Assembly (NCBI GenBank): GCA_018713585.1
Contig: DVON01000027.1
Coordinates: forward strand, 1-43,373
Direction: 5' to 3'
DNA length: 43,373 bases
From: Candidatus Pullilachnospira stercoravium
GTDB lineage: Bacteria; Bacillota; Clostridia; Lachnospirales; Lachnospiraceae
Positions 1 through 43,373 of this stretch are shown piece after piece. A program made the translations under genes and the position numbers. Positions within the stretch are counted from its first letter, which is position 1, and every line of letters starts with the position of its first letter. The notes under the pieces were generated by a model. It saw nothing but the letters and a program-made list of their open reading frames with translations, did not search any database and was not told the DNA's origin.

Positions 1-285
1 TGTCGCTTTGTACATGGCTGATTCTGCATATTGACCTACTTTTCTGATTTTTTTCATTAAAAGAGGCAGTTCCTGGCAATGACGGATGCCCTGCGCAGCC
101 ATTACAGTGAAAAACGGTTCCAATACCGCAGCACTCCTTAAAAAAGTGGACACATTCATATCTTTGTGCGCTCCATTGGAATAGACATCAACAAGTCCTG
201 GTTTGGGAGTCGTATAAACTTCTTCCAGAAGCGCAGACTTTGCAATTCTTCCTAGTTTTCCGGCGAAACCGTCCTCCGACTTCAT
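1..285 (-). CDS. citG: Triphosphoribosyl-dephospho-CoA synthase, N-terminal part only (runs off the left edge)
   Basis: Reverse-strand reading from ATG at 285: MKSEDGFAGKLGRIAKSALLEEVYTTPKPGLVDVYSNGAHKDMNVSTFLRSA...; the KPGLVD...GAHKDM pattern is typical of CitG. The start overlaps the citX stop (ATGA). Confidence 0.8.
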   Translation of the reverse strand, partial: MKSEDGFAGKLGRIAKSALLEEVYTTPKPGLVDVYSNGAHKDMNVSTFLRSAAVLEPFFTVMAAQGIRHCQELPLLMKKIRKVGQYAESAMYKAT

Positions 286-845
286 TTCGCTTCTCCTTCG
301 ATTTCCTGATCCAGGAGATCACAGACCGCCTGCTGGAGATCTTCTATACAATGCCTTCTGCTTCTGGCACAGAGTTTCGCTTCCCTGTCGCAAAGCAGAC
401 ATTTTCTTGGCACCATTCCCAGCTGACTTCTGGAAACAGATAAACCGTCCCTTCCGATAACATCTATATCAAATAATCGCCCCAGCGGATAAGTTTCCTC
501 CAGCTTGACCATCTCACGTTTTATAACACATGCATCGGATACTCCCAGAAGGTAAACTGTGGCCAGCCCTGATCTGATCTCCACAGAAGTATCTGCAAGA
601 ATTTCTGTTCCCAACTCCCGAATTCTTTGTTCTATTTTCTTTCGCCCCAGTCTGTACGCTTTCCAGATCTGACTGTTGGTTTTCACAGGTCCCGGAATAT
701 TCATTCCAAAGCTGACCAGACATCCCTGCTCCATATTTTTCAGGAAATTTCTTTGAAGTCCATATACATGTTCACGAAATGCCAATACTTCTTCCAAATC
801 GGAATAATGCCCCTCCATTTTCCTCTCCTCTTCAAATATCACCAT
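282..845 (-). CDS. citX: Citrate lyase holo-[acyl-carrier protein] synthase (CitX)
   Basis: 187 aa; RLFDIDVIGRDGLSVSRSQLG..PRKCLLCDREAKLCARSRRH is a CitX signature; directly coupled to citG. Confidence 0.85.
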   Translation of the reverse strand: MVIFEEERKMEGHYSDLEEVLAFREHVYGLQRNFLKNMEQGCLVSFGMNIPGPVKTNSQIWKAYRLGRKKIEQRIRELGTEILADTSVEIRSGLATVYLLGVSDACVIKREMVKLEETYPLGRLFDIDVIGRDGLSVSRSQLGMVPRKCLLCDREAKLCARSRRHCIEDLQQAVCDLLDQEIEGEAK

Positions 846-860
846 ATTTTGAACAATTTA

Positions 861-903
861 TAATTACTTTTTCTATTCTATTATGTCAACTTTTACATGT
901 CAA
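861..903 (-). promoter_or_regulatory. Tandem putative sigma-A promoters for citX
   Basis: Reverse strand: TTGACA(898-903)-17-TAGAAT(875-880), and a second TTGACA(884-889)-17-TAATTA(861-866). Confidence 0.5.
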
Positions 904-919
904 TGGATAATTTCTCCAA

Positions 920-963
920 AGAAAAAGCCTCCAAAAAGTACATAATGACTTTTCGAAGGCTTT
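920..963 (-). terminator. Intrinsic terminator between the M24 peptidase and citX
   Basis: Inverted repeat GAAAAAGCCT...AGGCTTTC flanked by A/T-rich tracts. Confidence 0.5.
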
Positions 964-982
964 CTGCTTAAAAGCTGTCTTT

Positions 983-2053
983 CTATTCCACCGGAATCTC
1001 AATCAATTCCTTCGGCGACGACGCCAGATTTCTGTGTCCGTCCTTCGTCACCACCACGGTATCCTCGATCCGCACGCCGCCAAAGCCCGGCACATAAATA
1101 CCCGGCTCCACCGTCTCTGTCATCCCTGCCTGAAGCACCGTATCATCGCTGGGTGACAGGCGGGGATTCTCATGGATAAACAGACCCACGCTGTGTCCCA
1201 GACCATGACCGAAGCAGTCTCCATATCCGGCCTCGGCAATAATATCTCTGGCCACCTTGTCCACGCTCTTTCCGGTCACGCCCTCCCGGATGGCGTCCAG
1301 GGCCGCCAGCTGGGCTTTCAGCACCACCTGATAGATTTCTTTCTGTTTCTCGCTGGCTTTTCCCAGCACCACGGTTCTGGTCATATCGGAACAGTAGCCG
1401 TTCACCAGGCAGCCGAAATCCATGGTGATAAAATCCCCCTCCTCCAGCTTCTTGGTTCCCGGAATGGCGTGGGGCATGGAGGAATTCAGGCCGGAAGCCA
1501 CGATGGTGGAAAAGCTGGTGCCCTCCGCGCCGGCTTTTTTCATCTCATACTCCAGCTCCGCCGCCAGCTGAAGCTCGGTCATCCCCGGCTGAATCTTCTT
1601 CAGGACTGCCGCAAAGGCCTGGTCACCGATGGCCTCCGCTCTGGCAATGTACTCCAGTTCCTCTTCCGTCTTGATCCGGCGGAGCGCATCCACCGATCCT
1701 CCCAGGGGAACCCAGGATTCCACCGGAAGCGCCGCTTTAAGCTTGTCAAACTGCGCGCACAGCAGCGACTGATCCTCGTATCCCATGGCAAATCCGGATA
1801 CTTTTTCTTCCTTCTGAATACACTCCAGAAGAATCTGCTCCCTTTTATGTCCCATGTTTTCCTCAATCACGGTGAAATCGCTTTCCTTTCCCGCCTGCTC
1901 GGTGTAACGGGAATCCGTAATCAGCACCTGCTGAGTCCGGGAAATATACAGCGCACCCTCTCCTCCCCGAAATCCGCTCATATGGCGCATATTATACGGA
2001 TCGGTAATCAGCATGGCGTCAATGTTCTTCTCATCCAAAAGTATCTGCGACAT
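983..2053 (-). CDS. M24 family metallopeptidase (Xaa-Pro aminopeptidase-like)
   Basis: ORF 983..2080; likely start at 2053 (MSQILLDEKNIDAMLITDPYNMRH) after an AGGAGGA RBS. Motifs GHGLGHSVGLFIHENPRLS and TVEPGIYVPGFGGVRIEDTVVV. Confidence 0.9.
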   Translation of the reverse strand: MSQILLDEKNIDAMLITDPYNMRHMSGFRGGEGALYISRTQQVLITDSRYTEQAGKESDFTVIEENMGHKREQILLECIQKEEKVSGFAMGYEDQSLLCAQFDKLKAALPVESWVPLGGSVDALRRIKTEEELEYIARAEAIGDQAFAAVLKKIQPGMTELQLAAELEYEMKKAGAEGTSFSTIVASGLNSSMPHAIPGTKKLEEGDFITMDFGCLVNGYCSDMTRTVVLGKASEKQKEIYQVVLKAQLAALDAIREGVTGKSVDKVARDIIAEAGYGDCFGHGLGHSVGLFIHENPRLSPSDDTVLQAGMTETVEPGIYVPGFGGVRIEDTVVVTKDGHRNLASSPKELIEIPVE

Positions 2054-2094
2054 GATAAATTCCTCCTGTTTTCTTCTCAAAATCGGGCCGCACT

Positions 2095-3366
2095 TTATAC
2101 TGCCGCCAGCGCCTGGTCCAGATCGGCGATGATATCTTCCACATCCTCAATACCCACAGACAGACGGATCTGATCCGGCAGTACGCCTGCCTCGATCAGC
2201 TGCTGATCATTCAGCTGGCGATGGGTATGGCTGGCCGGATGCAGGATACAGGAGCGGGCATCCGCCACATGAGTCACGATGGAAATCATCTTCAGAGCAT
2301 TGGAGAACCGCATGGCTCCCTCTTTTCCGCCCTTCGGTCCGAAGCAGAGAACGCCGCACACGCCATTGGGCATATATTTCTGCGCCAGATCATAATACTG
2401 GCTACTCTTTAATCCGGCATATTCCACCCAGGCCACCTTCTCATGATTTTCCAGGAATTCGGCCACCTTCTGAGCGTTCTCGCAGTGGCGGGGCACCCGC
2501 AGATGCAGCGTCTCCAGACCCACGTTGGTGAGAAATGCGTTCATGGGGGACTGGCAGGCTCCCATATCGCGCATCAGCTGCGCCGTAGCCTTCTGGATAA
2601 ATGCCAGCTTTCCGAATTTCTTAGTATAGATAATTCCATGATAGGATTCGTCCGGGGTGGTCAGTCCCGGATATTTGTCCGCATGGGCTTCCCAGTCGAA
2701 ATTGCCGCTGTCCACAATGCAGCCGCCCATGGCCATGGCATGGCCGTCCATGTATTTGGTGGTGGAATGGGTGATGATATCCACGCCAAATTTGAAGGGC
2801 TGGCAGTTAATGGGGGTGGCAAAGGTGTTGTCGCAGATCATGGGCACGCCGTGGCTGTGGGCCAGCGACACAAACTTGTCGATATCCAGCACCACACCGG
2901 AGGGGTTGGATACGGTTTCCGCAAATACAGCTCTGGTATTGGGCCGGAAATACGGCTCCAATTCTTCGGCCGGAAGATCCTGGTCCACCAGGGAAGTCTC
3001 GATTCCAAACCGCTTCAGGGTCACTGCCAGCAGATTGGAAGTTCCGCCGTATACTTTGGAGGCGCAGATCACATGGCTGCCCGCCTCACAGATATTGGCA
3101 ACCGCCAGAAGGGTGGCCGCCTGTCCGGAGGATGTCAGCATGGCCGCCACGCCGCCCTCCAGATCACAGATCTTCTTGGCCACCATATCACAGGTGGGAT
3201 TCTGCAGACGGGAATAGAAATAGCCTGCTTCTTCCAGGTCAAATAACTTTCCCATCTCCTCGCTGGTGTCATATTTGAATGTGGTACTCTGATAAATGGG
3301 CAGAACGCGGGCCTCGCCGTTCTTCGGCTGCCAGCCGCCCTGCACACAGATGGTATTGGTCTTCAT
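2095..3366 (-). CDS. O-acetylhomoserine aminocarboxypropyltransferase / sulfhydrylase (Cys/Met metabolism PLP enzyme)
   Basis: 423 aa; TNTICVQGGWQPKNGEARVLPIYQSTTFKYDTSEEMG, ITHSTTKYMDGHAMAMGG and HPASHTHRQL are characteristic of MetY-type enzymes. Confidence 0.92.
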   Translation of the reverse strand: MKTNTICVQGGWQPKNGEARVLPIYQSTTFKYDTSEEMGKLFDLEEAGYFYSRLQNPTCDMVAKKICDLEGGVAAMLTSSGQAATLLAVANICEAGSHVICASKVYGGTSNLLAVTLKRFGIETSLVDQDLPAEELEPYFRPNTRAVFAETVSNPSGVVLDIDKFVSLAHSHGVPMICDNTFATPINCQPFKFGVDIITHSTTKYMDGHAMAMGGCIVDSGNFDWEAHADKYPGLTTPDESYHGIIYTKKFGKLAFIQKATAQLMRDMGACQSPMNAFLTNVGLETLHLRVPRHCENAQKVAEFLENHEKVAWVEYAGLKSSQYYDLAQKYMPNGVCGVLCFGPKGGKEGAMRFSNALKMISIVTHVADARSCILHPASHTHRQLNDQQLIEAGVLPDQIRLSVGIEDVEDIIADLDQALAAV

Positions 3367-3422
3367 AGCTTGCGCTGTCTCCTCTCTTTGTAGAATCTCT
3401 GGGATTTATTGTAGAACAAAGG

Positions 3423-3449
3423 GAGGGGAAATGCAAGCATTTCCCCTCT
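3423..3449 (-). terminator. Hairpin downstream of the feo cluster, upstream of the OAH sulfhydrylase
   Basis: Perfect inverted repeat GAGGGGAAATGC-aa-GCATTTCCCCTC. Confidence 0.6.
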
Positions 3450-3454
3450 TTCCA

Positions 3455-3646
3455 TCAGATCCATTCCCCGTTTCTCTGCTGTCCGCTGTACACGCAGCTC
3501 CCTTTTCCGCAGGACTTACTGCAGCGGCTGCAGTCACAGAAATGACCGTTTTTTATCTGTCTTACTCTTCTTCTGATCACCCAGCAGGCATACAGAAGAA
3601 CAAGGGCTGTCAGAATCACTCCCAACATCACACCAAAAATTTCCAT
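3455..3646 (-). CDS. FeoB-associated Cys-rich small membrane protein
   Basis: 63 aa: one N-terminal TM segment, then CDCSRCSKSCGKGSC; immediately downstream of feoB. Confidence 0.75.
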   Translation of the reverse strand: MEIFGVMLGVILTALVLLYACWVIRRRVRQIKNGHFCDCSRCSKSCGKGSCVYSGQQRNGEWI

Positions 3647-3674
3647 AATTTCCTCCTTCTTAGGCCTTCCCTCT

Positions 3675-5726
3675 TTATATAACCAGGCTCCCCACCTGAT
3701 AAATCAGGAAGGTGATCACCCAGGCCACCACCAGCTGGAACAGTGCGGCATACCCGGCCCATTTCCAGCCTCCGGCCTCCCGTTTAATGGTGGCCAGCGT
3801 GGCGACACACGGGATATAAAGCAGGCAGAACACCATCAGACAGTAGGCATTCAATGCCCCAAATCCCATACCTCCCAGCACGCCCATCAACGTGGTCATG
3901 CCCGTCGGGGAGGTGACATTTCCCATTCCGAACAGTACGGAACAGCTGGACACCACCACTTCCTTGGCGGAAATACCGGCAATCAGCGCCACCACGATCT
4001 GCCAGTAGCCCAGCCCCAGCGGTTCAAATACCGGGACGATAAAGCGGCCGATCATAGATCCGAAGCTGTCGCTGATCTCGGTGGTATAGCCATGCACCCC
4101 AAAATTAAGGATAAACCACATGATAATGGATGCCACAAAGATCGTGGTTCCCGCTTTTGTGAGATAGTCCTTCACCTTCTCATATACATAAATCCAGATG
4201 GTATGCGCGCTGGGCGCTTTGTATTCCGGCAATTCGATCAGCAGGCTGTAATCGGAATTTTTCCTGTTGAACACATGAACCAGAAAGGCTGCCACAATGG
4301 CCACCAGCAGTCCCAGCACATACATGGAATAGGCCGCAATCATGGCATGATCCTCGAAAAACATCTGGGAAAACAGCACATAAATGGGCAGCCGGGCGCT
4401 GCAGGACATGAATGGCGTCACCATCATGGTGCGGAGCCTGTCCTGTCTGTTCTCCAGCGTTCTGGAGGCCATAATGGCAGGCACGGTACATCCGAAGCCC
4501 AGCAGCATGGGGATAAATGCCCGTCCGGACAGTCCCAGTTTTCCCATAATCCCGTCCATCACATAGGCGGCGCGGGACATATATCCGCTGTCCTCCAGGA
4601 TTCCCAGGGCCAGAAACAGGATGAAAATGTTGGGAAGGAATGTTAAAATTCCGCCCACTCCGGCAATAATACCGTCTGTCAGCAGGGAAATCACCGGCAC
4701 GCTCACATGGGCGCTCTCCAGAAGACTTCCCACCGAAGAGGAAAGCCAGTCGATGCCCATGCTCAGATAATCCTTCAGCCAGTCTCCGATGGTAAATGTC
4801 AGGAAAAAGACAATGGCCATGATTCCCAGAAACGCCGGAAATCCCCAGATCCGGTGGGTCAGAATCCGGTCAATTTTATCCGTGGACTGGGCCCGCTCAT
4901 CCTTATTTACCAGTACCTCACCAATAATTTCTTCGATAAAATCGTATTTCTCATTGATAATTCTGGACTCATAACTTTTGTCCAGCACCTGCGGAAGATC
5001 CAACGGATATCTGGCACAGATTTCCTGATCCTCCTCCAGGATTTTGATGGCATGCCAGCGGCTTTTGGTGATGTCCGGATATTTTTTCTTCAGCGCGTTT
5101 TTAATCAGGTCAATCTTATCCTCGATCTCATCACTGTAAACCATGGCAAAATCCTTATGATGATCGTGCAGATGGGTACTTTCCTTCTCCGCTTTGTCAT
5201 GGTGATGAATCAGCGGCGCCTTCTCGGAAAAATCCTTGTGATGCACCACCGCATGCATCAGAATATCCAGGCCCTTTTTCTTGCGGGCGCTGACGGGGAT
5301 CACCGGGATTCCCAGCATTTCCGGCAGCCGGTGCAGGTCGATTTCCATGCCCCGCTTTTCCACAATGTCCATCATGTTCAGCGCCATAACCACCGGTTTT
5401 CCCAGCTCGATCAGCTGAAGTGTCAGATACAGGTTTCGCTCCAGTGCGGAGGCGTCCACCACATCCACCACCACATCCACATCATCGCTGAAAATGCACT
5501 GGCGGGCCACCTTTTCCTCCATGGTGTAGGAGGTCAGGCTGTATGTACCGGGCAGGTCAATCAGCTTCATCTGGTAATCTTTGTACCGGAAGCTTCCCTC
5601 CACCTTTTCCACCGTCACCCCCGGCCAGTTGGCCACCTTCAGGTTGGCTCCCGTGTAGGCGTTAAACAGGGTGGTTTTTCCACAGTTGGGATTTCCGATA
5701 AATCCCACTCTCAGTTCTTTTCCCAT
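3675..5726 (-). CDS. feoB: Ferrous iron transport protein B
   Basis: 683 aa; G1 GNPNCGKTTLFNAYTG, G3 DLPGTYSL, Gate domains GFGCTVPAIMASRTL; next to feoA. Confidence 0.97.
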   Translation of the reverse strand: MGKELRVGFIGNPNCGKTTLFNAYTGANLKVANWPGVTVEKVEGSFRYKDYQMKLIDLPGTYSLTSYTMEEKVARQCIFSDDVDVVVDVVDASALERNLYLTLQLIELGKPVVMALNMMDIVEKRGMEIDLHRLPEMLGIPVIPVSARKKKGLDILMHAVVHHKDFSEKAPLIHHHDKAEKESTHLHDHHKDFAMVYSDEIEDKIDLIKNALKKKYPDITKSRWHAIKILEEDQEICARYPLDLPQVLDKSYESRIINEKYDFIEEIIGEVLVNKDERAQSTDKIDRILTHRIWGFPAFLGIMAIVFFLTFTIGDWLKDYLSMGIDWLSSSVGSLLESAHVSVPVISLLTDGIIAGVGGILTFLPNIFILFLALGILEDSGYMSRAAYVMDGIMGKLGLSGRAFIPMLLGFGCTVPAIMASRTLENRQDRLRTMMVTPFMSCSARLPIYVLFSQMFFEDHAMIAAYSMYVLGLLVAIVAAFLVHVFNRKNSDYSLLIELPEYKAPSAHTIWIYVYEKVKDYLTKAGTTIFVASIIMWFILNFGVHGYTTEISDSFGSMIGRFIVPVFEPLGLGYWQIVVALIAGISAKEVVVSSCSVLFGMGNVTSPTGMTTLMGVLGGMGFGALNAYCLMVFCLLYIPCVATLATIKREAGGWKWAGYAALFQLVVAWVITFLIYQVGSLVI

Positions 5727-5729
5727 ATC

Positions 5730-5954
5730 TCAGGCCCCCTTTCTGACCTGAATATGGTCTCCGATATACTTTCCCACCGCAAACCGGGTTCCTCTTATTT
5801 TAATGATGACAGCACCGTGTTTTTTCTTATTCATCACTGTCACCGAGGATCCCAGCGTAAGTCCCAGCGCTTCCAGCCGCCGTTCCGTCTGAATGGGCAG
5901 CTCCACCTGGTCCACCACATAGGTCTGCAATATTTCTCCTTCAGTCAGTTTCAT
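5730..5954 (-). CDS. feoA: FeoA family protein (SH3-like)
   Basis: 74 aa; RRLEALGLTLGSSVTVMNKKKHGAVIIKIRGTRFAVGKYIGDHIQV. Confidence 0.9.
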   Translation of the reverse strand: MKLTEGEILQTYVVDQVELPIQTERRLEALGLTLGSSVTVMNKKKHGAVIIKIRGTRFAVGKYIGDHIQVRKGA

Positions 5955-5967
5955 TTTGTCAACTCCC

Positions 5968-6732
5968 TCATCTGTTCTTCCGGTAAATTACCAGAAGACC
6001 TTTCAAAAGCAGATCGTCATCCAGAATGATCTTCTCCCTGCAGTAGGGAATAATGCATTTCGCGAGACCGCCGGTGGCCACCACCGTGGCATCCTCGCCC
6101 AGCTCCTCTTTCATCCGCGCGATCACCCCGTCCACACAGGCGGCATTTCCATAGATGACGCCGCTTTTCATGCAGTCGATGGTATTCTTTCCGATCAGTT
6201 TTCTGGGCGGTTCCAGATCGATTCCCTGCAGCTGGGCCGCCCTCGCGGTCAGCGCGTCCAGGGATGTGCGGATTCCGGGAAGAATCATTCCCCCCAGAGA
6301 ATTTTTATTCCGATCCACAGCAGATACTGTGGTGGCGGTTCCCATATCAAAGATAATCAGCGGCACCGGATATTCATTGATTCCCGCCACTGCATCCGCC
6401 ACCAGATCGCTTCCCAGCTGAGCCGGATTGTCAATGAGAATATTCAGTCCGGTCTTGATTCCGGCTCCAACCACAAGAATCTCTTTCTTTACAATTTTTT
6501 CCGCCGCCATTTTCGCAACCATGGTAATCTGCGGCACCACAGAGGAAACAATTCCTCCCTCCAGCTGTTCGGGAGAAATCCGGTAGATATCCAGAACATT
6601 TTTTATCATAATAGCGTATTCCAGTTCCGTTTTGCTCCGGTCTGTGGAAAGGCGTTCGATAAAGTATGTCTTTTTCTCATCCACACAGCCCACTACAATA
6701 TTGGTATTTCCTATATCAATCGCTAAGATCAT
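5968..6732 (-). CDS. coaX: Type III pantothenate kinase
   Basis: 254 aa; MILAIDIGNTNIVVGCVD, PAQLGSDLVADAVAG, IIFDMGTATTVSAVD, GGMILPGI. Confidence 0.95.
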   Translation of the reverse strand: MILAIDIGNTNIVVGCVDEKKTYFIERLSTDRSKTELEYAIMIKNVLDIYRISPEQLEGGIVSSVVPQITMVAKMAAEKIVKKEILVVGAGIKTGLNILIDNPAQLGSDLVADAVAGINEYPVPLIIFDMGTATTVSAVDRNKNSLGGMILPGIRTSLDALTARAAQLQGIDLEPPRKLIGKNTIDCMKSGVIYGNAACVDGVIARMKEELGEDATVVATGGLAKCIIPYCREKIILDDDLLLKGLLVIYRKNR

Positions 6733-6733
6733 A

Positions 6734-7417
6734 TTATACTCCTATATTCTGCATTACCTTCCTGTTCATCAGCACCCGGCATACCAGCCAGGTCAGGACA
6801 GCCGCAACGATAGCCTCCGGAATCCCGTTGATGCCGATGATTCCCAGAATGAATCCGTAAACCGCTGTGGATGCCACCTGGTTTGCCGCCGCATAGGCGT
6901 CACGGAAAAACAGGAAAATCAGATTCATCACCAGCAGAGTATTCACCAGAGAGCCCGCGATTCCCGCCAGCATCAGGCCCAGCTGAGAAATTCCGTCTTT
7001 CACCCTGAGTCTTTTCACCAGCCGGTACACCCAGTAAGGCGCCACGCCCACCAGGATTCTGGGGATAAAGCAGATGATCAGGCTTCCGATTCCTCCGCTG
7101 TACTCACCCAGGGAATAGAAGGGGGTAAATACGAAGGACGTTACCGTGGGATTCATGGTATTGTTGATAAAGCTGGTGAGCCCGAAGACAAATCCCAGCG
7201 CCGCTCCCTTTTTCGGTCCCAGCATCAGGGATCCGATAATCACCGGCACATGGATAATGGTGGCTCTGGTAAAGCCCAGCGGAATATACCCCAGAAACGG
7301 CACAAATGCCATCAGAACAATCACGGCGGCAAAAAGTGCCATCTGTGTCATTCCTTTGATCTGGTTCCTCTGGTCCCCTCTTCTGTTGTTTGCGGTTGCT
7401 GCTGTTGTTCTGTTCAT
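6734..7417 (-). CDS. ECF transporter S component (candidate pantothenate S-component by context)
   Basis: In-frame start MNRTTAATANN at 7417 with AAGGAGG RBS. Multi-TM; TQMALFAAVIVLMAFVPFLGYIPLGFTRATIIHVPVIIGSLMLGPKKGAALGF is S-component-like; 1 nt from coaX and near coaBC. Confidence 0.8.
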   Translation of the reverse strand: MNRTTAATANNRRGDQRNQIKGMTQMALFAAVIVLMAFVPFLGYIPLGFTRATIIHVPVIIGSLMLGPKKGAALGFVFGLTSFINNTMNPTVTSFVFTPFYSLGEYSGGIGSLIICFIPRILVGVAPYWVYRLVKRLRVKDGISQLGLMLAGIAGSLVNTLLVMNLIFLFFRDAYAAANQVASTAVYGFILGIIGINGIPEAIVAAVLTWLVCRVLMNRKVMQNIGV

Positions 7418-7439
7418 AATAGCCTCCTTGTTACTATTC

Positions 7440-7492
7440 CCCCTGCGGGATCCCTCTATGGCCATCCGGCCAGTAATTAGGAAACCCTGCGT
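7440..7492 (+). repeat. Family B repeat, single copy
   Basis: ATGGCCATCCGGCCAGTAATTAGGAAACCCTGCGTCGGGATAC resembles the B repeat ATGGCCATACGGCCGGAAAGAGAGGAAATCCCACGGGGATAC. Confidence 0.55.
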
Positions 7493-7520
7493 CGGGATAC
7501 AATACATTATGGCAGGTTGA

Positions 7521-7556
7521 TTTTTGTGACAGTGAAGCCGAACGGCTGAACTGTTG
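7521..7556 (-). repeat. Family A solo terminal hairpin (REP-like)
   Basis: TTTTGTGACAGTGAAGCCGAACGGCTGAACTGTT nearly matches one end of the 143-bp elements at 13782 and 35821 and is itself palindromic. Confidence 0.7.
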
Positions 7557-7614
7557 CACTCCGGCCCGCATCCCCGCCGGGATGCAGCCTCAGCGCTTCG
7601 GCAGATTCCCGGCC

Positions 7615-8820
7615 TCAGCGCTGCTCGCTGGAGATCATCTCCAGAATTTTATCGAGAATACGGACCGCAGTTTCCTCCTTGCTCATCAGGGGAAGCTCCG
7701 TTTCCTCCTTCTCTGTAATCAGAGTCACCACATTGGTGTCGCCCGCAAATCCGGCTCCCGGTACTTTCAGGTTGTTGGCCACAATCATATCCAGGTTCTT
7801 TTTCGCAAGCTTCGCTCTGGAATTACCCAGCATATTTTCCGTCTCCATGGAAAATCCGCAGAGAAACTGACCTGGCCGTTTCTTACTTCCCAGACTGGCA
7901 AGAATATCTTCCGTTCTCTCCAGACGTATTTCCGCGGTATCCTCCGTTTTTTTAATTTTTTCACTGCTGACGATGGCGGGACGGTAATCGGCCACTGCGG
8001 CAGCTTTTATCACAATGTCCTGATCAGGGAACGCCTTTGTCACGGCTTCATACATCTCATGAGCTGTGGTGATCTCCACCGTCTTCACAAACCGGGGCGG
8101 CGCGATACTGGTTTTTCCCGTCACAAGGGTCACATCCGCGCCCCTCAGACTGCAGATTTTCGCCAGGGCATATCCCATCTTTCCTGTGGAATGGTTGGTC
8201 AGATAGCGGACCGGATCCACCGGCTCCCTGGTGGGGCCCGCCGTTACCAGAATCTTCTTCCCGGCCAGGTCTTTTTCAAAGGCAACGCTGCGCTCAATAT
8301 AGTCCACCAGCACCTCCGGCTCCGGAAGCTTCCCGGCTCCCACATCCTTACAGGCCAGCAGCCCCACCGCGGGCTGCACCACCTCATAGCCGAACCGCTC
8401 CAGCTTCTTCAGGTTGTCCTGCACAATGGGATTTTCAAACATGTTGGTGTTCATGGCCGGTGCCACAATCTTCGGGCAACGGCAGGCCATCACCGTGGTG
8501 GTCAGCATATCATCGGCAATTCCGCCGGCCAGCTTCCCGATCACATTTGCCGAAGCCGGAGCGATCATCACCACATCCGCCTGCTTTGCCAGCGACACAT
8601 GCTCCACACTGAACTGGAAATTCCGGTCAAAGGTATCCACCAGACACTTGTTTCCTGTCAGCGTCTCAAAGGTAATGGGATTGATAAAGTTGGTGGCATT
8701 TGCTGTCATCAGCACATGCACATTGGCGTGAAGCTTGCCCAGCATACTTGCAAGGCTGGCAGCCTTGTAGGCGGCAATGCTTCCGCTTACGCCCAAGAGC
8801 ACTGTTTTCCCTCTCAGCAT
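7615..8820 (-). CDS. coaBC: Bifunctional phosphopantothenoylcysteine decarboxylase / phosphopantothenate-cysteine ligase
   Basis: MLRGKTVLLGVSGSIAAYKAASLASML, PAMNTNMFENPIVQDNL, VTAGPTREPVDPVRYLTNHSTGKMGYALA. ATG at 8820 with AGGAGGA RBS. Confidence 0.96.
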   Translation of the reverse strand: MLRGKTVLLGVSGSIAAYKAASLASMLGKLHANVHVLMTANATNFINPITFETLTGNKCLVDTFDRNFQFSVEHVSLAKQADVVMIAPASANVIGKLAGGIADDMLTTTVMACRCPKIVAPAMNTNMFENPIVQDNLKKLERFGYEVVQPAVGLLACKDVGAGKLPEPEVLVDYIERSVAFEKDLAGKKILVTAGPTREPVDPVRYLTNHSTGKMGYALAKICSLRGADVTLVTGKTSIAPPRFVKTVEITTAHEMYEAVTKAFPDQDIVIKAAAVADYRPAIVSSEKIKKTEDTAEIRLERTEDILASLGSKKRPGQFLCGFSMETENMLGNSRAKLAKKNLDMIVANNLKVPGAGFAGDTNVVTLITEKEETELPLMSKEETAVRILDKILEMISSEQR

Positions 8821-8822
8821 AA

Positions 8823-8945
8823 TTTCCTCCTGTTCCGGCCGTATGGCCATGAAGGTATCCCCGTGGGATTTCCTCTCTTTCCGGCCGTATGGCCATAAAG
8901 GTATCCCCCTGTGGGATTTCCTCTCTTTCTGGCCGCATGGCCATT
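8823..8945 (-). repeat. Family B repeat array (two ~48-bp units plus a partial) directly upstream of coaBC
   Basis: Three GGCCRYATGGCCAT palindromic cores with TTTCCTCTC and GGTATCCC; the gene-proximal unit contains the coaBC SD. Confidence 0.8.
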
Positions 8946-9056
8946 GGTCCGTGCATCCGAATTTGTAATGCCGGACTTTTCCAAAATACCAGCTATTATT
9001 ATAGTCTCCGCCTTATGAAAAAGCAATACGCAGATTATTCTCCAAATCTGAGTGTA

Positions 9057-9184
9057 ATTGTTCAGCTCTCCTCTGTCCCGCTACATTCGCCACGGGATCC
9101 CGAGGGCTCCGGGCGTCAGGCTGCGAAAAATGAGGCTGCATGTATACTTTTGTAACGGTGAATCCCGAAATCCGAACTGTTACT
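9057..9184 (-). repeat. Degenerate copy of family A element
   Basis: GTTCAGC...CTGTCCCGC...GGGATCCCGAGG...GGGCGTCAGGCTGC...ACTTTTGTAACGGTGAA...GAACTGTTAC collinear with the reverse complement of the 35821 copy. Confidence 0.7.
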
Positions 9185-9209
9185 AAAAAATTACTAAATC
9201 GAAGAATTT

Positions 9210-9397
9210 TGAAAAAATACTTTCAGATCGGGAAAAGCGGCTAAATAGGAGAGAATCCTGAAAAAAGATGCCTTCAAGACCGGGAAAAGCAGCTAAACCA
9301 GTGAAAAGCCTGAAAAAAGATACTTTCAAGACCAGGGAAAGCGGCTAAATCGGGAATAAATTTCAAAAAAGATGCTTTCTGGCCCGGGAAAACCCGG
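9210..9397. repeat. Imperfect tandem repeat, period about 52 bp, about 3.7 copies
   Basis: Units at 9210, 9259, 9311 and 9363 (49, 52, 52, 35+ nt): TGAAAAAAGATRCTTTCAAGACCGGGAAAAGCGGCTAAA... Confidence 0.85.
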
Positions 9398-9664
9398 ACT
9401 GGAGTTTGACTGCCATGAACTGCCTTATTCTCTGATATCTTTTGTTCTCTGGTAAAGAAAAATTTATTAACATCTGGTGCATTTGCTAGATTTATTTGGC
9501 AATTGCCTGTAATTATGTTATGGCAGCACACAGGAAAAGGCAGGAGTCAAACATACAAAATCTGTCTCCTGCCTTTCAAAAACAACATAATCAATTTTTA
9601 CCGTTACCTTCCGGTAAACTCTCCATATTGCCTTTCCTTATATTTCCGTTCCAGTTCCGCCGAA

Positions 9665-11941
9665 TCAGCGTTCTCCCACCCGGACAATATACGTTCCGCT
9701 GGTCTCATCCCGGAACACGATCTCTCCCAGCCCCGCAAGGAACTGGTCATTCAGCTGGTCTCCGTATTTTTCCCGTTCCATGGAACCCACAAAAATGTAA
9801 GACACATCCAGTTCTTCCACCAGACGGGCGGCCGTCTCCGGGTCTGCGGCGGTGTAGATGGCTTCCACCTGGGCGGATTTTTCATTGAGATCCTCAATAT
9901 TTCCCCGCCAGAGCCATTCGTGGACGTACCAGCCCAGCACCGTGGGCAGTCCCGTCATGGCCGACACCCGCTCGTAATCGCTGTAGCTGTCCCCGTTGGC
10001 CTCCAGCACCACCGGCTGGCCCTCCACATGGTCGTTCAGCCAGCGGATGGCCGCGGCGTCCTCCGGAAAATCCGTCTCCAGAAATGCCGTGGCGTCCAGC
10101 CCCTGATACAGTTCCCGGTTCCACACCTGGCCGAACCAGGAATGTACGGCTGTACCCACATAACAGCAGCAGCCCGCAAAGCACACAAATCCGGCGGTCA
10201 TCAGTGCCTTCCGGATCCGGTGTTTTTTCGCCAGCCACAGCCGCACAAAGGCGTAGGCCATCACCATGCCGAACATCATGAACGCCTGATACGTCAGTTT
10301 GAACATGGTATTGGAGCGGGCATACTCTTTTTCATAGATATCCCGCACATAAACCAGCTCCGGAATCAGGATCAGCCCGATGGCGGAAAATCCCAGGATC
10401 ACTCCGAAAAAATCCGCGGAGGGCGGCAGAAGCTTTCCCGGCTTCCGATCCCGGAACACACAGACCATAAATACCAGCGTCACCAAAAAAGGCAGTCCCC
10501 AGATCAGCCACCACTGATAGGGGCGGGTATGATTCTGGGCCAGGGCGATGCCGTTGACCATGGTTTCAAAGGTGGCGGTGAAGGGCAGGGCAAACACCGT
10601 TCCCAGAAAGAGCACCCACACCGCATGGATCAGGCTGGTCAGGGCCGTACACCGCAGCGCCTCCCGGCGGTTCCGCTGCCGGCTGTATTTCAGGTAATTG
10701 CAGTAGATCACCCCCAGGCCGCCCATCACATAGTAGATCACAAAATCCCAGTAGTTGGTCCAGTGAAACAGGCCGATAAAAAATCCCAGCAGCCACACAT
10801 AGGGTTCCAGAAGAGCCTGCCGCACCGCCGCCCGCCATCCTGCCGCGGCGATTTCCCCTTCCGCTTTTCTCGCATAGCGCTGCACCATGGCGTAAACCAG
10901 ACAGATCAGCGCCAGCACAAACATCACATTAACCACATGGGCGTGCAGGTCCCCCAGCACGAAAGAATAAGAAGGAAATTCATGGATGGTTTTGTCATTT
11001 CCTTCCGGATAATAGCCGATATACCGGGTGGAATTGGGAAACCAGTAGGTGTAATCTCCCTGGGGAAGTCCCAGGAGATTCTTCACCCATGGGATCACCT
11101 TTCCCACCAGCACATAGTGCATATTTCCCGCCAGACTGACTCCGGCGCCGGCCAGCAGGCCGCCCAGCGCCGCCGTCCATCCCGCTTTGGCCGCCACTGC
11201 CTTCCGCGTTTTGGCCAGATGATCCAGCAACATCTGCCGCACCAGGGTAAACGGCAGCACAAAGGCAAAGGACGCCACAAAGGTTCTCATGATATTATAC
11301 GTCTTCTCCACCCCTGTGCCGGTGAGCTTTGTGAGAAATACGGCGAAATACTGACCGCCGTAATAGTAGTTGATGGTCCCTTCACTGTACCAGAGATCCC
11401 GGACCGGCAGCGTGTCGCTGCGCATCATGGCCATCATAAATCCGTAGTCCATGAATTTCTCCGTCCCGTAGGCCGCCGGACGGAATCCCGCGAAGTAGGT
11501 CCACAGAAGGAAAAACAGGACAAACAGCAGCTCTCCGTCCACCATGGCTCCCATATGCCGCTCCGTGAACATTCCCCGGTAGGCCTGGGGCCGCACTTTT
11601 CTCATCCGGAAACCCAAACCCCAGCAGGCCACGCCGGTGACCACAGCCGCCCCCAGGCATACATATGGCCGGAAGGGCAGCAGGCCGCAGGTTACGGATA
11701 CCCAGGCCAGAAATCCCGAAAAAGCCACGCCCAGCACTTTGGATACCATCCAACCCCGGTCCGCGAAATCCCTGAACAACAGGGACGTCAGGGGATAGCA
11801 GGCCACCCCCAGAAGCACAGACATCAGCCACCATTTCAGAAATACATCCGCGTCCTCTCCCAGAAGCCAGATACTTCCTGCCAGCAGTATGCCGGTCAGA
11901 ATCAGTTTTGCCAGCGTCCAGATCTGTCTGTTATTTTTCAC
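9665..11941 (-). CDS. DUF2298 (YYY-type) polytopic membrane protein
   Basis: 758 aa, many TM segments; FRPAAYGTEKFMDYGFMMAMMRSDTLPVRDLWYSEGTINYYYGGQYFAVFLTKLTG and SFVLGDLHAHVVNVMFVL fit the DUF2298 family. Confidence 0.85.
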   Translation of the reverse strand: MKNNRQIWTLAKLILTGILLAGSIWLLGEDADVFLKWWLMSVLLGVACYPLTSLLFRDFADRGWMVSKVLGVAFSGFLAWVSVTCGLLPFRPYVCLGAAVVTGVACWGLGFRMRKVRPQAYRGMFTERHMGAMVDGELLFVLFFLLWTYFAGFRPAAYGTEKFMDYGFMMAMMRSDTLPVRDLWYSEGTINYYYGGQYFAVFLTKLTGTGVEKTYNIMRTFVASFAFVLPFTLVRQMLLDHLAKTRKAVAAKAGWTAALGGLLAGAGVSLAGNMHYVLVGKVIPWVKNLLGLPQGDYTYWFPNSTRYIGYYPEGNDKTIHEFPSYSFVLGDLHAHVVNVMFVLALICLVYAMVQRYARKAEGEIAAAGWRAAVRQALLEPYVWLLGFFIGLFHWTNYWDFVIYYVMGGLGVIYCNYLKYSRQRNRREALRCTALTSLIHAVWVLFLGTVFALPFTATFETMVNGIALAQNHTRPYQWWLIWGLPFLVTLVFMVCVFRDRKPGKLLPPSADFFGVILGFSAIGLILIPELVYVRDIYEKEYARSNTMFKLTYQAFMMFGMVMAYAFVRLWLAKKHRIRKALMTAGFVCFAGCCCYVGTAVHSWFGQVWNRELYQGLDATAFLETDFPEDAAAIRWLNDHVEGQPVVLEANGDSYSDYERVSAMTGLPTVLGWYVHEWLWRGNIEDLNEKSAQVEAIYTAADPETAARLVEELDVSYIFVGSMEREKYGDQLNDQFLAGLGEIVFRDETSGTYIVRVGER

Positions 11942-12054
11942 TTTCTGCCTCCTTGTTCTTTCACAACACGGGAAAATCCCCGCGTCTTTTTGCCCGTCCC
12001 CATTCAGAGGGCGCGTCCGGTCTCATATTTTTCCGGACTTACACCTCCCGGATT

Positions 12055-12774
12055 TCAGAGGGTCTTTCTGAGATTCCGGAAATCCCGCACCGCATGCAGG
12101 CCGATACGAACGATTTTCTTCATGTTCAGAGAATTTTTTCCGCCCCTTCTGGGCCCGAAAAAAATGGGATAATAGGTGACTCCCATTCCACTGCGGATGT
12201 AAATCACGGTCATCAGCACATTGGCCAGCGGGTGGTTTTCCGGAATCTTCCGGATCACCTGCTCCAGCTGATCCGCCCGCATCAGCCGGAACGGCGTGTT
12301 TGCGTCCTCCGTGCGGCAACCGAAGATCACCCGGATCACCGCCCGGAGCGTCCGGGTCACCAGCACCCGCTGCCAGCCGTCCATCCGGTGCACACGGCTG
12401 CCGATCAGAAGGCCGCCCCGCCCTCTCTCCTTCCACAGCTTATCAAAATCCGCCGGATCCGTCTGTCCGTCCGAATCCGTCTGAAATACATAGTCGGCGC
12501 CTTCCGCCAGCGCGCACCGGTAACCGTAAAGCACCGTGGCGCCGTGGCCCTGGTTTTCCTTGTGCACTGCCCGCAGGCAGGGATACTGCCGCATCAGTCC
12601 TCCCAGCAGTTTCCAGCTGCCGTCTGTGCTGCCGTCGTCAATGATAAACAGACGGCTGTTTTTCCCGGACCGCTGGGCCACCGGATGCCACTGGCGCACC
12701 ACCTCTTCCAGGTTGCTCTCCTCATTATAGGCCGGGATCACAATGATCAGCCGGTCCTCACTGTTTTCTGTCAT
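12055..12774 (-). CDS. Glycosyltransferase family 2
   Basis: In-frame start MTENSEDRLIIVIPAYNEESNLEEVV at 12774 with GGGGAG RBS; FIIDDGSTDGSW, QTDSDGQTDP. Confidence 0.9.
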   Translation of the reverse strand: MTENSEDRLIIVIPAYNEESNLEEVVRQWHPVAQRSGKNSRLFIIDDGSTDGSWKLLGGLMRQYPCLRAVHKENQGHGATVLYGYRCALAEGADYVFQTDSDGQTDPADFDKLWKERGRGGLLIGSRVHRMDGWQRVLVTRTLRAVIRVIFGCRTEDANTPFRLMRADQLEQVIRKIPENHPLANVLMTVIYIRSGMGVTYYPIFFGPRRGGKNSLNMKKIVRIGLHAVRDFRNLRKTL

Positions 12775-13639
12775 ACTGCTCCCCTTTAATCTGCCTTCGA
12801 TATTCTTTGGGAGACATCCCATATTCCTTCCGGAACGCCCGGAAAAAACTGGAATAATCCCGAAATCCGCACAACACATACACCTGGCTGATGGGCGTTT
12901 CCCCCGCCAGCAGGAACCTGCAGGCCTCCAGGCGTTTCTTCAGTATATACTGGTGCAGGCTCAGCCCGCCATTTTCCTTAAATAAATGGGCGATGTGGTA
13001 TTTGCTCAGGTAAAATTCCCCTGCAATCCGATCCAGCGTCAGTTCCCCGTCAAGATGCGTCTCCACATAGCCGCAGATTTTTTCAAAGACACTCTGCTCT
13101 CCGTTTTCCTCCGGATGCTCCCTTTCATAGAGCAGCCGGTTCAGATAAAGCAGAAGCCGCTCCAGCAGCAGCCGCTGTTCCACTTCTGTCCCATAGTGGC
13201 CGCTGTGCATCTCCTCAATCAGTTCAAACAGCCGGTTCTGAACCCTTCCCGCCTCCAGCGGGTCACAGGAAAACCGGAACAAACCTTTGCCTGCCCGCTC
13301 CTTCAGGCCGCCGAAGCAGCTGCTTTTCTCCTGCAGTTCTTCCCAGAAGCTCTGACTCACCCAGAGAATCACTCTCCGGTAAGGCTTCTCCCAGCCGCCG
13401 AACCGGGGAAAATGCACCGTATCCGGCGGAATTACCAGAAAATCCCCGGAAAGCAGCTCCGCCCCCTCATCCCCCGCCTGCATCCGCACCTTTCCCTCCA
13501 GGAAAAAGTAAATCTCATAGCAGGAATGGCTGTGGGGCTGCACCGGCTCCAGATACGTGTCACTGTAGTAATACAGCTCAAAATCCTCCCGGATCATCTG
13601 CTGTCTTCTGGTAAATTCTGATTTCAGGCTGTTTTTCAT
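12758..13639 (-). CDS. AraC family transcriptional regulator with cupin sensor
   Basis: HSHSCYEIYFFLEGKVRMQAGD cupin; C-terminal HTH LDRIAGEFYLSKYHIAHLFKENGGLSLHQYI...YSSFFRAFRKEYGMSPKEYRRQ. Likely start MKNSLKSEF at 13639. Confidence 0.9.
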   Translation of the reverse strand: MKNSLKSEFTRRQQMIREDFELYYYSDTYLEPVQPHSHSCYEIYFFLEGKVRMQAGDEGAELLSGDFLVIPPDTVHFPRFGGWEKPYRRVILWVSQSFWEELQEKSSCFGGLKERAGKGLFRFSCDPLEAGRVQNRLFELIEEMHSGHYGTEVEQRLLLERLLLYLNRLLYEREHPEENGEQSVFEKICGYVETHLDGELTLDRIAGEFYLSKYHIAHLFKENGGLSLHQYILKKRLEACRFLLAGETPISQVYVLCGFRDYSSFFRAFRKEYGMSPKEYRRQIKGEQYDRKQ

Positions 13640-13781
13640 CGAAATCTCCATTTCTTTATGCTGCCGCGGCACAGTATTGCCGCCGAACCTCATTATAACC
13701 GATCACCGCAATATTTACAATGTTTCTGCCAACTTCGCCAATCGAATTTTCGCTGAAATTCCTGTAGACTGTAAACAAAAA

Positions 13782-13924
13782 GTTACAGTTCAGCCTTCCG
13801 GCTTCACTGCCACAAAAGCATGCACACAGGCTGCGGGAAACGCAGCCTGGCGCCCGCAGGCCTCGGGATCCCGCTGCAAAAGCAGCGTGACACCTCGCGG
13901 GACAGTAGAAGGCTGAACTGTTAC
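13782..13924. repeat. Family A element, full 143-bp copy with terminal inverted repeats (MITE/BIME-like)
   Basis: GTTACAGTTCAGCC...GGCTGAACTGTTAC termini, several internal hairpins; nearly identical to 35821..35963. Confidence 0.9.
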
Positions 13925-13937
13925 GAAAAAAACACCT

Positions 13938-13966
13938 GGGCCATTCGGCCGGAAAGGAGAAAATAT
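13938..13966 (+). repeat. Family B core with SD, directly upstream of uxuA
   Basis: GGGCCATTCGGCCGGAAAGGAGAAAATATG. Confidence 0.55.
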
Positions 13967-15044
13967 GGAAATGACGCTTCGTTGGTATGGGAGTGGGTAT
14001 GATACGGTCACCCTGGAACAGATCCGGCAGATTCCGGGGGTGACGGGCGTGATCACCACCCTGTACGGCACAAAACCGGGGGAGGTGTGGTCCCGCCGGG
14101 ACATTCACGCGCTGAAGGAGGAGGTGGAGGCGGCCGGCCTGCACATTGCGGGCATTGAGAGTGTGAATATTCACGACGCCATCAAGACCGGCGCTCCCGA
14201 AAGGGATACCTACATTGACAATTACATTGCCACCCTCCGCCATCTGGGCCAGGAGGATATCCATCTGGTCTGCTACAATTTTATGCCGGTATTTGACTGG
14301 ACCAGAACCGAGCTGGCCAGAAAACGGCCGGACGGCTCCACAGTGCTGGCTTATTCCCAGAAACAGGTGGACGCCCTGGATCCGGAAACCATGTTCGCCT
14401 CCGTGGACGCGGGAAGCGGCGGATTTGTCATGCCCGGCTGGGAACCGGACCGGCTGGCGCATCTGAAGGATCTGTTCGCCATGTACCGCCAGGTGGATGA
14501 GGAGGCGCTGTTCGCCAATCTAAAATATTTTCTGGAAAGGATCCTGCCGGTCTGCCGGGAATATGACATTTCTATGGCCATCCACCCGGACGATCCCGCC
14601 TGGAGTGTTTTCGGCCTGCCCCGGATCATCACCTGCAAAGAGAATCTTCTCCGGATGATGGAGATGGTGGACGATCCCCACAACGGCGTCACCCTCTGCA
14701 CCGGATCTCTGGGAACCAATCCGGACAATGACCTGGTGGATATCATCCACTCCCTGAAGGGCCGGATCCATTTCGCCCATGTGCGCAACCTGAAATACAA
14801 CACCAGAGATGATTTTGAGGAGGCGGCCCATCTTTCCTCAGACGGAAGCTTTGATATGTACGCCATCATGAAAGCTCTGTACGACATCGGCTTTACCGGC
14901 CCCATCCGCCCGGATCACGGCAGAATGATCTGGGGAGAAAAGGCCATGCCAGGCTACGGCCTTTACGACCGGGCGCTGGGGGCTGCCTATCTGAACGGTT
15001 TATGGGAAGCCATCGAAAAGCAGGGAAAGGAGCGTTCTATATGA
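13965..15044 (+). CDS. uxuA: Mannonate dehydratase
   Basis: 359 aa; MEMTLRWYGSGYDTVTLEQIRQIPGVTGVITTLYG, MAIHPDDPAW, IRPDHGRMIWGE. Confidence 0.97.
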   Translation: MEMTLRWYGSGYDTVTLEQIRQIPGVTGVITTLYGTKPGEVWSRRDIHALKEEVEAAGLHIAGIESVNIHDAIKTGAPERDTYIDNYIATLRHLGQEDIHLVCYNFMPVFDWTRTELARKRPDGSTVLAYSQKQVDALDPETMFASVDAGSGGFVMPGWEPDRLAHLKDLFAMYRQVDEEALFANLKYFLERILPVCREYDISMAIHPDDPAWSVFGLPRIITCKENLLRMMEMVDDPHNGVTLCTGSLGTNPDNDLVDIIHSLKGRIHFAHVRNLKYNTRDDFEEAAHLSSDGSFDMYAIMKALYDIGFTGPIRPDHGRMIWGEKAMPGYGLYDRALGAAYLNGLWEAIEKQGKERSI

Positions 15045-16708
15045 AACTGACTTTACAGGGGCTGGCAAACCGTAAGGAGTGGATTCAGGCCGGTTTTCAG
15101 CTCCCCACCTTCGATTATCCGGCGGTATCTGCCCGCACCAGAAAAGCGCCCTGCTGGATTCATTTCGGATGCGGAAATATTTTCCGGGCTTTCCAGGCCC
15201 GGATGGTACAGGAGCTGCTGGATGCGGGCGTGATGGACCGGGGAGTGACCGCCGTCTCCGGCACAAACCCGGCAACCATCCGGCAGTCCTTCGCCCCTTA
15301 TGACAATCTCAGCATCCTGGTAACCCTGGGCGTGGACGGCACGCTGACAAAAACGGTGGTGGGAAGTATCATGGAAGCCCTTCCCGCTCTGGGCCAGACG
15401 CCGGAAGAGGAAGCGCGGCTGCGGGAAATCTTTTCCTCCCCCTCCCTGCAGATGGCATCCTTCACCATCACCGAAAAAGGCTACGCCCTCCGGGACGCCT
15501 CGGGGCAGTACCTTCCCGAAGTGGAACAGGATCTGCAGACGGGGCCCGGACACTGCCGGAGCTATCTGGGACAGGTGACCTCCCTGTTATCTACCCGTTA
15601 CCGGAACGGCCGCCATCCTCTGGCCATGGTCAGCATGGACAACTGTTCCCACAACGGGGACGTGCTGAAGCAGGCCGTTCTCGCCATCGCCGAAGCCTGG
15701 GAAAAGAGCGGACTGGTTTCGGAAGGATTTTCCGGCTGGCTGGGGGATCCCTCCTGCGTCTCCTTCCCCTGGACCATGATCGACAAAATTACGCCCCGGC
15801 CGGATGAAACCATCCGCCGGATGCTTGCGGAGGATGGGGTGGAGGATCTTACCATCCGCTCCAATGTCACCGGCTCCGTAGCCGCTCCCTTTGTCAACGC
15901 GGAGGCCTGCGAGTATCTGGTGATCGAGGACGCCTTTCCGGCAGGCCGTCCGCCGCTGGAAAAAGGCGGGGTTCTCTTCGCCTCCCGGGAAACGGTGGAA
16001 AAAACGGAACGGATGAAGGTCTGCACCTGCCTGAATCCCCTGCACACCGCGCTGGCCATCTTCGGTTGTCTTCTGGGCTATGACCGGATGTCCGGGGAAA
16101 TGAAGGATCCGGCCCTGGTACGGCTGGCCCTGTCCGTGGGATATCAGGAGGGTCTGCCGGTGGTCACCCATCCCGGCGTCCTGGATCCGGAACAGTTTCT
16201 CCGGGAAGTGGTGACCCTGCGGATTCCCAATCCGTATCTGCCGGACACCCCGCAGCGGATCGCCACCGACACCTCCCAGAAACTGCCGGTGCGCTTCGGG
16301 GAAACCCTGAAAGCCTGGCTGGCCCGCCCGGATCTCTCCGTCCGGGATCTGGTCTGGATTCCCCTGGTATTTGCGGGATGGCTCCGGTATCTGCTGGCGG
16401 TGGATGATGCGGGAAATCCTTTCTCTCCCAGCCCCGATCCGCGGCTTGCCCAACTTTCCGGCATCCTGAAAGATTTCCATCCGGGTATCCGGCCGGATAC
16501 GGACGAGATCTGCCGGAAGCTGTCGGGGCTGTTTACGGACGCCTCCCTCTGGGGCGTGGATCTGAACGCCTGCGGCCTTTCCCGGAAGGTGGCGGAGGAT
16601 TTTGGCCGGATGCTGGCTGGCCCCGGCGCTGTGAGAGAACTGCTTCAGGAAATGCAGAAGCTGCCCGCGGACGGCATCCCGGAGGATCTGAGGCAGAACT
16701 TTTTCTGA
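15041..16708 (+). CDS. Mannitol dehydrogenase family protein (fructuronate reductase-like)
   Basis: MKLTLQGLANRKEWIQAGFQLPTFDY..., IHFGCGNIFRAFQARMVQELLD, VSMDNCSHNGDVLKQAV; follows uxuA with an ATGA overlap. Confidence 0.9.
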   Translation: MKLTLQGLANRKEWIQAGFQLPTFDYPAVSARTRKAPCWIHFGCGNIFRAFQARMVQELLDAGVMDRGVTAVSGTNPATIRQSFAPYDNLSILVTLGVDGTLTKTVVGSIMEALPALGQTPEEEARLREIFSSPSLQMASFTITEKGYALRDASGQYLPEVEQDLQTGPGHCRSYLGQVTSLLSTRYRNGRHPLAMVSMDNCSHNGDVLKQAVLAIAEAWEKSGLVSEGFSGWLGDPSCVSFPWTMIDKITPRPDETIRRMLAEDGVEDLTIRSNVTGSVAAPFVNAEACEYLVIEDAFPAGRPPLEKGGVLFASRETVEKTERMKVCTCLNPLHTALAIFGCLLGYDRMSGEMKDPALVRLALSVGYQEGLPVVTHPGVLDPEQFLREVVTLRIPNPYLPDTPQRIATDTSQKLPVRFGETLKAWLARPDLSVRDLVWIPLVFAGWLRYLLAVDDAGNPFSPSPDPRLAQLSGILKDFHPGIRPDTDEICRKLSGLFTDASLWGVDLNACGLSRKVAEDFGRMLAGPGAVRELLQEMQKLPADGIPEDLRQNFF

Positions 16709-16751
16709 CCGCCATCTGTCCATTCTGCAGTGCCGAAATGTGAGCTTTTTT

Positions 16752-18128
16752 TTACTGCCCCAGCGCATACAGGCGACTGTATTCTCCGCCTTTTTTCAGC
16801 AGCTCCTCATGGGTTCCTTTCTCACAGACGCCGCCGTCGGCCAGCACCACGATCTGGTCCACCTTCTGGATGGTGGACAGCCGGTGGGCGATGATCACGC
16901 TGGTTCTGTTTTTCATCATCCGGGCAAGAGCTGCCTGCACCGCCGTCTCGCTTTCATAGTCCAGGGCACTGGTGGCCTCGTCCAGAATCAGGATGGACGG
17001 ATTTTTCAGAAAAACCCTGGCCAGGCTGATTCTCTGCCGCTGTCCGCCGGACAGAGTAATTCCGTGGGTTCCCACCAATGTATCGTATCCATGGGCCAGC
17101 TTTTCAATGAATCCGTCCGCATTGGCCAGCCGGGCCGCCTCCCGGATCTCCTGCTCCTGCTCCAGCATGTCCATAAACCGGATAAATCCGGCTTTTCCTT
17201 CTTCATACAGCTTCATGAAATTCAGCAGAATCCGCACCGGCTCCGCCAGACTTCCCACATACAGGAGAAAGGTGATCAGAACCGGGATATCCAGCGTTCC
17301 GTTTCCCACAAAAAGCGCCCCGAAAAACACCGTGAGCATGGTGAGAAACTGGGGATATCCGCCCACCACCTCATAAAAGAAAGCTTCTGTCCGGTAAAAA
17401 CGGCAGCGGCTGTCGGTATAGCTCCGGCTCTTCCGGGAAAAATACTCCGCCTCCTGCTTCTCATTTCCAAATGCCTTCACCGTGCGGATTCCCGACAGCG
17501 CATCCTCCAGGCACTCATTCATCGCCGCCAGCTCCTGCTTTGCCGCCAGCGTATCCCGCTCCAGCGCCCGGTCCGCCCGCAACGCGTAAAAGGTCAGCAC
17601 CGGAAGCACGCAGAACACAATTCCCGTCAGCGGGGCATTGATATTCACCAGAATCACAAAAGCTCCCACAAATTTGATCAGCGTCATCAGCAGATCCTCC
17701 GGCCCGTGATGGAACACCTCCGTCATTCCGGTGAGATCATTGGACATCACCGTCATCAGTTTTCCCGGCGGATTGGCCGCATGGAAACGGAAGGACTGCC
17801 TCTGATAATGGGCAAATAATTCCTCCCGCATGGCAGATTCCATCTTTGCCCCCATGGCATGACCAAAATACGCATAGATCACATTGGCAGCCACCTGAAC
17901 GGTCAGCAGAATCAGCAGAACAATCCCCGCTCCGATCAGCCGTTTCTGCGTTCCCGGCGTCTGCCGCGCCAGAACCTCCTGGGTGATGTAGCCGGACACC
18001 AGCGGAAACAGCAGCACCGACACCGCGCTGACGCAGGCAAAAAACATATCCATGGCAAAGATGCCCCTGTACGGTTTATAGTAGGATAGAAATTTTGTGA
18101 GCCTTTTTCTGGTAATGATTTTCTTCAT
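16752..18128 (-). pseudogene. ABC exporter (TMD-NBD fusion) with internal in-frame deletion removing Walker A/Q-loop; intact reading frame, probably non-functional or specialised
   Basis: 458 aa. Exporter TMD then ...[74 protein letters not shown]; no GxxGxGKS/T and no Q-loop. Signature, Walker B and H-loop are present. Confidence 0.8.
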
Positions 18129-18231
18129 AGATCCTCCATATCATCCGGAGGGCTATCGGACAATTACCGTCCGGATCTCATTATCTCCATCTTAGCGGCC
18201 CATCTCCGGAAAGTCAATCCCGTTGCTCATA

Positions 18232-18260
18232 TTGACTTCCCGCGTCATCCTCATTATAAT
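18232..18260 (+). promoter_or_regulatory. Putative sigma-A promoter for the HicB-like gene
   Basis: TTGACT(18232-18237)-17 nt-TATAAT(18255-18260). Confidence 0.7.
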
Positions 18261-18347
18261 GAAGAAAGATTTTGTGGCCGACCGGCCGATACAAAACGCA
18301 TTTGAAAAGAAAGGAGCAGGCTGCCCTGACGGCAGCCGGGTAATGCC

Positions 18348-18626
18348 ATGACTTTTACATATCCCGCAATTTTTACCCCCAAAAAGGACGGTCCCGGCTT
18401 TCACGTTGTGTTTCCGGATCTGGAGTGCTGTGAGGCAGAGGGGCCGGATCTGGAGGACGCCCTGGACAACGCCATGGATGCCCTCTACAACTGGATCAGC
18501 GTGGAGCTGGAGGATGAGAACGGATACTTTCCGCCCCAGACGGATCCGGAGGACATGGAACTGGAGGAAGGCGCCTTTGTGCGGAACATTATGACCCGCA
18601 TCAAATTTCTTCCCGACAGCGACTGA
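18348..18626 (+). CDS. HicB-like (type II antitoxin / DUF1902-type) protein, solitary
   Basis: 92 aa; YPAIFTPKKDGPGFHVVFPDLECCEAEGPDLEDALDNAMDALYNWI is HicB-like; no HicA-sized partner ORF found next to it. Confidence 0.75.
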   Translation: MTFTYPAIFTPKKDGPGFHVVFPDLECCEAEGPDLEDALDNAMDALYNWISVELEDENGYFPPQTDPEDMELEEGAFVRNIMTRIKFLPDSD

Positions 18627-18631
18627 GAAAA

Positions 18632-18672
18632 GCGTGCAAAATCATTTTCCTGATGGTTTTGCACGTTTTTTT
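18632..18672 (+). terminator. Intrinsic terminator after the HicB-like gene
   Basis: CGTGCAAAA-tcattttcctgatgg-TTTTGCACG followed by TTTTTTT. Confidence 0.85.
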
Positions 18673-18736
18673 GGCAGCGAAAATTCTGATAATATTTTGT
18701 CAATCTTTGTTATTTTTCAAACAATCACACAAGGAG

Positions 18737-18776
18737 TAATTCTTGGGTAAATTTTTATATTTTTCCCAAGAATTAT
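18737..18776. promoter_or_regulatory. Long inverted repeat abutting the hppA -35 box
   Basis: TAATTCTTGGG-(loop)-CCCAAGAATTA, 11-bp perfect arms, immediately 5' of TTGACA at 18777. Confidence 0.6.
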
Positions 18777-18805
18777 TTGACATATCCCGATATTTCCTCT
18801 AAAAT
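18777..18805 (+). promoter_or_regulatory. Putative sigma-A promoter for hppA leader
   Basis: TTGACA(18777-18782)-17 nt-TAAAAT(18800-18805). Confidence 0.75.
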
Positions 18806-18815
18806 TTAAGTTAAT

Positions 18816-18951
18816 CAGAATAATTCTTAGGGTCTGTCCTGATATTTTGCATAAATAATGGGATTTTCTCCCAAAATTATGCAGCAACATCATAGAATTA
18901 TGTCGTTTGATACGGAAAGGCAGAACAACCCTTTATGTTCTGCCTTTTTTA
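18816..18951 (+). ncRNA. Candidate structured 5' leader (riboswitch/attenuator-like) ending in an intrinsic terminator, upstream of hppA
   Basis: P1 ATAATTCT(18820-18827)/AGAATTAT(18894-18901); P2 TGCATAA/TTATGCA with TGGGA/TCCCA; terminator AAAGGCAGAACA/TGTTCTGCCTTT+TTT at 18916-18950; the SD lies further downstream. Confidence 0.55.
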
Positions 18952-19023
18952 TTCATGATACTGGAAAGATTACTTCGATTCTTATTCTGAAATTTATTCT
19001 GTCCAGGAGGTGTAAAAAGAATT

Positions 19024-21111
19024 ATGGACACTCATCTTTCGTTGTTTTATGGTTTCTCCTTTCTTACGGCAGTTCTGGCCTTTGCCTTTGCCGCCTACCT
19101 GTACCTGTGGGTGAAAAAGCAATCCGTGGAGAATGTCAGAATTATCGAAGTATCCGCCCTGATCAAAGAAGGCGCCAATACCTTCATGCGCAGGGAGTAC
19201 GGGATTCTGGCCCGGTTCGCGGCCGTGGCGGCGGTCCTCATTCTCCTGTTTCTTCCGTCTCCCATATGGGGCGGCAATCCCCTTCCCAATATCGAGATGG
19301 CTGTGTCTTACCTGGCCGGTACCATCCTGTCCGCCATAGCGGGAAAAATCGGAATCCTGGTGGCCACGCTGTCCAACGGACGTACGGCGGAAGCCGCGCA
19401 GAAGGGCATCAAGCCTGCTTTTCTGATCGGATTTCGGGGCGGCGCCGTGATGGGGCTGCTGGTGGTCGGCTGCTCTCTGCTGGGAGTAGCGGCCGTTCTG
19501 ATGCTTTTTGACGATTCTTCCATCCTTCTGGGCTTTTCCTTCGGCGCCAGCTCCCTGGCTCTGTTCGCAAAGGCCGGCGGAGGAATCTTCACCAAAACGG
19601 CGGATATCTCCGCGGATCTCACCGGAAAGGTGGAGCTGGGAATTCCCGAAGATGACCCCCGCAATCCTGCCGTAATCGCCGACAATGTGGGCGACAACGT
19701 GGGTGACGTGGCCGGTATGGGCGCCGATCTGTTCGACTCCAATGTGGCCGCCATGGTATCGGCACTGGTGATCGCCCAGTCTCTCTCGGGAGGAAACTTT
19801 GCCAATATTTCCATGGTATTCTGTTACGCCATCCTGGGCCTGCTGGCCTCCATCATCGGAATCGCCACCGCCAGAATCGGAAAACACGGCAGCCCCACCC
19901 GGGCGCTGAATTCCTCCACCTACGTGACCACCGCCGTCTACCTGATTCTGACGGCACTGGTTACCGTTTTTGTGGAAGGATTTTCCTGGAGAATCTGGGG
20001 CGCCGCGGCGGTGGGACTTCTGGTGGGCGTTATCATCGGCATCACCACCGACTACTTTACGGACGACACAAAGCCCATCGTACAGCGGGTGGCCCATGCC
20101 TCCGGCTCCGGCCCGGCATTTACCATTTTGTCCGGCGTTTCCTATGGATTTATCTCCGCGCTTCCGGCCATGGTGGGAATCGCCGTTTCCGCCCTGGTAT
20201 CCTACAAAATCTGTGAACCCATGGGCGATGGCTACGCCATCTTCGGCATCTCCATGTCCGCAGTGGGCATGCTCTCCATCGTGGGAATGATCATCTCCAA
20301 CGATGCCTACGGCCCCATCGTGGACAATGCCCGGGGCCTGGCGGAGATGGGCGGTCTGGGAGAAGAAACCATCCGCACCGCCGATGAACTGGACAGCGCG
20401 GGAAATACCGTGAAAGCCATCACCAAAGGCTTTTCCATCGCGGCCGCGGGCCTGACGGTCATCTCGCTTCTGGGCGCGTTCATGTCGGAAGCCAACGAAG
20501 CACTGGAGGCCGCCGGGCGGGAACTGATCACCGGATTTGATATCATGTCTCCCACCGTATTCTTCGGTGTGCTGATCGGCGCGGCGATCCCGGCGGTATT
20601 TTCCGCCATGCTGATTCTGGGCGTGGACCGGAACGCTCAGCGTATGGTGGCGGAGATTCACCGGCAGTTCCAATCCATCCCCGGACTGCGGGAAGGAAAA
20701 AAGAACGCAAAACCGGACTACGGAAAATGCATCGACATTGCCACCTCCGGCGCCCTGCGGGAGCTGATTCCCGCCGGTCTGACCGCCATCATCGCCACGG
20801 TTTTGGTGGGCTTTATCGGCGGTCCGCTGGCCATCGGCGGTTTCCTGCTGGGAAATATCGTCAGCGGTCTGCTGCTGGCGCTGTTCATGTCCAATGCAGG
20901 CGGGCTCTGGGATAACGCCAAGAAATATGTGGAATCCGGCCAGGAGGGCGGAAAGGGAAGCGAGGCCCACAAGGCAGCCGTAATCGGCGATACGGTGGGG
21001 GATCCCTTCAAGGATACCGCCGGACCTTCCATCAATACCCAGATCACGGTAGTTTCGCTGGTGGCCTCTCTGCTGTCGGCGGCATTTGTGACATTCTCAC
21101 TGTTCGGATAA
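19024..21111 (+). CDS. hppA: Membrane-bound ion-translocating pyrophosphatase
   Basis: 695 aa; DNVGDNVGDVAGMGADLFDS, GNTVKAITKGFSIAAAG, GDTVGDPFKDTAGPSINTQI. Confidence 0.97.
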   Translation: MDTHLSLFYGFSFLTAVLAFAFAAYLYLWVKKQSVENVRIIEVSALIKEGANTFMRREYGILARFAAVAAVLILLFLPSPIWGGNPLPNIEMAVSYLAGTILSAIAGKIGILVATLSNGRTAEAAQKGIKPAFLIGFRGGAVMGLLVVGCSLLGVAAVLMLFDDSSILLGFSFGASSLALFAKAGGGIFTKTADISADLTGKVELGIPEDDPRNPAVIADNVGDNVGDVAGMGADLFDSNVAAMVSALVIAQSLSGGNFANISMVFCYAILGLLASIIGIATARIGKHGSPTRALNSSTYVTTAVYLILTALVTVFVEGFSWRIWGAAAVGLLVGVIIGITTDYFTDDTKPIVQRVAHASGSGPAFTILSGVSYGFISALPAMVGIAVSALVSYKICEPMGDGYAIFGISMSAVGMLSIVGMIISNDAYGPIVDNARGLAEMGGLGEETIRTADELDSAGNTVKAITKGFSIAAAGLTVISLLGAFMSEANEALEAAGRELITGFDIMSPTVFFGVLIGAAIPAVFSAMLILGVDRNAQRMVAEIHRQFQSIPGLREGKKNAKPDYGKCIDIATSGALRELIPAGLTAIIATVLVGFIGGPLAIGGFLLGNIVSGLLLALFMSNAGGLWDNAKKYVESGQEGGKGSEAHKAAVIGDTVGDPFKDTAGPSINTQITVVSLVASLLSAAFVTFSLFG

Positions 21112-21134
21112 AAATCATCGACCGTTACAACCAA

Positions 21135-21174
21135 CAGGGGCCGGTGCAGCGTATGTAAGCTGCACCGGCCCCTG
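21135..21174. terminator. Hairpin between convergent hppA and uxaC
   Basis: CAGGGGCCGGTGCAGC-gtatgtaa-GCTGCACCGGCCCCTG, 16-bp perfect stem; little T-tract. Confidence 0.65.
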
Positions 21175-21218
21175 TCTCAAACGGTTCCTTTTCCGTAAGC
21201 CCCCAAAAATCCCGGGCA

Positions 21219-22628
21219 TCATGCCAGATCAAATCCAAAATACCGCACCGCGTTTTCATAGCAGATCCCGCGGATGATCCTTTCCAGGTCTTTCTCATCC
21301 ATGGGATACTCTCCGTCTTCCACCCACTGTCCGATCAGGTCGCAGAGAATCCTGCGGAAATATTCATGCCTGGGATAGGACAGAAAGCTCCTGGAATCTG
21401 TCAACATTCCCACGAAATTTCCCAGAAGACCGCCGTTGGCCAGAGAAATCATCTGTTTTTTCATCCCCGCACAGTGATCGTTGAACCACCAGGCGGCGCC
21501 ATGCTGCAGTTTTCCCGCCGCCCCGCTGCTCTGGAAACAGCCGATGACGCTGTCAAGCATGTCGTTGTCATTGGCGTCCAGGCTGTAAAGAATGGTTTTG
21601 GGCAGAATACCGTTTTCTTCCAGATCATTCAGAAAGGCAGCCAGATGCCGCGCGGAGGTCTCGTTATTCACACAGTCAAATCCCGTGTCCGCCCCCAGAA
21701 GTCGGAACATCTTCCGGTTATTGTCTCTCAGGCAGCCGAAATGCAGCTGCATCACCCATCCCCTGGCGGCATATTCGCCTGCGGCAAACCGGAGAAATGC
21801 GGTGCGGAATCTGCGGCAGTCCTCTTCCCCCGGCACTTCTCCCGACATTCTCCGGGAAAAGATCGCTTCGATCTCCCGGTCAGAGGCCGGAGCAAAACTT
21901 ACCGTCTCCAGCCCGTGATCGCTGGCCCGGCAGCCCAGGCTGTCAAAGACATCCATGCGCTTTCTCAGCGCCGCTTTCAGATCCGCAAAGGAGGCGATCT
22001 CCATACCGGATGCCTCCGCAAGCCGCTGCAGGTATTCCGGATAATCCGGTTTTTCCAGGTTCATGGCCCGATCCGGTCTCCAGGCGGGCAGCACCTGCAC
22101 CGGGAAGCTGTCGTCCGCGGCCAGCTTCCGGTGCCATGGAAGATCATCGGCGGGATCATCGGTGGTGCACAGCAGCGTCACACGGGAACGAAGGATCAGA
22201 TTTCTGGCGCTCATCTGTGGCTGTGCCAGTTTCTCCCCGGTCAGCTCCCAGACCTTCTGGGCAGTCTCTCCATTCAGCACTCCGTGATATCCGAAAAACC
22301 GCTGCAGTTCCAGATGGCTCCAGTGATATACCGGATTTCCCGCCGCCATCTCCAGCGTCTCGGCCCATTTCTGGAATTTCTCCCGATCCGGGGCGTCGCC
22401 GGTGATATACCGCTCCGCCACACCGTTGGCCCGCATCAGCCGCCATTTGTAGTGATCCCCTCCCAGCCAGATCTGGGTGATATTCTCAAATCTCCGGTCA
22501 CAGGCGATCTCTTCGGGGCTGATATGGCAGTGGTAATCCAGCACCGGCATCCCCTCGGCAAAGGTATGATACAGCTTCCTGGCCGCCTCCGTGTGAAGCA
22601 TAAAATCCGCATCCATAAACGCTCTCAT
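21219..22628 (-). CDS. uxaC: Glucuronate isomerase
   Basis: MRAFMDADFMLHTEAARKLYHTFAEGMPVLDYHCHISPEEIA...; WWFNDHCAGMKKQM, GMLTDSRSFLSYPRHEYFRR. RBS supports the start at 22628. Confidence 0.96.
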   Translation of the reverse strand: MRAFMDADFMLHTEAARKLYHTFAEGMPVLDYHCHISPEEIACDRRFENITQIWLGGDHYKWRLMRANGVAERYITGDAPDREKFQKWAETLEMAAGNPVYHWSHLELQRFFGYHGVLNGETAQKVWELTGEKLAQPQMSARNLILRSRVTLLCTTDDPADDLPWHRKLAADDSFPVQVLPAWRPDRAMNLEKPDYPEYLQRLAEASGMEIASFADLKAALRKRMDVFDSLGCRASDHGLETVSFAPASDREIEAIFSRRMSGEVPGEEDCRRFRTAFLRFAAGEYAARGWVMQLHFGCLRDNNRKMFRLLGADTGFDCVNNETSARHLAAFLNDLEENGILPKTILYSLDANDNDMLDSVIGCFQSSGAAGKLQHGAAWWFNDHCAGMKKQMISLANGGLLGNFVGMLTDSRSFLSYPRHEYFRRILCDLIGQWVEDGEYPMDEKDLERIIRGICYENAVRYFGFDLA

Positions 22629-22661
22629 AACCATCCTCCTCTCCGGTTGCGCCGGTCAGTT

Positions 22662-23708
22662 TCACTGTTTCTCTGTCAGATACAGATACACCAGCTTCAT
22701 GCAGTTCTCCACGCCCTCATAGTGACTTCTCTCATATCCATGGCTGGCAAAGACACCCGCGCCGATCAGGGCGGCCCGGATATCTCTTCCTCCCCGCAGA
22801 GCGGCGGAGGCGTCGGAGCTGTACTGGGGATAGATGTCCACCGCATAGCCCAGACCGTTTTCCTTCGCCAGGCGGATCAGCCGGCTGGTCATCTCATAGT
22901 CATAAGGTCCGCTGGAATCCTTGGCGCAGATGGAAACCTGATACTCGGTGCAGCCCAGATCCTTTCCCACGCAGCCCATATCCACACAGAGAAGCTCCGG
23001 AATATCCTCCGGAAAGCTGGACATGCCGTGTCCCACCTCCTCGTAGGTGGAGAACAGTACCTTCACATTGCAGGCAGGGCGGATTCCGTTTTTCACCATG
23101 TGATGGAGCACTCCCATCAGAATCGCCACACTCAGCTTATCATCCAGGAAGCGGGATTTGATGAAACCCCTGTCTGTAATAACTGTTTTCGGATCAAAGC
23201 AGATATAATCCCCCGGCTGAATTCCCAGGGCTTCTGTATCCGCCCTGCTGGTCACCTTTTCATCCAGGATCACCTCCATGGTCTCCTCCGTCCGCTCCCG
23301 GCTTCCCGCATCCGGATAAACGTGGGCCGCCGGACTCATGGAAAAGATGGTTCCCTCATAGACTTCTCCCGTGCGGGTATACACCCGGCACAGCTCACTG
23401 TCCAGTGTGGGAAGGATGGGGCCTCCCACTCTGGTGAAGGCCAGTCTGCCGTTTTCTTTGATGCTGCGTACCATCAGGCCCAGCGTATCCATATGCGCGC
23501 AGAGCCCCACCGTGCGGGAGGTATCCTCCCCCTCCATGGAAACCACGCCGTTTCCCTTGTTGGTTCTGGAAAACTCCAGCCCCAGATCGCCGGCCCACCG
23601 TTCCACATAGTCAATGGCCCGGGCCGCAAAACCGCTGGGGCTGTCAATGTCCATGATCTCACGGATCGTCTGATACACATATTCTCTGTCAAATGTAATT
23701 TCCATCAT
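22662..23708 (-). CDS. M42 family aminopeptidase / endoglucanase-like
   Basis: 348 aa; VGLCAHMDTLGLMVRSI, KSRFLDDKLSVAILMGVL, FSTYEEVGHGMS, GGRDIRAALIGAGVFASHGYERSHYEGV. Confidence 0.92.
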   Translation of the reverse strand: MMEITFDREYVYQTIREIMDIDSPSGFAARAIDYVERWAGDLGLEFSRTNKGNGVVSMEGEDTSRTVGLCAHMDTLGLMVRSIKENGRLAFTRVGGPILPTLDSELCRVYTRTGEVYEGTIFSMSPAAHVYPDAGSRERTEETMEVILDEKVTSRADTEALGIQPGDYICFDPKTVITDRGFIKSRFLDDKLSVAILMGVLHHMVKNGIRPACNVKVLFSTYEEVGHGMSSFPEDIPELLCVDMGCVGKDLGCTEYQVSICAKDSSGPYDYEMTSRLIRLAKENGLGYAVDIYPQYSSDASAALRGGRDIRAALIGAGVFASHGYERSHYEGVENCMKLVYLYLTEKQ

Positions 23709-23719
23709 ATATCCTCCTG

Positions 23720-23753
23720 ATTGTGACAGTAAAGCCGTAAGGCTGAACTGTTA
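23720..23753 (-). repeat. Family A solo terminal hairpin
   Basis: ATTGTGACAGTAAAGCCGTAAGGCTGAACTGTTA, same unit as at 7521. Confidence 0.7.
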
Positions 23754-23756
23754 TTT

Positions 23757-23878
23757 TTATTCCCGCGGGCAACGAGCCAGGCGGACATGCTTGCATGTCC
23801 ATTTGGCGGTGCTGTGTGCCGGTGGCACACGTTTAGCACCGACCGAAGTGGAACGTAGACCTGCCGCGAGGGTCAAAA
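23757..23878. repeat. Family C structured repeat, long form
   Basis: TTATTCCCGCGGGCAACGAGCCAGGCGGACATGCTTGCATGTCCATTTGGCG...CTGCCGCGAGGGTCAAA; shared with 34758, with about 51 extra internal nt. Confidence 0.8.
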
Positions 23879-23937
23879 GAGGGCCGCCATACTCTTTCCC
23901 GGGCAGATGCCCGCCGAATACGACAGCCCATACAATT

Positions 23938-24567
23938 TTACTCAAAACGGATCTTCATATATCCTTTGATTGCCTCTACGCATTTTTCAAAGCCCAGCTT
24001 TCCACTGTCCAGGCAGAGATCGTAGTTTCTGGCATCTTCCCACTGTTTTCCGGTATAATAATGATAAAAATCTCCCCGGTATTTGTCCGTCTTTTCAATA
24101 AATTTCTCCATCTCCCGGCGGCTCATGCTGTTGCGCTCCAGCGCCCGCTCCAGGCAGAACTCGCGGTCCGCGTGGATGAACACGCTCATCACATTGGGAT
24201 AATTCCGCAGTACGTAGTCCGCGCAGCGACCCACAATCACACAAGATTCTTTTTCCGCCAGATCCTTGATGATTTTGGCCTGATAATTGAAAAGGTTTTC
24301 ATCCGACACAAAACCACTGCTTTCCGGAGGCAGCAATTCTCCCTCATACGGTCTTTTCAGGACCTTGAACCAGCTGCCCATCTTCACCCGTTCGTCCGCT
24401 TTACCGAACAGCCGCTCATTGATGCCGCTTTCCTCGGAAGCCATTTTCAGGATCTCCCGGCTGTAGCAGTTGACTCCCAGCTCTTTCGCCAGCATGGCCG
24501 CAATGGTCTTTCCGCCGCTTCCATACTGTCTGGCAATGGTAATTACTACGTTATCCATAAGACGCAC
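23938..24567 (-). CDS. Cytidylate kinase-like family protein
   Basis: 209 aa; VITIARQYGSGGKTIAAMLAKELGVNCYSREILKMASEESGI, CVIVGRCADYVLRNYPNVMSVFIHAD. Confidence 0.88.
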   Translation of the reverse strand: MRLMDNVVITIARQYGSGGKTIAAMLAKELGVNCYSREILKMASEESGINERLFGKADERVKMGSWFKVLKRPYEGELLPPESSGFVSDENLFNYQAKIIKDLAEKESCVIVGRCADYVLRNYPNVMSVFIHADREFCLERALERNSMSRREMEKFIEKTDKYRGDFYHYYTGKQWEDARNYDLCLDSGKLGFEKCVEAIKGYMKIRFE

Positions 24568-24570
24568 CCC

Positions 24571-25281
24571 CTATTCACCTAAATATGCTTTCTTAATGGA
24601 ATCATCGTTCAGAAGGTCGGATGCCTTTCCTTCCAGAACAATTTTTCCGGTTTCCAGCACATAGCCTCTGTCGGCGATGGCCAGCGCCTTTTTGGCGTTC
24701 TGCTCCACCAGAAGCACCGTGGTGCCGCTGTCGCTGACCTCCTGGATAATGGAAAAGATCTCGTTCACCATGATAGGAGAAAGCCCCATGGACGGCTCGT
24801 CCATCAGCAGGATCTTCGGTTTGGACATCAGCGCCCGGCCCATGGCCAGCATCTGCTGCTCACCTCCGCTTAAGGTTCCCGCCATCTGATTTCTTCTCTC
24901 CTTCAGTCTGGGGAAACGGTCATAAACCTTCTCCAGCGTTGCCTCGATCTCGCCTTTGTCCTTCCGGGTATAGGCACCCATCCTCAAATTCTCGTAAACA
25001 CTCAAATCCGCAAATACACGCCGTCCCTCCGGCACATGTGCCATACCCAGCGATACAATCTTATGGGCCGGCATCTTTGTCAGCTCATTTCCCTCAAACA
25101 GCACCGATCCCTTTTTGGGGGAGATCAGTCCGGTGATGGTATGGAGAATCGTGGTTTTTCCCGCGCCGTTGGCGCCGATCAAAGCGATGACCTCTCCCTG
25201 ATTCACCTCAAAGGAAACTCCTTTGATTGCCTGGATTACACCGTAGTAAACTTCCAGGTCTTTGATTGTAAGCATTGCCAT
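24571..25281 (-). CDS. livF: Branched-chain amino acid ABC transporter ATP-binding protein
   Basis: 236 aa; GANGAGKTTILHTITGL, LSGGEQQMLAMGRALMSKPKILLMDEPSMGLSPI. Confidence 0.95.
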   Translation of the reverse strand: MAMLTIKDLEVYYGVIQAIKGVSFEVNQGEVIALIGANGAGKTTILHTITGLISPKKGSVLFEGNELTKMPAHKIVSLGMAHVPEGRRVFADLSVYENLRMGAYTRKDKGEIEATLEKVYDRFPRLKERRNQMAGTLSGGEQQMLAMGRALMSKPKILLMDEPSMGLSPIMVNEIFSIIQEVSDSGTTVLLVEQNAKKALAIADRGYVLETGKIVLEGKASDLLNDDSIKKAYLGE

Positions 25282-25293
25282 AACCGTCTCCTC

Positions 25294-26055
25294 CTATTCT
25301 CCCAGATATGCCGTGATTACCTTGGGATCATTCAGCACCTGGCTGGTGGAACCCTGAGCCAGAATCTGGCCGAAGTTCAGCACCGTCAGTTCCTCGCAGA
25401 TCCCGCTCACCAGCTTCATGTCATGCTCGATCAGAAGGATGGTCATGTGAAATTCATCCCGCACAAAGCGGATAGTATCCATCAGCTCGCCGGTCTCATT
25501 GGGATTCATGCCGGCAGCCGGCTCATCCAGCAGAAGCAGTCTGGGATCTGTAGCCAGGGCTCTTGCGATCTCCAGCTTCCTCTGTTTTCCGTATGGCAGG
25601 TTGGATGCCTTTACCTGTGCCTCATTTTCCAGGCCGAATACTTTCAGAAGCTCCATACCCTTCTCATCCATCTCCCGCTCTACCTTCCGGTAACGGGGAA
25701 GGCGCAGGATACCCTCGATGGTGGAGTAAGAATGATGATTGTGAAGACCCACTTTTACATTTTCCAGAACGGTCAGTTCCTTGAACAGGCGAATATTCTG
25801 AAAGGTACGGGCAATACCGTCCCTGTTGATCTCTATGATCTTCTTTCCCGTAATATCTGTTCCGTCCAGAATTACCTTTCCGGTGTCCGGCTTATACACA
25901 CCGGTCAGCAGGTTAAATACTGTGGTTTTTCCGGCGCCGTTGGGTCCGATCAATCCGTACAGCTGTTCCTTTTGAATGGAAAGATCAAAGCTGTCCACTG
26001 CCCGGAGGCCTCCAAAGGAGATTCCGAGATTTTTTACGTCCAGTAATGCAGCCAT
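25294..26055 (-). CDS. livG: Branched-chain amino acid ABC transporter ATP-binding protein
   Basis: 253 aa; GPNGAGKTTVFNLLTGVY, LPYGKQRKLEIARALATDPRLLLLDEPAAGMNP. Confidence 0.95.
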   Translation of the reverse strand: MAALLDVKNLGISFGGLRAVDSFDLSIQKEQLYGLIGPNGAGKTTVFNLLTGVYKPDTGKVILDGTDITGKKIIEINRDGIARTFQNIRLFKELTVLENVKVGLHNHHSYSTIEGILRLPRYRKVEREMDEKGMELLKVFGLENEAQVKASNLPYGKQRKLEIARALATDPRLLLLDEPAAGMNPNETGELMDTIRFVRDEFHMTILLIEHDMKLVSGICEELTVLNFGQILAQGSTSQVLNDPKVITAYLGE

Positions 26056-26058
26056 GGT

Positions 26059-27168
26059 TTATCTGGCCTCCTTTCTTCCATCCGCCCCGGCAGAAGCCGC
26101 GCTGGGAGAATTTTTCTTTTTTTTCAGAAATGCCAGATGCTTCTCTCTCCACTCAATGCTCTTGGGTGCCCAGTTGAACAGCATCATGACGATCAGTACA
26201 ATCGCGTAGATCAGCATCCGGTAATCGGACAGACCTCTCAGAAGCTCCGGAAGCAGAGTCAGCACCACTGCGGCGATGACAGAGCCGCGGATATTTCCGA
26301 TGCCTCCCAGCACCACAAACACCAGAATCATAATGGACTGGTTGTATCCGAAATTGTTGGTAGTAGCAGTCAATGTGGACAGATTGTGGGCATACAGCAC
26401 ACCGGCCAGACCGGCCAGGGCGGCGGAAATGGTAAATGCCATCAGTTTGTACTTTGTCACATTGATGCCCACAGATTCCGCGGCAATCCGGTTGTCGCGG
26501 ATAGCCATGATTGCCCGGCCGTCTCTGGAATGTACCAGATTGGTGACAATAAACAGTGTCACCAGCACCAGGAGGATACCGGCCAGGAAAGTAGCATCCT
26601 GGGGCGTTCCCGTAATTCCCTGGGGGCCGTTGACAATCACCTGTCCGTCAGTCTCCATATTCAGGGACATCACATCTTTCATGGAGAAATGGAATCCGTT
26701 GGAGTCTCTTCCGATCCACACCACGTTTACCAGGTTCTTGATGATCTCGCCAAAAGCCAGCGTTACGATAGCCAGATAATCGCCTTTCAGACGAAGTACC
26801 GGAATTCCGATAATGATTCCGAAAACAGCGGCGGCAGCGGCGCCCACCAGCAATGCCAGGAAGAAACGCAGCGGCGCCACGGTAATGGTATCCTGCACAC
26901 ATTTGGAGAAGAACGCGCTGGTAAATGCTCCCACGCACATAAATCCCGCATGGCCAAGGCTGAGTTCGCCCAGGAAACCAACCACCAGGTTCAGAGATAC
27001 CGCCAGAATCGAATAGATGCACAGAGGCACCATCAGTCCTTCCAGGAGGCTGGAAATATTTCCTGTGGCAGTCAGAATCTGAACAATGATAAATGCCGCG
27101 ATCACCATACCATAGGTGATCAGATTACTTTTTGTTGTCTTTTTCATATTCTTCAACATCTCATCCAC
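26059..27168 (-). CDS. livM: Branched-chain amino acid ABC transporter permease
   Basis: 369 aa; LGELSLGHAGFMCVGAFTSAF, LKGDYLAIVTLAFGEII, VVLGGIGNIRGSVIAAVVLTLLPE. Confidence 0.94.
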   Translation of the reverse strand: MDEMLKNMKKTTKSNLITYGMVIAAFIIVQILTATGNISSLLEGLMVPLCIYSILAVSLNLVVGFLGELSLGHAGFMCVGAFTSAFFSKCVQDTITVAPLRFFLALLVGAAAAAVFGIIIGIPVLRLKGDYLAIVTLAFGEIIKNLVNVVWIGRDSNGFHFSMKDVMSLNMETDGQVIVNGPQGITGTPQDATFLAGILLVLVTLFIVTNLVHSRDGRAIMAIRDNRIAAESVGINVTKYKLMAFTISAALAGLAGVLYAHNLSTLTATTNNFGYNQSIMILVFVVLGGIGNIRGSVIAAVVLTLLPELLRGLSDYRMLIYAIVLIVMMLFNWAPKSIEWREKHLAFLKKKKNSPSAASAGADGRKEAR

Positions 27169-28059
27169 CTACACTTTCTCCTGAACGTTCTTTCCGAGAA
27201 TACCCGTGGGTTTCACCAGAAGGACAATAATCAGGACCGCAAACACAATGGCGTCCGCCATCTGGGATGAAATATAGGCTCTTGCCAGGATCTCAATGAC
27301 GCCCAGCAGAATACCTCCGATAAACGCGCCGGGAATAGAACCGATACCGCCGAACACCGCCGCCACGAAGGCCTTGATGCCGGGCATGGCGCCCGTATAG
27401 GGAGACAGGCTGGGATAAGCGGAACACAGAAGCACGCCGGCCACCGCAGCCAGAGCGGAACCGATGGCAAAGGTCAGCGCGATGGTTCCGTTTACATTGA
27501 TTCCCATCAGCTGAGCCGCGCCCTTATCCTCTGACACGGCACGCATGGCCTGTCCGGCTTTGGACTTGCGGATAAAAAGCATCAGTCCCACCATAATGAT
27601 AACGCAGACAACGATGGTGACAATCGTCTCGCCGGTAATATTCAGCGCGCCGCCCGCTAAAGAGAGTCCTGCCCAGCTCACTACGGACTGGAAAGACTGA
27701 TTATTGGCTCCGAAAATCAGCAGGGCCACATTCTGCAGAAGGTAGCTGACGCCGATGGCAGTAATCAGCACCGCCAGGGGAGACGCCGCGTTTCTCAGCG
27801 GTTTATAGGCTATGCGCTCAATCAGCACACCCAGAACCGTACAGGCCACAACCGCAATCAGCACACTCACCAGAGGCGGAAGCCCCGCGCTGGTCATACA
27901 GGTCAGCGCCACGTACGCGCCGATCATGATGACGTCGCCGTGTGCGAAGTTCAGCATCTTGGCGATACCGTACACCATGGTGTACCCCAGGGCGATGATT
28001 GCGTATACGCTTCCCAGACTTAATCCATTGATTAAATACGAAATAAAACTCATATACAC
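27169..28059 (-). CDS. livH: Branched-chain amino acid ABC transporter permease
   Basis: 296 aa; INGLSLGSVYAIIALGYTMVYGIAKMLNFAHGDVIMIGAYVAL, FVAAVFGGIGSIPGAFIGGILLGVIE. Confidence 0.95.
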   Translation of the reverse strand: MYMSFISYLINGLSLGSVYAIIALGYTMVYGIAKMLNFAHGDVIMIGAYVALTCMTSAGLPPLVSVLIAVVACTVLGVLIERIAYKPLRNAASPLAVLITAIGVSYLLQNVALLIFGANNQSFQSVVSWAGLSLAGGALNITGETIVTIVVCVIIMVGLMLFIRKSKAGQAMRAVSEDKGAAQLMGINVNGTIALTFAIGSALAAVAGVLLCSAYPSLSPYTGAMPGIKAFVAAVFGGIGSIPGAFIGGILLGVIEILARAYISSQMADAIVFAVLIIVLLVKPTGILGKNVQEKV

Positions 28060-28096
28060 ACCCTCTCATTTTTCTGTAAAAGTATTTGCAGCAGGG

Positions 28097-28121
28097 AAAC
28101 CGGAAGGCTCACTGTCACAAG
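28097..28121. repeat. Possible remnant of family A terminal hairpin
   Basis: AACCGGAAGGCTCACTGTCACAAG matches GGCTTCACTGTCACAA of family A with one gap. Confidence 0.35.
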
Positions 28122-28239
28122 TATTCAAATTATTATAGCACAGGCTTTCTTTTCACCGCAACTGGAAATGTGTCCGGAAATGTCAAAAAATGATTTCCGT
28201 CAGATACCCGTCTGCCATTGCCCCGCGGAGGACAAATCG

Positions 28240-28266
28240 CAAAAAGGGCCGCCCAAAGGCGGCCCC
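28240..28266 (-). terminator. Intrinsic terminator between livJ and livH
   Basis: Reverse strand GGGGCCGCC-ttt-GGGCGGCCC followed by TTTTT. Confidence 0.8.
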
Positions 28267-28287
28267 GGTGCCATCCAGCTACCTGTA

Positions 28288-29460
28288 TTACATTGCCTCG
28301 TAAGTGCCGTTGGAGATGATAACCGCTTTTGCTTCCTTGGAGGGCTCACCACTCTCATCCCAGGTGATGCCGCTTCCGGTAAGTCCGTCAATGGTAATCT
28401 CAGTCATTGCGGTCTTCATGGCGTCGCACAGATCGGATACGCTCATATCCGGTGTGATCTCTGCCTGCTCTGCCGCTGCCTTGATAGCATAGATACAGTC
28501 ATAAGCGTCAGCAGCGAACTGAATCGGAGCGATCTCAAAAGCTTCCTCATAGGCCTTTACGAAGGTCTGGGTTTTCTCATCCTGCGCGTCCGCGGTGAAC
28601 GGAGTCAGCAGCATAACGCCCTCTGCCAGGGAGGTATCGAATCCCTCCACATCCAGGATACCGTCCAGTCCGTCGCATCCGAAGAATGTGGTGTCAAATC
28701 CCATTCTGTCCGCCTGGGTCAGAATCAGGGAAGCTTCCTGATAGTAAATGGGCAGGAATACCAGCTCAGCGCCGGAATCCTTTGCTTTCTGCAGCTGAAC
28801 GGAGAAATCTGTCTTGCTGTCTGCGGTAAAGGCTTCCGCGGCCACTACCTCCAGACCCTTTGCCTGTGCCTCTGTGGCGAAGTTCTGGTAGATACCGGAA
28901 GAATATACGTCGGAGCTGTTGTAGATCACAGCCACCTTGGTGGCAAGGCCGTTATCCGCGATATAATCAGCGGACGCAGTACCCTGGCTGGGATCGGAGA
29001 AGCAGATACGGAACGCGTTGTCGTACTGAATACTCTCAACAGCCGTTGCGGACGGGGTCAGCTGATACATATTGTCTTTATGGGTTTCCTCCACAACCGC
29101 GGTACAGGGAGTGGAAGTTACGGTTCCCACCAGCATCTGCATACCCCAGTCTTTCAGAGTGTTGTAAGCATTTACAGATTTCTCGGAATCATTCTGATCA
29201 TCCTCGAACTTGAACTCAATCTGCTTTCCGTTGATTCCGCCGTCAGCGTTGATCTCATCAACCGCCAGCTGCGCGCCGTTCTGTACAGCGATACCGTATG
29301 CCGCGGCATCTCCGGTGGTAGGCCCGATACCGCCGATTTTAAAAGTATCGGAGCTGGCAGATTCACCGCCTTCTGATCCGGAATCATTTCCGCAGGCAGC
29401 CAGGGATCCAACTGCCAGCACAGATGCCAGCATCAGGCTGGCCACTCTTTTCATTTTCAT
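28288..29460 (-). CDS. livJ: ABC transporter substrate-binding protein (branched-chain amino acid type lipoprotein)
   Basis: MKMKRVASLMLASVLAVGSLAACGNDSGSEGG lipobox; FKIGGIGPTTGDAAAYGIAVQNGAQLAVDEINADGGING. Confidence 0.93.
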   Translation of the reverse strand: MKMKRVASLMLASVLAVGSLAACGNDSGSEGGESASSDTFKIGGIGPTTGDAAAYGIAVQNGAQLAVDEINADGGINGKQIEFKFEDDQNDSEKSVNAYNTLKDWGMQMLVGTVTSTPCTAVVEETHKDNMYQLTPSATAVESIQYDNAFRICFSDPSQGTASADYIADNGLATKVAVIYNSSDVYSSGIYQNFATEAQAKGLEVVAAEAFTADSKTDFSVQLQKAKDSGAELVFLPIYYQEASLILTQADRMGFDTTFFGCDGLDGILDVEGFDTSLAEGVMLLTPFTADAQDEKTQTFVKAYEEAFEIAPIQFAADAYDCIYAIKAAAEQAEITPDMSVSDLCDAMKTAMTEITIDGLTGSGITWDESGEPSKEAKAVIISNGTYEAM

Positions 29461-29510
29461 AATAGTCTCCTCCTTCATACTTTACTTCTTTAATGCTTTA
29501 ATATTTCTAC

Positions 29511-29539
29511 ATATTAACTCCCTCAAACCGGTTTGTCAA
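29511..29539 (-). promoter_or_regulatory. Putative livJ promoter with overlapping palindromic operator
   Basis: Reverse strand TTGACA-17-TAATAT; perfect 12-bp palindrome CAAACCGGTTTG at 29524-29535 overlaps the -35/spacer. Confidence 0.7.
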
Positions 29540-29876
29540 CTCAAAAATGCCCATTTTATGCGGTTCCATGTCCTTTTTATGCAGAAATGATACATTTGCC
29601 CTCCCCGTCTCCTCATTCTCCGTAATATTGCAAACGTCTTTCCCAAAAAGTCAGTTGTCTCTCCCGGAAACACGCCCCAACTCTTTTCGGATACGCGCAA
29701 AACTGTACAGAGTGCCGGATCCGGAGCCCTTCCGGGAGCGGAATCCCTTCCGTTTTTTTTCAAAGAAGTACTGCCGTAATTTTTATCTATGCTTTTGAGA
29801 AAATCCGTGCTAAAGTAAAGGAAAAGATCACTCCGGTTCTTCCGGATATGGACAGATTTCAGGAGGTAGCATTACT

Positions 29877-30422
29877 ATGAAACCACTTTTAATTGTTGTG
29901 GATATGCAGAACGATTTCATTTCCCAGGCCCTGGGTACCCCGGAGGCTCAGAAGATTCTCGGTCCTCTCTGCCGGAAAATCCGCCAGTGGGACGGACCGG
30001 TAATCTATACCAGGGATACCCACGGGGAAGACTATCTGGATACGGCGGAGGGCAGGAAACTTCCGGTAAGGCACTGCATCCGGGACACGGAGGGCTGGCA
30101 GCTGGCGCCGGAAATTGCCGCCTGCGTCCGCCCCGGCGACCGGATCTTTGACAAGCCCACCTTCGGCAGCGTCTCCCTGGCCGAATATGTCAGCCGGCTG
30201 GCCGGCGATGGTGAAATTTCATCCGTGACGCTGACCGGGCTGTGCACGGATATCTGCGTGATATCCAACGCCCTGCTGCTGAAAGCATATCTTCCGGAGA
30301 CGCCCATTGCCGTGGACGCCTCCTGCTGCGCCGGCGTTACCCCCGCCAGCCACGCAAACGCCCTGAATGCCATGGCCGCATGCCAGATTGACATTCTGGA
30401 TGGAGACTGCCCGGAAGCATAG
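29877..30422 (+). CDS. Cysteine hydrolase (isochorismatase/nicotinamidase-like)
   Basis: 181 aa; LLIVVDMQNDFISQALGTPEA, VTLTGLCTDICVISNALLLKAYLPETPIAVDASCCAGVTP. Confidence 0.9.
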   Translation: MKPLLIVVDMQNDFISQALGTPEAQKILGPLCRKIRQWDGPVIYTRDTHGEDYLDTAEGRKLPVRHCIRDTEGWQLAPEIAACVRPGDRIFDKPTFGSVSLAEYVSRLAGDGEISSVTLTGLCTDICVISNALLLKAYLPETPIAVDASCCAGVTPASHANALNAMAACQIDILDGDCPEA

Positions 30423-30475
30423 GGCTGAATAATATTAAAGCACGATACTGTTACTAAAAGATAAGGAGATTTACC

Positions 30476-30682
30476 ATGGAAAAAATCACGAAAGAGATGA
30501 CCATCCCTGACCTGTTGAAGATGGATCCCCGGGCCGCCCAGATCCTGATGCAGTCAGGCATGCAGTGTGTTGGCTGCGCCCAGGCAGCCGGCGAGACCAT
30601 TGAGGAAGCTGCCCTGGAACACGGCATCGATCCCATCCTTCTGGTCCGCAAACTGAACCTGTACCTGAATATGACGGTCTGA
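30476..30682 (+). CDS. DUF1858 domain-containing small protein (redox disulfide type)
   Basis: 68 aa; ITKEMTIPDLLKMDPRAAQILMQSGMQCVGCAQAAGETIEEAALEHGID. Confidence 0.88.
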   Translation: MEKITKEMTIPDLLKMDPRAAQILMQSGMQCVGCAQAAGETIEEAALEHGIDPILLVRKLNLYLNMTV

Positions 30683-30704
30683 CATACAGCCGTCCCCACA
30701 TTTC

Positions 30705-30746
30705 CGGCAGAAAGAAGCGCCGCCCGGCACAGCTTCCTTTCTGCCG
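30705..30746. terminator. Bidirectional hairpin between convergent genes
   Basis: CGGCAGAAAGAAGC...GCTTCCTTTCTGCCG. Confidence 0.6.
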
Positions 30747-30773
30747 TTTCCTTTTCACGGAAATTCCCGTCCG

Positions 30774-31997
30774 TCAGTTCCGCTGCCGGGCCCCGGACTT
30801 TCCTTCTCTTCTGTAGTACCAGCAGGAAATCCCAAGCCCCGCAAACGCCGCAACCGCCAGAAATCCAAATCCGGCCGTCATATTCCACCGCTCCGTCAAC
30901 GCTCCCGCCGCCGCAGGGAACCCGGTCATTCCCACCGCGTAGACGGCCTGGAAAAATCCCATGGCGGTTGATTTTTTATCCTCCGGAACCTCCTTCATGG
31001 ACTCTGAGGTCAGGTAGGACAGGAGAATTCCCGTGGACATCCCCGGAAACGCCTGCAGAAGGAAGATCAGCATCCGGCTGCCGGTCAGCGGCACCAGCAC
31101 GCAGTATAGGCCGGTCAGGGCAAACACCACCGGCACATAGAATCTGGCTCCTCTCTTCTCGCAGAGGCTGGTGGAGGCGAACTGGGCGGAAACCACCGCG
31201 GCAATCATATAGAACACCGAAGCCAGACCGATATACAGGGAAGAGGCTCCCAGCACCTCCAGCCTCTGGGTAGTGAAAGACATGGCGGTGGACATCTGAA
31301 TTCCCTGCTGAATCAGCGCCAGGCAGGAAAACAGGATCAGCCGCCGGTTCCCGCAGATCTGCAGAAGCTGGCGCACCCGCCCCTTTTCCTTCTTCCCGTA
31401 ACGGCTTCCTCTTTTTCTCTTTTCTGTCCCGGTATTTTCATCCGCCTCCCGCACGCCCAGAGAAATCAAAAGGCCCAGAAGTCCTGCCGCCATGCCGGAG
31501 GCACACAGAAAAGCCATGCCGGTACGGGCATAGAGCAGGGAACTGAACACAAATCCCAGACACATTCCCAGGTTACAGGCCATAATGACCCGGCTGGTGG
31601 CTTTCTGCTGCTCCTGGGCAGAAAAATACTCCGAAAACAGCACCATATAAGAAATCCACATGGAAGAGGCACAGCCGCCGATCAGATTGGCAACAAGAAA
31701 TCCCATGCCGCCTGGCGCCAGAAGCCGCACCATGGAAGCCAGCGCGGCCAGCGCTGCTCCGGCAGACACAAAGATCCTGTGGCGTCCCGCCCAGTCCGCC
31801 ATCACCCCCACCGGCAGCCGGAAAATCATCTGCGTTACCCCATAGGCGCCCACCACCGTGCCGATCATCCCCGCCGCCACGCCCTTTCCTGTCAGAAACG
31901 GCGTCTGGTACGGGATATAAACGTACTGGGCAAACCAGAACAGCACCACCACCGCCAGAAGCGTCCATTCTCTGCGTTTTCTTCTCTCTGTCATCAT
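30774..31997 (-). CDS. MFS transporter
   Basis: About 407 aa, about 12 TM segments; VGAYGVTQMIFRLPVGVMADWAGRHRIFVSAGAALAALASM. MMTERR start at 31997/31994. Confidence 0.88.
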   Translation of the reverse strand: MMTERRKRREWTLLAVVVLFWFAQYVYIPYQTPFLTGKGVAAGMIGTVVGAYGVTQMIFRLPVGVMADWAGRHRIFVSAGAALAALASMVRLLAPGGMGFLVANLIGGCASSMWISYMVLFSEYFSAQEQQKATSRVIMACNLGMCLGFVFSSLLYARTGMAFLCASGMAAGLLGLLISLGVREADENTGTEKRKRGSRYGKKEKGRVRQLLQICGNRRLILFSCLALIQQGIQMSTAMSFTTQRLEVLGASSLYIGLASVFYMIAAVVSAQFASTSLCEKRGARFYVPVVFALTGLYCVLVPLTGSRMLIFLLQAFPGMSTGILLSYLTSESMKEVPEDKKSTAMGFFQAVYAVGMTGFPAAAGALTERWNMTAGFGFLAVAAFAGLGISCWYYRREGKSGARQRN

Positions 31998-32006
31998 CTC
32001 TTCATC

Positions 32007-32125
32007 CTTTCCTTTAGGGTTTCCTCTTTTCCGGCCGCATGGCCATAAAGGGATCCTTTAGGGTTTCCTCTTTTCCTGGCCACATGGCCATAAAGGGATC
32101 CTTTAGGGTTTCCTTCCGGACCTCT
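32007..32125 (-). repeat. Family B repeat array (about 2.4 units of 44-45 bp) directly upstream of the MFS gene
   Basis: TTTAGGGTTTCCTCTTTTCCGGCCGCATGGCCATAAAGGGATCC x2 plus partial. Confidence 0.85.
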
Positions 32126-32241
32126 CTGTGCTAAAATAAACATAACTGTTTTCTGCCGGATTTCCTGCCGGCCCGGAAAACTGCACAACTGTCAGACATG
32201 CCGCCGGGCCCCGCCCGCCGCCGGCAGGAAAGGATGGCTCC

Positions 32242-33111
32242 ATGATTCCCTATACCCATGAAAATATTTCCTGCAATTCCAACAGCGACGTCATTTTCCG
32301 CATCGATGACCGGGGCCGGGAATATGTGACACCCCACTGGCATAACAGCCTGGAAATCCTGTATATCCTGGAAGGCAGCCAGGAGGTTTCCACCGAACAG
32401 CAGCCCGGCCGCGTCCTGCGGGCAGGGGAGTATCTGATAATCAATTCCCGGGAAATCCACAGCATACAGAGCCGTGAGCACTGCCGCTGCATGGTTCTGC
32501 AGATCCTGTACCCCTTTTTAAGGCGGTATCTTCCGGATATTGACCGGATCCGCTTCCGTCTTCCCGCCTCCCGGGAACCTGGCCGTCATCCGGAGGAATA
32601 TGAAAACATCCGGAACTGTCTCGAAGATATCTGCCGTCTCTGGCCCCTTTCCTCTTCCGCGGCAGGTCTCCGGTTCCACAGCCTGATTTTCCAGCTGCTC
32701 TATGAATTGGTGACCTTTTTCCGGGAGGATGTAAGCCCCGCCGAGAAGGAAAGCTCCGCCAAATACATCAGCCGCCTGGGCCATATCACCTCCTATGTGA
32801 GGGAGCACTATGCGGAGGATATCACCCTGGATCAGATTGCGGGAGAGGTATCCCTGAACCCCGATTACTTCACCCGCTTCTTCAAAAAATACATGGGAAT
32901 GACCTTCCTTGATTATGTAAACTCCATCCGCCTGGAGCACATCGCCCGGGATCTGCTGGACACTGATCTGAGCATCCAGGATCTGCTGGAAAAGCACGGC
33001 TTCACCAATTACAAACTGTTTATGAAAATGTACAAAAACCGTTTCAACTGCACCCCCGGGGAAATGCGCCGCAACAGCCAGTACGCAGGCTTGCGGCCCG
33101 CCGGAAAATAA
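32242..33111 (+). CDS. AraC family transcriptional regulator
   Basis: 289 aa; N-terminal cupin (VTPHWHNSLEILYILEGSQEV) and C-terminal HTH (LDQIAGEVSLNPDYFTRFFKKYMGMTFLDYVN). Confidence 0.92.
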   Translation: MIPYTHENISCNSNSDVIFRIDDRGREYVTPHWHNSLEILYILEGSQEVSTEQQPGRVLRAGEYLIINSREIHSIQSREHCRCMVLQILYPFLRRYLPDIDRIRFRLPASREPGRHPEEYENIRNCLEDICRLWPLSSSAAGLRFHSLIFQLLYELVTFFREDVSPAEKESSAKYISRLGHITSYVREHYAEDITLDQIAGEVSLNPDYFTRFFKKYMGMTFLDYVNSIRLEHIARDLLDTDLSIQDLLEKHGFTNYKLFMKMYKNRFNCTPGEMRRNSQYAGLRPAGK

Positions 33112-33125
33112 TCCCGCCCGCGAAC

Positions 33126-33155
33126 GGGGCTGCCGCGCCAAAGCGCGGCAGCCCC
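33126..33155. terminator. Hairpin between convergent AraC and GH51 genes
   Basis: GGGGCTGCCGCGC-caaa-GCGCGGCAGCCCC. Confidence 0.65.
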
Positions 33156-33187
33156 ATTATAATCCCTTTTGCTTTTTTCTTCCATCC

Positions 33188-35014
<1,827 letters not shown>

Positions 35015-35016
35015 TT

Positions 35017-35799
35017 ATGTTTGAAATTCATTACTGCGAATATAACCGTACCAATTCTGACTGCGACCGGATCTACCGTCCCCAGGGCAGCGGGGATTAT
35101 CTTTTTCTCCTGCTGAAAACCCCCATGAAATTCCGAATGGACGGAAAGATCACCATTCTCAGAGAAAACGCCTGCATCCTGTACACGCCCGGTGTCTGCC
35201 AGGATTACCAGGCCGTCCGGAAATTCCGGAACAGCTATATGCACTTTTCCACGGATCTTGCGCTGGAGAAAAAATATCCGATCCCCGAAAACCGTCCCTT
35301 CTATCCCGCCGATGTCTCCGCCATCGACGATCTTCTGAAGGAAATCCAGCGGGAATACCTGGAAAAAGCGCCCTATTACCAGGAGAAAATCCGGCTTCTG
35401 ACGGAATCTCTGATTCTGCTGATCTCCCGTTTCCTGAACCATCCGGCGCCCTCTTCCCCCCAGGACGCCACTCTCCTTCAGACCTTTCAGGCGCTCCGCC
35501 TGGAAATGCTGGAGTCCTGCCAGGAGGACTGGTCCATCGACCGGCTGCTGGCCCGGTGCAGCATGGGTAAAAGCCAGTTCTACCGCTACTACCGGCTGTT
35601 CTTCCACACCACCCCCAAGGCGGAGCTGATGGCCGCCCGCATGGACAAGGCGCGCATCCTGCTCACCAACCGCGCCCTTCAGGTACAGCAGGTGGCCCGG
35701 CTGTGCGGCTTCCCCTCCATCCAGCATTTCACCAGATATTTCCGCCGGCAGTTCGGCTGCTCCCCCGGCCAGTTCCAGCACAGGGAGAGGCAGCCCTGA
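35017..35799 (+). CDS. AraC family transcriptional regulator
   Basis: Start MFEIHYCEYNRTNSD at 35017; C-terminal HTH (SIDRLLARCSMGKSQFYRYYRLFFHTTPKAEL...FPSIQHFTRYFRRQFGCSPGQFQ). Confidence 0.88.
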   Translation: MFEIHYCEYNRTNSDCDRIYRPQGSGDYLFLLLKTPMKFRMDGKITILRENACILYTPGVCQDYQAVRKFRNSYMHFSTDLALEKKYPIPENRPFYPADVSAIDDLLKEIQREYLEKAPYYQEKIRLLTESLILLISRFLNHPAPSSPQDATLLQTFQALRLEMLESCQEDWSIDRLLARCSMGKSQFYRYYRLFFHTTPKAELMAARMDKARILLTNRALQVQQVARLCGFPSIQHFTRYFRRQFGCSPGQFQHRERQP

Positions 35800-35820
35800 C
35801 CGGCCAACACCTGCTTTGGG

Positions 35821-35963
35821 GTAACAGTTCAGCCTTTCGGCTTCACTGTCACAAAAGCATGCACACAGGCTGCGTTTCCCGCAGCCTGGCGCCCGCAGGC
35901 CTCGGGATCCCGCTGCAAAAGCAGCGTGACACCTCGCGGGACAGTGGAAGGCTGAACTGTAAC
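35821..35963. repeat. Family A element, full 143-bp copy
   Basis: Differs from 13782..13924 by about six substitutions plus inverted loop GGAAA/TTTCC. Confidence 0.9.
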
Positions 35964-36093
35964 GCTTTCGGATCTCCATGATCCAAGAAATTTACAAGAT
36001 TTCAAAAAAAAATCCAATCATGCTGCCGTCCCTTTGTTTCATAATAGTCCCAGACGAAAAGAGCTGATCTTTATCGAACAGGAGGATACTTAC

Positions 36094-37107
36094 ATGAAAA
36101 GAAATATGAAACAGTGGAAAGAAGATCTGATTGCCGCCCGCGCAAAAAAAGCAATGCCCGTTTTTTCCTTTCCGGGAGGAAGACTGATCGGAGTTACCGT
36201 GGAAGAGCTGGTAAAAGACGGCCATCTGCAGGCACTCTGTATGGAAAAGATTGCGGAAAAATATCCGCAGATGGGAATCGCGTTGAGTCTCATGGATCTT
36301 TCTGTGGAAGCGGAGGCCTTCGGAGCCAAGGTTATGTACAGTGAGGATGAGGTTCCCACCATGCACGGCGCCCTGATCGAAACCGAGGAGCAGGCGGATG
36401 CCCTGGAGGTTCCCCAGGTGGGAGCCGGACGGACCGGAGAATGTGTGAAAGGAATCCGGGAAGCCGCCCAGCGGATCACCGACCGCCCGGTGCTGGCCGG
36501 TATCATTGGCCCCTACTCCCTTGCGGGACGGCTTCTGGATATGACGGAGATCATGATTCTCTGTTACGAAGAGCCGGATATGGTACAGACTGTACTGGAG
36601 AAAGTGACGGATTTCCTTGTGGAATACGCCAAAGCCTTCAAAGAGGCGGGAGCCAACGGCGTTCTGATGGCTGAGCCGGCGGCAGGCCTGCTCTCCCCCT
36701 CCCTGATCGAGGAATTCTCCACCCCCTATGTACAGAAAATCCGGGACGCGGTGGAGGACGATAATTTCCTGGTAATGTATCACAACTGCGGAAATGTGGA
36801 GCCCCTGCTGCCCCAGATCTGCCAGGTAAACGCTTCCTCCTACAGCTTCGGCAACGCCATCGACATCGAAAAGGCCCTGCAGGCTCTGCCCGCCGACCGG
36901 CTGGTTATCGGAAATATCGACCCTGCCGGAACGCTCCGCAACGGCACACCGGATATGGTCCGCGAAGAAACCAGAGCGCTGCTGGAAAGATGCTCCAAAT
37001 ACCCCAATTTTGTCATCGCCTCCGGATGCGATGTGCCGCCTCAGACGCCATTTGAAAATATGGACGCCTTCTTTGAGACCGTGGAAGAATTCTATAAAGA
37101 AGCCTGA
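36094..37107 (+). CDS. Uroporphyrinogen decarboxylase-family corrinoid/CoM-type methyltransferase (MtaA/CmuA/MtvB-like fold)
   Basis: Start MKRNMKQWKEDLIAARAKKAMPVFSFPGG at 36094 with AGGAGG RBS; MYHNCGNVEPLLPQI, ASGCDVPPQTPFENMDAFFE. Confidence 0.88.
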   Translation: MKRNMKQWKEDLIAARAKKAMPVFSFPGGRLIGVTVEELVKDGHLQALCMEKIAEKYPQMGIALSLMDLSVEAEAFGAKVMYSEDEVPTMHGALIETEEQADALEVPQVGAGRTGECVKGIREAAQRITDRPVLAGIIGPYSLAGRLLDMTEIMILCYEEPDMVQTVLEKVTDFLVEYAKAFKEAGANGVLMAEPAAGLLSPSLIEEFSTPYVQKIRDAVEDDNFLVMYHNCGNVEPLLPQICQVNASSYSFGNAIDIEKALQALPADRLVIGNIDPAGTLRNGTPDMVREETRALLERCSKYPNFVIASGCDVPPQTPFENMDAFFETVEEFYKEA

Positions 37108-37156
37108 ATTCAGCGTTATTCTATCAAAGGAAAGCAATTTCCTGTGAAAAGGGCGA

Positions 37157-37188
37157 AAAAAGGACTGCCGCCGGCAGTCCTTTTTTCA
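37157..37188. terminator. Bidirectional intrinsic terminator
   Basis: AAAAAAGGACTGCC-gccg-GGCAGTCCTTTTTT. Confidence 0.85.
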
Positions 37189-37221
37189 TGCCAGAACCCC
37201 CTTCGCCGGACGCGTCCCCGG

Positions 37222-38475
37222 CTACTGCCGGTACTGGCGGGGGGTAAGGCCCGTATACTTTTTAAAAACCCGGGAAAAATAACTCTGGTCCTCAAACCCG
37301 GCGGCGATGGCGATATCCACGATGGTATAATCCGTATTAGCCAGAAGCCGTTTGCTTTCCTCCACCCGGACCATGTTGAGATATTCCTTGAAGGAAGATC
37401 CCGTGGACTGTTTGAACATGGATGAAAAATAAGCGGCGTTCAGATGCACATGGCCTGCCACCTCCTCCAGGGTCAGATTCTCGGTAAAATGCCGGGATAT
37501 GTACTGGATAGCCTTCTTGATAATCTCATGATTCTTGGCCGGAATATAGTCAAACATATTGGCGGTAAAGGCATCCAGGACCTCCTGCAGCTTATAGCAG
37601 AGATCGTCCAGATTCTGGATCTCCTGCAGATTTTTCAGGAAATGATTGTTCAGCTTCAGGATCGTATCGTTGGTGGCTCCTCCCTCGATGGCCGCCCTTG
37701 ACAACAGAGAACACAGCTCGATGGCCCTCGTCTTAATCACCTCAAGATTGTTTCCCTCCGCGAAAAACACGTAGCCCAGCAGTTCGTTCAGCAATGCCTT
37801 CGCCTGAACGGAATCTCCCGTTTTCACCTTGGTAATCAGTTCCTGCTCCTTTTCATAGGGATACTGGGAAGGCGCCAGAGAACTGAAGCTTTTATACCGC
37901 TGAATGGACTCGTTGATCAGGGACTGCTGCTGAAGCTTTTCCTGATTGATCACAAACTGCTGATAGCTGTCGGAAATCAGCCCCGAAAACATATAATACA
38001 GAAGATGACTGATCTGCGTCACCTTCGCCGGAGGGACCACCGGAAGGGAATGGGACAGCTCATACAGTTCCAGAAGATCATCGGTGGGAATGGGATACCG
38101 GCGGCTCAGATCCGAAATCAGAAGCGAGTCCGGGTCATCCATCAGAAACGGCCCCACCAGAACCGAACCGAAAAGCGCGTTTTTGTTAATCAGTGGAAAA
38201 ACAATGTGATTCAGACTGGCATGACAGGCAAAAATGTACGTCTCCCCCAGGTCCATCGCCCGCTTTCCCGCGCTGACATGCAGATCCCTGCAGTTCTCAC
38301 TGTCCGGCAGATACTTTTTAAACAGGCTGCAGAAGGAGGCAGTCTGCCCCTGCGCGACCAGAATCTGACCGGTGTCGTCGATAACCTGAATGGGCAGCTC
38401 CACACAGCTGTAGAAAGCCTTCAGCATATCAGAAAGTCTCTGCTTTTCCACAATCGTATAAAGATATGGTACCAT
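37222..38475 (-). CDS. PocR-domain AraC family regulator
   Basis: 417 aa; FYSCVELPIQVIDDTGQILVAQGQTASFCSLFKKYLPDSENC...GPFLMDD sensor; HTH LTLEEVAGHVHLNAAYFSSMFKQSTGSSFKEYLN...DQSYFSRVFKKYTGLTPRQYRQ. Confidence 0.9.
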   Translation of the reverse strand: MVPYLYTIVEKQRLSDMLKAFYSCVELPIQVIDDTGQILVAQGQTASFCSLFKKYLPDSENCRDLHVSAGKRAMDLGETYIFACHASLNHIVFPLINKNALFGSVLVGPFLMDDPDSLLISDLSRRYPIPTDDLLELYELSHSLPVVPPAKVTQISHLLYYMFSGLISDSYQQFVINQEKLQQQSLINESIQRYKSFSSLAPSQYPYEKEQELITKVKTGDSVQAKALLNELLGYVFFAEGNNLEVIKTRAIELCSLLSRAAIEGGATNDTILKLNNHFLKNLQEIQNLDDLCYKLQEVLDAFTANMFDYIPAKNHEIIKKAIQYISRHFTENLTLEEVAGHVHLNAAYFSSMFKQSTGSSFKEYLNMVRVEESKRLLANTDYTIVDIAIAAGFEDQSYFSRVFKKYTGLTPRQYRQ

Positions 38476-38662
38476 TTATACACCTCCTCAAGTCCGTCAC
38501 TGCTTCCATGTTCCATTATAGCACGGAAAAGTATATAAAAAAAGTGCTTACATTCCAAAATAAATCCAATATTTTGACGGGATTCGGCGATAAAATGAGT
38601 ACACATGGAAAACAAAATAACGAAATCCAAAAAAATCAAAAAACTGTAGGAGGATGATTGAA

Positions 38663-39307
38663 ATGGCAATTATTCAGGAAATTTCAGAGTATCTGCAGAA
38701 AGGCCGCGCGAAAAACGTGAAAGCTCTGGTGCAGCAGGCGCTGGACGAGGGAATGGATCCCAAACAGATTCTCAACGAGGGACTTCTGGACGGAATGATG
38801 ATTATCGGCGGCAAATTCAAACGCAACGAAATCTTCGTTCCCGAGGTACTGGTGGCAGCCCGTGCTCTGAACGCAGGACTGAATATTCTGGAGCCCAAGC
38901 TGGTGGAAGTTGGAAATGAACCCGTGGGACGGGCGGTTGTCGGCACCGTAAGAGGCGACCTGCACGATATCGGAAAGAATCTGGTGGTTATGATGCTGAA
39001 GGGCGCAGGTTTTGAAATCTGCGATATGGGCGTGGATGTGGCGCCGGAAGCCTTCATTGACAAGGCAGAGGAGATCCATGCGGATGTCATCTGTATGTCC
39101 GCGCTGCTGACCACCACCATGACCAATATGGAAGATGTCATCACCGAACTGAAAAACCGCAATCTGCGGGACAAATACATCGTTATGGTTGGAGGCGCCC
39201 CGGTAAACGACAGCTTCGCGCAGCAGATCGGCGCGGATTACTATACGCCGGATGCCGCTACTGCGGCGGAAGTAGCCAAAAAGGCGGTTCTGGAAAAAGC
39301 CGAATAA
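38663..39307 (+). CDS. Methyltransferase cognate corrinoid protein (B12-binding)
   Basis: MAIIQEISEYLQKGRAKNVKALVQQALDEGMDPKQILNEGLLDGMMIIGGKFKRNEIFVPEVLVAARALNAG; GTVRGDLHDIGKNLVVMMLKGAGFEICDMGVDV is the B12-binding DxHxxG motif. Confidence 0.95.
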   Translation: MAIIQEISEYLQKGRAKNVKALVQQALDEGMDPKQILNEGLLDGMMIIGGKFKRNEIFVPEVLVAARALNAGLNILEPKLVEVGNEPVGRAVVGTVRGDLHDIGKNLVVMMLKGAGFEICDMGVDVAPEAFIDKAEEIHADVICMSALLTTTMTNMEDVITELKNRNLRDKYIVMVGGAPVNDSFAQQIGADYYTPDAATAAEVAKKAVLEKAE

Positions 39308-39327
39308 TTTATTGGAAGTGAAAAGAG

Positions 39328-41553
39328 ATGAATGGTCACAAAGTTCTGAATCAGCTGCAGTTTCAAATTGACAAGGAAAAAGTATTCGCACAGCTTCACT
39401 GTACGCCCGACTCCCCTTCTTATGAGGAAATGGAGGAGACGTATCAGGAAATTCTGCCGGAAATCTCCCGGCTGTGCAGTCCTCTGGGACTGCTGGGTCA
39501 GGGCACGGTTCCGGCTTCCTGCCGGATCGATGGGGAAGGCCAGGATATGGACGCCATATTCCTGCTGCTGACCATCGGCCAGGAGGTCAGCGATTACAGC
39601 ACCCGGGCTTTCGCGGAGGGGGACTATGTAAAGGGACTGATGTCCGATGCCATGGGCGACGCGGCCCTGTTTTCCCTGGAAGCGGCAAGTCTTAAAGCGC
39701 TGCAGGACACCTGCAGAGCCTGGGGCATCGGTATTCAGCGCAGACTGGAGGCACCTCAGGATCTTCGCATGGAAATTCAGAAAGAAGCGCTGCAGCAGAC
39801 AGAGGCGGACAAGCTCCTCGGTCTTGAAATCACGGAAGGATATATGTACCGTCCTCTGAAAACCAGCTGCAACGTTTTTGTGACCACCGCGGACACTTCC
39901 GTATTCCGGGCCGGCCATAACTGCAGAAAATGTCCAAACCTCACCTGTGGTTTCCGGTCGGTGGAACCGGTGCAGGTGACGGTGCAGAAAGGCGGTTCCA
40001 GGGACTGCCCGCCGGAAACGGCAGCGGTTTTCTCCACCACCGGCGGCATCATGGACGGTCTGCACGCCCAGGGCGTTTCCCTCCGGGCGGACTGCGGAGG
40101 CGCCGGCCGCTGTGGAAAATGCCGCGTCCGCGTCCTTGACGGCCATCTGGACATTACGGCGGAGGACCGGTCCGTATTTTCTCCGGAAGAGCTGGAGGAC
40201 GGGTGGCGCCTTGCCTGCAGGGCAATGCCGGATGAGGACGTCACTTTGTGGATACCCAACAACCAGGAAAAAGAAATTCTCACGGTCACCGATTATCAGG
40301 GCCAGGAGGGCACGGATTTCCAGAAAGGACAGCCCCGGCAGGCAGAGGATCTTCCCCGGAACGGTTCCTGCGCGGCGGCAGTGGATATCGGCACGACCAC
40401 CATCGCCATTCAGCTGAAGGGGCCGCAGATATCGGATGTTTTCTCCGCGCTGAATCCCCAGAGGGCATACGGGGCGGACGTGATTTCCCGGATTCAGGCT
40501 GCCATTCAGGGAAACGGGCAGGCCATGCTGGAGCAGATACGGTCAGCCATCCACGAAGGACTTCAAACCCTGCTGCAGCGTAACCACATGGACTGGTCCG
40601 TACTGTCGCAGCTTACAGTGGCAGGCAATACCACCATGATCCATCTTCTGATGGGATATCCCTGCGATGGTCTGGGCAGCGCTCCCTTTACGCCCTATGA
40701 AATCAAAGATCTGCACTTCTCACTGAAGGACTGGTTTGCGGAGGCTTCCGAAAAGACTGCGGTACATATTTACCCGGGAATTTCCACTTTCGTGGGAGCC
40801 GATATCGTGGCCGGAATCTGCGCGCTGGACATTTCTTCCAGCGAAAAACCCGTGATGCTGATCGACCTGGGCACCAACGGCGAAATGGCTCTGGGAAACC
40901 GTGACCGGCTTCTGGTGACCTCCGTGGCCGCAGGCCCCGCCTTTGAGGGTGGAAATATCATCTGCGGAACCGGAAGCATCCCCGGCGCCGTATGCAGCGC
41001 TCAGTGGGAAAACGGGGGTCTGAAAATCGGAACCATACAGGACGCGCCGCCGGAAGGTATCTGCGGCACTGGCGCCGTGGAAATCATCGCGGAGCTGGTG
41101 AAGGCGGAAATCATCGATGAAACCGGCAGAATGGAGGAGCCCTGGTTTACAGAGGGGTACCCGGTTGCCAAAAGCAGCGCGGGCAGCGACATCCGTCTGT
41201 ACCAGAAAGATATCCGGGAACTGCAGCTGGCCAAAGCGGCAGTCCGGGCCGGAATCGAGACGCTTCTGGAAAAATACGGAATCAGCGCCAATGATGTGGC
41301 CTGCATCTATGTGGCCGGCGGCTTCGGCTACAGCCTGGATTTTGAAAAGGCAGAAGCCATCGGAATGTTTCCGGAGGAATTCTCCGGCAGAATCCGCGCC
41401 GTAGGCAACAGCGCACTGAAAGGGGCAGCCCTCCTTCTGGATCAACCCGAAAAAATGGAAGAAGCCGGAAGGGCAGCCAGGATAGCTGAAGAGGTTTCTC
41501 TCAGCAATGACCGGGGCTTTCAGGAGGCCTATATGGACAGTATGTTTTTCTGA
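39328..41553 (+). CDS. Corrinoid protein reactivator: MetH-activation-like domain + 2Fe-2S ferredoxin + ASKHA (DUF4445/RACo) fusion
   Basis: 741 aa; N-terminal TIGQEVSDYSTRAFAEGDYVKGLMSDAMGD and CRKCPNLTCGFR; ferredoxin CGGAGRCGKCRVRVLDG; AVDIGTTTIAIQLKG, LTVAGNTTMIHLLMG, MLIDLGTNGEMALGN. Confidence 0.9.
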   Translation: MNGHKVLNQLQFQIDKEKVFAQLHCTPDSPSYEEMEETYQEILPEISRLCSPLGLLGQGTVPASCRIDGEGQDMDAIFLLLTIGQEVSDYSTRAFAEGDYVKGLMSDAMGDAALFSLEAASLKALQDTCRAWGIGIQRRLEAPQDLRMEIQKEALQQTEADKLLGLEITEGYMYRPLKTSCNVFVTTADTSVFRAGHNCRKCPNLTCGFRSVEPVQVTVQKGGSRDCPPETAAVFSTTGGIMDGLHAQGVSLRADCGGAGRCGKCRVRVLDGHLDITAEDRSVFSPEELEDGWRLACRAMPDEDVTLWIPNNQEKEILTVTDYQGQEGTDFQKGQPRQAEDLPRNGSCAAAVDIGTTTIAIQLKGPQISDVFSALNPQRAYGADVISRIQAAIQGNGQAMLEQIRSAIHEGLQTLLQRNHMDWSVLSQLTVAGNTTMIHLLMGYPCDGLGSAPFTPYEIKDLHFSLKDWFAEASEKTAVHIYPGISTFVGADIVAGICALDISSSEKPVMLIDLGTNGEMALGNRDRLLVTSVAAGPAFEGGNIICGTGSIPGAVCSAQWENGGLKIGTIQDAPPEGICGTGAVEIIAELVKAEIIDETGRMEEPWFTEGYPVAKSSAGSDIRLYQKDIRELQLAKAAVRAGIETLLEKYGISANDVACIYVAGGFGYSLDFEKAEAIGMFPEEFSGRIRAVGNSALKGAALLLDQPEKMEEAGRAARIAEEVSLSNDRGFQEAYMDSMFF

Positions 41554-41597
41554 TTTTTAAACAATAAAAATTATTTCAAAAAATTTGTAAATTCTTA

Positions 41598-41626
41598 TTG
41601 ACTTTTGTCCTGACCTTTGGTATAGT
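41598..41626 (+). promoter_or_regulatory. Putative sigma-A promoter for tRNA-Thr
   Basis: TTGACT(41598-41603)-17-TATAGT(41621-41626). Confidence 0.75.
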
Positions 41627-41676
41627 ATCTAACTGTAGCGAGCAGATAACAAAAAAACAACAGAAACTGTTCGCGT

Positions 41677-41749
41677 GCTGCCTTGGCTCAGTTGGTAGAG
41701 CGTCGCCTTGGTAAGGCGGAGGTCGGCGGTTCAAATCCGCTAGGCAGCT
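41677..41749 (+). tRNA. tRNA-Thr (anticodon GGT)
   Basis: Cloverleaf: acceptor GCTGCCT/AGGCAGC, D-arm GCTC..GAGC, anticodon loop TTGGTAA, T-arm GCGGTTCAAATCCGC. Confidence 0.95.
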
Positions 41750-41755
41750 TCTCAA

Positions 41756-41788
41756 AGGAACTTCTGAATATCAGAAGTTCCTTTTTTG
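41756..41788 (+). terminator. Intrinsic terminator after tRNA-Thr
   Basis: GGAACTTCTGA-atat-TCAGAAGTTCC TTTTTT. Confidence 0.9.
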
Positions 41789-41801
41789 TTTCTGTCAGCA
41801 G

Positions 41802-41847
41802 AAGAAGGGAAGGATCGCCGCAAATGCAGGATCCTTCCCTTCTTCAT
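41802..41847. terminator. Hairpin at the 3' end of the CNNM/CorC gene
   Basis: GAAGAAGGGAAGGATC...GATCCTTCCCTTCTTC, 16-bp arms. Confidence 0.7.
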
Positions 41848-41871
41848 TCATGACATAAGAAACCCGGATGT

Positions 41872-43191
41872 TTACTCCTCCTCTTCCTCTTCTGTCATTT
41901 CACGCTTCGTCACCGTTGTCTCCATCACCCGATGATTTTCCACTGTATGCACCTGAATTTCCAGCGACTCATATTCGCAGGAAAACTGTTCCCCATTGCG
42001 GGGTACTTTTCCGATCAGGCCGCAGATAAATCCGCTGAAGGTGTCATACGTATCCGTGGGAAGCTCCACCTCCAACGCATCTGACACATCTTCCAAATCA
42101 GCATAACCGCGAACCTTCCATGTATTTTCTCCGATCTTCTCCACGGCCAGAGGCATCGGGGCCTCCTCCGTCTCATAAAGCTCACCCACCAGGGCCTCCA
42201 TCAGATCGTGAAGGGTGATAATTCCGGAAATTCCGCCGTACTCATCAATAACCGCAGCAAAATAATTTCTGCTTTTCTGCATATTCTGAAAAAGTACATT
42301 AGCCTTCATGGTCTCCGGCACCAGATCCACCTGATCCACCGCATGCTCCAGGATATATTCCCTGGATTTTCCTCTCATGCGGAAATAATCCTTGGTATTG
42401 AGCACTCCACGAATATCATCAATACTCTCCCCACATACCGGGAAAAACGTATGGCGGCTCTCATGAATGGTCTCCTCCCACTGGGCATCGTCATCCTCCA
42501 GAGACAAATACACCACATCCAGCCGGTGGGTGCAAAGTTCCAGTACGGAGATATCGTCAAATTCGAAAACGTTCTGAATCATCTCCGTTTCCTGGGCGTC
42601 AATATTCCCCTGTTCATTTCCCGTGGTCAGAAGCATCCTGATCTCCTCTTCGGAAACCTGCTCCTCCTGCTCCTCCGGATCAATACCGATCAGGCGCAGC
42701 ACCCCATTGGTGGAAACTGTCAGCAGGAAAACCAGCGGGGCAAATGCTTTGGACACTGCGTAAAGCATCCCGGACATACCCAGTGCCATGGCTTCTGTTT
42801 TCTTCATGGCAATCCGTTTGGGCACCAGCTCTCCAAATACCAGGTTGAAATATGCCAGAATAACGGTAATCAGAAGAACCACCACAGAACGCATCACCTT
42901 TTCCGGCGCGTGAATCCCCAGGCTGACCAGCGCATCAACCACCGGTCCGGCAAAGTTCTCCGCGGCGAAAGCACTTCCCAGCAGGCCGGCCATGGTAATG
43001 GCCACCTGGATGGTGGAAAGAAATCTGGCCGGCTGCTCTGTCAGCTTTGAAAGCTTAATGGCTTTCTTATTGCCGTCCTCCGCCATTTTTTTCAGTTTTG
43101 TTTCGTTCATGGAGATCACGGCGATCTCCGCGCTTGCAAAGACTGCATTCAGCGCAATCAGCACAACCTGCAGTATTACTGCTCCTATCAT
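41872..43191 (-). CDS. Hemolysin/CorC (CNNM-CBS) family protein
   Basis: 439 aa; IALNAVFASAEIAVISMNETKLKKMAEDGNKKAIKL, FGELVPKRIAMKKTEAMAL, FAAVIDEYGGISGIITLHDLMEALVGEL. Confidence 0.95.
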   Translation of the reverse strand: MIGAVILQVVLIALNAVFASAEIAVISMNETKLKKMAEDGNKKAIKLSKLTEQPARFLSTIQVAITMAGLLGSAFAAENFAGPVVDALVSLGIHAPEKVMRSVVVLLITVILAYFNLVFGELVPKRIAMKKTEAMALGMSGMLYAVSKAFAPLVFLLTVSTNGVLRLIGIDPEEQEEQVSEEEIRMLLTTGNEQGNIDAQETEMIQNVFEFDDISVLELCTHRLDVVYLSLEDDDAQWEETIHESRHTFFPVCGESIDDIRGVLNTKDYFRMRGKSREYILEHAVDQVDLVPETMKANVLFQNMQKSRNYFAAVIDEYGGISGIITLHDLMEALVGELYETEEAPMPLAVEKIGENTWKVRGYADLEDVSDALEVELPTDTYDTFSGFICGLIGKVPRNGEQFSCEYESLEIQVHTVENHRVMETTVTKREMTEEEEEE

Positions 43192-43252
43192 ATGTTATCC
43201 TCCATTATAAATAATTTGTCATGTTAATCCTTGCATGGTTTTCATGCAAAAC

Positions 43253-43304
43253 CGCAAAAAGGTATAGCCTGTACCTGAAATTCATGCACAAGCTATACCT
43301 TTAT
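43253..43304 (-). terminator. Terminator-like hairpin near right edge
   Basis: AAAAAGGTATAGC...GCTATACCTTTAT inverted repeat. Confidence 0.55.
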
Positions 43305-43373
43305 ATATCCATAACATGACATGGAGTTTTTAAAATAGCTGCAGTTGCAGGTTCGCCATCACTGTCGCTGTCC

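Follow-up and report, generated by a model that had tools for sequence, protein, structure and literature searches.

A putative transcription attenuator before hppA, probably built on the plan of an undescribed riboswitch-like element of gut Clostridia

Introduction

Membrane pyrophosphatases are a source of ion gradients in many anaerobes. In classical terminator/antiterminator riboswitches of Firmicutes, the same leader segments are contested by aptamer, antiterminator and terminator. The Li+ riboswitches nhaA-I and nhaA-II, which are found in the leaders of cation-transporter genes, are families present in Rfam. In the Na+-I riboswitch (DUF1646 motif; White et al. 2022), P1 and P2 are joined by an unconserved linker and the conserved bases lie in the P2 loop (PMC9337991). 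The nqrA-II motif is a candidate with four stem-loops that occurs in five genera of Pasteurellaceae (PMC11109978). In the open-access journal literature searched, hppA was nowhere described as controlled at the RNA level, and there was nothing on hppA riboswitches, phosphate riboswitches or the gene set reported below.

Here, we describe the leader of hppA in the window, the whole stretch of 43,373 nucleotides that was analysed, and compare it to a conserved element in related genomes. We think it probable that this leader is a transcription attenuator that either descended from, or follows the same plan as, an undescribed riboswitch-like element of gut Clostridia. The interest lies chiefly in the canonical element and less in the window's own diverged copy.

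Results and discussion

The hppA leader in the window

The region upstream of hppA contains the following features.

18737-18747 and 18765-18775, no strand given: palindrome, arms TAATTCTTGGG and CCCAAGAATTA, adjoining the -35 box (repeat search)
18777-18805, + strand: promoter TTGACA-17-TAAAAT, 11 of 12 consensus matches in the promoter search
18820-18827, + strand: 5′ arm of P1, ATAATTCT (read directly; repeat search)
18828-18839, + strand: one-sided bulge of 12 nt, TAGGGTCTGTCC, between the 5′ arms of P1 and P2
18829-18838, + strand: 5′ strand of the putative antiterminator, inside the bulge and including TCTGTC (18833-18838)
18840-18843 and 18889-18892, + strand: 5′ arm of P2, TGAT, and its partner ATCA, a short helix of 4 bp (read directly)
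18848-18883, + strand: inner two-part hairpin, TGCATAA (18848-18854) with TTATGCA (18877-18883) and TGGGA (18859-18863) with TCCCA (18869-18873)
18894-18901, + strand: 3′ arm of P1, AGAATTAT, perfect complement of the 5′ arm over 8 bp
18916-18950, + strand: intrinsic terminator, AAAGGCAGAACA (18916-18927) with TGTTCTGCCTTT (18936-18947), then T's
19005-19010, + strand: Shine-Dalgarno-like AGGAGG (read directly)
19024-21111, + strand: hppA, membrane pyrophosphatase (NCBIfam sodium-translocating pyrophosphatase, above cut-off)

The promoter, P1, the inner hairpin, the terminator and the palindrome had been listed in the first-pass annotation, and direct reading together with the repeat search found all of them in place. 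The terminator was detected by the repeat search and by a separate terminator scan, and was missed by one standard terminator scan. The leader RNA (18810-19023) folds with -56.2 kcal/mol compared to -40.2 ± 4.1 kcal/mol for shuffled sequences (z -3.87), and none of the 200 shuffles was as good, in line with the earlier description of a structured leader. The annotation had also proposed an attenuator with a TCTGTC:GGCAGA antiterminator, which is supported by predicted pairing and energies. GGCAGA (18919-18924) lies within the 5′ arm of the terminator and is the complement of UCUGUC. In the truncated transcript, the computed energy of the antiterminator is -26.9 versus -23.9 for P1, and with the terminator present P1 plus terminator reaches -40.6 versus -32.3 for the antiterminator.

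As previously noted, the palindrome shares its arm sequence with P1; this sequence recurs with one mismatch at 18821-18831 (repeat and half-site search). An alternative is control at the DNA level, with a repressor that binds on both sides of the promoter, to the palindrome (18737-18775) and to the half-site at 18821-18831. The promoter is indeed flanked by two perfect half-sites and a third with a single mismatch, and these three matches in the window compare with 0.87 expected by chance. Nevertheless, we regard this explanation as quite improbable, since three or more matches also arise in 5 of 100 shuffles, the complementarity to the terminator is left unexplained, and the helix arms of the family described below covary as expected of RNA. 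DNA-level repression may also be additional to the RNA control that we favour; the palindrome is possibly an operator, or possibly part of nothing.

Two minor observations concern the same leader. ATAATTCTT (18820-18828) is perfectly complementary over 9 bp to AAGAATTAT (19017-19025), which overlaps the hppA start codon; in AT-rich DNA such a match may be fortuitous, or it may add a layer of translational control. The possibility that the leader is a repeated or mobile element was dropped, as no second copy was found in its own genome.

A conserved and covarying element in related genomes

hppA homologues were taken from genome contigs and their upstream regions were compared, leading to the discovery of a motif, GGAATAAGTGGTGGAGTCTGTCATAGGG...CCCTATTTATTCC, in nine loci whose hppA genes are 81-88% identical. 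An intrinsic terminator usually comes next, with hppA behind it. The hppA of the window belongs to the same gene clade as these first loci; the window does not contain the motif in that form.

The element spans about 53 nt and consists of two helices around a one-sided bulge, with the core AAGUGGUGGAGUCUGUCA. In canonical members, P1 has 7 bp and P2 at least 6 bp; the helices are stacked directly on the 3′ side and enclose a 15-nt bulge on the 5′ side. This bulge, GUGGUGGAGUCUGUC, is nearly invariant, while the P2 loop is variable. In the first alignment of 9 sequences, made with MAFFT without structure, two-sided changes were seen in 8 of 13 pairs. The alignments made later were fitted to the model and are hence biased towards it: with 21 sequences two-sided changes affect 11 of 13 pairs, as they also do with 41 distinct sequences, in which 95.3% of cells pair versus 81.8% in shuffles, 77 cells versus 20 are changed on both sides, and the covariation score is 0.485 versus 0.217, a signal that is lost on sliding the partners. 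The hppA leaders of the relatives thus contain a new, strongly covarying element; the window itself matches no covariance model. The P1 sequence and the large inner hairpin of the first-pass annotation turned out to be particular to the window and are not kept in the family.

At the gathering threshold of Rfam 15, neither the window leader nor the canonical members in ten loci gave a match, which agrees with the earlier placement outside known Rfam classes. Permissive searches returned weak unrelated matches for the window leader and, for two PiT-type loci, matches that were all elsewhere or far under the cut-off. Some members have changed cores: one locus (L013) has a partly diverged core, GTAGAGAGGTCTGTC, and in the hppA leader of another (L018, about 1250-1300) the core seems to have decayed, GGAATAAGTGGTTGAGCGATATGTCA, possibly a loss in progress.

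Distribution and downstream genes

A search of 391 genomes from the class with the covariance model R1 gave 3 strong matches; within one family, 10 of 150 genomes had a match. With model R2, matches were obtained in 22 of 325 genomes of the order to which that family belongs. None of the 399 genomes of a phylum-wide sample matched R2 under the strict filters used, which is weak evidence that the element is rare outside the order where it is common.

For 42 aligned matches of the covariance model set, the first identifiable downstream gene was recorded. In total, 22 precede hppA, 7 a PiT phosphate permease gene, 3 a CitMHS-type transporter gene, 2 a gene for an LPG-synthase-TM protein and 2 trkH, the two TrkH loci being near-duplicates. 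Single matches precede genes for a Na/Pi symporter, the beta subunit of a Na+-translocating decarboxylase, pyruvate kinase and an ABC exporter, and 2 matches were left without assignment. One genome (G1078) has three copies of the element, before LPG-TM/TrkH, hppA and PiT genes, and several PiT operons with the element run on into genes for a DUF47 protein and TrkH. One candidate regulon would link hppA, PiT, Na/Pi symport, Trk, the Na+-pumping decarboxylase and pyruvate kinase. In the canonical family the structure is conserved and covaries, an expression platform accompanies it, and the genes that follow are functionally related; these are features by which a riboswitch is recognised.

Some individual copies are worth describing. 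A canonical element with one core change (GUCUGGC) lies directly before the pyruvate kinase gene (L119, 1501-1552, - strand), the only clearly cytoplasmic-enzyme target among those seen. Copies with the core AAGGGGTGGAGTCTGTCA precede an ABC exporter operon in two genomes (L107 in G715 and L108 in G815); in G815 a further copy, serving a PiT gene, follows at a distance of about 4 kb. A phage origin was also considered: the exact core was found 26 times in viral contigs, but these gave one weak model match only (22.1 bits), and we therefore do not regard it as a phage element.

The element might be bound by a protein, either an RNA-binding antiterminator or a terminator protein, rather than by a small ligand. 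It is small, an unpaired stretch next to the switch is highly conserved, and comparable protein-bound attenuators are known, such as the RAT elements of the BglG/SacY family and the PyrR sites. On the other hand, no regulator gene was recurrently linked to the element in the loci examined, and riboswitches typically look like this, with a compact bulge and two covarying helices ahead of a variety of transporter genes. These two points do not settle the matter; we consider a protein partner rather unlikely.

Core-terminator complementarity and promoter spacing

Where a promoter could be recognised, the element starts 6-14 nt past the -10 box in 38 of 39 cases; in the window the distance is 11 nt. 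A test of 6-base complementarity between core and terminator that tolerated G-U pairs (35 of 41 observed versus 16.8 expected) was judged too permissive, so a strict search was made for GRCAGR, the complement of the core UCUGUC, against background terminators. GRCAGR was present in the 5′ arm of the terminator in 25 of 36 cases, versus 17 of 271 background terminators from the same loci; about one third of canonical members have no obvious GRCAGR terminator. Moreover, in 21 of 26 members, calculated for transcripts ending before the 3′ arm of the terminator, P1 is no more stable than the pairing of the core with the terminator arm. The P1/P2 fold with the terminator, on the one hand, and the antiterminator, on the other, are therefore taken to be mutually exclusive.

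The leader terminator is the only one of the window's 22 terminators with GRCAGR, although the probability of the complementarity in the window is partly post hoc, as it had been noticed before the family was known. In addition, CCCT (18929-18932) in the terminator loop could pair with AGGG (18829-18832) and lengthen the antiterminator. This extension is specific to the window; canonical members pair GGAG with the terminator at the same place. On the sequence of this one case, it looks like coevolution.

Relation of the window leader to the element

Model R1 gave no match in the window at E ≤ 10. With filters off, the best R2 match in the window scored 12.5 bits and was in the wrong place, and the best one in the window's own genome (17.9 bits, E 1.49) was on another contig. 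The core AAGNGGUGGAGUCUGUCA is absent from the bulge of the window: only its 3′ part, GUCUGUC (18832-18838), is there, and the 5′ part reads TTCTTAGG. By contrast, the layout is kept, with a one-sided 5′ bulge of 12 nt ending in GUCUGUC between a P1 of 8 bp and a P2 of 4 bp, together with the promoter spacing, the GRCAGR terminator and hppA as the target gene. Among shuffled leaders, 0.135% contain GTCTGTC and 0.02% show the whole architecture. Because the layout is kept while the core has lost its 5′ half and the models miss the window, we call this leader a diverged relative and not a member; it would work like the element yet fails its sequence definition.

Two close hppA homologues of the same family (87-88% protein identity) have no comparable leader, so that no intermediates tie the window to the canonical element; L013 alone has a core that is changed in part. 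A DNA search with the window leader in 299 genomes of the family gave short, chance-like matches only, and a relative of the same genus had no hppA match. The window leader could accordingly be a lineage-specific terminator leader or a dead remnant, with chance complementarity and without element-like function, as the missing covariance-model match, the decayed copy at L018 and the same-family hppA genes that manage without a leader would allow. We find this rather doubtful, given the rarity of the motif and architecture in shuffles, the promoter spacing that agrees with the family and the uniqueness of the matching terminator in the window.

Proposed mechanism and ligand

In the proposed mechanism, the stacked helices P1 and P2 would hold the nearly invariant bulge at the extreme 5′ end of the transcript, and its UCUGUC could alternatively pair with the GRCAGR arm of the downstream terminator to form an antiterminator. 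When P1/P2 is stabilised, presumably by a small ligand, UCUGUC would be held back, the terminator would form and the gene would be off; when it is not, the antiterminator would form and the gene would be transcribed. An OFF switch is thus predicted if the P1/P2 fold is the bound state. We infer ligand binding, this direction and the descent of the window's copy; the element probably lowers expression of downstream genes via an early end of transcription. The window has kept GUCUGUC and the terminator/antiterminator half; with other bases in place of the 5′ half of the core, its sensing may have been altered or lost.

The functions of the downstream genes make Na+ a leading candidate for the ligand, along with phosphate or pyrophosphate. 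Na+ is suggested by the Na+-translocating pyrophosphatase and decarboxylase, the Na/Pi symporter and the CitMHS/DASS-like transporters, and phosphate or pyrophosphate by the PiT, Na/Pi and hppA genes. K+ (TrkH, pyruvate kinase) or Mg2+ are possible. To our knowledge, no RNA that senses phosphate or pyrophosphate is known so far, and one would be new. We see about an even chance that the canonical element is a new riboswitch class through which gut Clostridia repress hppA, phosphate permeases and cation transporters in response to Na+, phosphate/pyrophosphate or a related membrane-energetic signal, and that the window has a variant of it whose core, and possibly also ligand, has changed. As the minimal element is just about 53 nt long and comes with a ready terminator read-out, the ligand is directly testable.

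The kind of regulator, a riboswitch-like 5′ leader attenuator, is known; the element and its gene set are absent from Rfam 15 and from the literature searched. nhaA-I and nhaA-II are likewise cation-transporter leaders, whereas the element has no Rfam match. It shares with classical terminator/antiterminator riboswitches of Firmicutes the competition of aptamer, antiterminator and terminator for common segments, but there a helix arm beside the core gives the antiterminator strand, whereas here the conserved core itself does. Like the Na+-I riboswitch, it is a short leader RNA read out by transcription termination before ion-transport genes (PMC9337991); it differs by its P1 and P2 stacked around a one-sided conserved bulge, by its variable P2 loop and by having no Rfam match. 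The nqrA-II motif is also a candidate leader RNA before a Na+-pump gene, but has another architecture and other hosts (PMC11109978).

Genes upstream of hppA in the window

Upstream of hppA lies a gene for a HicB-like antitoxin domain (18348-18626, + strand; Pfam HicB_lk_antitox), with a separate terminator-like hairpin at 18628-18670. Of the ORFs of at least 35 aa just upstream, none could be recognised as a HicA-like partner. In the ABC exporter gene at 16752-18128 (- strand), the ATPase domain matches the second half of the Pfam profile only (68-137 of 137); the Walker A part seems to be missing, perhaps by an internal deletion.
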